DNA of 64,000 nucleotides from Chloroflexus sp. Y-396-1 (GTDB taxonomy: Bacteria; Chloroflexota; Chloroflexia; Chloroflexales; Chloroflexaceae), in contig NZ_KI911784.1 in NCBI RefSeq assembly GCF_000516515.1, positions 2,698,881 through 2,762,880 on the forward strand. Reading direction: 5' to 3'. Shown here piece by piece: positions 1 through 64,000 of this stretch (position 1 is its first letter; every line of letters starts with the position of its first letter). The notes beneath the pieces were generated by a model, which worked only from the letters and a program-made list of their open reading frames with translations, was not told where the DNA came from and did no database searches. The translations under genes were made by a program, and so were the position numbers.

Positions 1-101
1 ACACCAGCCTTCTGCATTCGTCGCCAAATTACATATCCAATTCCCAGCAGTAAAACGACCAACAGCAATTTACGCCACATAGCAGTCTGCTCCCCGCTCA
101 T
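1..101 (-). CDS. Membrane-anchored hypothetical protein, N-terminal fragment
   Basis: Only the first 33 or so codons lie in the window; the gene runs off the left edge. The translation begins MSGEQTAMWRK and continues into one hydrophobic stretch (LLLVVLLLGIGYVIW) followed by basic residues, so it is a single N-terminal membrane segment. Two in-frame ATGs are possible, at 101 and at 80; the second has GGGGAG about ten bases upstream and may be the real one. It sits about 30 bases downstream of endonuclease IV on the same strand, so co-transcription is likely. No function can be assigned from this piece. Confidence 0.45.
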   Translation of the reverse strand, partial: MSGEQTAMWRKLLLVVLLLGIGYVIWRRMQKAG

Positions 102-131
102 TTACAATGATCGTTCCCGGCGCCTACCCTG

Positions 132-992
132 TTATGATTCAGAAGCATTCACGAGCGAGCGTAACACGGCCAGGTTCATGCGATCTTCGGCCATGTCCTC
201 GCCTTTCGGTGTCTCAATAATCATCGGCAAACTGGCAAAACGTGGATCATTAACCAGCAACCGAAACGCTTCAAGACCAATACATCCTTGACCAATATGC
301 GCGTGACGATCAACCCGACTTCCCAACTCCTTCTGTGAGTCGTTCAGGTGAAAACATTTGATCCACGAAAGGCCAATCAGTCGATCAAGTTCGGCAAACG
401 TTGCCTCATAAGACTCGCGATCACGAAAATCATAACCGGCAGCGAAAATATGGCAGGTATCGACACAAATTCCTAGCCGGTTATGGTATGGAATCAACTC
501 GAATAGACGAGCCAGATGTTCAAAACGATACCCCAACGCTGTTCCCTGTCCGGCGGTCGTCTCAAGCAAAATCACTGTGTTACCGCCTATGCCATCAGCT
601 AGTAACCGACAAATTGCCTCAGCGACTCGCGCCAGGCCTGCCTCTTCTCCGCTACCGGTGTGGGCGCCGGGATGGGTCACTAGATATGGAATATCGAGTT
701 GGGCGCAGCGTTCGAGTTCATCTGCGAATGCGACAATCGACTTTTCACGCAGCTCGTCGGCAGGAGCAGCCAGATTGATAAGATACGAGTCGTGAACGAT
801 GACCGGATGAATACCGGTACGCTGTTGCTCCGCTCGAAACAGCACAGTTTCTTCGGGAGAAATGGGCTTCGCCGTCCACTGCCGTTCGTTCTTGGCGAAA
901 ATTTGCATTGCCTCTAAGCCAACCGATTCACCACGGGCAAATGACCTTGAAATACCACCTGCAATCGACATGTGTGCGCCAAATCGCGGCAT
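132..992 (-). CDS. nfo: Deoxyribonuclease IV (AP endonuclease, Nfo family)
   Basis: Cleaves DNA 5' to abasic sites in base-excision repair, using three metal ions in a TIM barrel. All nine expected metal ligands can be placed in the 286 residues: H67, H107, E144, D178, H181, H215, D228, H230 and E260, within the family motifs LVTHPGAH, VDTCH, CFHLNDS and IIETPKG. Length matches the family (about 280). ATG at 992 is preceded by GGTAGGG. The gene heads a leftward unit with the membrane protein fragment at the window edge. Nothing is odd in the sequence. Confidence 0.96.
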   Translation of the reverse strand: MPRFGAHMSIAGGISRSFARGESVGLEAMQIFAKNERQWTAKPISPEETVLFRAEQQRTGIHPVIVHDSYLINLAAPADELREKSIVAFADELERCAQLDIPYLVTHPGAHTGSGEEAGLARVAEAICRLLADGIGGNTVILLETTAGQGTALGYRFEHLARLFELIPYHNRLGICVDTCHIFAAGYDFRDRESYEATFAELDRLIGLSWIKCFHLNDSQKELGSRVDRHAHIGQGCIGLEAFRLLVNDPRFASLPMIIETPKGEDMAEDRMNLAVLRSLVNASES

Positions 993-1350
993 GCGACCAC
1001 CCTACCTACCCTTATGCCGGCGAGTACCGGATATTGCAATTATATCACTATTCCCTCAACTTCATTAGCGTTCACCTCGTGGAACCAGAGGTTTTACCCG
1101 CCGCTGATGACGCTCAACCGACGCGATTACTTGGGAACGCGGGCTATCGGCCCAGGTGTGCGATGTGCGGCTGGTATCTGTCACCCCATCCCCCCCTTGC
1201 GGGGTGTCCTGGGGCCCGCTCCTCCCGATGCAGTGACGGGGATAGGTTAATCGGTGAGCCGGTGGGAGCCAGCTATGGTTACGTCCACAGATGGCGGGAT
1301 ACGGGCGCGAGCGTGAGCAACGAGCGACGGTCATTCGAGGGTATTGCATG

Positions 1351-1373
1351 ATGCGGGCCGGAGGCCGGCGCAT
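1351..1373. repeat. REP-like GC palindrome
   Basis: ATGCGGGCC-GGA-GGCCGGCGCAT forms an almost perfect hairpin. Relatives occur at 29097-29118, 41461-41478, 45570-45588 and 49046-49070, always outside genes. Confidence 0.55.
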
Positions 1374-1467
1374 CTAGGAAAGTGGTATGGAGCGAAATGC
1401 GTTCATTGGTGCATGTGATCAAAAACCGAGAACGTTGAAAAGACCTCTCCTCCTATGTGGGTAGTGC

Positions 1468-1496
1468 TTGACACGTGTACGACATAACGGTAGACT
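1468..1496 (+). promoter_or_regulatory. Candidate sigma70 promoter of the VanW gene
   Basis: TTGACA at 1468-1473, a 17-base spacer, then TAGACT at 1491-1496, about 36 bases before the GTG start. Perfect -35 and a 4/6 -10. Inferred by consensus only. Confidence 0.55.
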
Positions 1497-1531
1497 AAAA
1501 ATACAACCGCACTCCTCCCCATTAAGACGCC

Positions 1532-3376
1532 GTGCATGACTATATGGAACATCGACGACCGGCCAACGTTCATCATCACCGCCGGAAGTTCTTCTGGCGG
1601 GTTATGGAATGGTTGCTGGTAATGTTTGCGCTTGTCAACCTGGCAGGTTTGCTGGGCTATGGTGCGATACTGATCTTCGAGCGTATTCTGGCTGAACGCA
1701 TTTACCCCAACATCAGCGTGCGAGGTCTACCAATCGGTGGCATGACACGAGCCGAAGCACGAGCTGCTCTACAGCGTCGTTACGCGGATTTCCTTGCGAC
1801 GCCGATAACGCTCTCGTTCAACGATCAGATTTGGCGACCGGCTGCCGAAGACCTTGGTCTGAGTCTAGCTATTGATGAGGCTCTTGATACTGCATTTGCC
1901 ATTAGTCATCAGGCGGATCGGTCAGCGAACCTGCGTCTAGCAGCCGCAACCTGGCAGTATGGCGTTGATTTGCCGATCCATCTTACCTTCGATCAGCGGG
2001 TTGCACAGGCAACCCTCAAAGCTATTGCCGCTGAAATTGATCGGCCACCGCAGAACGCCAGCGTCGATTTGAGCGGAAGTACGGTCATTGTCGGCCTTGA
2101 ACAATGGGGTCGTCAGATGTTGGTCGATGAAACCCTCGCTGATATAGCTGCGGCTGTGCAAAGTCTGCAACCGCAAGAGGTTACAATCCGTACCCGAATC
2201 CTCGAACCGGTCGTTCGTGATAGCGATCTTGCCCCAACAGTGAGCGAATTGCGTCTGCTCCTCAGTGGCCCGCTTCGGCTGGAAGGTTGGGGTGGAAAAT
2301 GTCAAACTGGATGTCGCTGGGAATGGTCCTCCGATCAGATTGCTTCCTGGATCAAACTACGCAGGATGATCGCCATCGATGGGCGTCCGGCACTGGCCGT
2401 TATGATTGATCAGGCTGCTATTCGTGCTATGTTGAACCCTATCGCGGCCACTCTACGGGAAGAGGGTGGGTTACCGAGAGTAGACTGGAACAACGGTGAT
2501 CTGCGCATTCGTGTTCCTGGCACCCCGGGTCGTGGATTGGCAGTTGAGGAGGCGCTTGCCCGAATTAACGCTGCTCTGTATAGCAACGAACGTACAGTCA
2601 TCCTTCCACTCCGCGAACTGCCACCACCGGTGACTGCCGAAAATCTGGCGATGCTCGGTATCAGTGCACCGGTTGGTGTGGGAGTCAGCTCATTCCGCAA
2701 CTCGGCTGACTACCGGATCACAAATATTCAGGCGGGTACCCGACAGATCGACGGTGTGCTTATACCTCCTGGCGCCACATTCTCGTTCAACACCGCCTTA
2801 GGGCCGGTTACTGCCGAACGGGGGTTCGTAGAAGGCTATGCTATCGTCGAGAATCGAACGCAAAAAGAGTGGGGCGGCGGGCTTTGTCAGGTCAGTACAA
2901 CCGTCTTTCGCGCAGCCTTTTTTGCCGGCTTACCCATAACCGAACGTCACGCTCATTCGTTTCGCATCAGTTGGTATGAAGAACTCGGTGAACCACCCGG
3001 TCTCGATGCAGCAATCTTTACCGGTGTTCACGACTTACGCTTCGTTAATGATACCGGGGGGTGGTTGCTCTTGGGTGGGACGATTGATCTCCGCCGTCAA
3101 CAATTGACGATCACTCTTTACGGTCAGCCAACCAATCGGCGGGTTGAGTATACCTATCGTATTCTCGAACGCATGCCAGCACCGACTCAACCGGTGTACG
3201 TTGATGATCCTACTCTACCGAGCGGTGTGATTCGGCAAACCGATACTGCTCGTGACGGACTACGGGTTGAGATCTATCGCACCGTCTACGCAGAGGGTCA
3301 GGTACATTTACGTGATACTATCCCCACTACATTTCAACCGTGGCCCGACATATTTGTGCGGGGAACCGGACGCTAA
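1532..3376 (+). CDS. VanW family cell-envelope protein
   Basis: 614-residue membrane-anchored protein. Basic N-terminus, one transmembrane helix at about residues 27-49, then a long extracellular part: putative peptidoglycan-binding (YoaR-like) repeats in the first half and a VanW domain from about residue 395 to 520, containing the hallmarks SFNTALGP and GGGLCQVSTT followed by ERHAHS. The VanW family was named from vancomycin-resistance clusters but its biochemical role is not settled; many members are general wall-associated proteins. The start used is GTG at 1532; an ATG four codons later is equally possible. A good promoter lies just upstream. Monocistronic by spacing (over 400 bases to the next gene). 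Confidence 0.9.
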   Translation: MHDYMEHRRPANVHHHRRKFFWRVMEWLLVMFALVNLAGLLGYGAILIFERILAERIYPNISVRGLPIGGMTRAEARAALQRRYADFLATPITLSFNDQIWRPAAEDLGLSLAIDEALDTAFAISHQADRSANLRLAAATWQYGVDLPIHLTFDQRVAQATLKAIAAEIDRPPQNASVDLSGSTVIVGLEQWGRQMLVDETLADIAAAVQSLQPQEVTIRTRILEPVVRDSDLAPTVSELRLLLSGPLRLEGWGGKCQTGCRWEWSSDQIASWIKLRRMIAIDGRPALAVMIDQAAIRAMLNPIAATLREEGGLPRVDWNNGDLRIRVPGTPGRGLAVEEALARINAALYSNERTVILPLRELPPPVTAENLAMLGISAPVGVGVSSFRNSADYRITNIQAGTRQIDGVLIPPGATFSFNTALGPVTAERGFVEGYAIVENRTQKEWGGGLCQVSTTVFRAAFFAGLPITERHAHSFRISWYEELGEPPGLDAAIFTGVHDLRFVNDTGGWLLLGGTIDLRRQQLTITLYGQPTNRRVEYTYRILERMPAPTQPVYVDDPTLPSGVIRQTDTARDGLRVEIYRTVYAEGQVHLRDTIPTTFQPWPDIFVRGTGR

Positions 3377-3786
3377 TGTGTAGGGCATGATCAAACATTC
3401 AGATGTCTGATCACGCTGATAGGGTGCTCGTAGTACGATTAGTGAAGTTTTTGATCATCCTCATAGAGCCTGATCAAGCACTTACCCAGATGTGCGGGCT
3501 TCTGGCCCCGTCTTTCGGTCTGTGGTTGAATCCTTTGTTTGTCCCATCAGCAAGCCATTAGGGGTGGATTCCAACTTTGCCTCAAGCACCTCCTTTCTCT
3601 CCCTTTATGTGAAGAGGAAGGAGTTTGGGGATCAGGTGAGGGGGCAAAGCGCACTTCGCAGCATGAGAATTCATCGCTCTCACCTCGCCGCCAAGTTGAC
3701 GATCTCTGCTATACTAGAGTTGAGTTGTTTGAGCAACTATTCTCGTGAATAATATCACGACTGAAGATAACGAAAGGTAACTCAGA
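3377..3786. other. Spacer with degenerate repeat ends
   Basis: No gene supported. Between 3386 and 3480 there are several copies in both orientations of the motif TGATCA / GTTTTTGATCA, resembling the ends of the dispersed elements at 30.2 and 47.6 kb but without a recognisable core. An extended -10 (TGCTATACT, 3707-3715) about 70 bases before the CBS gene may be its promoter. Confidence 0.45.
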
Positions 3787-4254
3787 ATGAAAGCGCGCGA
3801 GATCATGACCCGCAATGTGATTTGCGTCAACGATGATGCCACGGTTGAAGACGCGGCTCGCTTGATGACTCGCAACCGGATCAGTGGTTTGCCGGTTATC
3901 AATTCCCATGGCATGCTGGTTGGCCTTGTCACCGAACACGACCTGATCGCCAAAGAAGGGCGTACCGTCAAGGAAATCATGACTCGGAGTGTCATCAGTG
4001 TGAGTGCCGACACCGAAGTCGAACAGATCCAACATCTCCTAACCAACCAGCGCATCCGACGGGTACCAGTCGTTGAGAATGGTAAAGTCGTTGGGATTGT
4101 CAGCCGTTCTGATCTTGTGCGCCAGATTGCTATGCGTTGGGTTTGTGGCGTATGTGGCGAGATTGTGCGCACCCTTGATCCACCTAAGCATTGTCCACGC
4201 TGTGGCGCCGATACCCATGCCTTTACGCGCGAGGTCGTGCCACCGGGAATGTAA
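3787..4254 (+). CDS. CBS-domain pair fused to a C-terminal zinc ribbon
   Basis: 155-residue soluble protein. Two CBS motifs (about residues 5-55 and 63-115) form one Bateman module, which in other proteins binds adenine nucleotides or SAM. After them comes a zinc-ribbon or rubredoxin-like knuckle with C120-x2-C123 and C136-x2-C139 (VCGVCGE and HCPRCGA). The combination suggests a nucleotide- or redox-sensing regulator, but the partner is not evident: the downstream pyruvate dehydrogenase genes are 440 bases away and no operon is implied. RBS-like AAAGG precedes the ATG. Annotation as a CBS protein is sure; function is unknown. Confidence 0.9.
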   Translation: MKAREIMTRNVICVNDDATVEDAARLMTRNRISGLPVINSHGMLVGLVTEHDLIAKEGRTVKEIMTRSVISVSADTEVEQIQHLLTNQRIRRVPVVENGKVVGIVSRSDLVRQIAMRWVCGVCGEIVRTLDPPKHCPRCGADTHAFTREVVPPGM

Positions 4255-4693
4255 TGAAAGTCTGCAAACCCAACAACCTTAAGCAGGTAAGGACAGCCCA
4301 AACCTTCACGCCAGCTTGCTGTCAAAATCGTCAGAGGGGCGAGTATTGGAAAGTATGTTGATGCGGCCCAGATCGATTGCAATGAAGCAACTGGCATCGC
4401 ATTTGACAGGTACTTGGGTGATAAGCATTGTACCATTCAGGTTTGAGATTCAATTGTTGCTTGTCAGGTTAGCGCCCCTTACACGACATCAGATACAGCG
4501 GGTTGTTTTTACCTGTGTGAGCGATCTGCCATCATCCGTATTCACGCAATTCTAAGCCTTCGGGTTGGGTAGAACATAGCGTGTAGCCTACACTTGTGGA
4601 AGTGTGGTGGCAGCAATAGATGGCGAACCAAACCGGCTTGTACCCCTTTCCTGCCGGACAGGAACGCCCAATATACGAGAGGAGATCATCATT
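4255..4693. other. Spacer upstream of the pyruvate dehydrogenase operon
   Basis: About 440 bases with no supportable gene and no clear riboswitch or terminator. It must carry the operon promoter, but I could not pick a convincing -35/-10 pair. A reading frame continuous with pdhA begins at 4604 but lacks coding character before 4694. Confidence 0.4.
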
Positions 4694-5767
4694 ATGGCCG
4701 AAGTCGCTGAAACGGCTCAACCATTGCTCGAGCGTGCTACTGTCGACGAACTGAAGCACTACTATTACCAGATGCTTCTGATACGACGTTTTGAAGAGCG
4801 TGCCGGCGAGATGTACGTAAAAGCCAAAATTGGCGGATACTGTCACCTCAATCTTGGCGAAGAGGCTACTATCGTTGGCTTGATAGCAGCTCTGACCCCC
4901 GACGACTATATCTTCACCAATTATCGCGAGCACGGTTACATTATTGCCCGTGGTGTACCACCTGGCCCGGTGATGGCCGAACTTTTTGGGAAAGAGACCG
5001 GTGTGTCTGGTGGTCGCGGTGGATCGATGCACCTGTTTGACCGCAAGACCAACTTTATGGGCGGCTATGCCATTGTAGGTGGCCAAGTGCCATTGGCTGT
5101 GGGCGCCGCCTATGCCCTGCGTTATCAGAACAAGCCAGGCGTGGTTGTTGCTCAAATGGGTGATGGAACCACCAATATCGGTGCGTTCTACGAGTCGCTC
5201 AATCTGGCTAAACTCTGGAAGTGTCCGGTGCTCTTCTTCATTGTCAATAACGGCTATGGTATGGGTACTTCAGTAGAAGCCGGTTCATCAGAACCCGATC
5301 TGTGGAAGAAAGGTGCCTCATTCCGTATTTACGGTGAGCGTGTCGACGGTACTGATGTGTTGGCGGTGCGCGATGTCGTGCGCCGGTTACGAGCACGGGC
5401 CGAAGCTGAGGGTGAACCGGCGATTATCGACGCGGTTAGCTTCCGCTTCCGCGGTCATTCGGTTATTGACTCTGATCGCTACCGTGATCCTGAAGCAGTC
5501 CGCCGGGGTCGCGAATTGTACGATCCGATCCGGAAGTTTGCTACGCTCCTGCTTGATCACGGTGTTGTTGATGATGCCTGGCTTAAGGCGGTCACCGAAC
5601 GGGTCGAACGCGAAGTACAAGAGGCAATTGATTTCGCTAACAATAGTCCCGATCCGAAGTTTGAGGATCTCTACAAGTATATGTATGCCACACCAGTACC
5701 AAATACACCAACCGCTGAAGATGCTATTCGTGCGGTAAAGATCAATCACGGTGAGTTTGACGTATAG
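4694..5767 (+). CDS. pdhA: Pyruvate dehydrogenase E1 component, alpha subunit
   Basis: With E1beta, decarboxylates pyruvate using thiamine diphosphate and passes the acetyl group to the lipoyl arm of E2. The thiamine-diphosphate motif starts with GDGTTN near residue 157 and ends about 30 residues later in IVNN, as in the family. The phosphorylation-loop region FRGHSVIDSDRYR is conserved. I chose ATG 4694 (MAEVAET, 357 residues) because GAGAGGAGAT lies just upstream and the family starts here; an upstream in-frame start at 4604 is not conserved-looking. First gene of a pdhA-pdhB-pdhC unit. A branched-chain 2-oxoacid dehydrogenase is the alternative, less likely with these family features. Confidence 0.9.
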   Translation: MAEVAETAQPLLERATVDELKHYYYQMLLIRRFEERAGEMYVKAKIGGYCHLNLGEEATIVGLIAALTPDDYIFTNYREHGYIIARGVPPGPVMAELFGKETGVSGGRGGSMHLFDRKTNFMGGYAIVGGQVPLAVGAAYALRYQNKPGVVVAQMGDGTTNIGAFYESLNLAKLWKCPVLFFIVNNGYGMGTSVEAGSSEPDLWKKGASFRIYGERVDGTDVLAVRDVVRRLRARAEAEGEPAIIDAVSFRFRGHSVIDSDRYRDPEAVRRGRELYDPIRKFATLLLDHGVVDDAWLKAVTERVEREVQEAIDFANNSPDPKFEDLYKYMYATPVPNTPTAEDAIRAVKINHGEFDV

Positions 5768-5862
5768 CCAGTTATAGTGGAGTGTCATCCGCTGCTAGAT
5801 ACAGGCCCATACTCACGTTCCCGTATTGTGTGTCGGATGCTGAACGTACTAAAGAGGTTGTT

Positions 5863-6858
5863 ATGCCCGTTATTACCTATCGCCAGGCCCTGAATGATAC
5901 CCTTGGCGAGGAACTAGCCCGCGATCCGAATGTCTTGCTCATGGGTGAAGAGATTGGCGTGTTTCAGGGTTCGTACCGGGTCACCGAGGGCTTGCTAGCC
6001 GAGTTTGGTCCCAAGCGCGTTGTTGATACCCCGATTGCGGAAGAGGGATTCGTCGGAGTCGCTATCGGCGCTGCTATGCTCGGCCTGCGTCCGGTGGTCG
6101 AAATAATGACGATCAATTTTATCCTGGTCGCCATCGATCAGATCGTCAATCATGCGGCGAAGATTCACTACATGTTCGGTGGGCAGGTCAGTGTGCCGCT
6201 GGTGATCCGAACCCCTTCAGGTGGCACCGGCCAATTGGCAGCCACCCACTCGCAGTCGTTCGAGAATTGGTTTGCCTATTGTCCTGGTCTCAAGGTGGTC
6301 GCACCGGCCACGCCATACGATGCCAAAGGCTTATTACGTTCTGCCATTCGCGATGATGATCCGGTGATCTTTATCGAGTCGCTGGCGCTCTACGATACCA
6401 AGGGTGAAGTGCCGGAAGACGATGATTATGTTATCCCGATTGGGGTCGCTGAAGTAAAGCGACCGGGCACCGATGTGACGGTTGTCTCTTATTCACGAAT
6501 GACAGCCGTGGCATTGCAGGTTGCGCAGCGGATGGAACAAGAGGGAATTAGCGTCGAGGTCGTTGATCTGCGTTCACTCCGCCCGCTTGACCGCCCTACC
6601 ATCATCGAATCGGTAAAGAAGACGAATCGCGCCGTTGTGATTGCGGAAGACTGGTACTCATACGGTGTGACGGCTGAAATCGCGGCGACAATTCAAGAAG
6701 AAGCCTTCGATTATCTCGATGCGCCGGTCTACCGGGTTGCCGGCCTTGAAGTGCCGTTGCCCTACGCTAAAGAGCTGTCGGCAGCTTCAAAACCAAATGC
6801 CAACAACCTGATTTACGCCATTCGGCAAGTCATGCGTGGTACGAAGCGCATGCGATAG
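5863..6858 (+). CDS. pdhB: Pyruvate dehydrogenase E1 component, beta subunit
   Basis: 331-residue transketolase-like subunit that completes the E1 heterotetramer. Family blocks seen are LMGEEIGVFQGSYRVTEGL, DTPIAEEGFVGVAIGAA and SLRPLDRPTI. ATG 5863 has AAAGAGG just upstream; the frame is open further back to 5782 but those residues are not family-like. 95 bases separate it from pdhA and 29 bases from the E2 gene, consistent with one transcript. Confidence 0.93.
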   Translation: MPVITYRQALNDTLGEELARDPNVLLMGEEIGVFQGSYRVTEGLLAEFGPKRVVDTPIAEEGFVGVAIGAAMLGLRPVVEIMTINFILVAIDQIVNHAAKIHYMFGGQVSVPLVIRTPSGGTGQLAATHSQSFENWFAYCPGLKVVAPATPYDAKGLLRSAIRDDDPVIFIESLALYDTKGEVPEDDDYVIPIGVAEVKRPGTDVTVVSYSRMTAVALQVAQRMEQEGISVEVVDLRSLRPLDRPTIIESVKKTNRAVVIAEDWYSYGVTAEIAATIQEEAFDYLDAPVYRVAGLEVPLPYAKELSAASKPNANNLIYAIRQVMRGTKRMR

Positions 6859-6887
6859 CGATATTGTTATGAGTAATAGGAGGCGCC

Positions 6888-8231
6888 ATGGGTGAGATAA
6901 CCATGCCTCGTCTCTCCGACACGATGTCGGAAGGAACCGTAGGCCGCTGGTTGAAGAAAGTCGGCGATCAGATTGCTGTTGGTGACATCATCGCCGAAAT
7001 CGAGACCGATAAGGCCACAATGGAACTGGAAGCGTTTGAAGCCGGTGTTCTGCAACAGATTTTGATCCCCGAAGGACAGACTGTGCCAATTGGGCATCCG
7101 ATCGCGATCATCGGTGATAGTGCAACACCAGTCGCTGCAACACCGTCAGCCCCACCGGTCACAACACAAGGATCGGCTCCCTCTGCATCAGCGGCCACAT
7201 CGGTTACTGCTCAGGCAGTGGCACCGGCTCCAGTAGCGGCGTCAACTACTCCTGCACCGGCTGTTGGTGGTGATGACAACGGTCGGATTAAGGCTTCACC
7301 GGTTGCCCGCCGCCTGGCTGAAGAGCTAGGGATTGATTTGCGCCAGGTAGTAGGTACCGGTCCAGGCGGTCGTATTATCAAGGAGAATGTTGAAGAGTTT
7401 GCGGCCCGACGTGGTGCTGCTGGGCCGGCGCCTGCGGTGACACCATCTGCCCCGGCGCCGACGCCTGTACCGGTGTCACTCCCAACGCCGGCGCCTGCAC
7501 CAGTGCCAGCACGTGCTCCGACACCTGCACCAGTACCGACACTGGCCGGCGCCGAACCGCTGAGTCGGATGCGTCGGGCTATTGCTCGCGCAATGACCGA
7601 TAGCAAGCCGGGTGTACCGCATATCTATCTGACTATCGAGGTCGATGCTGACGCGCTAGTAGCATTGCGTGAGCAGATTACCGCCAGTGGAACCCGCATT
7701 TCAATTAATGATCTCGTGGTTAAAGCTGCGGCGAAGGCTTTAAGCAAAGTACCGGCAGTGAATGTCAGTTACAGCCAGACTGCTGACGGTCAACCCGGTA
7801 TCGTGCGTCATAGCCAGATCAACATCGGTGTGGCCGTGGCCCTTGACGATGGTCTGGTAGCGCCAGTTGTTCGCGATGCCGATAAAAAGAGCATTAGCGT
7901 CATTAGTGCCGAAATTCGTGACATGGCACTGCGCGCTCGTGAGGGCAAGATTAAGCAACAGGAACTCGAAGGAGCGACGTTCCAGGTCACTAACCTTGGG
8001 ATGTTTGGGATTGTCGAGTTCGGCTCGATTATCTCGGTACCACAGGCTGCTTCACTGGCCGTTGGTACGGTGCGCAAAGTTCCGGTGGTACGCAACGACC
8101 AGATCGTCATTGGTCAGGTGATGAACCTTACCCTCAGCGCCGATCATCGGGTTGTCGATGGGGCGGTCGGCGCCCAGTACCTGCAAGAGTTGCGTAAACT
8201 GCTCGAGGCACCGATGAACATCATCGTCTAA
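6888..8231 (+). CDS. pdhC: Dihydrolipoamide acetyltransferase (E2 of pyruvate dehydrogenase)
   Basis: 447-residue core of the complex, transferring the acetyl group to CoA. Order: one lipoyl domain (residues 2-77, lipoylated K42 in ETDKATMEL), an Ala/Pro/Thr linker, the peripheral-subunit-binding domain (about 132-168, SPVARRLAEELG and GTGPGGRI), a second long Pro/Ala linker with PAPTPVP-like repeats, and the CoA-acyltransferase domain with the catalytic HRVVDG near residue 420. AGGAGG stands 6 bases before the ATG. No E3 gene (dihydrolipoamide dehydrogenase) follows, so E3 must come from elsewhere in the genome. Confidence 0.95.
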   Translation: MGEITMPRLSDTMSEGTVGRWLKKVGDQIAVGDIIAEIETDKATMELEAFEAGVLQQILIPEGQTVPIGHPIAIIGDSATPVAATPSAPPVTTQGSAPSASAATSVTAQAVAPAPVAASTTPAPAVGGDDNGRIKASPVARRLAEELGIDLRQVVGTGPGGRIIKENVEEFAARRGAAGPAPAVTPSAPAPTPVPVSLPTPAPAPVPARAPTPAPVPTLAGAEPLSRMRRAIARAMTDSKPGVPHIYLTIEVDADALVALREQITASGTRISINDLVVKAAAKALSKVPAVNVSYSQTADGQPGIVRHSQINIGVAVALDDGLVAPVVRDADKKSISVISAEIRDMALRAREGKIKQQELEGATFQVTNLGMFGIVEFGSIISVPQAASLAVGTVRKVPVVRNDQIVIGQVMNLTLSADHRVVDGAVGAQYLQELRKLLEAPMNIIV

Positions 8232-8260
8232 CGAGTAGGTGAGGCTCATTGCTGTCGGTC

Positions 8261-8316
8261 GCTGTGACCTTTGTGTCTTGTGGTACAACCAACCACTGCG
8301 ACACCGAGGTCACAGT
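8261..8316. terminator. Imperfect inverted repeat after the E2 gene
   Basis: GCTGTGACCT...GTGTC...GTGG pairs with CCAC...GACAC..AGGTCACAGT with a short loop. There is no T tract, so it may act as an mRNA-stabilising or attenuating hairpin rather than an intrinsic terminator. Confidence 0.4.
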
Positions 8317-8359
8317 GTGTTTGAACCATCACTGGTAATGACCATTACCGAGGAGCTAT

Positions 8360-9259
8360 ATGAGTATAGAGATAGAGCTACCATTAGGGCCCCTGGTTGA
8401 AACTGACTGGCTAGCAGCCCATCTTGGTCATCCTCAACTGCGGATCGTCGATATGCGTGGGACGGTCTTGCCGCCCACTGCTCCCAAACCGCACTACCTT
8501 GCCCGCTATGACGACTACGCTGCTGGCCATATTCCTGGCGCCGTCTACATTGACTGGACACGTGACATTGTTGATCTTGATGACCCGACGCCGGTGCAAG
8601 TCGCTCCACCAGCCAAAATCGCTCACGAGCTAGGGAAGCGCGGTATTGGCGATGATTGTGTTGTTGTTGCTTACGATGACTGGTTTTCAATGTTTGCCGG
8701 TCGTCTGATGTGGGTGCTTCGCTATTATGGTTTCGAGCGAGTTCGGGTCTTAAATGGTGGGCTGGTGAAATGGCTGGCCGAGGGGCGTCCACTGACTACG
8801 GAGATTCCTGATTACCCACCGGCAACTTTTACGCCACGACCACAACCACACCTGCGTAAAACAGCCGATCAAGTCTTGCAAGCCCTAGGACGTGACCTGC
8901 TCTTGATCGACGCTCGCCACGAGCGAGAATACCGCGGTCTGGAATCACGTGCTGCACGTGGCGGACACATTCCAGGTGCCCACAACGTATTCTATCAGAG
9001 CCTGGTCAGTGGACCACACCAAACCTACCTCTCCCCTGACCAACTCCGTGAACGCTTTCTCGCTGCCGGTATTGATCCGGAGGCTGTCAACGATCGCGAA
9101 GTAGTCGCCTATTGCAACGGCGGTGTTTCGGCCACGCCAACTGCACTGGCTTTCGAGATCGTCAGCGGACGTCGGGTAGCGATTTATGATGGTTCCTGGA
9201 ATGAGTGGGGGAATGATCCGACTAAACCGCTCGAAGCTGATCGGGAAGGAATTGACTGA
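8360..9259 (+). CDS. Two-domain rhodanese-type sulfurtransferase
   Basis: 299 residues made of tandem rhodanese domains, as in thiosulfate and 3-mercaptopyruvate sulfurtransferases. The N-terminal domain (about 10-140) has VRVLNGGLVKW but no active cysteine; the C-terminal domain carries the persulfide-forming cysteine near residue 252 in the loop CNGGVSA. That loop differs from both classical thiosulfate (CRKGVT) and mercaptopyruvate (CGSGVT) types, so the donor cannot be read from sequence. GAGGAGC precedes the ATG. 130 bases after the E2 gene with an inverted repeat between, so probably a separate transcript. Confidence 0.92.
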   Translation: MSIEIELPLGPLVETDWLAAHLGHPQLRIVDMRGTVLPPTAPKPHYLARYDDYAAGHIPGAVYIDWTRDIVDLDDPTPVQVAPPAKIAHELGKRGIGDDCVVVAYDDWFSMFAGRLMWVLRYYGFERVRVLNGGLVKWLAEGRPLTTEIPDYPPATFTPRPQPHLRKTADQVLQALGRDLLLIDARHEREYRGLESRAARGGHIPGAHNVFYQSLVSGPHQTYLSPDQLRERFLAAGIDPEAVNDREVVAYCNGGVSATPTALAFEIVSGRRVAIYDGSWNEWGNDPTKPLEADREGID

Positions 9260-9563
9260 CGTTAGGAGAGAGCGGGGAGACGGGTTCTGAACTCGCCCCC
9301 AATCGCATACTGATACAACGTGTGATGGCTTTTAGGTGTAAGACACCGTTGCATCCCCTAGGCACCCACTTGCAGGGCGTTGGACGGAACTAACTCCTCC
9401 CGTGTGGTGATAGGCATGAGCGGCGAGACAACGAGAAGTTAACCGCAGACGTTCGCCGGAACGGGAATCTGCGCGTCTCTGTATGCGCTGCGGACGAGTT
9501 GGGAACTCACCTCTCCCGGCCACTGCGGAAAAGAGAAAAACATTGTAAATTCCCTATCTCGGA
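9260..9563. other. Spacer between convergent genes
   Basis: About 300 bases between the sulfurtransferase and pseudouridine synthase genes, which converge. I see no gene and no clear terminator hairpin. Confidence 0.4.
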
Positions 9564-10487
9564 TCAAGCTTCTTGCAAATGGGCAATAACTGCCAGCAGC
9601 AATGGCGGTGGTGGGCAGAATAGATGGAGTGGACGACCAGCCGTTGGGTGGGGCAGGGTCAGCTCAGCGGCGTGGAGCAGCGGATGAGACAACGTGAAGC
9701 CGCCAACTACCATCGGTCCGCCATAACGCTCGTCACCGAGAAGCGGGCAACCGAGCGCTGCCAGGTGCAACCGAATCTGGTGGGTGCGTCCAGTGCGCGG
9801 TACGGCCCACACTAGGGCAGCATCGGAGTATTGCTGACGCACCGTCAGGTGGGTATGCGCCAGCTTGATCCGTTGCCCATCAGGAAGTGGCTGCCCAATT
9901 TTCGTCTTATCGTAAAGCCGCCAGCGACCACCGGCAGCCCGACCGTGACCGGTGATCACTTCAGTTGTGTCAGGTGGGTGTCCGGCGCATACAGCGAGAT
10001 ACCGTTTGTGTACCAAACCCTGGGCAAACGCCGTCTGTAATGGTGCATTTGCTTGTGGCTGTTTACTCAAAACCAGAATCCCTGATGTGCCAAAATCGAG
10101 CTGGTGCGCCAAGTGCAGCATTGGTGAGCGACCATCGCGCATCGTCAGCAAGCGTCGCATCACTGCCAACACACTGCCGTGCGTGTCCCATGGCGTATCG
10201 CTCACGTAACAGGCTGGTGGTTTGTTGATGACAACCAGATCGTCATCTTCGTAGATGATGTGTTCGAGCGTTAGTGGGGCGTTGCAATAGCCGCCAGCGG
10301 GAGGTAACCGCACGAGTAGCGTCTCGCCACCGGTTGCGGGGGTTGTGGCATCAACCCGCCGCCGACCGATCCACAGTCCACCCCGTGCGGCCGCCAGTTG
10401 CCCGACTTCACCCAAACGTTCAGCGGCAATCATCCCGAGTGGACGCCCTTGATCGGTAGGCGAGATCTGTAAAGAAACGATGTTCAT
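9564..10487 (-). CDS. RluA-family RNA pseudouridine synthase
   Basis: 307 residues; isomerises uridine to pseudouridine in rRNA or tRNA. The catalytic block reads HQLDFGTSGILVLSK, with the essential aspartate present but Gln in place of the usual Arg of HRLD. The C-terminal block GRTHQIRLHLAALGCPLLGD is typical of RluA. No S4 domain is obvious at the N-terminus. Its ATG overlaps the stop codon of the upstream aminotransferase by four bases (ATGA), indicating translational coupling. The target base cannot be deduced. Confidence 0.88.
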   Translation of the reverse strand: MNIVSLQISPTDQGRPLGMIAAERLGEVGQLAAARGGLWIGRRRVDATTPATGGETLLVRLPPAGGYCNAPLTLEHIIYEDDDLVVINKPPACYVSDTPWDTHGSVLAVMRRLLTMRDGRSPMLHLAHQLDFGTSGILVLSKQPQANAPLQTAFAQGLVHKRYLAVCAGHPPDTTEVITGHGRAAGGRWRLYDKTKIGQPLPDGQRIKLAHTHLTVRQQYSDAALVWAVPRTGRTHQIRLHLAALGCPLLGDERYGGPMVVGGFTLSHPLLHAAELTLPHPTAGRPLHLFCPPPPLLLAVIAHLQEA

Positions 10488-11617
10488 TTCGCGTCCTGTA
10501 AGACCTTGCCCAAACGGCGAGCGCCTTCGATCAACTCGGCTTCCGACAGCATCGAAAAAGCCAGGCGTAATTCATGACGGCCACCGTTCCCGGCGTAGAA
10601 CCGTTCACCAGGAATATACGACACGCCGGCAGCCTCGGCGCGGGCCAGCAGCGTCGTGGTGTCAATCGTCGGCGGTGTACGTAGCCAGACGAAGAATCCA
10701 CCTAGTGGTGGTCGCCAGGTCACCCCTGACGGCATCATACGTGCCAGTGCTTCTAACAATGCATCGCGCCGGGCACGAAGGGCATTGCGTACACGCAGTA
10801 GGTGCGGTTCAAAATCGCCAGCCTGTAATAATGCCAACACGACGTGGGCGGTAAAGTGGTTCACTCCCCCACCACTATCGAGCATGCCCGACTGCGTACA
10901 GCGCCGGATTACTGTTGTCGGCGCCTGCATCCACCCTAGACGTAGGCCAGGGGCTAGTACTTTGGCAAAACTCCCCAAGCGGATGAGCGAACTATCGGCG
11001 GCAAAACTGGTGATCGGGGGTGGGGGCGGCAGTTCATACCACAACTCGGCGTAGGCTTCGTCTTCAATAACTGTCAACTCAAGTGCTGTCGCCAGGCGTG
11101 CCAGTTCTGCGCGCCGCGTTGCACTCAGTGTAACCCCACTGGGATTGTTGAAGGTCGGTACCAGGTAGAGAAAAGCGACCCGCTCACCACGGCTACGTAA
11201 CAGTCTGACCAGTGTCGCTACGGTTGTCACGTGCAACCCTTGCTGGTCGCCCGGAACCATAACTAGACGCAGCCGGTGATCACGAAAAATGCGCAATGCC
11301 AGATGATACGTCGGTGCTTCGACCAACACAACGTCACCCGGTTGCGTCAACTGTTTACAGAGCATATCGAGCGCCTGGGAAGTACCACCGGTAATCATCA
11401 ATTCTGTCTCGGGTACGGACAGCCGGGCAGCCAGCAATGCCAGGAGACGCCCAGGTCCCTGAGCAAAGCCGTATGTAAGAGCAGCCGGTGCGTCGTGGGT
11501 GAGTGTCCAGGTTGCAGCACGTAACAGTTCCGTGCGCGGCAACAAATCGGCAGCCAGATGGCCCCAACCAAACTCGATGATCCCTGGACGTTGGACAAAT
11601 TGAATGTCAGGCAGCAT
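10484..11617 (-). CDS. PLP-dependent class I/II aminotransferase
   Basis: 377-residue fold-type I aminotransferase resembling 2-aminoadipate/aromatic aminotransferases and the catalytic half of MocR regulators, but without the GntR DNA-binding domain. Visible landmarks: ITGGTSQALD, VPTFNNPSG, EDEAYAEL and the PLP-binding lysine in GSFAKVLAPGLRLGW. ATG at 11617 (MLPDIQFVQ) is chosen because AGAGGA stands 7-10 bases upstream; the longer frame to 11770 adds a low-quality, Arg/His-rich leader. The substrate is not determinable from sequence. Confidence 0.88.
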   Translation of the reverse strand: MLPDIQFVQRPGIIEFGWGHLAADLLPRTELLRAATWTLTHDAPAALTYGFAQGPGRLLALLAARLSVPETELMITGGTSQALDMLCKQLTQPGDVVLVEAPTYHLALRIFRDHRLRLVMVPGDQQGLHVTTVATLVRLLRSRGERVAFLYLVPTFNNPSGVTLSATRRAELARLATALELTVIEDEAYAELWYELPPPPPITSFAADSSLIRLGSFAKVLAPGLRLGWMQAPTTVIRRCTQSGMLDSGGGVNHFTAHVVLALLQAGDFEPHLLRVRNALRARRDALLEALARMMPSGVTWRPPLGGFFVWLRTPPTIDTTTLLARAEAAGVSYIPGERFYAGNGGRHELRLAFSMLSEAELIEGARRLGKVLQDAK

Positions 11618-12073
11618 AGATTGTCGTCCTCTTATGGCTGCGCTTCGAGCGTGACACATACGCCTACCGTGCTCCGGTGGCAGGCAGCGCCCGCTGCGGT
11701 GGTGCATCGTGGTAGGTAATCCGCTCATAGCAGCACCGTGCAAGACATTATATTCTGTTCTCGCCCGCACCCTGCTCTATTGCCCAGTTCCTCTCAAGGT
11801 GGTCATCATCGGCGCATAACGTACTGTCGTGTTCCATCACGTCGGTCTAAACCCCTTTTCGTCCCTGGTCGTGTTCCCCCTCCTCTCTCCTTGATAAGCG
11901 AAGAAGAGTGTCAGGAGTTACCGTGCCGTGAATCGTCAGCATCCTCGGACACCGGCAAAGTGGGTCTGCAACCCTACATTCTCAGCAAGCTCTCACCGTA
12001 TGATGATGGTGCTAATGGTATCATGCTGTTGAACAGTATTGGTACAGTAAAACCGTATAATGACACGAACAAA
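11618..12073. other. Divergent spacer, aminotransferase / S41 protease
   Basis: About 455 bases with no gene supported. A TATAAT at 12055-12060 lies only 13 bases before the S41 start codon, so that gene may be transcribed with almost no leader; no good -35 at 17 bases is present. Confidence 0.4.
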
Positions 12074-13468
12074 ATGTATCTGCAACGCATTCTGCTACTT
12101 TTGCTCACAACAATTCTGATTACCGGTTGCTCTGTTCTGCGCGATGGACAGATCGGCTTACCGACCGCGCAACAACGACCGACATCTACCGCGACATCTC
12201 TGCCGCAACCGACATCTACGCAAACGACGGTACCGTCAGCGGAGACGACGGTACTCCCTATCCAGACGCCAACGCCGGTTGCCACTATCGCACCGACCCC
12301 AACCCTGGCGCCGCTCAGTCGCGAACAACGGTTGAACATTTTTCAGCAGGTGTGGGAAACAGTGCGTGATAACTATCTGTACGAAGACTTTAATGGCCTC
12401 GACTGGAATGCTGTGCGTGTTGAGGTACAGTCTAAGGTTGAAGCGGCTGCTACACCTGAGGAATTTTATGCTGTTATGCGCGAGATGATTGCACGTCTGG
12501 GCGATGATCACTCGCGCTTCGAGTCGCCGCAGGAGGTTGCGGCACAGATGGCCGAGGCACGTGGTCAATTGCAGTACGGTGGGATTGGTGTCAGTGTACG
12601 CACCATCGAGGAAGGTGGGTTGATAACCCGGGTTGTGCCTGGCGGTCCGGCTGACCAGGCGGGGATTTTGCCACGCGATGTGATCCTGGCGGTCAATGGT
12701 ATTCCGTTCAACGACGACAGTGCGTTTGGGCCGGGAGGTGCGATTGGAGCGGTGCGTGGCTTACCTGGAACGAGTGTCCGTCTGACTATTAAGCGTGGCA
12801 ACGGGGAACCTCGTGAGATAGAGGTAGTGCGGGCAATCATTGACATTGCCGTTTTTAATCAGGTCACTGCCGGACGACTGACCGGTGATATTGGGTTGTT
12901 ATACATTCCCAGCTTTTATGTTGACAACGCTGATATTCAGGCTCGCGATGCACTGACGACACTGCTGGCTGAGGGGCCGCTGCGCGGTATCATTATTGAT
13001 GTACGCGACAATAGTGGTGGCTATATTCACGTGATGCGCAATATCATCGCCCTCTTTCACGATGGTGGGAGTATCGGCGCATCGGTAGGGCGTGATGAAC
13101 GCGAAGAACAGCGCATCCCGCGTGGGAAAACATTACCCGGTTTGACCGATATTCCGGTTGTTGTCCTCATTAGCGAAGAGACCGCTAGCGCCGCCGAGAT
13201 GTTCACCGCTGGTATGCGTCTCTTGCGTCAGGCAACAATCGTTGGCGTACCTTCCGCCGGTAATACCGAAAACTTGTACGGCTACGATTTCAGTGATGGT
13301 TCACGCCTGCTCCTAGCTGAGGTGGCCTATCAACTCCCTGATGGCACGTTGATCGAAGGAACCGGCATTATTCCCGATGTGCTGATTAAAGCTGAGTGGT
13401 GGCGTTTTGCTCCCGAAGACGATCCGCAGTTGCAGGCAGCGCTGAAGGTGTTGGCGGGTGCACAATGA
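12074..13468 (+). CDS. S41 (tail-specific type) protease, predicted lipoprotein
   Basis: 464 residues. Starts MYLQRILLLLLTTILITGC: a lipoprotein signal with lipobox ITGC and acylated C19, which decides the ATG at 12074 over the long upstream frame. A Thr/Pro/Gln-rich tether (20-80) leads to the S41 N-terminal helical part, a PDZ domain (about 165-250, GGIGVSV and GGPADQAGI) and the protease core with the nucleophile region ETASAAEMF. The usual CTP lysine (GKG after the serine block) is replaced by SAGNTE, a form seen in tricorn/IRBP-like S41 members. An extracytoplasmic processing or quality-control role is inferred. Confidence 0.88.
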   Translation: MYLQRILLLLLTTILITGCSVLRDGQIGLPTAQQRPTSTATSLPQPTSTQTTVPSAETTVLPIQTPTPVATIAPTPTLAPLSREQRLNIFQQVWETVRDNYLYEDFNGLDWNAVRVEVQSKVEAAATPEEFYAVMREMIARLGDDHSRFESPQEVAAQMAEARGQLQYGGIGVSVRTIEEGGLITRVVPGGPADQAGILPRDVILAVNGIPFNDDSAFGPGGAIGAVRGLPGTSVRLTIKRGNGEPREIEVVRAIIDIAVFNQVTAGRLTGDIGLLYIPSFYVDNADIQARDALTTLLAEGPLRGIIIDVRDNSGGYIHVMRNIIALFHDGGSIGASVGRDEREEQRIPRGKTLPGLTDIPVVVLISEETASAAEMFTAGMRLLRQATIVGVPSAGNTENLYGYDFSDGSRLLLAEVAYQLPDGTLIEGTGIIPDVLIKAEWWRFAPEDDPQLQAALKVLAGAQ

Positions 13469-13491
13469 TGCCGAAAAGAAGTGAACCGCAT

Positions 13492-14325
13492 CTACCGCAC
13501 CACCAACACCGGAATCGGACTACCTTCCAGCAAATCACGAGTCACATCTTGCAGGGAAATGCGGCGAAGAAAGCGAAGCCACTGGCTGGTTGGCTCTACA
13601 TCATCGGCCAGATGGCTACCGATCACAAAGAGATCGTAGTGCTGACATTCAGTGAGCAGGGTCTCTTCAACTAAACCGTTGATCACTTGTAAACGACAGC
13701 TTACGCCCTCTGTCGCCAATGCGGCTACCATCCGGTGCAACACCGTGGCAGTCGCTTCATCGATCTGTAACGCAGTCTCACCTGACAGTGGCGATGCGGC
13801 AAACCCCTCGAAATACACCACCTCCTGTGAAACGACGTGCAAAACGGTAACCGTTGCTTGAAAGGCACGTGCAATCTGGCTGACGAGAGGAACACAGCGG
13901 ATCGACTGTTCGCCACCAGCACTGGCAAGAAGAATCTGACGAATCGGGGTAATTCGTCCGTGAACGCGCAGGAATGACACCGGCAACATGCGCAGCAAAT
14001 TGAACTCCTCGCGCCGCAGCCACCACTCTAGCGGTGTTGCCCGTGCAGTAAATGCGGGTAAGAGTAAGACATCAGGGTGCACGGTCTGTACTGCCTTTAG
14101 AATTGCCAGGGTAAACGATTCTTCTTGACACCAGCGCCGTACCGTGATGGTAGGATCGAGTTGTAAACGAGTGAGTATCTCATCAAGTGTACTCTGCTCT
14201 TCTGTCGGTGCGATCAGAGTCAATTGCCGGGCTAATGTGGTGATAAACGGTTTAGCAAAGGTAAGCAGATCGTCTGCTTGCAGACCTTCACCTGCATAAA
14301 GAGCAATGTGCATCACATTCACCAT
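13492..14325 (-). CDS. Tandem universal stress protein (UspA fold)
   Basis: 277 residues with two UspA-like halves. The second half keeps the nucleotide-loop remnant VIGSH and the terminal strand SPIPVLVVR; the first half is more diverged and lacks a clear GxxG...GS loop. Its ATG overlaps the stop of the upstream transporter-like gene by seven bases (ATGGTGA), so the two are coupled. An in-frame ATG at 14313 is an alternative start. The pairing suggests that it senses or modulates the transporter, which is inference. Confidence 0.75.
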   Translation of the reverse strand: MVNVMHIALYAGEGLQADDLLTFAKPFITTLARQLTLIAPTEEQSTLDEILTRLQLDPTITVRRWCQEESFTLAILKAVQTVHPDVLLLPAFTARATPLEWWLRREEFNLLRMLPVSFLRVHGRITPIRQILLASAGGEQSIRCVPLVSQIARAFQATVTVLHVVSQEVVYFEGFAASPLSGETALQIDEATATVLHRMVAALATEGVSCRLQVINGLVEETLLTECQHYDLFVIGSHLADDVEPTSQWLRFLRRISLQDVTRDLLEGSPIPVLVVR

Positions 14326-15494
14326 TTAACAAATAGTAACACCAGCGGTACTATCACCATAATCCCCAGGAAACCGGCGAGACGTGGGAGTGAGTGAACA
14401 ATTGTCGTTTCCAATCTAAGTATCACACGGGCAAACCAACGATAGCAGAAGAGGAGCGCCAACAACGAGAAGAAGGTCACGCTTAGCATCTCAACCAGCA
14501 CGATTGTAAATGCTGCTGATCCACCGACAATCAAGGCTGCGACCAGCGTATCAATAAACGTGGTTATATTGGCTCCCATAATGTAAGGCAGCGCATTTTC
14601 ACGCCGAATGATACCGCGCACTGTCAATGGTACTAACATTGATAGCGAAACTGACACCGAGAGGGTAAATGACGTGATCCCAGCACCAAACAGAAACATC
14701 ACCCATGGTCGGTAGAGTAACTGACCGGCTTTACCAAAGATTTCTTGACCACCGGGAACCTCTGGAATGGCGCGGTCGAGCAGGCTAAATGCGCCGAGTA
14801 ATACCAGTGCTCCTACAACCAATAATGACCACTCGGGTAAGATGCTCACCACGATAGCAACGATTGGATCAATTACTAGATCGAAGAGTGAATACAGCGG
14901 GCTGTCAGCACTGGCGGTAACGATGCCGACCAAATGCGCATCGAGCAGCCAGTAGCCCAACCCAAATGCCGGCAAATAGATGGACGCCGTAGTCAATAGT
15001 GAAAGTACACCGATGCTAACGCTCGCTGCCCGCCGATGACCCCGCAGATGGTATATGAACCCAACAAACAGCACGATGAATGACGCACCCAACCGTGAAC
15101 CGGTGATCATCGCAAGAGTTTGCAAACTGTTAATTGTTCCTGACGCGAAAAACGATACGGCGATGGCTGCCACCGGTGAGCCACTGAGAAAGAGAAAGGC
15201 TAACAACCAGCCAAAGCCAAGCGCGCTGGCTGGTGTACTGACATCTAACCAGTTCACCACGATCCGCCCATACCCCGCAGCACCACGCTTAAGCAATTCT
15301 AGCGCCAACACGAATGTTAGCAGTCCGAACAGGGCAAAGCCACAGCGCTGACTAATGGCCCACCAGGTTCTGGATGACCGTACCGATGTCGTGCCGTGCG
15401 CTGTACCTACCGATGGCCGGGCCTCGTCGGTGGGAACTTCGACGACGGCAGTGATAGCTGACGAAGTCGATTGTTTATCGGATGAAGGTTCCAT
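14319..15494 (-). CDS. Na+/phosphate-cotransporter-like membrane protein
   Basis: 391 residues with about nine transmembrane helices after an acidic/Ser-rich cytoplasmic N-terminus (MEPSSDKQS). The segment ENALPYIMGANITTFIDT resembles the repeated GxNIGTT motif of the Na/Pi cotransporter family (PNaS/NptA); a matching first copy near SGTINSLQTLAMITGSRLG is degenerate. ATG at 15494 chosen as the first start giving a normal N-terminus; the frame extends to 15668 without family resemblance. Followed by a coupled universal stress protein. The transported ion is not certain. Confidence 0.78.
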   Translation of the reverse strand: MEPSSDKQSTSSAITAVVEVPTDEARPSVGTAHGTTSVRSSRTWWAISQRCGFALFGLLTFVLALELLKRGAAGYGRIVVNWLDVSTPASALGFGWLLAFLFLSGSPVAAIAVSFFASGTINSLQTLAMITGSRLGASFIVLFVGFIYHLRGHRRAASVSIGVLSLLTTASIYLPAFGLGYWLLDAHLVGIVTASADSPLYSLFDLVIDPIVAIVVSILPEWSLLVVGALVLLGAFSLLDRAIPEVPGGQEIFGKAGQLLYRPWVMFLFGAGITSFTLSVSVSLSMLVPLTVRGIIRRENALPYIMGANITTFIDTLVAALIVGGSAAFTIVLVEMLSVTFFSLLALLFCYRWFARVILRLETTIVHSLPRLAGFLGIMVIVPLVLLFVKW

Positions 15495-15573
15495 AGCGAC
15501 CTGACAGATCTGCTCAATTGCGGTTAAATATCTGGTATGATAACCGATGCGAACACGAATGAGAAGAGGAAAA

Positions 15574-16065
15574 ATGAAACATTCATACCTGGAAGGCAGA
15601 ATCTTGCAGATCAACGTCAATCCGAAAGGTGGCGTTCCGAAATACCCGGTACCGGTCGTCGAAATCACGACAAATGGCGTTCGTGGTGATTACCAACGTG
15701 ACCAGGAACACCATGGTGGGCCAAGACGGGCCGTCTCGCTCTATTCCGCCGAGCGGATTGCCGCTTTGCAAGCCGAAGGTCACCCGATTGCGCCGGGAAC
15801 GACTGGCGAGAACCTGACAATTAGTGGTCTTGATTGGGCAGCAATCGAGATCGGTGACCGGCTGAGCATCGGTGAGTGGGTCGAACTGGAGATCACCGAA
15901 TACACAACGCCGTGCAGTACTATTGCTGCATCGTTTCTACGCGGCCAATTCACCCGTATCAGTCAGCGGCTCCATCCCGGATGGAGCCGCTTGTATGCAC
16001 GGGTCATCAGCGAAGGCGAAGTACGGGTTGGTGATCCTGTTCGCTTATTCAAGGCTGGCATATGA
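15574..16065 (+). CDS. MOSC-domain protein
   Basis: 163 residues, a single MOSC domain as found at the C-terminus of molybdenum-cofactor sulfurase and in YiiM-type proteins. Features: GDYQRDQEHHGGPRRAVSLY, PGTTGENLTISGLDW and the conserved cysteine in TTPCSTIAASF. MOSC proteins handle Mo-cofactor-linked sulfur or act in base-analogue detoxification. ATG 15574 follows GAAGAGG; the nine codons upstream are discarded. It converges on the next gene with only three bases between stops. The Mo link is notable given the sulfite-oxidase-fold protein at 57 kb. Confidence 0.88.
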   Translation: MKHSYLEGRILQINVNPKGGVPKYPVPVVEITTNGVRGDYQRDQEHHGGPRRAVSLYSAERIAALQAEGHPIAPGTTGENLTISGLDWAAIEIGDRLSIGEWVELEITEYTTPCSTIAASFLRGQFTRISQRLHPGWSRLYARVISEGEVRVGDPVRLFKAGI

Positions 16066-16068
16066 GCA

Positions 16069-16950
16069 CTACGGGCGAACCACCAGTACCGGTACCGGAC
16101 TGGCCCGAATGATTTTATCGGCGACACTCCCCATTATCAGGCGCTGCCAGCCCCCTTGCCCACGAGTAGCCAGTGCGACTGCATCAACTTGCAATTCGCG
16201 GCTGAGGTTGAGTAGCGCACGAGCCGGCTGGTCGGCAGTTCCCACAGCACCTACGGCAATATCAATCGTTACACCCTGCGCTTCTAAGCGCGCAGCTACT
16301 TCCTTTAGATACGCCTCAATCGCTTGTTTCTGCTCAGCAATAGCTTCGTCACTATCGCGCTGACGACGTACCAAAACTCGTGCCAGAATCAGGCGTGCTC
16401 CGTCAACTGCGGCTAGTCGCTGTGCCGGCAGGAGTACTTGCTCGGCGTGTGTTGATCCGTCGAGCGGCACGAGAATACGACGCAGTGGTTGGGCAGCTCG
16501 CGCTGCCGAATCGCCTGGTCGCATCAACCAGAGTGGGGTGTGGGTGAGCTGTAGCAACGACTCGGCGACACTTCCCAGCCAGAAATGCTCAAAACCACTC
16601 CAGCCGTGAGTTGTCATAACGATCAGATCGGCATTGATTGCCTGAGCATGATTGGCAAGTGTCTCGGCCACCGGCCCTTCTAGGCGGCTGATGATCGTGT
16701 GAATCCCACTCAACACCGGTTGTGCCGCAATCTGAGAGAGGTAAAACCGTTCGTGTTCGGCTGCCAGCGAGTGCAACTCGGCATCGATCACCGGTAGGGT
16801 CTCGATGAAAATTGGTGTCAATGAATTGGGATAATGAACGTGCACCAAATGGATGGTTGCACCACAAGCCCGTGCCAGTCGGGCGGCTGCAGCCAGGGCT
16901 TGTTCTCCGACGACTGAGCCATCGAGGGGAACGAGAAGAGTACGAAACAT
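16069..16950 (-). CDS. Tandem universal stress protein
   Basis: 293 residues, two complete UspA domains. Each starts with a VPLDGS strand (residues 7-12 and again about 155) and ends with an ATP-type loop: GWSGFEHFWLGS in the first, GQGGWQRLIMGS in the second, both fitting Gx2Gx9G[S/T]. These loops predict nucleotide binding. AAGGAG precedes ATG 16950, deciding against the longer frame. Stand-alone gene with a 570-base upstream region. Confidence 0.92.
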   Translation of the reverse strand: MFRTLLVPLDGSVVGEQALAAAARLARACGATIHLVHVHYPNSLTPIFIETLPVIDAELHSLAAEHERFYLSQIAAQPVLSGIHTIISRLEGPVAETLANHAQAINADLIVMTTHGWSGFEHFWLGSVAESLLQLTHTPLWLMRPGDSAARAAQPLRRILVPLDGSTHAEQVLLPAQRLAAVDGARLILARVLVRRQRDSDEAIAEQKQAIEAYLKEVAARLEAQGVTIDIAVGAVGTADQPARALLNLSRELQVDAVALATRGQGGWQRLIMGSVADKIIRASPVPVLVVRP

Positions 16951-17521
16951 TTCACGGCTCCTTTGCAGTTTCTGATACAACGTCTGATACAACGGTAGGC
17001 TTCGTAAGCGTAAATCCCGTTCATGTTGTCCCAACCTTGAACAGAAGTATTTGCTGTGTTAAGCCTGCATTCTTCGGCGTCTAAACATAGAATGAGTTTA
17101 TAGTTATCTCCAGGTGTCACCAGTGGCGATGGTGTTTCTCACAAATGATGACTGTCAACGTAGCAGGGGTGACGGCTCCCCCACTCATCGCGTGCTGGTA
17201 TACCCGACCTGGATTGAACTGAAGCCGATAAAGTGACAACATGAGCAACATTGTCACCTGCTAAACATATGCCTACAGCCTGGGAGTGCGAGTCTCTGGC
17301 TCTCGTTCTCACGTGAGCGAAACTCTGTCGAAGCGGTTGTCCGAAGGTACTCGTGCAGGTCAGCTCACGGCAGTCCCTCGCATTTTCCCTATGGCACCGT
17401 CCTCTTCCACGAGGAAGGGAGAGAACGGCCAGGAAAAAGGTTTTTTCAGATACACTCTAAACGTTCCTTTTACCTGCGAACAGCACACCTTTACCGTCGG
17501 TGTTTTTCTAGTCAGCTTCCA
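16951..17521. other. Spacer upstream of a universal stress gene
   Basis: No gene supported in about 570 bases. It contains two head-to-tail copies of a 12-mer TCTGATACAACG at 16971-16994, just outside the stress-protein RBS, and a small hairpin CCTCTTCCACGAGGAAGG near 17399-17416. Confidence 0.4.
16971..16994. repeat. 12-bp direct repeat in the stress-gene leader
   Basis: TCTGATACAACG occurs twice without a gap, 20 bases upstream of the universal stress protein start. It could be an operator or merely a slippage duplication. Confidence 0.4.
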
Positions 17522-18001
17522 TCAACGAAAATCAATCTCTACCAACCGCCATTGCTCACCTTCTTTCCACAATCTGGCTGTAAACGGCTGTGACGACGAA
17601 CCATCAACGTAGGTGAGTGTACCGCTCACCTCGGCAGTCGTCCCTTCAGAGGTTGTGTTGATATTGAAACTGTTGAGCGATAGATCGGTGACTTTTCGAA
17701 ACAGTTGCCGGTTGGCGAAGAGACGTTCAAGGTCCGCACGAGAGATTGAACTCCTGGCGGTATCGGCAAAAAGTGCTTCCGCCGCACCAATATCCCGCCG
17801 CCGTCCGGCATCCATAAACTGACGAATGACATCTTCGATGGCTGAGGTCTCACTTATGACACCACTAACAAGTCTCCACCCACCCAAAGCCAAGAGGACA
17901 CAGCAGAGCACAAGTGTCGTGACGAGCAGGCCAATACCTATCATCACCCAGCGCAGCGTCTGGTTTGCCTGAGGCTGATTTGGTATGGGATAGATCGACA
18001 T
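17522..18001 (-). CDS. Small membrane-anchored protein of unknown function
   Basis: 159 residues: short Pro/Gln-rich N-terminus, one transmembrane helix (about 20-43), then an extracytoplasmic domain with RQFMDAGRRRDIGAAEALF and a beta-rich end that reads like a DUF4878/NTF2-like lumazine fold (GTLTYVDGSSSQPFTARLWKE region). ATG 18001 has GGGAGGAA seven bases upstream. NTF2-like extracellular domains often bind small ligands or other subunits, but no role can be claimed. Isolated between two long spacers. Confidence 0.72.
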   Translation of the reverse strand: MSIYPIPNQPQANQTLRWVMIGIGLLVTTLVLCCVLLALGGWRLVSGVISETSAIEDVIRQFMDAGRRRDIGAAEALFADTARSSISRADLERLFANRQLFRKVTDLSLNSFNINTTSEGTTAEVSGTLTYVDGSSSQPFTARLWKEGEQWRLVEIDFR

Positions 18002-18548
18002 AGATATTCCTCCCGGTGTGAGGCTGCATGGCTGTATGATAGCAGATAGGTATAGTGTTGTACGAAAGGATTTCAGCAATGTCGCTTAACATATTGCAAG
18101 CAAGTGAGCGGAGTTATAAGAGTCTGATCAAAAACCTAAATTTCTCATTGGGTACGTCCCGTACCCGTGCGACCATTGCGTGAGGGAGTGCCACCATGCT
18201 TTCGTGCCGGCCACCCTCCGTCCCCCTTCCTCTCCCGCAGCGTGGGCATCCCTCACCCCCGGCCCCTCTCCCGCCCTGCGGGAGAGGGGGGATTTGGTTC
18301 GTGAACGCGGTATAGTTGACAGCCGCAGGATCGCCCCTGCTCCGTTCATCCCCCTTCCTCTCCCGCAGCGTGGGAGAGGAAGGGGGCTAGGGGGAAGGTG
18401 AGGGCCTCTCCCGCAGCGTGGGAGCGGAAGGGGGCCAGGGGGAAGGTGAGGGTGGCGCTTGCACCATCCATGCACCTGCGTTGCACGATTACCAGCTTGC
18501 GTTTACAATCGATAACACAAGAACGTTGGCTATTCACACGGGGGGCGT
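18002..18548. repeat. Repeat-rich spacer before glgC
   Basis: From 18121 the sequence matches one end of the dispersed elements (TGATCAAAAACC, then CTCATTGGGTACG). It continues into several GC palindromes of the type CCTCTCCCGC-AGC-GTGGGAGAGG at about 18229, 18355 and 18408 linked by CCCTCACC/GGTGAGGG tracts. No gene. The glgC promoter should lie near 18490-18540 but is not obvious. Confidence 0.6.
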
Positions 18549-19802
18549 ATGCGCATTGTAGCAATGATCATGGCAGGCGGCGAAGGCACCCGTCTCAGTG
18601 TCCTCTCGGAAAAACGAGCAAAGCCTTCAGTACCTTTCGCCGGTAAGTTTCGGATCATAGATTTTACCCTATCCAACTGTGTCAACTCTGGTATCTTCGA
18701 TGTCGCAGTTCTGACCCAGTACCGGCCTCATTCCCTCAACGAGCACATTGGGATTGGAAAACCTTGGGATCTCGACCGTGCTCGTGGTGGTGTGCGCTTA
18801 CTTCAGCCGTACCAGGGTCGTCGCGATGAGTCGTGGTATCGTGGTACCGCTGATGCGGTCTACCAGAATCTGGCCTACATCCAGGAGCGACGCGCCGATC
18901 TGGTGCTTATCCTGTCTGGTGATCATATCTACAAGATGAACTACAACGATATTATTAACACGCATCTACAAAAACGGGCTGATCTGACAGTCGCGGTGAT
19001 GGAGGTACCACTCGAAGAGACCGATCGCTTCGGTATTATGACCATCGATGAAAACGATCGGGTGATCGAATTCACCGAAAAACCAAAAGGTCGTGATAAG
19101 GGAAATCTGGCCTCGATGGGAATCTACGTCTTCAATACTGACATCCTGATCCGTCGTCTTTCCGAGGGTGGGCCGGAGAAACCCCGAATCGATTTCGGTA
19201 AGGATGTGATCCCGGCGATGGTCGCTGAAGATCGAGTCTTTGCCCACCGCTTCAAGGGGTATTGGGTCGATGTCGGTACGATCCAGTCATACTGGGAGAC
19301 GAGTATGCAATTGCTCGACCCATCACTCGATTTCGATCTCTTCGATCCAAACTGGTTGATCCGCACCCGTAGCGAAGAGCGACCACCGGCCAAGATCGGG
19401 CCGCAAGCAAAGGTGACCCAGTCGATTATCTGCAATGGCTGCACTATTCGAGGGACGGTGATCCATTCAGTCTTGTCGCCGGGAGTCTACGTTTCGCCGG
19501 GAGCGATTGTACGTGATAGTGTGGTCATGAACGATACATGGATTGGCCCTGGCGCCGTGCTAGATCGGGTGATTATCGATAAAAAGGTCGTGATCGGCGC
19601 TGGTGCTCGTGTCGGTTTTGGTGACGATTTGACGGTGCCGAACCGTAAACAACCTGACAAGCTCAACTGTGGCGTCACTGTTGTTGGTAAGGCGGCTCAT
19701 ATTCCAGCCGGGATTACTGTTGGTCGGAATGTGATCATTAATGCAGACCGTGATGCAGAAGATTTTCCTGCCGGTGATGTACCATCGGGCGAAACGATCT
19801 GA
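18549..19802 (+). CDS. glgC: Glucose-1-phosphate adenylyltransferase, catalytic type
   Basis: Makes ADP-glucose from ATP and glucose 1-phosphate, the committing step of glycogen synthesis. 417 residues: nucleotidyltransferase domain with [17 protein letters not shown] (residues 10-26; catalytic R15 and K25 present), [13 protein letters not shown], then a left-handed beta-helix C-terminus with hexapeptides such as [20 protein letters not shown] precedes the ATG. Starts a block of four same-strand genes (glgC, glgC paralog, methyltransferase, GT4) with gaps of 68, 9 and 108 bases. Confidence 0.96.
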
Positions 19803-19870
19803 GTTCCCAGTTTGTCGGCCATACCGACGGGAAACGCTCTTGCTGTATTGACGTTACAAACGGAGTCGAT

Positions 19871-21112
19871 ATGCTACGCACTCTTGTCATGATATTAGCC
19901 GGTGGTGATTCACCGGCACTCAGTGTCCTTACCGCCGAACGCACTGAAGCGGCAGTACCGTTTGGTGGGAAGTACCGCATTATTGATTTTGCGCTCTCAA
20001 ACTGTGTTAATTCGGGTCTATACAATGTAGCCGTGCTGACTCAGTATCGTCCACGTTCGCTCCACGCTCACCTTGGCGTTGGACGACCCTGGGATCTCGA
20101 CCGTGCGCAAGGTGGCTTACGACTGCTACACCCTTCACCGACCCCTGATGGTGGTGGTTGGCAGCGTGGGACGGCAGATGCGGTACGCTACAATCTTGAT
20201 GTGGTTGAAGAACAGCCGGTCGATGCAGTGCTTCTCCTGGCCGGTGACCACATTTACAAGATGGATTATACGCCGCTACTCAAACTGCACGAAGAGCGGC
20301 AGGCAGATATAACGATGGCTGTGCGCAGCGTAAGTCCACACGATGCCCATCGTTACGGTATTGTGTCGGTTGGGAGCGAAGGACGGGTGGATCGTTTCGT
20401 CGAAAAACCACGCCGGGCCGATTCAAACCTTGCGTCAATGGGTATTTACGTCTTCCGTAAGCAGTATCTGATCGATCTGCTTCGTTCGACCGATGCTGTT
20501 GATTTTGGTCGTCATCTGCTGCCGCACATTGTAACAAGTGCGCGTGCTTTTGCTTACTACTTCCAGGGCTACTGGGCCGATGTTGGTACGGTACAGGCGT
20601 ACTACGAGGCGAATCTGGCGTTGCTGGCCGAAACTCCAGCACTTGATCTGTATGACCCCGAATGGGTAATCCATACGGTCAGTTCTGATCGACCGGGTGC
20701 TGAGATTGGCGTGCAAGCACGGGTTGAAAATAGTCTGCTCAGCGATGGCTGCCGGGTATACGGTACGGTTATCGGATCGGTGCTTTCGCCAGGGGTGATC
20801 GTTGCTCCTGGTGCAATCGTGCGTGACTCCATCGTCATGGGAGATGCTATCATCGAACCCGGTGCTGTCCTTGATCGCTGCATTGTCGATGAAGGTGTTC
20901 GGATTGGCGAGGGGGCGCGAGTCGGTGATGGCGATGATAATACCCCGAACGCCGAAGCACCGGAGCGTTTGAATACCGGGCTAACCATTATTGGTTTGAA
21001 GTCCCAGATTCCGGCAGGCGTGCGCATTGGGCGCAACGTTGCGATCAGACCGCGTACACCGGCTATTGCCTTTCCGTCAGATGGTAACGTGCCGAGTGGA
21101 GCGACTATTTAG
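19871..21112 (+). CDS. GlgC paralog with degenerate active site (GlgD-like)
   Basis: 413 residues, same architecture as its neighbour: nucleotidyltransferase domain plus beta-helix with [15 protein letters not shown]. The P-loop-like motif reads GGDSPALSVLTAERTEAA: the catalytic Arg (R15 in the neighbour) is A16 and the catalytic Lys (K25) is E26, while DHIYKMDY is kept. In potato ADP-glucose pyrophosphorylase the non-catalytic large subunit is altered at these same two sites, and Bacillus GlgD is another inactive partner. I therefore infer a regulatory subunit of a heteromeric enzyme. GGAG precedes the ATG. Confidence 0.85.
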   Translation: MLRTLVMILAGGDSPALSVLTAERTEAAVPFGGKYRIIDFALSNCVNSGLYNVAVLTQYRPRSLHAHLGVGRPWDLDRAQGGLRLLHPSPTPDGGGWQRGTADAVRYNLDVVEEQPVDAVLLLAGDHIYKMDYTPLLKLHEERQADITMAVRSVSPHDAHRYGIVSVGSEGRVDRFVEKPRRADSNLASMGIYVFRKQYLIDLLRSTDAVDFGRHLLPHIVTSARAFAYYFQGYWADVGTVQAYYEANLALLAETPALDLYDPEWVIHTVSSDRPGAEIGVQARVENSLLSDGCRVYGTVIGSVLSPGVIVAPGAIVRDSIVMGDAIIEPGAVLDRCIVDEGVRIGEGARVGDGDDNTPNAEAPERLNTGLTIIGLKSQIPAGVRIGRNVAIRPRTPAIAFPSDGNVPSGATI

Positions 21113-21121
21113 CGGAACGAT

Positions 21122-22306
21122 ATGACATCTCCTGGCGACCTGGTAATTGATCCTTCTATCCGTTCCCGCCTTCAGCAGGGACACCCCTGGGTTTACCGGA
21201 ATCATCTGATCGGCGGTGAACGATTGCGTACCGGCCAATGGGTACGTGCGCGCTGTGGCGGTTTGACGGTCTATGGCCTGTACGATGCCCAGAGTCCAAT
21301 CGGTCTCCGTATCTATAGTCGGCATGATTTCCCGAATCAGCAATGGTTTCGCGAACGAGTCTGGGAAGCCTGGGAACTGCGGGCGCCAATACGGGCTAGC
21401 GGTCAGACAACGGCCTACCGTTGGATCTATGGCGAAGGTGATTATCTGCCCGGTCTGGTGGTTGATCGTTACGGCGATTATGCTGTTATCCAAACCTACG
21501 CCGATAGTATACAAACGATTGTGCCCATCGTCGCGAATACCCTCCGTGCCGTTGATCCTGAGCTGCGTGGGGTTGTACAACGACCACGCCAGAACGATGA
21601 CGATGACCAGGCACAACCGATATTGCTGTGGGGAGAGTGGCCGCCACGCAATCTGGTTGTACAGGAAAACGGTCTTTTTTTTCAGGTTGATATGCTTTAC
21701 GGTCAGAAGACCGGTCTATTTCTCGACCAGCGTGAGAACCGGCGCACGCTGGAGGGGATGGTTGCCGGCGCCAGTGTGCTGAACTGTTTTGCGTACACTG
21801 GAGGTTTTTCCCTCTATGCCTTACGCGGCGATGCGGTCGAAGTCGTGAGTTGCGACGTTGGGCATGGGCTGGCCGAAGCGACAGCCACCAATATCGCTCT
21901 CAATCATTTGCCGGCAGATCGTCATCGCTTTGTGACCGACGATTGTTTCGCTCTGCTTGATCACTATGCCAGACAGGGTCGGACATTCGATGTTGTCATT
22001 CTTGATCCACCTAGCTTTGCCCGCACACGTAGCAGTCAGCACGCTGCAATGCGCGCCTACGTGCGACTCAATGCGCTGGGATTGCGCTGCGTTACTCCTG
22101 GTGGACTGCTGGTAACTGCCAGTTGTACGGCACAAATTGGGCCGGAGCAGTTCCGTGAACTGCTCGGTGAAGCGGCTGCCCAGGCCCATCGCCGAATGCA
22201 AATCATTCACGAAGCTGGTCACCCACTCGATCATCCCGTGCCCGCCGGTTTTCCTGAAGGACGGTATCTCAAGTATGTGATTGCCCGTGTTCAGACGCTG
22301 GTGTAA
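21122..22306 (+). CDS. Class I SAM-dependent 23S rRNA cytosine methyltransferase, RlmI family
   Basis: 394 residues. N-terminal PUA domain (about 1-75, HPWVYRNHL), a central RlmI-type region with GLFLDQRENR, and a Rossmann methyltransferase domain with the SAM loop NCFAYTGGFSLYA, the acidic end CDVG and the catalytic DPPSFAR. Family members make m5C in large-subunit rRNA. It begins 9 bases after the glgC paralog stop, so it is carried in the glycogen operon although functionally unrelated. Confidence 0.9.
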   Translation: MTSPGDLVIDPSIRSRLQQGHPWVYRNHLIGGERLRTGQWVRARCGGLTVYGLYDAQSPIGLRIYSRHDFPNQQWFRERVWEAWELRAPIRASGQTTAYRWIYGEGDYLPGLVVDRYGDYAVIQTYADSIQTIVPIVANTLRAVDPELRGVVQRPRQNDDDDQAQPILLWGEWPPRNLVVQENGLFFQVDMLYGQKTGLFLDQRENRRTLEGMVAGASVLNCFAYTGGFSLYALRGDAVEVVSCDVGHGLAEATATNIALNHLPADRHRFVTDDCFALLDHYARQGRTFDVVILDPPSFARTRSSQHAAMRAYVRLNALGLRCVTPGGLLVTASCTAQIGPEQFRELLGEAAAQAHRRMQIIHEAGHPLDHPVPAGFPEGRYLKYVIARVQTLV

Positions 22307-22414
22307 ACATGGACACAGAGGCGTCAGACATCCTTGCGCCTTCGTATCTTAGCGTGAGACTCCGCTTCATTGCTCACGGATACAGGTATTGTTCAGCTAT
22401 GCTATAATCTGGCT

Positions 22415-23623
22415 ATGCACGTTCTCCAAATCTCTTGGGAATATCCACCTCATATTGTTGGTGGTCTTGGTCGCCACGTAGCCGATCTGGCGCCAGCTCT
22501 AACCGAGCATGACGTTACTGTTACCGTGATAACTCCACAACTGCGTGGTGGGGAAACGTTTGAACGTCATCAAAATCTGACAATTTGTCGTGTTTCCGTT
22601 CCTACGCTCGATACCGACGACTTCCCCGGTTTTGTCTATCGTACCGGTCGTCTTCTTGAGCAGGCAGCTCATGCGCACTTTCCTGGTGGACGACCCGATC
22701 TCATTCACGTTCACGACTGGCTTACCGCCGAAGTTGGGATTGCACTTAAGCATCATTGGCGCATACCACTAATCGCCACTATCCACGCAACCGAACGTGG
22801 TCGGGGGCGGGGTGAGATCAACGGCCATCATGCCCAATACATTAACGATCTCGAATGGCGCTTAACTTATGAAGCCTGGCGAGTGATTGTCTGTTCACAT
22901 TTTATGGCTCGCCAGATTCGCGAATACTTTACGACACCGGCTGATAAAATTGATGTTATCTCCAATGGTGTTCATTTGCCACCACAACCCTTTGCTACTC
23001 CGGCCGAATGGGTGAACTTCCGTCGCCGGTTTGCTGCCGATAACGAAGCACTGGTCATCTTTGTCGGACGGTTAGTGTACGAGAAGGGGGTACATATTTT
23101 GTTAGAGGCCTGGCCGCGAGTACTGGCTGAAATGCCAGCGCGTCTGGTCATCGCCGGTACTGGTAGTATGTTCGATGAACTGCGACGTCGTGTGACCGAA
23201 CTTGGTGTACCGGTGGAATTTCTGGGCTTTATCAGCGATGAAGATCGCAATCGATTGTACGCAGTTGGTGATGTCGCCGTCTTTCCCTCTCTTTATGAAC
23301 CGTTTGGGATTGTAGCACTGGAAGCCTTTGCCGCCGGATGTCCGGTGATTGTCTCTAATGCAGGTGGATTAGCTGAAGTTGTACAACACGAACTCAATGG
23401 CCTCGTCGTTCCGGCTGGAGATGTGGAAGCGCTGGCCCATGCACTGCTCACCAGCCTGCATGCGCCAGCCGATTCACGGCTACGTGCGGCGCGTGGTGCT
23501 GCACTCGCCCGCGCCTACTACACCTGGCCACGCATTGCCGGTGAAGTCAAAGCAGTGTACGATCGGGTCTGGACGGAATGGAAAGCTGGCGCCTGGGGCA
23601 AAGAGATTATGCGCCGCGCCTAA
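22415..23623 (+). CDS. GT4 glycosyltransferase, probable glycogen synthase
   Basis: 402-residue GT-B enzyme. N-terminal domain starts QISWEYPPHIVGGLGRHV, the acceptor-side loop of glycogen-synthase-like GT4 enzymes; the C-terminal donor domain has VGRLVYEKGV and the E-x7-E motif in YEPFGIVALEAFAAG. Its place two genes after glgC makes ADP-glucose (or UDP-glucose) the likely donor and an alpha-glucan the likely product. ATG 22415 is set by the family start MHVLQ. A sucrose- or lipid-directed GT4 is the alternative. Confidence 0.85.
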   Translation: MHVLQISWEYPPHIVGGLGRHVADLAPALTEHDVTVTVITPQLRGGETFERHQNLTICRVSVPTLDTDDFPGFVYRTGRLLEQAAHAHFPGGRPDLIHVHDWLTAEVGIALKHHWRIPLIATIHATERGRGRGEINGHHAQYINDLEWRLTYEAWRVIVCSHFMARQIREYFTTPADKIDVISNGVHLPPQPFATPAEWVNFRRRFAADNEALVIFVGRLVYEKGVHILLEAWPRVLAEMPARLVIAGTGSMFDELRRRVTELGVPVEFLGFISDEDRNRLYAVGDVAVFPSLYEPFGIVALEAFAAGCPVIVSNAGGLAEVVQHELNGLVVPAGDVEALAHALLTSLHAPADSRLRAARGAALARAYYTWPRIAGEVKAVYDRVWTEWKAGAWGKEIMRRA

Positions 23624-23647
23624 AGTAAATGAATAGGTAACGATACT

Positions 23648-24745
23648 ATGCCCGGAAATACCTTTGGTCACGTCTTTCGTCTAACAACGTGGGGTGAGTC
23701 GCATGGCCCGGCAGTTGGCTGTACCGTCGATGGTTGCCCGGCCGGTTTACCACTTGATGTTGCCGATATTCAACGCGAACTGGATCGCCGACGTGTCGGT
23801 CAGAGTCGAGTCAGCTCTCAGCGTCGCGAGGCTGATGAGGTGCAGATTCTCTCCGGCGTCTTCGAGGGACGCACAACTGGCGCCCCGATCACGATGATTG
23901 TGTATAACACCGACGCCAAATCGCACCACTACGAAAACATTAAAGACACGTATCGTCCTGGTCATGCTGACTATTCCTGGGATGTCAAGTATGGCTTTCG
24001 TGACTGGCGTGGTGGTGGCCGCTCATCGGCGCGTGAGACCATCGGGCGGGTCGCAGGTGGTGCCGTTGCTCGACGCCTCCTCGCAACCTACGGTGTCAGC
24101 ATTATTGGCTACACCCTACAATTGGCCGACCTGCGGGCTGAAGTGTTTGATGAAGCAGAGATTGAACGGAACATCATGCGCTGCCCTGATGCACGGATCG
24201 CTGCACTGATGGTTGAGCGAGTTGATCAGGCGCGTCGTGAACTCGACTCGCTAGGGGGTATCGTTGAGGTGCGAGCGCGTGGAGTGCCACCTGGATTGGG
24301 CGAGCCGGTCTTTGATAAACTTCAAGCTGATATAGGCAAGGCCATGTTTTCAATTCCGGCCATTAAAGGGGTTGAGATTGGTGAAGGCTTCGGTGTAGCT
24401 ATGCTGCGTGGGTCACAGAATAACGATCCCTTCATTCGCCGCGATGATGGCAGGATTGGCACGCTTTCCAATCATCATGGCGGCATTCTCGGCGGTATTT
24501 CAACCGGAGAAGAAATTGTGGTACGTCTGGCAGCCAAGCCTCCGGCCAGCATTGCTCGCCCCCAACAGACAGTTGATCGCGAAGGAAATCCGGTTACGAT
24601 TGAAGTGCATGGCCGCCACGATCCCACAGTTCTGCCACGCCTGGTACCGGTAGCCGAAGCGATGCTGGCATTGGTGTTGGCCGACCATCTCCTTCGTCAG
24701 CGGCTGGCTCGCGTGACGTGGGAGGACCACCATGGCGAAGCATGA
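23648..24745 (+). CDS. aroC: Chorismate synthase
   Basis: 365 residues; converts 5-enolpyruvylshikimate-3-phosphate to chorismate with reduced FMN. All signature blocks are present: [18 protein letters not shown] at the start, [38 protein letters not shown] and the C-terminal [10 protein letters not shown]. Length is normal. The stop overlaps the next gene by 14 bases, and tyrA follows it, giving an aromatic amino acid operon aroC-orf-tyrA. Confidence 0.97.
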
Positions 24746-25325
24746 TGAACCATCACAGATAGCCCGCTGGTTACCATTTATGGCACTTCTGGCCGGGTTA
24801 AGCTGGTCATTGGTCATTGGTCTGCTGGTTAGTGTCAACCTGACCGATAGTGCACAGGCCGGATGGCGTCTACTCTTCGCGGTCGTAGCTTTCATCACCG
24901 GCATTACCACCTTTGGCCCCCTCGAGCGATGGCTTGAGCTTCACGGTCTCACGGTAGAAGGCACACTAGGGGTCTGGCTCTTCCTTGTCACGGTAGCAAT
25001 GATACCGGCGCCTACCGGAACGTTACTCGACCCGCCTGATACACCGGTCTACGCATTGATGTTGTTTGCGGTCTTTTTAAGTGCTGCCGCAATCTGTCGG
25101 CCAATCATAGCCGTGCTGAGTCGGCGCTGGATCACCCTGCGGGCCTGGGCGCTTGATAACCGTAGAGTTCGCCGCGAAGCATACGAATGCGGCATATTCG
25201 TTGCTATCGTTCTGGCATTGGCTGCGTTGCGCACGCTTGACCCAATTAAATTCATTGCGCTGGTCGTGATCGTGGTGCTCATTGAAATCCTTTGGTTGTC
25301 ATTGATCGGTTTAGAAACAGCATAA
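24732..25325 (+). CDS. Integral membrane protein of unknown function in the aroC-tyrA operon
   Basis: 197 residues with about five to six hydrophobic helices (near 12-33, 42-64, 78-97, 103-125, 150-195) and a basic loop around RRVRREAYE. It starts inside aroC (14-base overlap, ATGGCGAAGCATGATG) and ends 21 bases before tyrA, so it is translated as part of that operon. I do not recognise a family. An exporter or a heme/quinone-related membrane partner would be guesses only. Confidence 0.75.
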
Positions 25326-25346
25326 CGCGGTAAAGGAATACGCACT

Positions 25347-26315
25347 ATGATCCGTATTGCTATCATCGGTCTGGGGCTGATCGGAACGTCATTGGGCATG
25401 GCCCTGCGTAATGCTGATCCGAAGGAGTCGCCCATCGGTCACATTACGATCACCGGTTTTGATCGCGACCCCAAGGTTACTCGTGAAGCACGCGGACGAT
25501 TGGCAATTGACCGCGAAGCGCGCACGTTAGCCGAGGCTGTCCACGACGCACAAATCGTAGTTGTCGCAACGCCAGTGCGTACCATCCGCGATGTGTTCAG
25601 CGAACTGGCTTCACTTTTACCTAATGGTGCTATCGTCACCGATGTTGCCAGCACGAAAGCGATGGTCTGCCGCTGGGCAAGCGAACTGCTCCCGTCAACC
25701 GTTACCTTCATCGGTGGCCACCCAATGGCCGGACGCGAACAATCGGGGCCAGGGGCTGCCGATCCCGACCTCTTCCGTAATGCGATCTACTGTCTCACGA
25801 CCATCAGCACCACAACGCCGCAGGCTGTTGAAGCGGTAGAAGCGATGGTGCGCACAATCGGCGCCAAACCGTACTACATCGATCCAGAAGAGCATGATGC
25901 CTACGTAGCCGGTATCTCACATCTCCCCCTCCTGCTCTCCGTTGGTCTGGTCACTGCAACCGGGAATAGTCCGGCCTGGAAAGAAATGGCGCCACTGGCC
26001 GCCACCGGCTTCCGCGATGTATCACGTCTGGCCTCTGGTGATCCCCATATGCAGCGTGATATTCTGCTGACCAATCCACATGGCTTAAGCCGCTGGATCG
26101 ACGAATTGATTCGCTTCCTCGTAACGGCCCGTGATCAGATTACTGCCGGTGATGCGGAAGCTATCGAACAACTCCTGCAACAAGCCAAGGCTACTCGTGA
26201 TGCCTGGCTTGCCACTAAGCCGCACTTACGTCCTGGTGAAGCCGATTTCACCAGCATGCCTACTGTCGAACGACCGAGTCTGCTCGGCTTACGCTGGCCG
26301 AAACGAAATGAATGA
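25347..26315 (+). CDS. tyrA: Prephenate dehydrogenase
   Basis: Oxidatively decarboxylates prephenate (or arogenate) in tyrosine synthesis. 322 residues: Rossmann NAD(P) loop IIGLGLIGTSLGMAL at the N-terminus, the family block GGHPMAGREQSGPGAADPDLF, EEHDAYVAGISHLP, and a helical dimerisation half. No ACT domain at the C-terminus, so feedback by tyrosine would have to work otherwise. AAAGGA precedes the ATG. Third gene of the aroC operon. Confidence 0.94.
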   Translation: MIRIAIIGLGLIGTSLGMALRNADPKESPIGHITITGFDRDPKVTREARGRLAIDREARTLAEAVHDAQIVVVATPVRTIRDVFSELASLLPNGAIVTDVASTKAMVCRWASELLPSTVTFIGGHPMAGREQSGPGAADPDLFRNAIYCLTTISTTTPQAVEAVEAMVRTIGAKPYYIDPEEHDAYVAGISHLPLLLSVGLVTATGNSPAWKEMAPLAATGFRDVSRLASGDPHMQRDILLTNPHGLSRWIDELIRFLVTARDQITAGDAEAIEQLLQQAKATRDAWLATKPHLRPGEADFTSMPTVERPSLLGLRWPKRNE

Positions 26316-26502
26316 TGTGATGGTACTCCGCTGCGGATTCCAACCCTGCCTCACAAACGGGGTGCTACCGTACTTAGAGTCGTCGGTGGTGCAGATCAAC
26401 ACTGTCGTTGGTTGACATCGCTTGACCCGATGTGCAAAAATAACGCATACACAGATGTCTAGGCGGTAATGAGTACGCATTCCCGGCAAAAGGATCAGCG
26501 TC

Positions 26503-27615
26503 ATGACACATCTGCTCAACTGGCTCCTGCACGTCGATTCACCTGATCCTGAAGTTCAACGACGAGGTCGTATTCTCGTTACCTTAAGTTCTGGGATCGT
26601 AGCTGTTTTGCTGACGGTCGGGCTCACCCTGACCCTCTTCCAACCGACGGTTGGGCGCCTGGTGAACCTGACCCTGGCAGTGTTGGTCTTTGTCACTGCC
26701 GCCATTCTCGGCAAAAAAGGGTTGGTAACGGTTGGCGGCTACGTCTTGATCATTCTGACCGCTCTCGGTGCGATAAGTGGTGTATTTCTTAATCCAACCT
26801 CACCATTTAACACCTTCTATCTTATTGTCAGCCTCCTACTTGCCAGTATTTTGCTTAAACCCTATCAGATTTGGATCGTGCTTGGGCTGTGTCTCCTGAG
26901 TATTTTTGGGGTCAGTCAACTACTTCCAGCAGACGTTCGGGGCAGCGGCAACTTTACTCCCGCATTGAGTCATCTTGCCGTACTCCTCATCGTGAGCGCG
27001 TTTATCTCGTTCATTGGCGCGCAAAGCCTCGTTTCGGCACTTAATACCGCCACCGAAGCACGTCTGCAAGCTGAAAAAGCCTATCAGCAGCTTGCCGAAC
27101 TCAATGCGTCGTTAGAAGAACGGGTTGCCGAACGGACAGCAGCACTACAGCGCCTTAGTGAAGAGCAGCGAGCGACACTGATCAAATTAGAGCAAAGTCT
27201 GGCTGCTCAACAGCAACTCCAGCACACCATTGCCGAACTTTCTGTCCCGGTCATTCCGGTACGCGATGATACGCTGGTGATCCCCCTAGTTGGCACGGCT
27301 ACCCCTGAATTGCTTGAACGTTTGAACCATCATGCATTACAGGCCATTGAGCAATACCATGCGCGTACCTTAATTATTGATTTGACCGGCATCGCCCTCC
27401 TCGATACCCACGCAGCCGCACAACTCATGCAAACAGCGAAGGCAGCCCGTCTGCTTGGCGCTGAGACAGTGGTCGTCGGTATTCGCCCGGAGATAGCACA
27501 GACGCTGGTTAGCCTTGGTACGCCGCTGACCCATCTGCGCACTGCTGCCACGTTGCAAATGGCATTGTTTGGTCGGCAGTCGCAGCTTGATGGCGGGAAA
27601 GCAAACCTGTCATAA
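26503..27615 (+). CDS. Membrane sensor with coiled coil and STAS domain (RsbR-like)
   Basis: 370 residues in three parts: six hydrophobic helices (about 20-190), a coiled coil rich in Ala, Glu and Gln (about 185-245, LEERVAERTAALQRL), and a C-terminal STAS domain (about 250-360) with LIIDLTGIALLDTHAAAQL and GAETVVVGIRPEIAQTL. The STAS part is like RsbR/RsbS co-antagonists of the stressosome; the usual phosphorylatable Ser/Thr positions are Asp-Thr-His here (LLDTHAA). Likely couples a membrane signal to a partner-switching pathway; no RsbT or anti-sigma factor is nearby. AAAGGATC stands before the ATG. Confidence 0.8.
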   Translation: MTHLLNWLLHVDSPDPEVQRRGRILVTLSSGIVAVLLTVGLTLTLFQPTVGRLVNLTLAVLVFVTAAILGKKGLVTVGGYVLIILTALGAISGVFLNPTSPFNTFYLIVSLLLASILLKPYQIWIVLGLCLLSIFGVSQLLPADVRGSGNFTPALSHLAVLLIVSAFISFIGAQSLVSALNTATEARLQAEKAYQQLAELNASLEERVAERTAALQRLSEEQRATLIKLEQSLAAQQQLQHTIAELSVPVIPVRDDTLVIPLVGTATPELLERLNHHALQAIEQYHARTLIIDLTGIALLDTHAAAQLMQTAKAARLLGAETVVVGIRPEIAQTLVSLGTPLTHLRTAATLQMALFGRQSQLDGGKANLS

Positions 27616-27698
27616 CAGCTTACTCAGACTCGAAATGGCGTATTCATATTCCTGGGTCAAGAAGCATTCTTCATCGTCTGAGCTACTGGAGGAGAAGT

Positions 27699-28793
27699 GT
27701 GCATACTCTGCCTGAACGCGCATTTGATCATTTCATCGATGTCTACAGTGCTGTGAGGAAAACGTTTGAAACCATTCGTTCCTCGACGGGACAGAAGTTT
27801 CGTTCCCCGGCAGCTTCGATTCGCTGGCATTTCTATCTGACCCTGTTGTTTACATTCCTCTCCTGGTTTTTTGTCAGTCAGCCTCTTGTCAGTATGATCA
27901 CGGCGAACGTTCGTTTTATTGTTAGTGTTTTTGGGTTTGCGTTGTGGATTATTCTCATTGTTCTCATTGTTCGTCCGATTTACCTTTATATTAATAGCAA
28001 ACCATTCTTACCGTTGTTGTGTAGCGTCTTACTTCTACCGGCCTTACCACTATTATTATTTGCAATCACTACAAACAATGTTACCGGTGCGATCATCTAT
28101 TATCTATTCTGGTTCACAATATCGTTTGCAGCTTGGCTCATGTTATTCGGTATGAGCATTATGATCGGTGGGAACATCCCTCTCATTGCATTATTACTCT
28201 TTTCATCGGTTAAAAACAACCAGGGAGAAAAAGACCTGATTCCAGGTTATATCGACATCGTGCGCCAGGCAGCCAGCAACATCCAGAGTAATGACAGGTT
28301 CAAAAAGTTAGATATAAACGACTGGCGTCATATCGAGCATATCGCGCAGTGGAAATTTGACGGTGTGAATGGTCGTCTACAGGCGTTCTCTTTCGGGATT
28401 GGCGGGTTGGCATTTCTGAGCATCTTTGCGCTGATATTTTCCCCAGAAGAAGTTCGCCAAATGCAGGTGCAGTTTTGGCAAATGATCGGTCAGCTTTTAG
28501 GGATGACACCGGAAGCAGATGAGCAGGTAGGTATCCTATTGTTGATCGTCTTTGGGATCGTGTTTCTGGCGATACGATATTTTTATCGCTCTTACGCTGA
28601 ACTACGGTATCTCGAAGCAATCGGAATCATCTGCGGTTTAGTCCAGCAGTCGCAGCCGGCCGACGGTTCGGTAAGCATGCCACTCTCAGAAACTAGCCCT
28701 GTATCTGCGAATACGGGTGATGGGGCTACGACAATGGTCGCGGTTGAAGCTAGTTCTCACCCAGCCTCGATGCACGATCAGACAAAGGAATAA
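27699..28793 (+). CDS. Multi-pass membrane protein of unknown function
   Basis: 364 residues with about seven hydrophobic helices (two near 50-115, two near 118-165, one near 225-245, one near 270-290) and a soluble central loop around residues 168-225 (NNQGEKDLIPGYIDIVRQAASN). The GTG start follows GGAGGAGA. The first 500 bases are visibly richer in A and T than the neighbours, suggesting later acquisition or relaxed membrane codon use. No family recognised. Stands alone between the STAS gene and lexA. Confidence 0.7.
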   Translation: MHTLPERAFDHFIDVYSAVRKTFETIRSSTGQKFRSPAASIRWHFYLTLLFTFLSWFFVSQPLVSMITANVRFIVSVFGFALWIILIVLIVRPIYLYINSKPFLPLLCSVLLLPALPLLLFAITTNNVTGAIIYYLFWFTISFAAWLMLFGMSIMIGGNIPLIALLLFSSVKNNQGEKDLIPGYIDIVRQAASNIQSNDRFKKLDINDWRHIEHIAQWKFDGVNGRLQAFSFGIGGLAFLSIFALIFSPEEVRQMQVQFWQMIGQLLGMTPEADEQVGILLLIVFGIVFLAIRYFYRSYAELRYLEAIGIICGLVQQSQPADGSVSMPLSETSPVSANTGDGATTMVAVEASSHPASMHDQTKE

Positions 28794-29096
28794 CGCTGTC
28801 CGTAGGTGATTATCGAAGAGCACCGGGCAATGAGATCGTTAGAAACTTCTGAATCCATAGAAAAGGGGTTTTTCAACATTTCCAAAATTCTTGTGACCGA
28901 GAGCGCAGGCTTCTAGATCGCATCCTACAGTGACCTTGGTGAAACTTTATAGGAGGGCAAGGACATCGGGTCGCTTGGTGCGGTGACGACACACAGCAGC
29001 CCCCTTCTGCGCCCCGCGTGGAAGAGGAAGAGGGCCGGGGGAAAGGTGAGGGGAACCGGATGGCTAACGCGACGCGCCCTGGATGCGACAGCCGGG

Positions 29097-29118
29097 TGTG
29101 CGGGCCTCCGGCCCGCAT
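29097..29118. repeat. REP-like GC palindrome
   Basis: TGTGCGGGCC-TCC-GGCCCGCAT, a near-perfect inverted repeat related to those at 1351, 41461, 45570 and 49046. Confidence 0.55.
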
Positions 29119-29329
29119 TGTGCAGTGGTTGCGATGGAACCTACGCCTGTTGCAAGCGCCCACGACGCGGTTGTGGTTAGAACCCGCTTCGACCGCCTCG
29201 GAGGCGGGCATCACCGGCGTACCAACGAGGGGACGCTGCACGCTGCTGCACACACGACGGACGGGTTGAGTAGTTCGCTGTTCCTCTCATCTGCCAGGCA
29301 GGTGAACATGTTGAAAAGCTCTCATTTCA

Positions 29330-29372
29330 CGAACAAACGTACTTGACAAAACAAGTGTTCGGAAGTTATAAT
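29330..29372 (+). promoter_or_regulatory. lexA promoter with two LexA-box-like operators
   Basis: TTGACA at 29343-29348 and TATAAT at 29367-29372 with an 18-base spacer. CGAACaaacGTACT (29330-29343) just upstream and AAAACaagtGTTCG (29348-29361) in the spacer each match 8 of 10 positions of the Gram-positive LexA box CGAAC-N4-GTTCG. The positions fit autorepression. Confidence 0.6.
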
Positions 29373-29438
29373 TACTACATCAGTTCTACTATTGCGCCGC
29401 AGTCCATTGAGTCTGCGGTCAACGAAAGGAAAGTGGCC

Positions 29439-30089
29439 ATGCGAAAGCATGAGATGTCTGCTCGACAGGTAGAAATTTATCAGTATATTGTGCGTTTTAT
29501 AAAAGAACGTGGCATTTCTCCATCAATTCGTGACATTCAGCGTGATCTCCAAATCTCCTCAACCTCGGTTGTATCATACAACCTAGATGTTCTGGAAAAA
29601 CTCGGTAAAATCGTGCGCAATGATAAAATCTCACGCGGGATCAGCCTACCGGCGTTGACGCCAACTCTATTGCGGAATGAGATTGGTCGGGTACCATTAT
29701 TGGGTACCATTACCGCAGGTTCACCCCTCCCTGATCCAGAAGAGATTGATATTAGTCGGGCAGAGCAGATCGTTGTCCCTGCTGATGTTGTCCCTCCTGA
29801 GCGCTTAACGAACGTGTATGCGCTTAAGGTGCGTGGGCAATCGATGATCGATGCGCTGATCGATGACGGTGATATTGTACTTCTGCGTCAGCAAGAGACG
29901 GCTGAGAACGGCCAGATGGTAGCCGCATGGTTGATCGATGAAAACGCAGTAACCCTCAAGAAGTTTTATCGTGAAGAGGGTCGTATCCGTCTGCAACCGG
30001 CTAACTCGACGATGCAACCTATCTATACACATCCCGATAATGTCCGTATTCGGGGGCGCGTGATTGGTGTCCTGCGCAGTTTGATCTGA
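29439..30089 (+). CDS. lexA: LexA repressor
   Basis: SOS-response repressor, 216 residues. N-terminal winged helix (about 1-65, ISPSIRDIQRDLQISS), flexible hinge, and the S24 self-cleavage domain: scissile A93-G94 in TITAGSP, nucleophile S135 in GQSMID and the general base K174 in VTLKK. ATG 29439 chosen: the frame runs back to 29343, but that overlaps the promoter and lacks homology. Monocistronic, with operator-like sites upstream and a strong terminator 29 bases after the stop. Confidence 0.96.
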   Translation: MRKHEMSARQVEIYQYIVRFIKERGISPSIRDIQRDLQISSTSVVSYNLDVLEKLGKIVRNDKISRGISLPALTPTLLRNEIGRVPLLGTITAGSPLPDPEEIDISRAEQIVVPADVVPPERLTNVYALKVRGQSMIDALIDDGDIVLLRQQETAENGQMVAAWLIDENAVTLKKFYREEGRIRLQPANSTMQPIYTHPDNVRIRGRVIGVLRSLI

Positions 30090-30117
30090 TAGCGAACTCT
30101 AGGATATGCTAATAGCC

Positions 30118-30148
30118 GATGCTCAATCGCGATTGGGCATCTTTTTTT
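30118..30148 (+). terminator. Intrinsic terminator of lexA
   Basis: GATGCTCAATCGCGATTGGGCATC forms a stem of about ten pairs and is followed by seven T residues. Confidence 0.85.
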
Positions 30149-30444
30149 GTCTCGGATGGCCGATGTTATACCTCGGCGTGATCGCGTTCGCTCGGTCTAC
30201 TCGCCTGAAGGGAGCGAAAAGGGGGAAGGTAAGGGGTATCGTACTCCTTAGAGCATGATTAAAAACCTGGGCGGTTGATGCGGCTTGACCATGACATCGC
30301 CATAATGGTCAGAGGAACGATGGCGGGTACCGTATGCGGCTCCGCGATGCGCTGGAACAGGGGTGCAACGGTTACAGGGCCAGTACTGCCGAGCACGCCT
30401 GGTAGCCCTCACCTTCTCCCCAACCCCCTTCCTCTCCCGCAGCG

Positions 30445-30838
30445 CGGGAGAGGAAGGGGGAGGATGTCCCCGCACCTCGCCTAGATCGGCGGACGTGGTT
30501 CCGTGGTCGTAGGCTGCGGGAGAGGAAGGGGGAGGATGTCCCCGCACCTCGCCTAGATCGGCGGACGTGGTTCCGTGGTCGTAGGCTGCGGGAGAGGAAG
30601 GGGGAGGATGTCCCCGCACCTCGCCTAGATCGGCGGACGTGGTTCCGTGGTCGTAGGCTGCGGGAGAGGAAGGGGGGAGGATGCCCCCGCACCTCGCCTA
30701 GATCGGCAGACGTGGTTCCGTGGTCGTAGGCTGCGGGAGAGGAAGGGGGGAGGATGCCCCCGCACCTCGCCTAGATCGGCGGACGTGGTTTCGTGGTCGT
30801 AGGCTGCGGGAGAGGAAGGGGGAGGATGTCTCCGCGCC
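30445..30838. repeat. 72-bp tandem repeat, about 5.4 copies
   Basis: Units start at 30445, 30517, 30589, 30661 (73 bp), 30734 (73 bp) and a partial at 30807. Each begins CGGGAGAGGAAGGGGG and ends GTGGTCGTAGGCTG. The first three are identical in sequence; the later ones differ by an extra G and a few substitutions. Because 72 is divisible by three, long repetitive open frames appear here, but they are by-products. Confidence 0.9.
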
Positions 30839-30961
30839 TTTCCCCTAGCCCCTTCCTCTCCTCCACGAGGAGCGGGAGCGGGGAGGTGAGCGTAGCAGTG
30901 GCGATCCTGCGCCTGCGTCTGTCAACGATACCGAGGATACCGAGGCCACGACCACCCCTCT

Positions 30962-31068
30962 CCCGCAGCGCGGGAGAGGGGTTGGGGGTGAGGGCGGCCC
31001 GCAGCGCGGGAGAGGGGTTGGGGGTGAGGGCGGCCCGCAGCGCGGGAGAGGGGTTGGGGTGAGGGCTA
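30962..31068. repeat. 36-bp tandem repeat, three copies
   Basis: Units start at 30962, 30998 and 31034; each contains CCGCAGCGCGGGAGAGGGG and GGGGTGAGGGC. The unit is the generic GC palindrome of this genome plus its flank, amplified head to tail. Confidence 0.85.
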
Positions 31069-31188
31069 TCCGCTCGGCAGCGAGAATGTGCGACGGATGG
31101 CGGAATAGCGCGTTTGCCCCCCAACGCAGTGGTTGCCCGGATTCGGTACGTTCCCAATGAAAAATCCGAGTTTTTGATCATGCGCTTA

Positions 31189-31362
31189 GAGCGTGATTAA
31201 AAACCTGGATTTCTCAAGAGGTTCGTATAGTGTATATACGACCATTGGGTGAGGGGTTAATGTTCTTTCTCTCCAGGTCAACCCACGTCCCCCTTTCTCG
31301 CCCCTTTTAAGGGCGAGGAAGGGGGCTAAGGTAGATGATGAGGGGTCGTGCTGTGCCACTGT
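31189..31362. repeat. Single-ended element copy abutting element A
   Basis: GAGCGTGATTAAAAACCTGG, a second copy of the element end, follows directly after element A and leads into GACCATTGGGTGAGG as in the 18.1-kb copy. A CTCGCCCCTTTTAAGGGCGAG hairpin near 31298-31318 lies just downstream of the permease gene stop. Confidence 0.55.
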
Positions 31363-32439
31363 CTACGGGACCATCGGTGGCGCAATCGGTGGGGCATCAA
31401 CCGGCATTAGCCATGGCTCAACTGGCGGCACAATCCACCACCACTCAACTGTTACCCACATCACCAGCGCAATCGCGCCAATAACGACAACGAACCCTAG
31501 ATCACTCCAACGCGGTTGCCATCTCCGCATTGGTAACGCAAGATGTGAACTGATCCAGAGCAGGATGAAGGTGCACAGTCCAAACCCAAGCAATGTCGCA
31601 CGATAGACCGGCATAAGTAGTGGCCCGTCTGGGGCGTAACGCACGATCCCGATACTAAACTGCGACAAAAAGGGGATAACCATAAACGGATCACTAACGC
31701 TGAAAAATGGCACATCGGGCTGCGGCATTATTGGCACAACCGTCGTTACGGCAACGATAGCGCTGAACGGATTGAGGTAAAGAAGCCATGGTGGTGGGCT
31801 TTGACCTTGCGGATTACTGAATTGCGACCAGACTGACGCGATGATCAACGGCACACCGCAAATAAGTAGTACAATCGCATAGCTTAAAATGACCGCCGGT
31901 ACAGTGCGACCTAGTAGTGCCGAACTGAAGAGACCTATCGCGCCAAAGAAGAGAGCCGCACTACCCAATAGAAGGACTGTCAAGACCAGTGTTCGCAATG
32001 AGACGCCACCGAAAATCAAAACGGTGCTGAACACCGGTATTGATGCCACGATCAGCAGAAACAGATAGCTTAGGGCACCAATGAGCTTGCCCGATAACAT
32101 TTGACCGGGGCGTAAGGGAGTTGCCAGCAACATATCATAGGTCAGGCGCTCGCGTTCGCTGCTGATCGCACTGCTCGTTAATATCGGTGCTACCAACACG
32201 ATAAAGAACATCTCGGTAAAGGCTAGACCCTTGAATAACGCCTGTCCGATATGTGAACTCAACACGACCATCCCACTCCGCGCCTGTGAGACCATATACT
32301 GATAGATGCCAAAGGTTGTGAGGATCAGAACGAGCAGGAAGATGGTCAGAATCAGGTACGGACGTACACCACGCATGCGGGTGCGTGCTTCACGTACCAG
32401 AATGGGATTGAGTTGTGGTAACCGGAGTTGTGCAGCCAT
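31363..32439 (-). CDS. ABC-2 type transporter permease
   Basis: 358 residues with about seven hydrophobic helices. The N-terminal stretch NPILVREARTRMRGVRPYL before helix 1 and LTYDMLLATPLRPGQMLSGKL in the first loop are typical of ABC-2/NosY-GldF-like permeases. It follows its ATPase with a 30-base gap and forms a three-gene leftward operon with the ATPase and a 783-residue membrane protein. The substrate is unknown. Confidence 0.88.
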   Translation of the reverse strand: MAAQLRLPQLNPILVREARTRMRGVRPYLILTIFLLVLILTTFGIYQYMVSQARSGMVVLSSHIGQALFKGLAFTEMFFIVLVAPILTSSAISSERERLTYDMLLATPLRPGQMLSGKLIGALSYLFLLIVASIPVFSTVLIFGGVSLRTLVLTVLLLGSAALFFGAIGLFSSALLGRTVPAVILSYAIVLLICGVPLIIASVWSQFSNPQGQSPPPWLLYLNPFSAIVAVTTVVPIMPQPDVPFFSVSDPFMVIPFLSQFSIGIVRYAPDGPLLMPVYRATLLGFGLCTFILLWISSHLALPMRRWQPRWSDLGFVVVIGAIALVMWVTVEWWWIVPPVEPWLMPVDAPPIAPPMVP

Positions 32440-32469
32440 AGACTACCCTACTGTTTCATTACGGCGTTT

Positions 32470-33420
32470 TCAGCCAGTATTTGCCATTGTCAAGCGTAAG
32501 AAGAACTCTTCGAGGTTCTCGCTGCGTGCACTAAACTCGCTGACTGCTACGCCAGCCTTTACCAATTCGGAAAGGAACGTAGCGCATTGCTCTTCATCAA
32601 CCGGTTGAATAAAGTCGACAATCAATGAGCGCGGATCGGCCGGCACAGTGCTAACAGCCTGTACCAGTGGTTGATGTTGAAGTAAGGTCAGTGCTAAGAC
32701 TACATCGCTCTCGCGGGCAATTCGCATGCGTACCCGTGAACCGGTGGCTAATTGTTGCTGCACTTCAGCCAACGAGCCGCTGATCAGTATCCTTCCGTGA
32801 TCGATAATACCAATTGCATCACACACTTCGGCCAGTTCACTCAGGATATGCGAGCTGAGCATGATCGTCTTGCCCATGTCCCGAAGCGTGCGCAATAACT
32901 CACGCAATTCTACCCGTGCGCGTGGGTCCAGACCACTAGCTGGCTCATCAAGCAGCAAGATAGGTGGATCGTGTACCAGGGCATGGGCTAGACAGAGACG
33001 CTGCTGCATACCGCGGGAGAGGGTTTGCACAAACGCATCACGTTTGTCACTCAGATCAACTAATTCGAGGAGTTCATCCACCACCTGGCGCAGGCGGGCC
33101 CCGCGTAACCCATAACAGCGGGCGAAGAAGTCGAGATACTCCCAGACCCGTAGATCATCGTAGACACCGAAAAAATCTGGCATATAGCCGACAAACCGCT
33201 GCGCCAACCGGGTAGTCAACCGTTCACCCATCAGGCGAATTTCACCGCTAGTTGGGGTTTGCAAGCCGGCCAATAGCCGCAGGGTGGTTGTCTTGCCGGC
33301 TCCGTTTGGGCCAATGAAACCGTAAATGCACCCTTGCGGTACCTGCAAATTGAGCCGATCAAGCGCAATCAGCTTCTTATAGCGGTGGGTTAGTTCAATC
33401 GTTTCGATTGCTAGCGTCAT
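32470..33420 (-). CDS. ABC transporter ATP-binding protein
   Basis: 316 residues. Walker A GPNGAGKTT (about 35-43), signature LSRGMQQRLCLAHAL, Walker B PILLLDEPASGLD and the H-loop LSSHIL are all intact, followed by a roughly 100-residue C-terminal accessory domain as in CcmA/GldA-type ATPases. Its ATG overlaps the stop of the upstream 783-residue gene by four bases, so they are translationally coupled; the permease follows. Confidence 0.95.
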   Translation of the reverse strand: MTLAIETIELTHRYKKLIALDRLNLQVPQGCIYGFIGPNGAGKTTTLRLLAGLQTPTSGEIRLMGERLTTRLAQRFVGYMPDFFGVYDDLRVWEYLDFFARCYGLRGARLRQVVDELLELVDLSDKRDAFVQTLSRGMQQRLCLAHALVHDPPILLLDEPASGLDPRARVELRELLRTLRDMGKTIMLSSHILSELAEVCDAIGIIDHGRILISGSLAEVQQQLATGSRVRMRIARESDVVLALTLLQHQPLVQAVSTVPADPRSLIVDFIQPVDEEQCATFLSELVKAGVAVSEFSARSENLEEFFLRLTMANTG

Positions 33421-35768
33421 GGTAGGCGCCCTCGCACGATAGGATCAGGATAGACACAGGTAAAGTTCTGTATATCGCGATTCTTAAGCCGTAATCGTAT
33501 AATCCCCTGAGCACTGAGAAAATGCTCGGGCTGGGGTATCTCGACCTCGATATTTTGAAATACCTGGGTGGGAACCGATTCCCACTGCCCGTTCGTCCAG
33601 TTGTACAACTCGATATCCCCGTTCCAGAAAGCATCGGAGCGTAAGTTGAGCGCCAGGAATGCAGGTTGTAAACCGACGAGACCCTTTGGCAATGTAAAAC
33701 GCATAATAGTGGCGTTGCTATCGGGAACGATGCCAAGCCGATCCCCAGTGTAGCATGGGCTATTGAAACCACTACTGTGTTCAAGTGAGATCGCAAAACT
33801 ACCATTACGCAGTTCTAGCTCTAGCTCCTCGGTTGTGCGCAGGTCTACCGTACCACGGATCAACGTGAGCTGCTGTACCATTGCCTGTCGTTCAATCGGA
33901 GCTAGCCAAGTCTTGGTATCACTATACCAGGCTAAGACCAATGGTTGCAGGCCACGAGTGTTAGTGCCATACCCGTAGAGGGCATCGAGAATCCGGCTCC
34001 GTAATTGAAGCATTGGGGAAACCGGTTGCCCTATCTTCGCCATAGCGTCAAATTGTGGGCCGTAGATCAGATAACCAAGTGAGATACCATCAAAAGTATG
34101 AGATGGTTGTACAAGTAATACTGAGCGCCGCTGACCGGGAGACAGGCTACCGATCATACCGACCCGATTCCCGTAAACCAATACCACATCTTCAAGTAAC
34201 CGGTCACTGCGGTTCGTCACTTCACCCTTTACTTCATCACTACTGATTGTTATGTGCGCTGCAAGGTTCGGCGCACGAACGATTCGATCACTGAGCAGAC
34301 CTTGAAGTGACCATTGTTGAATCTCTAATCCCGCCACCACCTGACCATCAGCAGCCGCTTGCACATAACGGCCATTCGTTAACGATGGTGTACTCCACGG
34401 CCCTTGCACCGAGATCGGACGTACTATCAAGTTGGTATCGGTAGCCTGCAAACGATAGGTGTAGCGATCTGGGGAAAAGACTCCAATGAATGCCCGTTCA
34501 CGTGCTAACGTTGGAGTATTTGCATCAAGAAGTGTAATCTGACTGACAATGACTTCACCACCGCGTAGATTATAGCCGACGCTGTAGGCAATAGCGGCGA
34601 AGATCACGGTCAGTACTGGTATCACAATCCATCCTAGTGCCAACCGATCTAACCGCCGTAAGACCAGATACGTTACCGGCCCGACAACGATCAGGTAACA
34701 GGCGAGCAACACTCCTATTGTGTTTAGGGAAGGTAAATCCAGTGCCGGTAGGCTGGTTAATGCGCTGGCGAGATTCTCTTCAAGGTATGTTGCATAGAGT
34801 TTGGTGCCAAAACCCAACCCTGACGGGATAAACGATGGCGGGGGGAGCAGTGCCTGCCATAACTCACGCCAACCGGTCCAGTTCACCAGTTGGGGGGTAG
34901 CCAAATCAAACGCGAGAACGATTGATTGACCATCACCATAACGGATTCCATAGGCTAGCGGCAACTGACTCGTGATCAATGGTATCGTCACCGGGAAGAC
35001 CCGTTGGGTTGCCGTACCCGTAGCCGGGTTCAATACCACAGGCGTTAGCAACGGATCATCAAGCGGGTCTGCTAGAGCACCGGCTGTCGCGGCGACAAGC
35101 TCTGGCGGCAAGAGCGACAATGTGCGTTGTATGCCAACATCACCATTCACCAGCAACGTACCACCACGTTGTACCCATCCTTGCAATGCACTCTGCTGCG
35201 CTGGTGACAGCTCATGAACTGCAACATCGGTGAGAACAAGAGCATCAAAGGCTGACAGCCCTAAACTTTCTGTCGGCAATTCCATCAGTGACAACGGCAC
35301 ACTTGTCACCCGTATACCATCCGTCAATTGTGCAGGTAGACGTATTTCACGATCGCCGATCACGCCAACCAGAACCCCTTCGGTAACAGGTTGCAGACGA
35401 GCTGAAGTCGTAGCAACCTCAGCGCCGTTTACCAGTAATCGAACATTGAGTTGACGTGAGTTGCCGTAGATGTACGTAAGGATCGTGACCCCTTTCCGGC
35501 CACCGCCTGGGACATCAACAAATGTGCTCTGAAAAGGCCCATTGCTCGTTCCAACCACGATCTCGACTCTGCGGTCAACGCCACTGTTCGTTACTTCCAC
35601 AGCGACCGGTAACCACGTTCCAGGACGAACAAAACCTTGAAACGCTGGTCGGGCAACTAGTGTTATATCGGACGATTGGGCGGCGGTTGTCGCCACTATG
35701 CTGTGACTTAGAACCAGCCAGGCCAGCAACAGCCCTGGCAACAAAAGCCTTACACGCCATGTGTGCAT
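33417..35768 (-). CDS. Large membrane protein partnered with an ABC-2 exporter
   Basis: 783 residues. Signal peptide (1-31, ending ATTAAQS), an Ig-like domain (GTWLPVAVEVTNSG), a glutamine-amidotransferase-like module (about 130-215, FDALVLTDVAVHELS and RGGTLLVNGD) without a catalytic Cys, two transmembrane helices (about 350-400), then a long beta-rich extracellular part to the end. ATG 35768 has GGAGGAAG nine bases upstream. The layout recalls the auxiliary GldG-like subunits of GldA/GldF transporters, here encoded first and coupled to the ATPase. I do not recognise a named family; assignment is by architecture. Confidence 0.75.
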   Translation of the reverse strand: MHTWRVRLLLPGLLLAWLVLSHSIVATTAAQSSDITLVARPAFQGFVRPGTWLPVAVEVTNSGVDRRVEIVVGTSNGPFQSTFVDVPGGGRKGVTILTYIYGNSRQLNVRLLVNGAEVATTSARLQPVTEGVLVGVIGDREIRLPAQLTDGIRVTSVPLSLMELPTESLGLSAFDALVLTDVAVHELSPAQQSALQGWVQRGGTLLVNGDVGIQRTLSLLPPELVAATAGALADPLDDPLLTPVVLNPATGTATQRVFPVTIPLITSQLPLAYGIRYGDGQSIVLAFDLATPQLVNWTGWRELWQALLPPPSFIPSGLGFGTKLYATYLEENLASALTSLPALDLPSLNTIGVLLACYLIVVGPVTYLVLRRLDRLALGWIVIPVLTVIFAAIAYSVGYNLRGGEVIVSQITLLDANTPTLARERAFIGVFSPDRYTYRLQATDTNLIVRPISVQGPWSTPSLTNGRYVQAAADGQVVAGLEIQQWSLQGLLSDRIVRAPNLAAHITISSDEVKGEVTNRSDRLLEDVVLVYGNRVGMIGSLSPGQRRSVLLVQPSHTFDGISLGYLIYGPQFDAMAKIGQPVSPMLQLRSRILDALYGYGTNTRGLQPLVLAWYSDTKTWLAPIERQAMVQQLTLIRGTVDLRTTEELELELRNGSFAISLEHSSGFNSPCYTGDRLGIVPDSNATIMRFTLPKGLVGLQPAFLALNLRSDAFWNGDIELYNWTNGQWESVPTQVFQNIEVEIPQPEHFLSAQGIIRLRLKNRDIQNFTCVYPDPIVRGRLP

Positions 35769-36156
35769 GCGGCTTCCTCCATTACATCTCAGAATCATTT
35801 GACCGATGATAGACATCATCGAGCAGTTTATACCTCGCCGTTTCAGTCAGAGCGATCCTGGTCAGCACGCCGATACGGTGTATGGGGAGCGTGCCTGCAA
35901 ACATAGTCTTCTCGCCTGGAATGTAGGCCGCTGGCTTGTAACTGATTCGCCTTTCCGCAGCCCTTTCTCCTCCTATTGCGAGGAGTTAGCGTAGGCGCTC
36001 GGCGTGAAGGGAATGTTCGGTCTCCGCCTGTGATATTCACTTCTGCGTATTATTGACGCTACCCCCGGGGAAAAGGTTCCAACACAACACAAACGCGCCC
36101 TCCTCCGGTGAGGAGGAAAGGCGCGGCAATCGTGGCTGCGGTATAATCAACTACGC
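35769..36156. other. Spacer without recognised features
   Basis: About 390 bases between a leftward operon and a small leftward gene. Includes CGCCCTCCTCCGGTGAGGAGGAAAGGCGCG near 36089-36125, an imperfect hairpin just downstream of the small gene that could terminate it. Confidence 0.4.
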
Positions 36157-36291
36157 TTAGCGGCGATAGCGGTGTGATGGATGACGGTCGCGAATACGCA
36201 CTCGAACCGGATCGGGTTGTACCCGACGCAGCGATACCAACACGCCACCGGCAATCACGATGAAAGCCGCCAGAAGAATTAAGGTCATCAT
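36157..36291 (-). CDS. 44-residue single-span membrane peptide
   Basis: MMTLILLAAFIVIAGGVL forms one hydrophobic helix, followed by a very basic tail (RVRIRDRHPSHRYRR). AAAGGA stands 8-10 bases before ATG 36291, which supports translation over the longer frame from 36390. It lies divergently from birA, about 170 bases apart. Small one-helix proteins with basic tails often regulate larger membrane partners, but none can be named. Confidence 0.5.
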   Translation of the reverse strand: MMTLILLAAFIVIAGGVLVSLRRVQPDPVRVRIRDRHPSHRYRR

Positions 36292-36462
36292 ACGCGAATC
36301 CTTTCCGCTGCGAAATGGGTCAACACCCGCGGGCGCAAGTGTGTAGTTGCAGTAGTGAATAGTATAACGAAAAATTGTTACCACGTCCATACCATTTTGT
36401 GGATTTTTAGTATTTTTTCATCTTCGGCCCTGGCGGCTGTCTTGTCATCGATGGAGGTCACA

Positions 36463-37284
36463 ATGCTTGATCCCGAATCAATTCGCGCCGGATTGGCGTC
36501 AGAAGCCACGCTGCCGGTCACCATCTACTGTTACGATCAGGTCGGATCGACAATGGATGTGGCCCGTACAGCGATCCAATCTCTGCCACCAGCAGCGCTA
36601 CCGGTATTAGTTGTTGCCGAGGAACAAACTGTTGGGCGTGGTCGGCTTGGGCGACGTTGGTTTGCTCCACCGGGAAGTGCTCTGCTCTTTTCGCTGGGTC
36701 TCTATCCACCACCCATTGCTACGACCACGCCTACTGCACTGATCTGGATGGCAGCGGTCGCCCTACTTGAAACGATTGAACGTGAGACACCGTTACGTGT
36801 CGGCCTGAAATGGCCTAATGATGTGCTTGTCGAGACTGCGACCGGTTGGGCCAAGACAGCCGGCATCTTACTTGAAGGCGGTTGGGATAAAAATCGACTG
36901 GTGTGGGCTATTATTGGCTGTGGGATCAACATCAGTGCAGCCCCCGATCCACAGGTTACACGCTATCCGGCAACCGCACTGGCTATTGCAGCAGCAACAC
37001 CGATTGATCGTCTCCAATTTTTGCAGGCGCTGCTTCAGCGCTACGATTACTGGTTTCGTCAACTTCAGGCTGGCGACAGCGAGCTGTTATGGCAAACCTG
37101 GCGGAAACATCTATTGACTCTGGGCCAGATGGTACAGATCACGACTGTTACCGATAGTATTTTCGGTGAAGCGATTGATGTTGATCGCAACGGTTCGTTG
37201 ATCGTGCGTGATGGTAGTGGATCGTTACGCTTGATCGAGAGCGGTGATGTTGGCATAATTGGTGATCATTCGAGTGACGTGTAA
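36463..37284 (+). CDS. birA: Biotin--[acetyl-CoA-carboxylase] ligase
   Basis: Attaches biotin to the biotin carboxyl carrier protein through biotinyl-AMP. 273 residues: the catalytic core has the family blocks GSTMDVAR, EEQTVGRGRLGRRW, LKWPNDVLV and GIGCGINIS (here IIGCGINIS), and a small C-terminal SH3-like domain (GEAIDVDRNGSLIVRDG). No N-terminal helix-turn-helix, so it is a class I, non-repressor enzyme. GGAGGT is correctly placed before ATG 36463; the upstream frame is rejected. Confidence 0.95.
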   Translation: MLDPESIRAGLASEATLPVTIYCYDQVGSTMDVARTAIQSLPPAALPVLVVAEEQTVGRGRLGRRWFAPPGSALLFSLGLYPPPIATTTPTALIWMAAVALLETIERETPLRVGLKWPNDVLVETATGWAKTAGILLEGGWDKNRLVWAIIGCGINISAAPDPQVTRYPATALAIAAATPIDRLQFLQALLQRYDYWFRQLQAGDSELLWQTWRKHLLTLGQMVQITTVTDSIFGEAIDVDRNGSLIVRDGSGSLRLIESGDVGIIGDHSSDV

Positions 37285-37507
37285 CAACTTCCTGGTATCA
37301 GAGGTTTTTCAGCCGGGTATCATTGTGACTTGTATTCACGAGGTAACAATGATATGGTATAGTAGCAAGTGGTGCAAAATACAACAGCAAAGATGCCTGA
37401 TTTGATCCATGACGATCATCGTGCAGAGCAACAGAAATAGTGATAATAAATATGACTGCTCTGCATAGACCGCGACAAAGGGTATCTGAAATGCGGAGTA
37501 GGAGGTT

Positions 37508-38629
37508 ATGATAACTTCGCCCAGGCGGATTTTGAATGGCGCCATACTTATCGTTAGCCTGATCGCTGTAGCCACGCTGCTACGAATCGGGTTTGAATGG
37601 CGCCAGGCTATAGCAGATATTGACGCGATGATTGTCACCCCGGCCACGTTGCCTACTGAACCAACCGATATTTCCGTTACTCCCACCCCACAACCTGCTG
37701 TTGTCGAGGAAATTTTCGGTCCACCTCCGGCAGCTCCTGTTGTGCAACCGACAGCATTTCTGGCGACAAACCCTGCACCGGCAGCCACTGCAACTGCCGA
37801 GGCTCTTCGGCTTAGCCGATCAGAATTGAACATTCTCTTATTAGGAACCGATGCCCGTCCTGATGAAAGTGGGCCGACCCGCACCGATGCTATCGTGCTT
37901 GTCCATATTGCCCGTGATACGGGCCGTGTTAGTATGCTCTCCATCCCACGCGATCTCTGGGTGAGCTATCCTACCGGCGGTGAAGGTCGGATCAATGCAG
38001 CGTATGCGATTGGCGAACATCGGTTTGGTCCTGGTGGTGGTGCAGCACTGGCTAAATCAACGGTGAGTAAGCTACTGGGGATTCCGGTTGATTATTTCAT
38101 CCTGATCAATTTTGAAGGCTTCAAGAAGATTATCGATATTATCGGCGGAGTCGAGATTGATGTACCAAAACCGATCTACGATCCGGCCTATCCAACAGAT
38201 GACTACCGCACTATCGAAGTGTCGTTTGCATCCGGGCGGCAATGGATGGACAGTGAGCGTGCACTGATCTATGCCCGTACTCGCCATGCGGATAGCGATT
38301 TTGGCCGCAATCAGCGCCAGCAACAAGTCTTGATGGCAATTTTTCAACGAGTTCGTGAGCGAGGCTTATTACAACAGCTCACCAGTGTCGATGATTATAC
38401 TGGTGCGCTTCGTGGATATGTGATTACCGACCTCAATTATCGGATGATGTTAGAACTGGCCAGTTTTGCGCGCACGATTGATACTGAACAGATTTTGCGC
38501 TATGCTATTGATTCATCATCAATTGTTGAACTTGACGGTGGTGCAACCTTTAGCGTTCGACCACAGGCATTACGTCGTATTGTTGCACAATTTACTGGCG
38601 AAGCCGTCTCAACTGCCGGTGGCGAATAA
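37508..38629 (+). CDS. LytR-CpsA-Psr (LCP) family protein
   Basis: 373 residues; LCP enzymes transfer lipid-linked glycopolymers to the cell wall. One N-terminal membrane helix (about 11-29), a Pro/Thr-rich stalk (40-95), then the LCP domain: NILLLGTDARP, RTDAIVLVHI, LSIPRDLWV, INAAYAIGE and ALIYARTRHADSDFGR, including the arginines that bind the pyrophosphate. AGGAGG lies 4 bases before the ATG. The following murJ starts on the base after its stop, so the two envelope genes are one transcript. Confidence 0.93.
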   Translation: MITSPRRILNGAILIVSLIAVATLLRIGFEWRQAIADIDAMIVTPATLPTEPTDISVTPTPQPAVVEEIFGPPPAAPVVQPTAFLATNPAPAATATAEALRLSRSELNILLLGTDARPDESGPTRTDAIVLVHIARDTGRVSMLSIPRDLWVSYPTGGEGRINAAYAIGEHRFGPGGGAALAKSTVSKLLGIPVDYFILINFEGFKKIIDIIGGVEIDVPKPIYDPAYPTDDYRTIEVSFASGRQWMDSERALIYARTRHADSDFGRNQRQQQVLMAIFQRVRERGLLQQLTSVDDYTGALRGYVITDLNYRMMLELASFARTIDTEQILRYAIDSSSIVELDGGATFSVRPQALRRIVAQFTGEAVSTAGGE

Positions 38630-40204
38630 TTGAAATCTGTGACCGAAACATCTGCAAGTAGCAGCGTATTTCGTAGCATCGCCCTGGCCGCATTGCTCAT
38701 CAGTCTGGGCAATATTACCAGTCGGGTACTGGGTTTAGTCCGCGAACCGATTATCGCCGCCTACTTTAGCCGTGGTCTGGCCGTTGATGCGTTTACGCTG
38801 GCCTGGACACTCCCAAATGCGCTCTATGAGCTGCTTATTAGCGGTGCAGTGAGTGCGGCGCTGGTGCCGGTGTTTAGTGAATATGCTGAGCGCGACCGGG
38901 ATGAGTTCTGGTATGTTGCTTCGACTATTATCACCCTTGCCTGTACCATTCTGGTGATAGCAAGTGCATTGCTGGCATGGCAGGCACCGCTGGCGCTGGC
39001 TGTGGTAACGCGACCGACCGAATCGGCATTGCGGGCCGAAGCAGCAGCACTGATTGGCTGGTTGCTGCCAGCGGTAACGCTCATGGGAGTTTCCGCTATC
39101 GTCACGGCGATCTTGCACGCGCAACGTCGCTTTCTGCTGCCAGCCTTTGTCGCGGCTGCCTTCAACGCCGGAATGATTATCGGGATTGTCAGCCTTGCTC
39201 CACATATCGGGGTTCATAGTCTGGCTATTGGTACCTTACTGGGAGCAAGTGCCCAACTGCTCATTCAGTGGCCAGGACTACGTGGCGCTCATTTACGGCT
39301 CAGCTTTGATCTTCGCCATCCGGCAGTACGTCGTATCTTACGCCTTTATGCGCCGGTCACTTTAGGGATCGGTTTCTCGTTAATCGGTGTCACGATTGAT
39401 CGCTGGCTGGCATCAGGCTTTCCTGCGGCTATCTCAACGATGCGCTTTGCCACTACCCTGATCCAATTTCCGCTTGGATTGGTTGCCTCGGCAGTGGCCC
39501 TTGCCGGCCTGCCAACACTCTCACGCCAGAGTGTAGCCGGAGACGAGACCGCTTTTCGTAATACGTTGGCAATGGCGCTAAAAATTGTGCTGCTGTTGGT
39601 TCTCCCGGCCACGGCTGGACTAGCTGTCCTTAGCCTGCCAATCACGGCTATGTTGTTCGAGCGCGGTGCCTTTACTGCCCAGGATAGTGCAATTACCGCA
39701 TTAGCGTTGTTAGCCTATCTCCCAGGGTTGCCGGCGGCAGCCGTTGATCAAATATTGCTCTTTGCGTTTTATGCCCGCAAGAATACACTAACTCCTAACC
39801 TGATCCAGGGCGCAGCCATTCTGTGCTATCTGCTTGTTGCCGTGCCGCTGGCTGAATGGACATCACTCGGCTTTTTGGGTCTGGTGTTGGGCAATTCAGC
39901 GCAGTGGATCGGACATGCGGTCATTACCGGCTGGCTTCTGCACCGCCTTGTGCCGCTCAGTGGATTACGTCTTGGTGAGGCAGCAATAAAAGGTCTGCTG
40001 GCCAGTGGCATTATGGCGCTGATTGTGAGTGGGATCGCTACGCTCCTTGGTCAATGGTCACCGCTGATCCAGGTTTCTATCGCGGGGAGTGCTGGCATGC
40101 TCGTGTATGCGCTGCTCACACTGATCTTACGTATTGAAGCGGCTACCTTCCTGTTTCAGATAATTAGAGGGCGCCTGCGCCGCAGAGGGGTGGCAGGCAG
40201 ATGA
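38630..40204 (+). CDS. murJ: MurJ-type lipid II flippase
   Basis: 524 residues with about 14 hydrophobic helices; moves lipid II across the membrane for peptidoglycan synthesis. Early blocks SRVLGLVREPIIAAYF and DAFTLAWTLPN are diagnostic of the MVF/MurJ family, as are GAVSAALVPVFSEY and LFERGAFTAQDS. The start is TTG, immediately after the TAA of the LCP gene; GTG at 38639 is an alternative. Coupled to LCP by this zero gap. Confidence 0.93.
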   Translation: MKSVTETSASSSVFRSIALAALLISLGNITSRVLGLVREPIIAAYFSRGLAVDAFTLAWTLPNALYELLISGAVSAALVPVFSEYAERDRDEFWYVASTIITLACTILVIASALLAWQAPLALAVVTRPTESALRAEAAALIGWLLPAVTLMGVSAIVTAILHAQRRFLLPAFVAAAFNAGMIIGIVSLAPHIGVHSLAIGTLLGASAQLLIQWPGLRGAHLRLSFDLRHPAVRRILRLYAPVTLGIGFSLIGVTIDRWLASGFPAAISTMRFATTLIQFPLGLVASAVALAGLPTLSRQSVAGDETAFRNTLAMALKIVLLLVLPATAGLAVLSLPITAMLFERGAFTAQDSAITALALLAYLPGLPAAAVDQILLFAFYARKNTLTPNLIQGAAILCYLLVAVPLAEWTSLGFLGLVLGNSAQWIGHAVITGWLLHRLVPLSGLRLGEAAIKGLLASGIMALIVSGIATLLGQWSPLIQVSIAGSAGMLVYALLTLILRIEAATFLFQIIRGRLRRRGVAGR

Positions 40205-40254
40205 ATGCAGGAATGCTATGACCTATCCAAAATATCCTGTCTCAGCAGAAAGTA

Positions 40255-40283
40255 GTACGGGCGCAGCACTGCTGCGCCCGTAC
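40255..40283. terminator. Palindrome between convergent genes
   Basis: GTACGGGCGCAGCA-C-TGCTGCGCCCGTAC, a 14-bp stem with one central base, lies between the stops of murJ (+) and the nucleoside hydrolase (-); a likely bidirectional terminator hairpin despite lacking a T run. Confidence 0.6.
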
Positions 40284-40288
40284 ATCTC

Positions 40289-41245
40289 TCAGGGATACAA
40301 CCGCTCTTCGAGAGTTCGCATTCGTTCCACAAAGAGAGATAGGAAACGGGGAGTATCAAATTCAACCACCGCACGGGCGTTTGGCTGCCGACCACCGCTT
40401 AGCATGAAATCGGCCACCGTGAAACCCATCGTCAGCGAACTACAGGTCTCAACTGCAACGTAGACATCGGCATAAGTTGCTAGATCGGGGAGAAAGACGA
40501 GCGCTAGAGCTGCCGGATCGTTGATAGCACAACCATCGTACCCAAAGTAGCGGCGATGGAACTCGATATAGAAGCGAGTAGCATCGGCAATGAAGCGACC
40601 GATTGGTTTGCCTGGTTGCGCCAGCCGATCAACCTCGCTCTCGTGCAAGCGCACCAGACGAGTGATGTCCCAGGGCATAATGACCAGCGGGACACCTGAA
40701 GAAAAAACGATGTGTGCCGCGTGTGGGTCGGCGTAGACATTAAATTCAGCACGTGGCGTCACATTACCATCAGCGCGCAATGCACTTCCCATCATCACGA
40801 TTTCACGCAGCGCACCGGCCAGACGCGGTTCTTTGCGCAGGGCAAGAGCAACGTTTGTCAATGGCCCAACCGCCACCAGCGTTATTTCACCGGGTGCAGA
40901 CAGGGCTGTGCGAATGATGAAATCAACGGCGTGTTCGCGAGCCGGTTGCAGGTCGGCAGGGGGAAGCTGCGCATAGCCGAGGCCGCGCTGACCATGAGTG
41001 TCGTGAGCGGTTGTCAATGGCCGGAGTAGCGGACGATCACAGCCGACAAACAGCGGTATGTGTTGACCACCACCCAGTTCGAGGATGGCAAGTCCATTAG
41101 CCACTGCTTCGGCCAGGGTGCAGTTTCCATGGACTATGCTGAGACCGAGTAATTCCACTTCGGGCGAGGCCAGCGCGAGCAAGATAGCTAAAGCATCATC
41201 GATACCCGGATCGGTATCGAGGATAATCCGGCGAGGCGCGTTCAT
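40289..41245 (-). CDS. Inosine/uridine-preferring nucleoside hydrolase
   Basis: 318 residues; splits ribonucleosides into base and ribose for salvage. The calcium-binding aspartate cluster DTDPGIDDALAI is at residues 10-21, and the block LVAVGPLTNVALAL and late aspartate in CAINDPAALA fit the family. CAGGAGG stands 5 bases before the ATG. Base preference cannot be read. Convergent with murJ. Confidence 0.93.
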   Translation of the reverse strand: MNAPRRIILDTDPGIDDALAILLALASPEVELLGLSIVHGNCTLAEAVANGLAILELGGGQHIPLFVGCDRPLLRPLTTAHDTHGQRGLGYAQLPPADLQPAREHAVDFIIRTALSAPGEITLVAVGPLTNVALALRKEPRLAGALREIVMMGSALRADGNVTPRAEFNVYADPHAAHIVFSSGVPLVIMPWDITRLVRLHESEVDRLAQPGKPIGRFIADATRFYIEFHRRYFGYDGCAINDPAALALVFLPDLATYADVYVAVETCSSLTMGFTVADFMLSGGRQPNARAVVEFDTPRFLSLFVERMRTLEERLYP

Positions 41246-41722
41246 CGAACCTCCTGATAGGGAACAAATAGCGTCAATGATCGTTGATTACTATAGCACA
41301 AAGTGAGGAGTGAGCAATGAGCAGTGAGAGCGGGTCTAAACAGTATTGTCTGGGCACGCGGATTGCCGACTCGCGCAGTGAGGTGTGTGGAACCTGAAAC
41401 CCGATCACTCAGGGAACGCTGCTGTACAGATGAGCGCCATGCACCCACTTGCCGAAAAGCGTGGGCCTCTAGCCCGCATCATGCGGTGAGCGGATGGAAC
41501 TCGTCTCCCGCCAGCTCTTCGCCTGCGGAGGTTGGGGGCAGAGTCGGAGCTTCTCTACAGGGTGGAATGACTTTCATCCGCTCATCTCAAGCGGCAGAGA
41601 TTGTCGCACGCCGTGCGCTCTTGTACGGCTGGTGCTAGTTCCACCTGCTTGTCTCAGAACCTGCATTGACGCTTTGAGAAGCGCGTGCCATAATGAGCGC
41701 AAAAGACAACACAGGAGCTGAC
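41246..41722. other. Divergent spacer with a REP-like palindrome
   Basis: About 475 bases between the divergent nucleoside hydrolase and exonuclease genes. Only a GC palindrome (GTGGGCCTCTAGCCCGCA, 41461-41478) is recognisable. No gene supported. Confidence 0.4.
41461..41478. repeat. REP-like GC palindrome
   Basis: GTGGGCCTCTAGCCCGCA, an imperfect inverted repeat of the same small family as 1351, 29097, 45570 and 49046. Confidence 0.45.
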
Positions 41723-42229
41723 ATGCGGGCCTACCTTGATATTGAAACAACCTACAACGGCACGATGAGTGTGATCGGGATATACCGTCACGACCGCGGA
41801 GTTATCCAATTGGTCGGTAGCGGAATCTATGACGTTGCTCTCTATGAAGCTCTCGAATCTATCACTACCATCGTAACCTTCAACGGAAGCAGCTTTGACC
41901 TACCGGTGATTAAACGTCAGCTCCAGGCCGATCTTCGCGCCGAGTTCGCTCATCGCGATCTCTTGCACGAATGTCGCCGTCGAGGACTTCGCGGCGGATT
42001 AAAAGGCGTGGAAGAGACGTTGGGAATTCGTCGTGCTTCAAGTGGTCTGACCGGACGTGATGCACCGCGCCTCTGGGCACGCTACGAGGACTATGGCGAC
42101 CGTGTCGCATTACAAATGCTGCTCGACTATAACCGTGATGATGTTATCAATCTGGCAATGATAGAAGCACTCCTCGACGTCGACAACCTGCCGGTCGCTA
42201 ATCCGGCTCGCATCGTCAAATTAGGATAA
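41723..42229 (+). CDS. Ribonuclease-H-like 3'-5' exonuclease domain protein (YprB type)
   Basis: 168 residues, a stand-alone DnaQ/RNase H-like domain. Metal-binding residues are visible as LDIETTY (Asp and Glu of motif I, residues 5-7), FNGSSFDLPVI (motif II) and YNRDDVINL with two aspartates (motif III). Such proteins (DUF of YprB, DevE-like) probably trim nucleic acid ends; the substrate is not known. AGGAGC precedes ATG 41723, shortening the frame by ten codons. It ends 42 bases before the kinase gene and may be co-transcribed. Confidence 0.82.
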   Translation: MRAYLDIETTYNGTMSVIGIYRHDRGVIQLVGSGIYDVALYEALESITTIVTFNGSSFDLPVIKRQLQADLRAEFAHRDLLHECRRRGLRGGLKGVEETLGIRRASSGLTGRDAPRLWARYEDYGDRVALQMLLDYNRDDVINLAMIEALLDVDNLPVANPARIVKLG

Positions 42230-42271
42230 AGCCAGCAAGTGCTTCATTATCGTGTATCTTTGCTAAAAACA

Positions 42272-44071
42272 ATGCAACCACAAATTCTCGACGGACGCTA
42301 TCAAATTGAACGACTCTTAGGTGAAGGTGGGATGGCCCGTGTCTATCTGGGGCGTGATCTACGGCTGAATCGCCCGGTAGCGATTAAAATACCTCATCCC
42401 TATCTCATGACCGATCCTGAATTTCTGGCCCGTTTCCGTCACGAAGCTCATGCAGCCGCGATGGTGAGTCATCCTAATCTGGTCGATGTCTACGACGTAG
42501 GGCAAGACGGGAACCAGCACTATATCGTGATGGAATATGTGGCCGGGGTAACACTCAAACAGTTGATCAACCGGGAAGCGCCGTTTGCTGTTCCGCGAGC
42601 AGTGCGGATCGCTGAACAGATTGCACGTGGCCTGCACGCAGCCCATCGCGCCGGATTAATCCATCGTGATATAAAACCGCAAAACATAATTGTGACTGAT
42701 GAAGGACAAGTGCGGATTACCGATTTTGGGGTTGCCAAGAGTCGTCTTTCAACGGCTATGACCGAAACCGGCGTGGCACTGGGCACAGTTGATTACATTG
42801 CTCCAGAACAAGCTCAGGGCCGACCAGCAACTCCTCAATCAGATATTTACGCGCTGGGAGTCGTCTTATACGAAATGCTCACCGGACGTTTACCTTTCAC
42901 CGGTGATAATCCGGTGGCTGTGGCGATGAAACATATCAGTGAACCACCAACCCCACCACGACGCTATAACCCGCAAATACCACTTGCGCTTGAAGCAGTT
43001 ATTTTGCGTGCATTAGCCAAAGATCCTGCGCAACGACATGCCAGTGCGCTAGAGCTAGCCGAGGAGTTGCAAGCGTATGATCGGTTGGGTTCACAGGCAA
43101 CAGTAGTGAATCCAGGGATTGCACCACCAGCTCAGGTGCGCCCGATCAATCCACCGCGACCGGCTCAAGTCACGGTCAGTCGCCCGGCATCAATGCCTAG
43201 TCCGCGTCCGGCCACGATGCGTGCCCCTCGTCAGGAAGGAATCGGTTGTGGTTTCTTTCTAGTTGGGATGCTCACGCTTGTTGGGGTATTGGCAGTCGTC
43301 TTTTTTGTCAGCAGTGGTATGATGACCACTCTTTTCAGTAGTGATCTTCGTCGGCCATCGCCGAATGTGCCAGGGAATGTTCAGAGCATCCCTGAGACGC
43401 CGTCGCCAACGCCTGTTGCAACAACGACTGTGCCCAACATTGTTGGGCAAAGTGATGGTGAAGCGCGTACCTTGCTGCAACAGTATCAGCTTATTCCCGC
43501 TCCTACCGGTGAATACAATCGTGACGTCCCGCAAGGAATTGTTATTTCGCAGACACTCTCGCCCGGTACAATGGTAGAGGTCAATAGCCCGCTATCGTAT
43601 ACCGTTAGTTTGGGACCATTACTAATAGCAGTTCCTGATGTCAGTAGTACGCGCAGCGACATTGCGCGCAATCAATTAATCGCTGCTGGCTTTACGGTCA
43701 AGATTATTGAAGAACCGAGTCGAACGGTAGATGCCGGTTTTGTGATCAGGCAAACACCAAGCGCCAATCTGCGTATTCCACAAGGCGATGAGGTAACTCT
43801 CTACGTGAGCCTGGGTGATGTGGTGCGTTTCCCCGATGTCATCGGACTGAGCCGGTTACAGGCTGAAGCAATTCTTAACAATACTGCCGGATTAGTTCTC
43901 GTCTATGTTGATGTCCAGGGGCGCGACCGACTATCCGACTTCGACAAGTACGCACCGAATCAAGTGGTGAGCGCCGCACGCGAAACAGAAAGTGGTTATG
44001 TCGGATTAAACAATGGCGACTATATTCCGCGGGGAAGTCGAATCGTCTTGGGGATACGTGCAGAGGAGTAG
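42272..44071 (+). CDS. PASTA-domain Ser/Thr protein kinase (PknB/StkP type)
   Basis: 599 residues. Cytoplasmic kinase domain (about 10-270): GEGGMARVYLG, VAIKIPHP with the catalytic Lys, HRDIKPQNII, DFGVAKS and APEQA. A Pro/Ala-rich juxtamembrane linker (280-320) precedes one transmembrane helix (about 327-350). The extracellular part contains three PASTA repeats (about 395-600, VPNIVGQSDGEARTLL, VPDVSSTRSDIARNQL, FPDVIGLSRLQAEAIL), which bind muropeptides or lipid II. It probably regulates wall synthesis and division. ATG 42272 is inferred from the family start; the RBS is weak. Confidence 0.95.
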   Translation: MQPQILDGRYQIERLLGEGGMARVYLGRDLRLNRPVAIKIPHPYLMTDPEFLARFRHEAHAAAMVSHPNLVDVYDVGQDGNQHYIVMEYVAGVTLKQLINREAPFAVPRAVRIAEQIARGLHAAHRAGLIHRDIKPQNIIVTDEGQVRITDFGVAKSRLSTAMTETGVALGTVDYIAPEQAQGRPATPQSDIYALGVVLYEMLTGRLPFTGDNPVAVAMKHISEPPTPPRRYNPQIPLALEAVILRALAKDPAQRHASALELAEELQAYDRLGSQATVVNPGIAPPAQVRPINPPRPAQVTVSRPASMPSPRPATMRAPRQEGIGCGFFLVGMLTLVGVLAVVFFVSSGMMTTLFSSDLRRPSPNVPGNVQSIPETPSPTPVATTTVPNIVGQSDGEARTLLQQYQLIPAPTGEYNRDVPQGIVISQTLSPGTMVEVNSPLSYTVSLGPLLIAVPDVSSTRSDIARNQLIAAGFTVKIIEEPSRTVDAGFVIRQTPSANLRIPQGDEVTLYVSLGDVVRFPDVIGLSRLQAEAILNNTAGLVLVYVDVQGRDRLSDFDKYAPNQVVSAARETESGYVGLNNGDYIPRGSRIVLGIRAEE

Positions 44072-44097
44072 CAGTGGGAGTATTTGCGAGTTTGCAG

Positions 44098-44115
44098 GGG
44101 AGGCGATTGCCTCCC
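44098..44115. terminator. Hairpin between convergent genes
   Basis: GGGAGGC-GATT-GCCTCCC, 7-bp stem, just after the kinase stop and before the end of the leftward 65-residue gene. No T tract. Confidence 0.4.
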
Positions 44116-44144
44116 ACTATCATCACTACCCCGATGCACATCAA

Positions 44145-44342
44145 TCAATTTTGATCGGCGGTAGCGGTACTCTGTAATCGCATCCGCTCGGCCTCAGCCA
44201 ACAATTGCTGTCGTTCGCTCACACTGAGCGCCCGATTGGCGAGGTGGCGCCACTCTTCATTGGTAAGCCAGGCCCACTGACCGGCTTCAGTCTTGATCCA
44301 ACGCGGAGCTTTAGGGGTGGTATGGTAATTGTTGTGCATCAT
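44145..44342 (-). CDS. 65-residue hypothetical protein
   Basis: Short soluble protein, MMHNNYHTTPKAPRWIKT at the start, then QWAWLTNEEWRHLANRALS and a charged helix (ERQQLLAEAERMRL). An excellent ribosome site, AAGGAGGTG, stands before the two ATGs, which is the main reason to believe it. Tryptophan- and Glu/Arg-rich; could be a small adaptor. No family recognised. Confidence 0.6.
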   Translation of the reverse strand: MMHNNYHTTPKAPRWIKTEAGQWAWLTNEEWRHLANRALSVSERQQLLAEAERMRLQSTATADQN

Positions 44343-44471
44343 ATCTGAGGCACCTCCTTATTCACAACTATACACGTATCAACTAATTATACGAACACCG
44401 GTCACAATCACAATGTAGAGTAGGAAGATTGCGAGTGGCTGAATAAAACTGCGTAACGGTTGACAACTCGC

Positions 44472-45179
44472 TCATCCAACGAGTGATGAATGCTCTTCCA
44501 GAATACGACCGTTTCGCAACTGGAAGACTCGGTCGGCCACACCGATCATCTCGCGACTGTGCGTCACCATCAGCAGTGTCTTCCCCACCTGACGGGTCAG
44601 TCGATCAAGGAGATCAAGTACCTGCGCACCGGTATCACTATCCAGGTTGCCGGTTGGCTCATCGGCCAGCACCAGATCGGGGTTATGTACCAACGCTCGT
44701 GCGATAGCAACCCGCTGCTGCTCACCGCCGCTGAGGCGATCAGGGTAGGTGTTGGCGCGATCGGCTAATCCGACCGCTTCAAGCATGGTAAGCGCTGCTG
44801 CGCGGGCTACAGAACCGCGCTGACCATTTAGTTCGAGCGGCAATAGCACATTTTCCAGCGCCGTTAGGGTAGGGGCTAGGTTGTAGAACTGAAACACAAA
44901 TCCGATAGATCGGCGCCGAAAGAGCGTGCGTTCACGCTCAGACAGTTGATCGAGGCGCCGGTTAGCAACCCAAATTGCGCCGCTGTCTGGAGCGTCGATA
45001 CCGCTTACCAGATTTAACAATGTGCTCTTACCGCTGCCACTCTTACCAAGCAACACAACCAGTTCACCTGGCTGAATGCGCAGGCACACGTCTTGCAACA
45101 CTGTGCGCCGACGTTCGCCTTCCAGGTATGACTTGGTTACGTGCTCGCAACAGATAACAGAATTGTCAACCGTTTGCAT
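44472..45179 (-). CDS. ABC transporter ATPase of the MacB/LolD type
   Basis: 235 residues. Walker [11 protein letters not shown]-loop [19 protein letters not shown], signature [16 protein letters not shown], Walker [13 protein letters not shown] and H-loop VTHS are intact, matching the LolD/FtsE/MacB subfamily. No permease gene adjoins it on either side, which is unusual for this group. ATG 45179 (MQTVDNS) is preferred to the longer frame, which would run through the promoter. An inverted repeat lies between its -35 and -10 boxes. Confidence 0.88.
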
Positions 45180-45213
45180 ATGTTCTCGCAATCTTTTGCA
45201 AAGATTTATAGAT

Positions 45214-45243
45214 ATTATACGGCATATTGTCAACGATATGCAA
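45214..45243 (-). promoter_or_regulatory. Promoter with embedded palindromic operator
   Basis: On the minus strand, TTGCAT (45238-45243), 18-base spacer, TATAAT (45214-45219). The spacer region 45222-45241 is an imperfect palindrome, GCATATCGTT-GACAATATGC (8 of 10 positions pair), of the size bound by MarR/TetR-like repressors. Confidence 0.5.
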
Positions 45244-45622
45244 CAGATTGCGTGACATAATGAGAGATGTTCGGAGTTCTCAGTTTTGGTCGTGTTCCCA
45301 ACGAACATCTTTCATACTCGCACGATCATCCCCAACCCACACTCGTTCCCTGAATATTGAATGACTGGAAACCCGCGCACGACGGCGTGCGGCTGGAAAC
45401 CATCGCCTCGCTAAGCCGGCAAGTGAAAGACAGGGGGACCCAGTTTCAACCGGCGGGCGTGGTGAGGTGCATCATTGGCAGGCAGCGTCGGTGCTTATCA
45501 GCACTCGGTTGCATTGTGCATGAAGCCGCATCAGGCGATAAAACGGGTTTTGTTCTCTCACGGCAGGACGCGGGCCGGAGGCCCGCGCACTCAGGTGATT
45601 AAATCATTAGTAAACCGTGTGC
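45244..45622. other. Spacer with a REP-like palindrome
   Basis: No gene. Contains GCGGGCCGGAGGCCCGCGC at 45570-45588, a perfect stem of eight pairs, just downstream of ilvE where it could also end its transcript. Confidence 0.45.
45570..45588. repeat. REP-like GC palindrome
   Basis: GCGGGCC-GGA-GGCCCGC, closest relative of the copy at 1351. Confidence 0.6.
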
Positions 45623-46543
45623 TCAGGCATACTCAAGCCATCCATAACGATCAGGTCGCTCTCCCTGTACAATGCCGAAGAAGGCCTCTTGTACAGCGGC
45701 AGTAATTGGCCCACGCCGTCCCGATCCGACCGGAATACGATCCACGGAACGGATCGGTGTCACCTCGGCAGCCGTCCCGGTGAAGAAGAGTTCATCGGCC
45801 AGGTACAGCATCTCGCGTGGGAGTATCTGCTCGCGTACCTCAACTCCCATGTCACGGAGCAGCGTTATCACGGTATCGCGGGTAATTCCGCTCAAGATTG
45901 ATGAAGTTAACGGCGGCGTATACACGATCCCGTTGCGCACCAAAAACAGATTCTCGCCGCTTCCTTCGCTGATATGACCATCTGCATCGAGGGCGATACC
46001 CTCGGCATAGCCGTTGGTGATGGCTTCCATCTTGATCAATTGCGAATTCATGTAGTTACCACCCGCCTTTGCTAAGGCCGGCATGGTGTTGGGGGCAAAG
46101 CGGTTCCACGATGAAATGCAAACATCAACACCTTGTTCCATCGCTTCGGCGCCGAGATATTTTCCCCACTCAATCGTAGCAATTGCCACTTCCACCGGGT
46201 TGTTGAGCGGGTTTACCCCGATCTCGCCATAACCGCGGAAGACGACCGGACGAATGTAGCCTGAGCGTAACCGATTGGCGCGAACCGTCTCTTTCACAGC
46301 GGCCACTAACTGGTCAAGTGTGTACGGGATCACTGTGCGATAGATCTTTGCCGAATCGATCAGTCGCTGCATGTGGGGCGTCAGGCGAAAAATGGCCGGC
46401 CCCTGCGGTGTTTCGTAGCAACGAATGCCTTCAAAAAAGCTGGTACCGTAGTGGATAACGTGTGCCATCACGTGGACAGTGGCCTTATCCCACTCTACCA
46501 GCTCACCGTTGAACCAGATGTAGTCCATTTTTTGGATCGGCAT
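45623..46543 (-). CDS. ilvE: Branched-chain amino acid aminotransferase
   Basis: 306 residues, fold-type IV PLP enzyme; final transamination for Leu, Ile and Val. Family blocks: [13 protein letters not shown] near the start, the PLP lysine in [34 protein letters not shown], and the C-terminal [21 protein letters not shown]-type RBS lies before the ATG. Separated by about 190 bases from the next leftward gene upstream. Nothing unusual. Confidence 0.95.
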
Positions 46544-46735
46544 TGATCTGCTCCTTCGTTTAGATTAGCCATCATACATACACTGCTACCTGTGCTGGGA
46601 AAAAGCAAACCAGGCAGCTATGAGCTTCACCGTTCCCTTCCTGACCATTTCTCCTTCCCTGATGAGCCAGACGGGAAACGAAAGTAGTCAGGTAAAAGAC
46701 ATGGCGAGGTTGAGACACGCCCGAAAGACCAATCG

Positions 46736-47332
46736 TTATGTTACTCGTTGCCAACGTAATAACACCTCACGAGCTGCCCGTGCCGCTTTCGCTCGGTGAC
46801 TGATCTGATTTTTGCGCTCGGCACTCAGCTCGGCCAGCGTTGCATCTTCATCGAGAACATAAAAGAGCGGATCGTAGCCAAAGCCACCAGTTCCACGAGG
46901 TGCAAACTCGATCACGCCGGGAAGGGTGCCTTCGACGAGTTCGGTTGGGTACTCAGGATGAGCTAACGCAATCACACACACAAAACGTGCGAGTCGTTGA
47001 TGCCAGGGAATATCACGCATTTGATCGAGCAGGTATTGTAATTGCGCTGGCCCAGAAAGACCGCCATACCGCGCTGAATGCACGCCAGGCGCACCACCGA
47101 GCGCTGCTACTTCGAGACCACTATCGTCGGCTAACGTTGGTAAGCCACTAATCGACCGATACCCTTCGGCTTTCAAACGTGCGTTTTCGGCAAAGGTCTG
47201 CCCGGTTTCTTCCACCACCGTTTGAATACCTACATCGGCCAACGAATAGAGACGCAGGTCGAGGTCAGCGAATATATCGGTGAATTCGCGTAATTTGCTC
47301 GGATTGTGGGTCGCAATGAGTAGTTCGCGCAT
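46736..47332 (-). CDS. rdgB: XTP/dITP diphosphatase (RdgB/HAM1)
   Basis: Hydrolyses deaminated purine nucleotides before they enter DNA or RNA. 198 residues with the substrate motif THNPSKLREF at the N-terminus, LADDSGLEVAALGGAPGVHSARYGG and GFGYDPLFY, and the closing EKNQISHRAKA-like block (ERKNQISHRAKA). ATG 47332 gives the family N-terminus MRELLIATHN; in-frame ATGs upstream (about 47374) are less likely. Confidence 0.95.
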   Translation of the reverse strand: MRELLIATHNPSKLREFTDIFADLDLRLYSLADVGIQTVVEETGQTFAENARLKAEGYRSISGLPTLADDSGLEVAALGGAPGVHSARYGGLSGPAQLQYLLDQMRDIPWHQRLARFVCVIALAHPEYPTELVEGTLPGVIEFAPRGTGGFGYDPLFYVLDEDATLAELSAERKNQISHRAKAARAAREVLLRWQRVT

Positions 47333-48145
47333 ACGTTTGACACAAGCCGATTTGTTCCCAATGAAGCTGTGTGCCATTGTACACGAAGGTATAGGCGTGA
47401 GCAACTTTTGATAATCGCTCGTTGAGCGTTGGCATAGCACACCGATTGGGTTTCATTTTTCATCTCGCGATAGACCGGATTTCATGCACTTACGATCGGG
47501 GGATGTTTGCAGTCCCGCGTAGCAGGGTTATTGTTCAGACATGCTCTCAGCTATGCTACATAGTCATACGGCGTATCATCATTTGATCTGAGAGCCTGAT
47601 CAAAAACCTGGGCCTTTGCTGAGTCTCAACCATGACAGCGCCAGAATGGTCAGGGAAACAGTGGCGTGCAACACGGGCGTCTCCGCGACGCGCCGGAACA
47701 GGGTTGCAACGGTTGCAGTACCTGGGTTGCGGAGCGCGCCTGGCGGCCCTCACCTTCCCCCTGGCCCCCTCCCGCTCCCCTACGAAGAGCGGGAAGGGGG
47801 GAACGTGCGGCGCGGGGTGAACGTCGCTCTCCCAACCCGTCACGCGCAGCGCCTGACGCTGCCTGCTCGGTAGAGGGAACGTGCGGCGGATGGAGGAACA
47901 GAACGTTGGCCCCCAACGCAGTGGTGGCCTAGGCACGGTACGTTCCCAATAAGAAATTCGGGTTTTTGATCATGCTCTGAGGTGTCTGGTTGACCAGAAC
48001 ATGGCTGACGACTTGCAGTACCTTGTTCACCCACAATAGTGATTTGTAGCAGCGTGCCTCACCATTGGCGTGAGGTCGTCTCGCTCTCCGTTTCTTCACA
48101 GCGGGAGAACCATGCGGAGTGGCTAACATACGTCCTTTCGTTCAC
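47333..48145. other. Spacer carrying a dispersed element
   Basis: More than 800 bases without a supportable gene, mostly element B (47590-47980). The part 47981-48145 contains no recognised feature. Confidence 0.5.
47590..47980. repeat. Dispersed intergenic element B (about 390 bp)
   Basis: Left end AGAGCCTGATCAAAAACC, right end GGTTTTTGATCATGCTCTGA, near-perfect terminal inverted repeats. The interior left part (CAACCATGACAGCGCCAG, CGGAACAGGGTTGCAACG) and right part (GGCCCCCAACGCAGTGG, CACGGTACGTTCCCAAT) match element A base for base in long stretches. Its middle is a single palindromic GC unit, unlike the tandem arrays of A. No protein encoded. Confidence 0.7.
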
Positions 48146-48174
48146 TTGACACGCAAGCGTTCCTATGGTATACT
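48146..48174 (+). promoter_or_regulatory. Strong sigma70 promoter of the DUF4491-like pair
   Basis: TTGACA (48146-48151), 17-base spacer, TATACT (48169-48174); about 43 bases before the first start codon. Confidence 0.7.
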
Positions 48175-48217
48175 GCAAGGGATTGCTAAGATTTGTATAG
48201 ATTTATGAGGGAAAACA

Positions 48218-48631
48218 ATGCTACAAACAAGTGGTCTCTGGTTAGCCATCGCAACCTTTCTCAGTATCTGGTGGGGGCACGTTGGGGTTCGCTGGTTAGA
48301 GGCGAAATTTGCTGACATTCGGCCACCGATGCTCGTTCTGATTATCGCCGGTTTCGGGTTAAATATTGCGGCACTCTTTGCTCCGAACATAACGATTGGT
48401 GGCATATGTAGTGTGGTAGGTATCTCGTTGTGGTGGGATGCCTTCGAGCTGGTACGCCAGGATCGACGAGTACGCCATGGCCATGCACCGGCCAACCCTT
48501 ATAACCCGCGTCATGCCCGGTATCTGGCTGAAGGACATGCGACGCTTCACGACCCACTTGATCGCGAGCCAGGCGATGTACCTTTGATAACCCAACAATC
48601 GGTACGTGATCGCGAACCGGAAGTTGCCTGA
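48218..48631 (+). CDS. DUF4491-like small membrane protein
   Basis: 137 residues: three hydrophobic helices (about 5-20, 36-57, 58-76) followed by WWDAFELVRQDRRVRHGHAPANPYNPRHAR, which matches the pattern of DUF4491 proteins (W..-E-.-.Q-.RV..G..P.NP). A roughly 45-residue polar tail is extra. GAGG lies before the ATG and a consensus promoter upstream. A second family member follows 48 bases downstream, suggesting a paired complex. Function unknown. Confidence 0.7.
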   Translation: MLQTSGLWLAIATFLSIWWGHVGVRWLEAKFADIRPPMLVLIIAGFGLNIAALFAPNITIGGICSVVGISLWWDAFELVRQDRRVRHGHAPANPYNPRHARYLAEGHATLHDPLDREPGDVPLITQQSVRDREPEVA

Positions 48632-48679
48632 TACTGTAATAGCTACTACCGTGGATTGAAATGCTGGTGAGGGAATGTT

Positions 48680-49015
48680 ATGTCTTGGGAAGGAATTGCC
48701 ATCGGTCTGTTTAGTCTGGGAATCATTGGGTTTGGGTTTTTCTGGGTCATTCGGATGGAATACTATCTCGGCTATCTCTGGTGGCCGTACCCACTCCTAT
48801 TCGGTATCGGTATTGTTGTGCTGTCGCTCTTTGTCGCTGACGCAGGCTGGTCAGCGCTGCTAGGGGTAACGGGCGCTTCGTTCATTTGGGGTGCGACCGA
48901 GCTAAAGGAGCAGGCAGTCCGGGCGGAATTAGGATGGTTTCCGCGTAATCCGAATCCCAAGCCACTGCCGCCATTTGTTGAATTTATTCGGAAAATAAAG
49001 GCACCGCACCTTTGA
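48680..49015 (+). CDS. DUF4491 family small membrane protein
   Basis: 111 residues, three hydrophobic helices (about 5-25, 34-54, 56-75), then WGATELKEQAVRAELGWFPRNPNPKP, the DUF4491 signature with the GWFP.NP end. GAGGGAA is placed before the ATG. Second gene of the pair with 48218-48631; the two share layout but little sequence outside the signature. No known function. Confidence 0.75.
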   Translation: MSWEGIAIGLFSLGIIGFGFFWVIRMEYYLGYLWWPYPLLFGIGIVVLSLFVADAGWSALLGVTGASFIWGATELKEQAVRAELGWFPRNPNPKPLPPFVEFIRKIKAPHL

Positions 49016-49348
49016 GAGCATTTGGAAAACCCTTTGATAACCTGGATGCGCGGGACTCAAGCCCGCGCATCGACGTGCGTGGACGAATTCCCGGCTATGT
49101 TGTTGCTGGTATTCTACCGTTTCTTCTCGGCTTCTCTCTTGGCCACATTCCTCGCTCATTCCGAGGAAGGGGCATTTAACCTACGGGTAAGGAATGTTCG
49201 GATACCCTCTAGGGGAGACAAGGTGAAACCCTCCGGCAATACGATACAAGGAAAACAGCATTGGTAGGCGTTCTTTTCATCTGGATTCTGTGCTACGATC
49301 CGTCGTGATCTCGTATTGTTGCTTTTTGTTACGTAAAAACAGGTGGTC
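49016..49348. other. Spacer with a REP-like palindrome
   Basis: About 330 bases without a gene; contains the GC palindrome at 49046-49070. Confidence 0.4.
49046..49070. repeat. REP-like GC palindrome
   Basis: ATGCGCGGG-ACTCAAG-CCCGCGCAT, a nine-pair perfect stem, downstream of the DUF4491 pair; may double as its transcript end. Confidence 0.55.
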
Positions 49349-49918
49349 ATGATCGATATTGCCGCTCAAAAAACCGCCTTGCGTGCTAGGATGATCGTGC
49401 AGCGGGACAGATTATCCGATCGTGAATGGCGTAGTGCCCGCATTTGTGAGCTGGTACGGTCTTTACCACTATTTATCACCGCCAGAGCAATTCACTGTTA
49501 TATCCCAATACGTTCAGAAGTTGACACCCGACCGCTCATTGCGGCTGCGCTGGCAGCCGGGAAGGCAGTGGCGGTACCAGTAGTCGGATCGCAGCAGCAG
49601 CTTTCACATAGCTGGATCAAGAGCCTGGCGCGAGACGAATGGGAGCCAGGGCGATTCGGCACACTCCAACCGCGATCAATGATACCAGCCCAGCCTGGCG
49701 AGTGGTCATTAACCATCGTTCCCTTAGTAGCGTTTGATCGCGAACTGTATCGGCTTGGCTATGGTGGTGGATACTACGACAGGTTATTAGCAACCGCACC
49801 GACCATCGCTATCGGTGTCGCCTTCACCGTGCAGGAAGTTGCGAGGCTGCCGCGTGAAGCTCACGACCGTCAGCTTGATCTAGTTGTGTGCGAAGATGGC
49901 CTGCGTCGACGGAGTTGA
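49349..49918 (+). CDS. 5-formyltetrahydrofolate cyclo-ligase
   Basis: 189 residues; ATP-dependent conversion of 5-formyl-THF to 5,10-methenyl-THF in folate salvage. Family marks: basic N-terminal helix with KTALRARMIVQRD, Y-x-P-I-RSEVDTRPLI (YIPIRSEVDTR), and the ATP/substrate loop RLGYGGGYYDRLL with VAF before. ATG 49349 is used; a GTG two codons upstream (49343) is possible since AGGTGG overlaps it. Stand-alone. Confidence 0.93.
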   Translation: MIDIAAQKTALRARMIVQRDRLSDREWRSARICELVRSLPLFITARAIHCYIPIRSEVDTRPLIAAALAAGKAVAVPVVGSQQQLSHSWIKSLARDEWEPGRFGTLQPRSMIPAQPGEWSLTIVPLVAFDRELYRLGYGGGYYDRLLATAPTIAIGVAFTVQEVARLPREAHDRQLDLVVCEDGLRRRS

Positions 49919-50191
49919 TGTTGCCGGTAGCGGATTCTTATCTGGCGGCAACCTCTACTCTGCGGTATGATGAAAGAAGCACAGAGCAAGGTTTCGGTTC
50001 CCGAGATAGCCGGTTCTTTAACCTGTTTTTACTGCCAGGATGTGGGTTGTACCTCTGCACAGGTGTCTGAAAAATACGATCCCCTAAACTTTTTTCTCTA
50101 CCAGAATAGAGATGTGGAGAGAACGGAGGGATGTTTCAGGCACATCTGGCAGAGTCTGTCTGACTGTTGAATAGGTAAGGAGTTTTGATCG
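49919..50191. other. Spacer upstream of the nitronate monooxygenase gene
   Basis: About 270 bases. A Cys-containing 67-codon frame (49967-50170) has no ribosome site and is not called. TAAGGAG sits before the next start. Confidence 0.35.
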
Positions 50192-51661
50192 ATGCGTGCC
50201 TGCGATTTGCCGATGATTATTCAAGGTGGCATGGGCGCTGCCGTTTCCGATTGGCGCCTGGCACGGGCGGTTGCAGCCTGTGGGCAGCTTGGCGTTATTT
50301 CTGGTACCGGTATCGACACGATTCTGATCCGTCGCTTGCAAGATGGCGATCCTGATGGAGCTATGCGGCGAGCGATGGCTCATTTTCCGCTACCTGGTGT
50401 AGCCGAGCGTGTGCTGACCACTTATTTCCGTCCGGCAGGTCGGGCACCTGACGAACCCTATGAACTCTTGCCGATGTATAACCTGAAGGTGAGCAAAGAG
50501 CGGCAACAAATTGCCATGTTGGCCGCGTTTGTCGAGGTCTGGTTAGCGAAGGAGGGGCACAACCGTCCTATCGGTATGAATTTATTGACAAAGATACAAC
50601 TTCCTAATCTGGCATTGCTGTACGGAGCAATGCTGGCCGGAGTTGATGTGATTATTATGGGAGCCGGGATTCCACGGGAAATTCCAGCCGCTCTTGATGC
50701 TCTGGCTGCCCATCGACCTGCGCAACTGACTGCTGAGATAGATGGCGATGAAGGCTCACCACCAACCTACATCACCTTCGATCCGCTTACCCACTGGGAG
50801 AGTGCGCCGCCGTCTTTGCATCGACCACTCTTTTTGCCGATTGTCGCGAGCGTGTCTCTGGCCACGATGTTTGCCCGTAAGATTGCCGGAGTTGACGGGC
50901 TAGTTATTGAGGGGCCGACTGCCGGTGGCCACAATGCCCCACCACGTGGTGAATTACGGCTTAACGAACGGGGCGAACCGGTGTACGGGCCGCGAGATAT
51001 GGTCGATCCGACGAAGATTGCCGCACTCGGTTTACCCTTCTGGCTGGCCGGTGGTACTGCTTCTCCAGAAGGACTGGCAACTGCACGTGCAGCAGGTGCG
51101 ATGGGGATTCAGGTTGGTACGCTCTTCGCCTTCTGCAACGAGTCGGGGTTGGCCGATCCGCTACGTCGTTCAGTGCTTGAAGCTCTGGCACGCGGCGCTG
51201 TTGATGTCTTTACCGACCCGCGCGCATCGCCAACCGGCTATCCGTTTAAGGTGGTGCGCTGGGATACCGATCCGGCTCAGGGAGTCCCACGGCAGCGCAT
51301 TTGCGATCTGGGCTATTTGCGTACAATGTATCGAACCCCCAAAGGAACAATTGGCTATCGGTGTGCTAGCGAACCAATTGCAACGTTTGTGAAGAAGGGC
51401 GGTGATATTGCTGAAACCGAAGGGCGGCGTTGCTTGTGCAATGCGCTGATGTCGAATGTCGGCGTTGGGCAGGCCCGTGCCGATATTGGGGTCGAACCGC
51501 CACTGCTAACGAGTGGTGACGATTTGCTGCGCCTGCCCACAATCTTCGATGTGAAGCAAGGATATTCGGCAGCCGATGTGATTGCCTATCTGCTCGGTCA
51601 ACGACCAGCCCTGTCTTCAACACTTTTGATGACGCAACCGGTTGAGTCGCTGGCCGGCTAG
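50192..51661 (+). CDS. Nitronate monooxygenase / 2-nitropropane dioxygenase family FMN protein
   Basis: 489 residues, clearly longer than the usual 320-360. TIM-barrel FMN signatures are present: IIQGGMGAAVSDWRLA at the N-terminus, GLVIEGPTAGGHNAPP, LAGGTASPEGL and GIQVGTLFAF. Beyond the barrel a C-terminal extension carries clustered cysteines (ICDLG, YRCASEP, RRCLCNALM), which could bind metal or a cluster. It may be an enoyl-reductase-like (PfaD/FabK-related) rather than nitronate-oxidising enzyme. AAGGAG precedes the ATG. Confidence 0.85.
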   Translation: MRACDLPMIIQGGMGAAVSDWRLARAVAACGQLGVISGTGIDTILIRRLQDGDPDGAMRRAMAHFPLPGVAERVLTTYFRPAGRAPDEPYELLPMYNLKVSKERQQIAMLAAFVEVWLAKEGHNRPIGMNLLTKIQLPNLALLYGAMLAGVDVIIMGAGIPREIPAALDALAAHRPAQLTAEIDGDEGSPPTYITFDPLTHWESAPPSLHRPLFLPIVASVSLATMFARKIAGVDGLVIEGPTAGGHNAPPRGELRLNERGEPVYGPRDMVDPTKIAALGLPFWLAGGTASPEGLATARAAGAMGIQVGTLFAFCNESGLADPLRRSVLEALARGAVDVFTDPRASPTGYPFKVVRWDTDPAQGVPRQRICDLGYLRTMYRTPKGTIGYRCASEPIATFVKKGGDIAETEGRRCLCNALMSNVGVGQARADIGVEPPLLTSGDDLLRLPTIFDVKQGYSAADVIAYLLGQRPALSSTLLMTQPVESLAG

Positions 51662-51665
51662 AAAC

Positions 51666-52652
51666 TTACTTTGTCCAGGATAAGCCGCCATCAGCATTGA
51701 TAGCGAAGTCGGTTGATAGTCGCCGAGGTGGTCCTAATGAGAGCGCCTCGGCAGTTATCGTAACCTCTGCAATGAAGAGGTCAAATCCACGCCCACCAGA
51801 CGGCACCGCGAGGAACGCCAGCGTGTTTCCATCGGGGGCAAAGACCGGTGCGCGGGCAGTACCAATGTCGGTCAGTCGTACCGGTGCACCGCCATCTACC
51901 GGCAGTGCATAGAGATCGCTACCTCCGTTTACACCCACGGCAAAAATCAACCAGTTCCCGTCAGGACTGATCGCCGGATCGTAAGCCGGGGTTGGTGCTC
52001 CGGCTAACGGAGTGGCCCGACCGTTTACGATCCGAACCAGTTGTTGCTGACTATCGCTACCGAGTGGTGTGCGTACTGCGATCAGGTCGCCGGTGGGGAG
52101 AACGATACTCCGCCCTAAATGCGCATTAGAATCACTGAAAACTGGTTGACGTTGACCGGTCATGTCGTAGCGGAACAGGGCGAGGGGCGCATCAACCGGT
52201 GGATCACCCACTGGCGGTGCCGTCTGTACCGCTGCCAGAATACCATTCCCATCAGGTAGCCACGTCGGATAAAAGGCCCAGACTGCACGGTACACTCGAT
52301 CAAGACTTCCCACCGGTACGGCTGGATTATGATCGGTCAGTTGCGTCAGGACAGTTCCCGTCTGATCGGCGATCAGCAGATCGCTGGCGCCATCACGAAC
52401 GGTTACGTAGGCAATCTGTTCACCAGAAGGACTAAATGCTGGTTGGGTTGCCGGTGGGCTGATTAAGCGACGAGCAGTGCGTTCCTCCCAAAGCCAGATG
52501 CCATCATCACGACAAAAAAGAATACGACCGGAAACGGTATCACCCTGGAGTGCTGCTGGTGGAGTCGGAGTAGTCGAAACCGGTGTTGAGGCACAGGCTG
52601 ACAGCAGGCTGAGCAGCAAGCAGAGCAAGATTGCAGATAGTAGACGTTTCAT
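51666..52652 (-). CDS. TolB-like beta-propeller lipoprotein
   Basis: 328 residues. N-terminal lipoprotein signal MKRLLSAILLCLLLSLLSAC (C20 acylated), which sets the start at 52652. After a Thr/Pro tether come six propeller blades of the TolB/WD40-like type, such as FSPSGEQIAYV, ISPDGNWLIFAVG and FAPDGNTLAFL. Extracytoplasmic; propellers of this kind mostly mediate binding. Followed by no gene on its strand; its stop is 5 bases from the convergent monooxygenase stop. Confidence 0.88.
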   Translation of the reverse strand: MKRLLSAILLCLLLSLLSACASTPVSTTPTPPAALQGDTVSGRILFCRDDGIWLWEERTARRLISPPATQPAFSPSGEQIAYVTVRDGASDLLIADQTGTVLTQLTDHNPAVPVGSLDRVYRAVWAFYPTWLPDGNGILAAVQTAPPVGDPPVDAPLALFRYDMTGQRQPVFSDSNAHLGRSIVLPTGDLIAVRTPLGSDSQQQLVRIVNGRATPLAGAPTPAYDPAISPDGNWLIFAVGVNGGSDLYALPVDGGAPVRLTDIGTARAPVFAPDGNTLAFLAVPSGGRGFDLFIAEVTITAEALSLGPPRRLSTDFAINADGGLSWTK

Positions 52653-52671
52653 ATTGCTATGCGTTGGTTCA

Positions 52672-53643
52672 TCAATCCTCGATCCGCCGACGTAACCAGA
52701 GCAGCAACCGTTGCGGCCAGCGACGAACAACTGGTGGCGGTTGCTGGATCAGATCATCTGGTAAATCAGGTGGAAGCAGTGCCCGTAATGCGGAAGGGAC
52801 CACCGTGAAATGTAGCGGCGTGGTACCGATCGGGTCACCGTCGACCTGTACCGGTAGCGGTGGGCGAGTAACAACTTCAATCGTATGTGCACGGTAGTAA
52901 GCAATATCGGGGTTGAGACTAAAACGGCGACGCAAGATGGCGATCAGATGCCCGATAGCGTTGATACCGTTATCACCTTTGATTACGCATACATCGAGGA
53001 GACCATCATCAATACTGGCCCGATGAGTAATCTTCACCAGACCACCGTACAACTGGGAATTGCCGATCACAATCATCAACACGCGGGCCTTGATCTGGCG
53101 CCCATCGAGCCAGATTCGAGCGCGGGTACCGCGAATCCGCATCACCTCTTCGATACCGCGCACGACGTATGCTAACGCCCCGAGTCGTCGTTTCTCATCA
53201 GGACGAATATTAGCGGTAATGGCAGCATCAAAACCGATTCCGGCCATCAAAAGAAAGTAGCGATCACCAGCGCGTCCCAAATCAATCGGTCGTGGCGACC
53301 ACGTACAGAGTGTCTGTGCAGCAGCACGTGGTTGGAGTGGTAGCCCCAGTTCACGGGCCCAGACATTCATTGTACCGAGTGGTAGAGTCGCCAGCGCCGT
53401 TTGGCTACCTGCCAGGCCATTGACCACCTCGTTGATAGTACCATCGCCACCAGCAGCAACAACCAGGTCGTATCCCGTAGCGGCTGCCTGACGTGCCAGG
53501 CGGCACCCATCACCTGGGCCACTGGTCGGTTGTAATTCCACAGTCCAACCCTTTTCACGCCAGACCTGGGCGGCAGCCTCAAGTTCAGCTTCTAGCTGTT
53601 CAGCGTGACCGGCTGTCGGGTTGAAAACGATTAACGTGCGCAT
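52672..53643 (-). CDS. Diacylglycerol-kinase-family lipid kinase (YegS/DgkB type)
   Basis: 323 residues with the DAGK catalytic domain: VFNPTAGHAE at the N-terminus, the nucleotide motif AAGGDGTINEVVNGL, LPLGTMNVWARELGLP, and the C-terminal lobe with DDGLLDVCVIKG and VQVDGDPIG. Family members phosphorylate diacylglycerol or sphingoid lipids. Ends 20 bases before the lipoprotein start on the same strand, so an operon is likely. Confidence 0.92.
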   Translation of the reverse strand: MRTLIVFNPTAGHAEQLEAELEAAAQVWREKGWTVELQPTSGPGDGCRLARQAAATGYDLVVAAGGDGTINEVVNGLAGSQTALATLPLGTMNVWARELGLPLQPRAAAQTLCTWSPRPIDLGRAGDRYFLLMAGIGFDAAITANIRPDEKRRLGALAYVVRGIEEVMRIRGTRARIWLDGRQIKARVLMIVIGNSQLYGGLVKITHRASIDDGLLDVCVIKGDNGINAIGHLIAILRRRFSLNPDIAYYRAHTIEVVTRPPLPVQVDGDPIGTTPLHFTVVPSALRALLPPDLPDDLIQQPPPVVRRWPQRLLLWLRRRIED

Positions 53644-53765
53644 GCAACATTAGCTCTCTCTTTCAGTAAACTATGGTCAGTATAACAGAATCTTTTTGGA
53701 GTGCTATTGCTCTGTGTCTCGCATGGTACAATAGGCAGGTGCAATGCTAGCGCAGGAGGTTGCTC

Positions 53766-53957
53766 ATGAGTCAGTCGCAGACAACACTCCCCCCGTTGAT
53801 AGCGGTTGAATGGGTGCAGACGCCCATTTGTCGTCTGCAAGATACCGACCGTGACCGGGAGGAACGCGAATGTCCTGTGTGTCAGACGGAAATGCAGCGT
53901 TGGGCCGGATTCTATCGCTGTCAGCACTGTGGTTTCAAAGAGAGCTGTTGCTTTTAG
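53766..53957 (+). CDS. 63-residue zinc-ribbon protein
   Basis: Small protein with one zinc ribbon, CPVCQTEM (C-x2-C) and CQHCGFKESCC (C-x2-C plus two more cysteines), after an acidic N-terminal half. GGAGGT stands 7 bases before ATG 53766, which marks it as real. Divergent from the lipid kinase gene. Possibly a nucleic-acid- or protein-binding adaptor; no family recognised. Confidence 0.75.
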   Translation: MSQSQTTLPPLIAVEWVQTPICRLQDTDRDREERECPVCQTEMQRWAGFYRCQHCGFKESCCF

Positions 53958-53958
53958 A

Positions 53959-53987
53959 TTGACGTACTGCCGTCTTTCTATTACCAT
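53959..53987 (+). promoter_or_regulatory. Candidate promoter of the Xer recombinase gene
   Basis: TTGACG (53959-53964), 17-base spacer, TACCAT (53982-53987). The predicted start point falls near the ATG of the 11-codon frame at 53995. Confidence 0.45.
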
Positions 53988-53994
53988 AACAGCT

Positions 53995-54030
53995 ATGCAC
54001 GAAGCCTTCAACGAGTGGGCAAACGCATGA
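53995..54030 (+). CDS. Possible 11-codon leader frame before the recombinase
   Basis: MHEAFNEWANA, ending in TGA that overlaps the recombinase ATG (ATGA at 54027-54030). It would start almost at the predicted transcript start, so it could be read leaderlessly and couple translation into the recombinase gene. Seen in sequence; its use is inference and low confidence. Confidence 0.25.
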   Translation: MHEAFNEWANA

Positions 54031-54926
54031 ACCAGGATGTAGCGCAGTTTCTTGCTTATATCGCCGATGAACGAAAGATGTCGGCTAACACGATTGCCGC
54101 CTATCGTACCGATCTCGATCAGCTCTGCACATTTTTGCATGAACGTGGGATCACAGGCTGGCCTAAGGTTGATGCAGAGGTCATGATGGCCTTCGTGCTC
54201 AACCTCAAAGAGAAACGGTACGCCAGTTCAACAATGGCGCGTCGTTTGGCGGCGATCAAGTCGTTCTTTGCATTTTTGCAAGAACGCGGTATCATTAGTC
54301 ACGATCCAACTGCCCAACTTGATGCACCGCGGGTTGATCGGTTTCCCCCACGGGCTATTTCACAGCATCAGGTTGACGAGCTGCTGGAATTACCACTGCA
54401 AAATAGTACGCCGGAAGGCATCCGTGATAAGGCGATGCTGGAAGTGCTGTATGCCACCGGTATGCGGGTGAGTGAACTGGTTGCTCTGAATATTGATGAC
54501 GTGATGTTTGAAGCCAAAACGGTACGCTGTTTGGGGCGCCAGGGACGAGAACGGACTGTGCCACTGAGTGATGCGGCTATCACGGCCCTGGAAGAGTACC
54601 TCGATATAGCGCGTCCGCAACTGGCGCGTCAAGACAATGATGACGAGGTGGCACTATTTCTGAACCACCGTGGAAAACGACTCACGCGGCAGGGATTCTG
54701 GCTCATTTTGAAGACATATGCTGAACAGGTTGGACTACACGAGCTGACGCCACACATGCTGCGCCACTCTTTTGCGGCACATCAGTTGCGAAATGGTGTT
54801 GATCTGCGTGAATTGCAAGAGCGGCTGGGTCATGCATCCCTTGCTACGACTCAGATGTATGCCCATCTGACCGAACACTCAGCGCAATCGGGCATTGCCA
54901 GCAATGGGAGGTCACGTTCTTCTTAA
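54027..54926 (+). CDS. Tyrosine recombinase XerC/XerD
   Basis: 299 residues from ATG 54027. N-terminal SAM-like core-binding domain (about 1-85, AYRTDLDQL) and a C-terminal catalytic domain with the Arg of TGMRVSEL, H-x-x-R in TPHMLRHSFAAH, His of LGHAS and nucleophile Tyr in TTQMYAHL. In the beta2-beta3 hairpin the usual GKGxKxR reads GRQGRER, so the normally conserved catalytic Lys is Arg. Probably resolves chromosome dimers at dif. The RBS is weak; an 11-codon upstream frame overlaps the start. Confidence 0.88.
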   Translation: MNQDVAQFLAYIADERKMSANTIAAYRTDLDQLCTFLHERGITGWPKVDAEVMMAFVLNLKEKRYASSTMARRLAAIKSFFAFLQERGIISHDPTAQLDAPRVDRFPPRAISQHQVDELLELPLQNSTPEGIRDKAMLEVLYATGMRVSELVALNIDDVMFEAKTVRCLGRQGRERTVPLSDAAITALEEYLDIARPQLARQDNDDEVALFLNHRGKRLTRQGFWLILKTYAEQVGLHELTPHMLRHSFAAHQLRNGVDLRELQERLGHASLATTQMYAHLTEHSAQSGIASNGRSRSS

Positions 54927-54929
54927 CGG

Positions 54930-54958
54930 TTGCGAGTGATTACTGATCATGCTATACT
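54930..54958 (+). promoter_or_regulatory. Promoter of the glyS T-box transcript
   Basis: TTGCGA (54930-54935), 17-base spacer, TATACT (54953-54958), placing the transcript start just before T-box stem I. Confidence 0.55.
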
Positions 54959-54964
54959 CGCAGC

Positions 54965-55164
54965 ATATCGGCGATGATCCGGAGGAGTACGCCGCGAGGA
55001 GCGTCCAGCGAACCAGGGGTGGTGCGAGCCTGGTGGCTCTGAATGGCGGAATGGCGCCGGGGAGCCGTACTAACCTTGAGGTGAGCGACTACGGTCGCTA
55101 ACCGGGGTGGAACCGCGCGTCAGGTTTTGATGCGTCCCCGGGCGCTTTGTCGCCCGGTTTTTTT
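54965..55164 (+). promoter_or_regulatory. T-box riboswitch controlling glycyl-tRNA synthetase
   Basis: Leader that binds uncharged tRNA-Gly and prevents termination. The T-box core CCGGGGTGGAACCGCG is at 55102-55117. Stem I is closed by AGTACG (54986-54991) with CGTACT (55066-55071); within it a Gly codon GGC at 55045-55047 is a candidate specifier. The terminator stem CCGGGCG/CGCCCGG (55138-55157) is followed by seven T. Confidence 0.92.
55138..55164 (+). terminator. T-box regulated terminator
   Basis: CCGGGCG-CTTTGT-CGCCCGG followed by TTTTTTT, the default terminator of the glyS leader. Confidence 0.9.
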
Positions 55165-55186
55165 ATTGGGTGAAAGGAGGACATCT

Positions 55187-56806
55187 GTGCCGGCTACATC
55201 ACTTGATCAGATTGTGGCGCTGGCGAAGCGTCGCGGCTTTATCTTTCCCAGTAGCGAAATCTACGGTGGTCTTCAGGGGGTGTATGATTACGGCCCATTG
55301 GGAGTAGAGCTGAAAAATAACATCATCGCCGACTGGTGGCGAACGAACGTGTATGAGCGGGATGATATGGAGGGTCTTGATGCAGCGATCCTGATGAATC
55401 GGCTGGTCTGGAAGTACTCCGGTCACGAAGAGACATTCAACGATCCTCTGGTTGATTGCCGTACCTGCAAAATGCGCTGGCGTGCCGACCACATTCATGG
55501 GGTGTGTCCGAATTGTGGTTCGCGTGATCTCACTGAACCGCGCCCGTTTAATATGATGTTCCGTACCCAGATCGGGCCGGTCGCCGATAGCGGTTCATTT
55601 GCCTACTTACGACCGGAAACGGCGCAGGGCATCTTTGTGAATTTTGCTAATGTCTTGACGACAACGGCCCGAAAATTACCGTTCGGGATCGCTCAGGTCG
55701 GAAAGGCATTTCGTAACGAGATCAATCCGCGCAATTTTCTCTTCCGCGTCCGCGAATTTGAGCAGATGGAGATTGAATATTTTGTGATGCCCGGTACCGA
55801 TGAGGAGTGGCATCAGCGCTGGCTCGCCGATCGGTTGGCCTGGTGGGAGCAGATCGGTATTCCGCGCAGTCGGATCACCATCTACGATGTGCCAACAACT
55901 GAACTGGCCCATTACTCAAAACGCACCTTCGATCTCATGTACGAGTATCCCAATATCGGAGTGCAAGAGATTGAAGGTATTGCCAACCGAACCGATTACG
56001 ATCTTGGCTCGCATAGCAAAGATCAGGAACAATTAAACCTGACGGCCCGGGTGAATCACAATGAAGATAGTATTGCTCGTCTGACCTACTATGATCAGGC
56101 AAGTGGCCGACATATTGTGCCCTACGTGATTGAGCCATCGGCTGGCGTTGGTCGGTGTATGCTCGCGGTGATGTGTGAGGGGTATGCCGAAGAGCGAACC
56201 AAAGCACTGCCGGTAGAAAAATTAGCCGCAGCAAGCGAGGCGCTCCAGGCCTTTCTCAAGTCAGTTGGACGCAGCGAGAAGCTGAGTGGTGAGGCCCGCG
56301 ATGCTATTTTGGCCCGTGGTGAAGCGCTTAGTCAGGCGCTGGCCGAACGGTTGCCAGAAGTGGAACAATTACTGGCAATGCCCGGTGCCGATCAAATAGA
56401 ACTGGGTAAGAAGTTACGTGGGCAGGTTCAGCCCCTGATTGATGAGCATTATCGTACCGTATTGCGGCTCAAACCACGACTGGCGCCGATTAAGGTCGCA
56501 GTCTTTCCGTTGAAACGTAATCACGAACAGATCGTTGCTACTGCTAAAGCTGTGCGTCGGCAGTTGCAGGCAGGCGGTCAGATGCGAACTGTTTACGATG
56601 ATACAGGGGCCATCGGGAAACTCTACCGCCGCCAAGACGAGATCGGTACGCCGTTCTGCATCACGGTCGATTTCGATACGATTGGTCAGGGGAAAGACCC
56701 GGCATTGGCCGGTACGGTGACGGTTCGTGATCGCGATACAATGGCTCAAGAACGGGTGTCAATTGCTGAGTTAGAGGTATACCTGCGCGAGAAGGTGATG
56801 GCGTAG
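55187..56806 (+). CDS. glyS: Glycyl-tRNA synthetase, single-chain dimeric type
   Basis: 539 residues; class II synthetase of the archaeal/eukaryotic and Gram-positive alpha2 form, not the alpha2beta2 form. Motif 1 region [18 protein letters not shown], a zinc knuckle CRTCKMRW and CPNCGSRD (residues about 97-120), motif 2 [21 protein letters not shown], motif 3 [14 protein letters not shown] and a C-terminal anticodon-binding domain (VAVFPLKRN). The start is GTG 55187: AAGGAGG is exactly positioned, whereas the longer frame begins within the terminator hairpin. Controlled by the T-box above. Confidence 0.96.
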
Positions 56807-56869
56807 GTTGCAAGAAGGATTCATCTCGCTGCTGGCCGCTGATCCGGCGAGAACATGATCGTAACTAGA

Positions 56870-56889
56870 GGGCGGGTTCCGACCCGCCC
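56870..56889. terminator. Hairpin between convergent genes
   Basis: GGGCGGGT-TCCG-ACCCGCCC, an eight-pair perfect stem, 63 bases after the glyS stop and next to the convergent sulfite-oxidase-fold gene; likely bidirectional. Confidence 0.6.
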
Positions 56890-56890
56890 C

Positions 56891-57823
56891 TCACCGTACC
56901 TCAATCTGCCAGTGCCGTACAACGCTTTGACCACGATAATCGCTAATACGCACGGCCAGCAGATGGTTGCCAAACGTTGGTGTCCAGGTGTAGCCGAAAC
57001 GACGCCAGGCTCGTGGCCCCAAGTCGTTGTCAAGGGTAGCCGATTGCCACGGCCCTGCATCGACCGCTAGTGCGACCTGCGCAATTCCGTTAGCCGCCGA
57101 CCATGCTACACCGCGGAGCGTGACCGGTGCGTTGGGGGTCAGAGTTGACAAGTTGAAAAAGCGACAATCAATGGTCAATTCGCCATCGAGGGGCGTTTCC
57201 GTTGGGAGACGCTCACCTGAGAGTAGCGTAATTTGGGATATCCATTTCAGCCAGTAGGTCGCCTTCCAACCCGGCACAACCAATCGTACCGGCCCACCAT
57301 GAATGGCCGGTAAGGGGCAATCATTCACGGCATAAGCCAGCATTCCATCCCGCCAGAGTTTACTGAGTGGCATGTAACGAACTACCGGTTTTGGGCCGTA
57401 ACTCCAACATGCGGCAATACTGGCCTGAGACTTTACTCCCGCTGCTTCGAGCAAGAGCGCTAGTGGTGTCCCCATCCACTCGACGTTAGCAATCATTGCG
57501 TATTCGCCAGAACGGTTTTGTTGCCCAATAAGGGCTGCAAAGAAGCTGCTCGTTGGCTCGTGGATCAGATCGCTGATGTTGATCGTCAGCGGATACCGCA
57601 CCAGTCCATCAATACTCAATTCCCAATCTTCATCGGTGATAGACGGGATTGGCTGATTGTTACGTACAAACAATCGCTCAACTGGTGTCACCGCTTCATC
57701 GAGAATTGACAACGGTGGTTCGAGATGCTGCGGATTGTCGCTCACTACTCGCAGACGATGATCTTTGGTGAGTGTCGGTTGGTTACGCAGCGAAAGTGTT
57801 TCAAGTGACATACCGTATTCCAT
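56891..57823 (-). CDS. Sulfite-oxidase-fold (molybdopterin-type) protein lacking the Mo-ligand cysteine
   Basis: 310 residues. N-terminal SUOX-type molybdopterin domain (TPVERLFVRNNQPIP, VEWMGTPLALLLEAAGV, HGGPVRLVVPGW and LKWI) and a C-terminal Mo-co dimerisation Ig-like domain (GVAWSAANGIAQVALAVD). Where true sulfite oxidases have CAGN, with the Mo-coordinating Cys, this protein has ALIGQQNR: the cysteine is absent. The only other cysteines are in ACWSYG and NDCPLP. No Tat signal at the N-terminus. Probably a non-canonical or inactive relative. ATG 57811 is an alternative start. Confidence 0.82.
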   Translation of the reverse strand: MEYGMSLETLSLRNQPTLTKDHRLRVVSDNPQHLEPPLSILDEAVTPVERLFVRNNQPIPSITDEDWELSIDGLVRYPLTINISDLIHEPTSSFFAALIGQQNRSGEYAMIANVEWMGTPLALLLEAAGVKSQASIAACWSYGPKPVVRYMPLSKLWRDGMLAYAVNDCPLPAIHGGPVRLVVPGWKATYWLKWISQITLLSGERLPTETPLDGELTIDCRFFNLSTLTPNAPVTLRGVAWSAANGIAQVALAVDAGPWQSATLDNDLGPRAWRRFGYTWTPTFGNHLLAVRISDYRGQSVVRHWQIEVR

Positions 57824-58315
57824 GACAATCGAGATTGCTCTGATGGTAAGTAGTATAGGAGGTCTTGCTTGATAAATGATGACAGTTGCCGACAGGCAGA
57901 CTACAAAACGTTCAGATAGACGAGGATCTGCTGTGAAGCAGCGAGGTAGTCCTATCGGTAGCCAGGGTTAGCTATCGTCACTTCGGCATACAGATTTGAT
58001 ACGCAAATGAACGTCATTCACGCATACATAGCAGTCTCCCACCGTTTGCCGGGATTGCGGGCCGTTGATCTGCACCGCGCAGTATGGCCGGGCGCCGTCA
58101 TTTGGCGTATCAACACACCATTACCTCCAAGCCCCCCACTTGCGGGGGATTAGGGAGTAAACCCGCTCCTACCGCCCGCTGCTCGAACGCGAAGCTGGGT
58201 GTGTGGGCTGCTCGCTCGCGCATGGCCGAGCACCGTCATTTGGCGTATCAACACACCATTACCTCCAAGCCCCCCACTTGCGGGGGATTAGGGAGTAAAC
58301 CCACTCCTAACGCTT
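57824..58315. other. Spacer containing an 88-bp direct repeat
   Basis: No gene in about 490 bases. Two copies of an 88-bp sequence make up the right half. Confidence 0.5.
58084..58308. repeat. 88-bp direct repeat, two copies at 137-bp spacing
   Basis: 58084-58171 and 58221-58308 differ at only about three bases (ATGGCCGGGCGCCGTCATTT versus ATGGCCGAGCACCGTCATTT and a later G/A). Each contains GCCCCCCACTTGCGGGGG, a hairpin that also recurs in degraded form near 1185 and 62270. Confidence 0.85.
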
Positions 58316-59077
58316 TCAAGCCACTAATGGGATCACTTGCAGATCAACCCCAACGCTTGCCTTACCGGTGAAGCCACCGGCTACCACTTCAGCCAATGCT
58401 CGCTCAATTGGCATTGTCCAGCGTGGGCTAAAATGCACCAGTACGAGCTGTTGCACGCCAGCCGCCGCCGCCACTGCACCGGCCTGCCGCGGCGTACTGT
58501 GACCAGGAGAAGGTTCTGGAGTCGTTGCTTCGTGGATCAAGACGTGTGCACCTGTCGCCAATCTGATGATCTCCTCGCACGGTTCGGTATCCGCTGAATA
58601 ACACACCGCAGGAACCGCTGGTGCAGATAAACGAACGGCAATGCAAGGCCGACTATGGCTAGTTCGCGCAGTTGCTATCTCTAGTCCATCACCAGGCTGC
58701 AAACGCTCACCGGCGGCTAACGGCTGCCAAACAACCGGTGTTGTCCATTCTTCTAAACCTGCGGCTTCTAAATAGCTCTTCGCCAGCTCAAGCGTTTCCG
58801 GTAATCCGTAGATTGGCAGTGGCTCGGTACGACCACCCAGCCGCAAGCTGAAGAGTAATGCTGGCAGACCATTGATGTGGTCACAGTGACTATGAGTAAG
58901 GATAATCCCGCGCAACATCTGCGGATCGATCCCGCCAGCCAGCAAACGGCGGTAGCTATCACCACCAACGTCGATCAGCAACGGCCCGCCCGGCCCATCC
59001 CACGCCAGATGGGTATAGGTTCGATCGGGGTCGGGCAAGCCAGTGCCTGTTCCGAGCAGTAAAATATGTGCCGTCAT
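58316..59077 (-). CDS. RNase Z-like metallo-beta-lactamase-fold hydrolase
   Basis: 253 residues. Opens with LLLGTGTGLPDPDRTYTH as in RNase Z/arylsulfatase-like members, then the metal motif HSHCDHINGLP, later YSADTEPCEEI and LIHEATTPE and VHFSPRW. The flexible exosite arm of true tRNase Z is not evident, so the substrate may not be tRNA. ATG 59077 follows the response regulator stop by four bases (TAGCGTTATG), so it is in one leftward unit with the two-component genes. Confidence 0.85.
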   Translation of the reverse strand: MTAHILLLGTGTGLPDPDRTYTHLAWDGPGGPLLIDVGGDSYRRLLAGGIDPQMLRGIILTHSHCDHINGLPALLFSLRLGGRTEPLPIYGLPETLELAKSYLEAAGLEEWTTPVVWQPLAAGERLQPGDGLEIATARTSHSRPCIAVRLSAPAVPAVCYSADTEPCEEIIRLATGAHVLIHEATTPEPSPGHSTPRQAGAVAAAAGVQQLVLVHFSPRWTMPIERALAEVVAGGFTGKASVGVDLQVIPLVA

Positions 59078-59081
59078 AACG

Positions 59082-59738
59082 CTACTCTTCCTGATCAATT
59101 GGCACCAGGCGCTTACGTAAGGCATAAATGGCGACCTGGGTGCGGTCAGCCAGATGCAACTTCGACAGAATATTGCTGATGTGGGTTTTGACCGTCTTTT
59201 CAGAGACAATCAGCGTTTCGGCAATCTCTTTGTTTGACATTCCTCTAGCCACTAAGCGCAAGACGTCCATCTCGCGGGGCGTGAGCTGCTCGACCGGCGC
59301 TTCGTTTGGACGCGGTGTATTAAACTCTTGCATTAATTTGGCGGCGACATCGGGGTGCAAGACCGCCTCGCCACGACACGCAGCTCGAATCGCATGGGCT
59401 AGTTCTTCAGGAGAGATGTCTTTCAGCAGGTAGGAAATGGCGCCAGCCTTGATCGCCGGAAACACCTTATCATCATCGGCAAAGCTGGTCAACACGATCA
59501 CCTGTGAAGAGGGGCTAACCGCCTTTAAGCGTCGTGTCGTCTCGACGCCATCAATACCGGGCATCACCAGATCCATGAGTACTACGTCAGGCAGCAGCTC
59601 ACGCGCCAGTTCAATCCCCTCTGTACCACTACCGGCTTCACCCACGATCTCGATGTCGGCTTGTAATTCAAGAAAGTCACGTAATCCCTGGCGGACCACA
59701 CGGTGGTCATCAATCAGGAGGACGGTAATCTTTTCCAT
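59082..59738 (-). CDS. NarL/FixJ-family response regulator
   Basis: 218 residues. Receiver domain (about 1-120) with IDDHRVVRQGL, the phospho-acceptor Asp in VVLMDLVMPG, Thr/Ser of LTSFADDD and Lys of YLLKDISPEEL; then a LuxR-type helix-turn-helix (LTPREMDVLRLVARGMSNKEIAETL, VSEKTVKTHISNIL). AGGAGGTGA is ideal before ATG 59738. Pairs with the histidine kinase encoded 128 bases upstream. Confidence 0.96.
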   Translation of the reverse strand: MEKITVLLIDDHRVVRQGLRDFLELQADIEIVGEAGSGTEGIELARELLPDVVLMDLVMPGIDGVETTRRLKAVSPSSQVIVLTSFADDDKVFPAIKAGAISYLLKDISPEELAHAIRAACRGEAVLHPDVAAKLMQEFNTPRPNEAPVEQLTPREMDVLRLVARGMSNKEIAETLIVSEKTVKTHISNILSKLHLADRTQVAIYALRKRLVPIDQEE

Positions 59739-59866
59739 GCGCTCACCTCCTTGAGTTTGAGAAATTACTGTAACGATGGCGCTCACATGCTAAGTGCGGG
59801 TGAGACATTCAGCTTTTCCCACTACTCGTCAGATGGGGACTGGAGCTCTGACGCACATTACAAAGA

Positions 59867-62077
59867 TTAGCGGGGTGTCGGTGACTCTGATCGTTCATCA
59901 CCGACAGTACGCTTGTGCAGAGGCACCACCACCTCTACTTCAGTACCGGCGCCGAGCTGGGAATTGACCGTAAATGAACCGCCGAGTTCAAGGGCGCGCT
60001 CGCGCATACCGAGCAATCCGAAATGTCGCCCCTCTCCAGAAAGGGGTGCCTGCGGGTCGAACCCCTTCCCATCATCGGTAACCCGAATACGCACGTGTTC
60101 AGCATTCAGTTCAAGCAAAATCTGCACATTGCGGGCCGCTGCATGTTTCACAATATTGTTCAACGCCTCTTGAATAATACGGAAAAGCGGTTGTTCTATC
60201 CCCCGTACATGGCGCTCGTCACCGATGACGTTCAATTCTATCCGCAAACCTTCACGATGTGCAAGATGCTGAGCATGATGTTGCACTGCCGCAACCAACC
60301 CCTGATCGCGTAAGGCCGGTGGTCGCAACTGAAAAATGAGGGCCCGCATCTCGGCTAACGCAGCGGTAGCCGTCTCGTGTAATCGATCAAGCAGTGCCGG
60401 CACTCGTGCCGGATTACGCTCAAACTGTGCCCGCGCTGCCTGCGCCGTTAGCGTCATACTAAAGAGCTGCTGGCTTACGCTATCGTGAAGTTCGCGCGCC
60501 AGGCGATGACGTTCTTCGATCACGGCTGCCTGTTGTGCACGCTGGTACAGTCGGCCATTCTCAACTGCACCGGCCAGCATGTCGGCTACTGTCTCTAAAA
60601 CTGCGGCATCTTCTTCGGTCAGCCCGGCCAATTGGGGCGATTCAATATTGAGGACGCCCAGTGTTTTGCCATTGGCGACGAGCGGCACACACAACTCCGA
60701 CCGAATATCGAGCCGCTCACTCAAGCCTAGATAGTCCGTTTCGGCTGCAACATTCTCGGCACGCACAATTTGACCGCTACGTGCCGCACGACCAACCAGC
60801 CCCAGATTAATGTGCTGCCGATAGCCAACCCGTTCCGGTGCATAACGTCCGGCTGAAGCGACCAGGATCAGTTCACTGGCATCCTCATCGAGCAAGAAGA
60901 GGTCGACCTGTGGGTAGCCAAAGCCCTGCTGGATACGTTGAGTTGCCAGCGGCAGCGACTCACGCAGATCAAGCGTAGCAGTGATGATACGGGCAATCGA
61001 ATTGAGGACTGCTAGCTGATCGGCGCGACGCTGCACTTGCGCCGCTAGTCGCTGCGATTCGGCGTAAAGACGGGCACTAACCAGTGGGCCACTCACCTGA
61101 GCAGCTATTGCTTCGAGTAATTCTACATCTTCGTCGCTAAATGCACCGGCCCGCTGGTGAACAACACTTAGCACCCCAATCACGCGCCCACCGCTGCGCA
61201 GCGGAGCAATGATGTACGATGCGACATCAGGGCCAAACAACACCGTTTCAGGAGCACTTGACCGACAATCATCCACCACAAACGATTGACAACTTTGCAC
61301 AACCCAGGCCAACGGGTTATCGTGAAGCGGTAACTGCTTATCAATGAGGTCGGTCAATGGGGGCACAGCCATAGTAACCGTTAGCCTGTGATGCTCATCG
61401 AGCAGCGCTACCAGACCACTCCCAAACGCTGTTGCCAAACGCTGAACGGTTTGGTTCAAAATGACATTCAGATCGAGCGTTGCTCCAACAGCGCGACCCA
61501 ACTCGGCCAACAACTGCTCTTTTGCCAGCAATCGGGCGCTCCGCTCGGCCAGGCGTACATTTTCTACCGCCAAGGCAGCCTGACGCGCAATCGCCTCCAC
61601 CATTCGCACCATCGTCAGATCAAGCTGATCAGGCCATGCCAGGACAATCACGCCGATCAACCGACCACCCCGACCACGCAAAGGAGTCAGCAATGCTGCG
61701 CATGGGGCAATGGCCGCTGTATCGGGTACATCAGGCGGTAGTTCAGCCGCCGGTATCAGGTACGAACTACTCTGTCGATACTCAGGACGCAGCAACGGCT
61801 GGTAGATCGTCGGCCCGATTGGCGTTGCTCGCAACAGCTCAATTAAAGATGGCTGAATACCGGCAAAGGCAACTGCATAGAGTGTCTCATTATCGGCGTC
61901 GCGTAAACGTGCATACACCGATGGGCTGCCAACAATTCGGCGTAACGTTTCGACCACTTCACCGAGCAGGCTTTCGGGAGTATCATCGGCCCGTAGCGCA
62001 TCGCCGAACGCCAGCAGATCACCTAATGGGAGCGAACGGTCAGCAGCATTGGTTGCTATGTGCGAAGAACTGGTCAT
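59867..62077 (-). CDS. GAF-domain sensor histidine kinase (NarL-partner type)
   Basis: 736 residues, no membrane helices. Three GAF domains in a row (about 25-170, 190-335, 360-505; LRSGGRVIGVLSVVHQRAGAF in the second, ELCVPLVANGKTLGVLNIES in the third), then a HisKA_3 dimerisation helix with the phospho-His in LARELHDSVSQQLFSM (near residue 528) and an ATPase domain (IIQEALNNIVKHA, VTDDGKGFD, GLLGMRERALELGG). Cytoplasmic sensor of a small ligand or redox/light signal. First gene of the unit with the NarL regulator and MBL hydrolase. Confidence 0.94.
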   Translation of the reverse strand: MTSSSHIATNAADRSLPLGDLLAFGDALRADDTPESLLGEVVETLRRIVGSPSVYARLRDADNETLYAVAFAGIQPSLIELLRATPIGPTIYQPLLRPEYRQSSSYLIPAAELPPDVPDTAAIAPCAALLTPLRGRGGRLIGVIVLAWPDQLDLTMVRMVEAIARQAALAVENVRLAERSARLLAKEQLLAELGRAVGATLDLNVILNQTVQRLATAFGSGLVALLDEHHRLTVTMAVPPLTDLIDKQLPLHDNPLAWVVQSCQSFVVDDCRSSAPETVLFGPDVASYIIAPLRSGGRVIGVLSVVHQRAGAFSDEDVELLEAIAAQVSGPLVSARLYAESQRLAAQVQRRADQLAVLNSIARIITATLDLRESLPLATQRIQQGFGYPQVDLFLLDEDASELILVASAGRYAPERVGYRQHINLGLVGRAARSGQIVRAENVAAETDYLGLSERLDIRSELCVPLVANGKTLGVLNIESPQLAGLTEEDAAVLETVADMLAGAVENGRLYQRAQQAAVIEERHRLARELHDSVSQQLFSMTLTAQAARAQFERNPARVPALLDRLHETATAALAEMRALIFQLRPPALRDQGLVAAVQHHAQHLAHREGLRIELNVIGDERHVRGIEQPLFRIIQEALNNIVKHAAARNVQILLELNAEHVRIRVTDDGKGFDPQAPLSGEGRHFGLLGMRERALELGGSFTVNSQLGAGTEVEVVVPLHKRTVGDERSESPTPR

Positions 62078-62454
62078 AACGTGCTCTTTCTAACACCTTT
62101 GCCTGATCATATACTGGTCACGATGAAGATGACCAATATCTATCATTCACAACGAACATAGCCCAGCCTACGATAATCATACACCACCGATGGGGCTTTT
62201 CAAAGCTCTTTCCTTACCCAATAGTGGCGATGTGAGGAAAGAATTGAAGTACGTGATAGGGATGGGTTGCCCCTACTTGCAGGGGGGTTGGGGATTGCAC
62301 ATGTTCCGCTTAGAGGCCAATGCTTCCAGCTAAAAGAAATCTAGAGAATGAAAAGCTCTGACCAACGACAGCGATGACTCACGAGCATGTTTCATCATGG
62401 TACAATGACATAAACTCACCCGGACACCACAACAACGAAACCTCTTGAACGATT
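62078..62454. other. Divergent spacer, histidine kinase / HepT
   Basis: About 375 bases without a gene. Includes a degraded CCCCTACTTGCAGGGGGG hairpin of the family at 58084 near 62268-62290 and, before hepT, a TACAAT -10 candidate near 62401 with no clear -35. Confidence 0.4.
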
Positions 62455-62898
62455 ATGAGCATTAACACCGATCAGCTTCAAAGAGTACTCCGCGCTCTTG
62501 AAACCGCACTTGTGTTGTACGAACGTTCAACAGCTGCGCAATCTGCCACTGAACAAGAGGTCTTTCGTATGGCGATCATCAAGGGATTCGAGTTAGCGCA
62601 GGAACTCTCGTTCAAGCTGATCAAGCGACGGTTACGTGACTTCGGGTATACCAGTCGCCGCTTGGAAGCGACACCAGTTAAAGAACTGTTTCGTCTTGCC
62701 GCGCAGCACGGCTTGCTTTCGCTCGCTGAAGTAGAACGCTGGTTTACCTATCGCGACAATCGTAATAGCACGGCTCACGATTACGGTGAAGCTTTCGTTC
62801 AGCAGACGCTGTTTCTTCTGCCCAATTTCATTCGTGATGCACAAACCTTAGCCGAGCGCCTACATACCGGATCGCTTATTACCGGGGAGGAAGTATGA
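62455..62898 (+). CDS. hepT: HEPN-type toxin (HepT, HI0074-like)
   Basis: 147 residues, all-helical HEPN protein annotated in many genomes as a nucleotidyltransferase substrate-binding protein. The catalytic RNase motif RX4-6H extends to RX4HXY in RNSTAHDY (residues about 102-109), where the Tyr is the site modified by MntA in type VII toxin-antitoxin systems. Its stop overlaps the mntA start by four bases (ATGA). Confidence 0.9.
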   Translation: MSINTDQLQRVLRALETALVLYERSTAAQSATEQEVFRMAIIKGFELAQELSFKLIKRRLRDFGYTSRRLEATPVKELFRLAAQHGLLSLAEVERWFTYRDNRNSTAHDYGEAFVQQTLFLLPNFIRDAQTLAERLHTGSLITGEEV

Positions 62899-63248
62899 AT
62901 GCCTCACTCAATCTCGACCTGCCACTACGCTATCTGAACAAAGTACGTGCAATTCTGCAGCAGTACGTGCCCGATTACGACATCTGGGCTTATGGTAGCC
63001 GCGTGCACGGTGAGGCATTTGATGCCAGTGATCTCGATCTGGTGGTGCGGAACCCGCGTCAGTTATGGCAACCATGTGATCGACTCGTCGAATTACGGTC
63101 TGCTTTTCTTGAGAGTGACCTACCCATTCGGGTTGATGTAGTCGATTGGGCGCTTCTCCCACCTGCATTTCAGCACGAGATCGAGCGTGGGTATGTGGTT
63201 GTGCAGGTGGGTACGACGCCAGAGGTTGATGATTCTTCACGGCGATAG
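62895..63248 (+). CDS. mntA: Minimal nucleotidyltransferase antitoxin (MntA)
   Basis: 117 residues, minimal Pol-beta-like nucleotidyltransferase. The active site GS-x10-DxD is intact: YGSRVHGEAFDASDLDLVV, with a third acidic position in IRVDVVDW. In characterised pairs this enzyme adds AMP to the Tyr of HepT and blocks its RNase activity. Translationally coupled to hepT by a four-base overlap. Confidence 0.92.
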   Translation: MNASLNLDLPLRYLNKVRAILQQYVPDYDIWAYGSRVHGEAFDASDLDLVVRNPRQLWQPCDRLVELRSAFLESDLPIRVDVVDWALLPPAFQHEIERGYVVVQVGTTPEVDDSSRR

Positions 63249-63400
63249 CGATTGGCCATCACAGTTATGATTATTACCAATATTTGCCACCGTTAGGGCC
63301 AATCGTCCCGTCCATATCGTCCGCGTTACCATATCAACGGTATCGACGGGATGGATGGGACGGACGCGATGAACAGGATGGATAGGATGGTGGGAAGAGC

Positions 63401-63430
63401 GATAGGGGCGAAAAATTTTTCGCCCCTATC
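63401..63430. terminator. Perfect 30-base palindrome between convergent genes
   Basis: GATAGGGGCGAAAAA joined to its exact reverse complement, with T/A tracts on both sides of the centre; lies between mntA (+) and scpA (-). A bidirectional terminator-like hairpin. Short GGATGGA/GGACGGA runs flank it. Confidence 0.6.
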
Positions 63431-63512
63431 GTCCGTCCATCGCCCGGGCCCGGTCTGAGCCACCGTCCATCGTCGCGGCCCAGTGAGGTAGGGTAATGGC
63501 GTTGCCGTGCCC

Positions 63513-64000
63513 CTATTCATCACGGTCTTCAACCATTACTGGTGCTAAACCCCGCCCAATCATAATCGGCCCGAAGAGAACTGTCTGTTCGATGACAATT
63601 GCCCGTCGCTTCAATAATTCGAGCATTGCCCAAAACGAAACAATCACCTCTTCCGTTGTTGGTTGATCCGTCAGCAGATCGCTGAAATCGAACCAGGCGG
63701 TGTGTTCGAGCCGTTCGCGGATCCGTGCCGCGACTTCGGCTACTGTCAAGCGGGGAGGTAAAACGACCGCTTCTGGTTGATCGAGCGGCAACTGAAGCTG
63801 TCGCCGTCGCTCGAGCGCCCGGAGCAGATCGTTCAGGTGGTAGCTCATGATTACCTGTGTCTGTTGTGCGATCAGTTCTGATGGTGGAGCCATGCGACCA
63901 AATGTGCACCGACCCTGCTCTTGCCAGTATCGTAACCAATCAGCCACCTGCTTGAAGCGGCGATATAGCGCCAATTGTGCAGCCAACTGCCCGGCATCTT
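63513..64000 (-). CDS. scpA: Segregation and condensation protein A, C-terminal part
   Basis: The frame is open beyond the right edge; about 160 residues of the C-terminal half are visible. ScpA is the kleisin of bacterial SMC condensin. Middle segment QLALYRRFKQVADWL, a linker, then the winged-helix C-terminus with FDDLL-like FDFSDLLTDQPTTEEVIVSFWAMLELLKR and RAIVIEQTVLFGPI, typical of the SMC-head-binding domain. ScpB normally lies nearby but is outside the window. No start is visible. Confidence 0.85.
   Translation of the reverse strand, partial: DAGQLAAQLALYRRFKQVADWLRYWQEQGRCTFGRMAPPSELIAQQTQVIMSYHLNDLLRALERRRQLQLPLDQPEAVVLPPRLTVAEVAARIRERLEHTAWFDFSDLLTDQPTTEEVIVSFWAMLELLKRRAIVIEQTVLFGPIMIGRGLAPVMVEDRDE

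Follow-up and report, generated by a model that had tools for sequence, protein, structure and literature searches.

A GlgC paralog without catalytic residues accompanies GlgC in Chloroflexota and is a candidate non-catalytic subunit of ADP-glucose pyrophosphorylase

Introduction

The synthesis of glycogen and starch is controlled at ADP-glucose pyrophosphorylase. Forms of this enzyme built from two kinds of subunits have been described in plants, green algae and Firmicutes (PMC6218581, PMC9093745). In potato, the large subunit is a paralog of the catalytic subunit in which a Lys-to-Thr change removed the loop Lys, and giving this Lys back (T106K) makes the protein partially active (PMC2529307). 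This subunit is described as non-catalytic and modulatory (PMC3691274), and the modulatory large subunits of plants are less conserved than the small ones (PMC6218581). As for effector control, Arg41 and Arg53 of the potato enzyme hold a sulfate that is thought to mark the position of an activator phosphate (PMC6218581), while loops containing Gln75 and Trp116 trigger its activation (PMC3691274). In Firmicutes, GlgD is without activity and can modulate GlgC; GlgC/GlgD heterotetramers can differ from homotetramers in their kinetics and activation, and the Geobacillus enzyme is unregulated (PMC9093745).

Here, we describe a pair of genes with a comparable layout in a stretch of 64,000 nucleotides from Chloroflexus sp. 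Y-396-1 (hereafter the window), together with its distribution, its residues and its possible origin.

Results

A second GlgC-type gene lies just downstream of glgC

Two GlgC-type genes follow each other on the same strand of the window, 68 nt apart, and their products P0001 and P0002 are 53% identical (Table 1). No terminator-like site was found in the gap between them (19803-19870), and the promoter-like site listed in Table 1 is the single one at the gap, in a region where promoter-like sites are fewer than in shuffled sequences. P0002 scores 383.9 against the GlgC profile TIGR02091 and 225.2 against the GlgD profile TIGR02092, which is below the curated cut-off in both cases (424.9 and 236.6, respectively). 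P0001, a plain GlgC, scores 246.0 against TIGR02092 and thus also passes the GlgD cut-off, showing that this cut-off separates poorly here. The genome itself (4.89 Mb, one contig) contains nine matches to the nucleotidyltransferase domain, two of them of the GlgC type, and no third GlgC-type protein was found in it beyond P0001 and P0002 at E 1e-40.

Table 1. Features of the glgC-paralog locus, in window coordinates
Feature	Position	Strand	Basis or conservation
glgC (P0001), 417 aa, R15 and K25 present	18549..19802	+	ORF; TIGR02091 446.8 bits, cut-off 424.9
Intergenic gap, 68 nt	19803..19870	+	promoter-like site 19848-19875
GlgC paralog (P0002), 413 aa, catalytically altered, proposed non-catalytic subunit	19871..21112	+	ORF; profile scores
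Altered loop GGDSPALSVLTAERTEA, P0002 residues 11-27	19901..19951	+	ORF translation
A16 (GCA) in place of the catalytic Arg, GlgC R15 (CGT, 18591-18593)	19916..19918	+	alignment; never Arg, 127/127
R24, kept (GlgC R23, potato small subunit Arg41)	19940..19942	+	Arg in 127/127
E26 (GAA) in place of the catalytic Lys, GlgC K25 (AAG, 18621-18623)	19946..19948	+	alignment; never Lys, 127/127
R36, kept (GlgC R35, potato small subunit Arg53)	19976..19978	+	Arg 120/128, Lys 7, Glu 1
Q58, kept (GlgC Gln57, potato Q75, activation trigger)	20042..20044	+	Gln 128/129
W97, kept (GlgC Trp96, potato W116, activation trigger)	20159..20161	+	Trp 128/129, gap 1
Q98 replacing GlgC Tyr97 (aligns with E. coli Tyr114)	20162..20164	+	Gln 123, Glu 5, gap 1 of 129
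D126, kept (GlgC D125)	20246..20248	+	Asp 117, Asn 10, Arg 1, gap 1 of 129
K179, kept (GlgC K178)	20405..20407	+	Lys 129/131
D237, kept (GlgC D241)	20579..20581	+	Asp 115, Asn 11, gap 2 of 128

The original prediction, made from this DNA alone, was that P0002 is a second GlgC that has lost both catalytic residues while keeping its DHIYKM motif, its beta-helix and its fold. The motif and the hexapeptide beta-helix are indeed retained in the P0002 sequence. Its AlphaFold model (pLDDT 89.7) resembles solved ADP-glucose pyrophosphorylases most, since these make up all of the best 50 PDB matches listed, and the fold thus looks intact, assembly being a separate matter. Modelling of the partner GlgC gave a poor structure (pLDDT 68.5), which was set aside.

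A GT4 glycosyltransferase is also encoded close to the pair (22370-23623); with 139.8 bits against a glgA_Coryne cut-off of 302.4, it falls too far below this cut-off to count as a recognised glycogen synthase. The one match of this genome above that cut-off is G000:C1:4871580, and no match in the genome passes the TIGR02095 GlgA cut-off.

Catalytic residues are replaced while effector-type residues are kept

Homologs were sorted by BLAST score. The paralog group contains sequences whose best score was to P0002, with the loop motif not used and with Bacillota left out; L061_1 from KSB1, which has Asp at position 15 and Lys at position 25 and is placed elsewhere by the tree, was removed from it by hand. 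Partner GlgCs are those scoring above 520 bits against P0001, a working group that was defined after the scores had been seen, and GlgDs are Bacillota ORFs shorter than 385 aa with less than 300 bits to P0001. Eleven unusual sequences lacking the Arg/Lys pair fit none of these three groups, and 5 of the 390 ORFs (L018_7, L155_11, L240_3, L266_1 and L273_2) were dropped for poor coverage.

The GGxGTR...RAKP loop of GlgC reads GGDSPA...RTEA in P0002. By alignment, Arg15 and Lys25 of GlgC correspond to Arg33 and Lys43 of the potato small subunit (1yp2 chain numbering) and to Arg32 and Lys42 of the E. coli enzyme. Both were found in 100/100 partner GlgCs and neither in any of 107 different paralog sequences; when 26 further ORFs and fragments were added, both were absent from all 127 paralog ORFs or fragments covering the loop. 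The predicted double loss is therefore real, and such a count rules out the sequencing or strain-specific change that had been named as one way in which the prediction might fail. A third position, which the original prediction did not mention, is affected as well: Tyr97, the counterpart of E. coli Tyr114, a residue with a role in nucleotide binding, is Tyr in 99/100 partner GlgCs and Gln or Glu in 128/129 paralogs. Not mentioned there either, the effector-type Arg23 and Arg35, within and close to the altered loop, are retained (Table 1).

The paralog of the window also keeps the pair of metal Asp, in GlgC Asp125 (the metal or catalytic Asp) and Asp241 (the second metal Asp), and the sugar-phosphate Lys, Lys178 of GlgC (Table 1). 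Glu177 is present in 129/131 paralogs and Ser189 in 122/130. Both metal Asp are present in 114 of the 124 paralog ORFs in which the residues at the places of Tyr97, Asp125 and Asp241 can all be read. Among the paralogs that have an Asn at either site and both sites readable, 9/9 have Asn at both; they form a subgroup in the class of L040, which thus tolerates the loss of the metal site, while L254_4 has Arg at the place of the first metal Asp and keeps the second. Judged from these residues, the active site of the paralog is altered on its nucleotide side throughout, at its metal site in one group and on its sugar side nearly nowhere.

From the analogy of the potato enzyme and of the GlgC/GlgD pair in Firmicutes, we infer that the paralog is inactive, forms a heteromer and modulates the response to activators. 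It would join the product of the glgC directly before it in a heterotetrameric ADP-glucose pyrophosphorylase, as the non-catalytic subunit, and tune the response of this GlgC to sugar-phosphate or phosphate effectors, an explanation that we consider likely. That both metal Asp are retained in most paralogs counts against it, since a purely structural partner could do without them. The lateral-interface Pro (Pro327 of the potato large subunit) may count against it too: it is Pro in 34/107 paralogs versus 77/100 GlgCs, at a place where the alignment is uncertain. At the position of Asp141 of the Agrobacterium enzyme (PMC10461462), Asp occurs in one subunit or in both in 92/92 genomes that could be scored for the pair (70 D/D, 13 N/D, 8 D/N and 1 D/T pairs), a pattern of little weight, since chance would yield no more than about one N/N pair.

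Most of the sugar-phosphate site is retained, which a structural partner would not need, and this suggests another reading: the old active site may have become a sensor, with its ATP half dismantled and its sugar-phosphate half binding glucose-1-phosphate or a related sugar phosphate as a regulatory ligand and signaling to GlgC. The half-site pattern itself arose independently in second GlgC copies of family f5, which lack Lys25 and Tyr97 and retain the sugar half. We know of no control of this sort for GlgD or for the large subunits of plants, and we regard a sensor of this kind as rather unlikely.

In the best tree, the paralog groups with mostly Chloroflexota GlgCs rather than with GlgD

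Instead of having arisen separately, the paralog could be an ancient ortholog of Firmicutes GlgD with the same function. A careful tree of 79 rows was used here, from which 11 of the 90 rows of a first tree, mainly a distant GlgC clade, had been dropped; loop columns were excluded from all GlgC-family trees and from their approximately unbiased (AU) tests. This tree recovers separate clades of paralogs (100/99), of partner GlgCs (100/99) and of GlgDs (100/100). The best tree places the paralog amid mostly Chloroflexota GlgCs (branch supports 97/85 and 98/91), with GlgD outside. Consensus sequences, compared over 392 positions, agree with this placement: the GlgD consensus matches that of the paralog at 145 positions, no more than it matches the GlgC groups (146, 148 and 165), while the paralog matches the remaining non-Bacillota GlgCs at 260. 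Common descent with GlgD would nevertheless fit the order GlgC then GlgD of the Bacillota loci that were read, the loss of Lys25 in both proteins, and eight positions, two of them gaps, at which the paralog and GlgD share a consensus state found in no GlgC group; trees joining the two in one clade were not rejected either (AU p 0.087 and 0.224). Altogether, kinship with GlgD is disfavored by these comparisons, and we think it unlikely that the paralog is its ortholog. The original prediction of an origin separate from that of the Firmicutes pair is thus favored by the best trees and by the consensus sequences, short of being proven, given the AU values of the joint clade.

The other half of that claim, an origin separate from plants, agrees with the trees: plant small and large subunits form their own clade apart from the bacterial rows (100/100, with one plant large subunit, not that of potato, included), and the trees lend no support to descent from plant large subunits. 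Shared descent was rejected with the second copies of family f5 (AU p 8.5e-5, three f5 rows tested) and with paralogs from Desulfocapsa/KSB1 (AU p 0.014). A sister relation between the paralog and the partner GlgC was neither shown nor rejected (AU p 0.48), and the paralog may or may not descend from the partner GlgC itself.

The pair also appears to have moved. The GlgCs and the paralogs of the class of L039 (L039, L260-L286; class of G158) each join those of two genomes of the class of L040, G256 and G276, at 100/100. In the RpoB tree, which included G276 and not G256, three members of the class of L039 fall outside a Chloroflexota clade of 16 rows (100/99). A single RpoB clade of the class of L039 and Chloroflexota is compatible with the data (AU p 0.11), while a grouping with seven Anaerolineae-type rows (AU p 0.00035) or with G276 alone (2e-105) is rejected. 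RpoB is thus apart while both genes are joined, and the simplest account of these trees is that GlgC and its paralog probably crossed between phyla together.

The paralog is found in three classes, mostly behind glgC

The paralog was found, whole or in pieces, in 135 genomes. In the class of the window, 73/158 genomes have it, all of them in families f1, f2 and f4, where it is present in 73/76 genomes and where a search at E 1e-40 found nothing of the GlgC family in the remaining 3. The other families of this class yielded no recognised paralog, their single-copy genomes being read in part. In the class of L040, a Caldilineae metagenome-assembled genome (MAG), the paralog was verified by sequence in at least 47 of 150 sampled genomes, further matches being read only in part, and in the class of L039, an 'Armatimonadetes' MAG, it is present in 15/18 genomes, two of them by partial sequence (G310 and G323). 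The latter is probably an Armatimonadota class. The original prediction had confined the heteromeric enzyme to one lineage, which is too narrow for a paralog found in these three classes.

Paralog ORFs reaching 300 aa are present in 113 genomes, and in 98 of these GlgC is encoded upstream on the same strand, with a median gap of 24.5 nt and with 82 pairs within 100 nt. The two genes are not neighbors, as far as the sequence was read, in 11/113 genomes. Nine genomes of genus f4 g34 have separated genes, G080 among them being cut off at a contig end, and in G174 and G239 no GlgC was found in the 1.5 kb read upstream of the paralog. In the other four of the 15 genomes (G041, G058, G287 and G323), the paralog lies near a contig end and GlgC was not seen upstream. 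One genome, G073 (91% complete), has the paralog and no GlgC match.

Separated genes are what one might expect from a free-standing non-catalytic sensor or binding protein that forms its own oligomer and holds a sugar phosphate in its intact half-site, outside any GlgC tetramer. The near-constant Lys178, Glu177 and Ser189, kept despite the loss of the catalytic loop, would suit such a protein too. The tandem pairing and the kept trigger residues fit a shared tetramer better, and the non-catalytic relatives described in PMC9093745 and PMC3691274 act in heterotetramers, so that we find an independent protein of this sort decidedly unlikely. The proposed subunit of a GlgC heterotetramer has points against it here as well: the separated genes of genus f4 g34 and the lone paralog of G073, and also the fact that tandem order and joint transfer would be expected from linkage alone.

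The paralog varies at its catalytic positions and evolves under constraint

The replaced positions are occupied by many different residues: Ala, Gly, Ser, Asn, Glu, Thr, Lys, Gln or Asp at position 15 (Lys in two sequences), and Glu, Ala, Gly, Asp, Ser or Val at position 25, where Glu is the commonest (103/127) and Lys never occurs. This variety, rather than one new set of residues, argues against an active nucleotidyltransferase with a changed nucleotide or sugar specificity. The loop Arg and Lys that were lost are generally present across the superfamily, and one subgroup lacks both metal Asp. An active enzyme could still be accommodated by the sugar-phosphate half-site and the two metal Asp that most members, including that of the window, retain and by paralog-specific Arg residues at positions 180 (85%) and 181 (94%); taken together, we judge it very unlikely.

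Within the genus of the window (8 genomes, 28 pairs; Nei-Gojobori), the median dN/dS was 0.029 for the paralog versus 0.016 for the partner GlgC, rough values since dS is near saturation. The altered loop ranks 28th in conservation among 373 equal-sized windows in family f1 and 100th of 373 across all paralogs. As a rough estimate from these sequences, the paralog appears to be functional and to evolve faster than GlgC. That it is a degenerating duplicate without function is barely credible, since a dN/dS of about 0.03, ORFs of at least 300 aa in as many genomes as given above and nearly invariant R23, Q57 and W96 outweigh the faster evolution and the broken or split copies, which come from the draft genomes G016, G020 and G210.

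Discussion

The complete contrast at the catalytic residues (100/100 versus 127/127), the kept Arg23, Gln57 and Trp96, the low dN/dS and the tandem pairing fit a modulatory subunit. By sequence, the pair is of the functional kind in which a paralog lacking the catalytic residues stands beside an intact catalytic subunit. In this material, the loss of catalytic residues, the retention of effector-type residues, the constraint and the pairing are established as features of the aligned genes.

If the paralog is such a subunit, it would be one more natural repeat of a gene duplication in which catalysis was lost and regulation retained, and the different residue losses could be followed in living relatives. 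The Chloroflexota pair would then probably represent an extra origin of the two-subunit form, and its presence in many relatives suggests that a two-part tunable enzyme also evolved in bacteria outside Firmicutes. It would also mean that many likely 'glucose-1-phosphate adenylyltransferase' annotations in these genomes do not designate enzymes on their own, which matters for pathway models. We found no published account of this pair in the literature searched, most subscription journals being outside its reach.

Compared with GlgC (TIGR02091), the paralog is alike in fold, length, beta-helix and sugar-phosphate site; it differs in that the catalytic Arg and Lys, the third Gly, the Pro and Tyr97 are replaced, besides its score under the cut-off. 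The original prediction further held that potato large subunits are altered at the same two positions. The Arg position of the potato large subunit is reportedly changed. The Lys part of this comparison is documented (PMC2529307), while the plant large subunit 9xuk_B (PDB), unlike the paralog, keeps both Arg and Lys.

The Bacillus GlgD named as an analog resembles the paralog in its lack of activity (PMC9093745) and less so in its residues. Like the paralog, the GlgDs of Firmicutes lie downstream of glgC, have lost Lys25 (49/49) and keep the effector-type Arg23 (49/49). Unlike the paralog, they still have Arg15 in 32/49 cases, so that only the Lys is always lost, and they keep Tyr97 in 83% and have Asn at the Asp241 position in 71%. 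They are also shorter here, about 370 aa, a biased comparison since length was part of their selection. In some 90% of the 50 GlgCs of Firmicutes (L051-L118), Val, Met, Leu or Ile stands at position 23, and, with Arg at this position in the GlgDs, the pattern looks like a division of labor in which GlgC carries the catalytic Lys and GlgD the effector Arg.

Family f5 (L206, L291, L292, L293 and L172; G082-G086) has a normal GlgC and a second copy with Ile, Val or Leu in place of Lys25. As in the paralog, Lys25 is lost, with Tyr97 replaced by Asp, in 5/5, and the metal Asp, Glu177, Lys178 and Ser189 are kept; in these copies, Arg15 is also kept, and they lie on another contig than glgC. They are an independent case of half-loss. 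In family f3 (L224, L225, L226, L287 and L289), second GlgCs show the reverse pattern of the paralog: 4/5 retain Arg15 and Lys25, whereas the activation-trigger residues are gone, Gln57 being replaced by Asp and Trp96 by Ile, Val or Leu, and these copies are perhaps unregulated enzymes. In KSB1 and Desulfocapsa (L061, L087 and L105), a paralog lies upstream of glgC, with Arg15 replaced by Asp, Glu or Lys, Asp241 by Tyr, and Lys25 kept. As far as sequences tell, losses at the catalytic site are thus recurrent among GlgC-type paralogs, in family f5, in Desulfocapsa/KSB1 and in GlgD of Firmicutes. A catalytic subunit accompanied by a modulatory one is a kind of enzyme that is already known; for this clade, its three-residue signature, its spread in Chloroflexota and its probable passage between phyla, the literature searched gave no earlier account.
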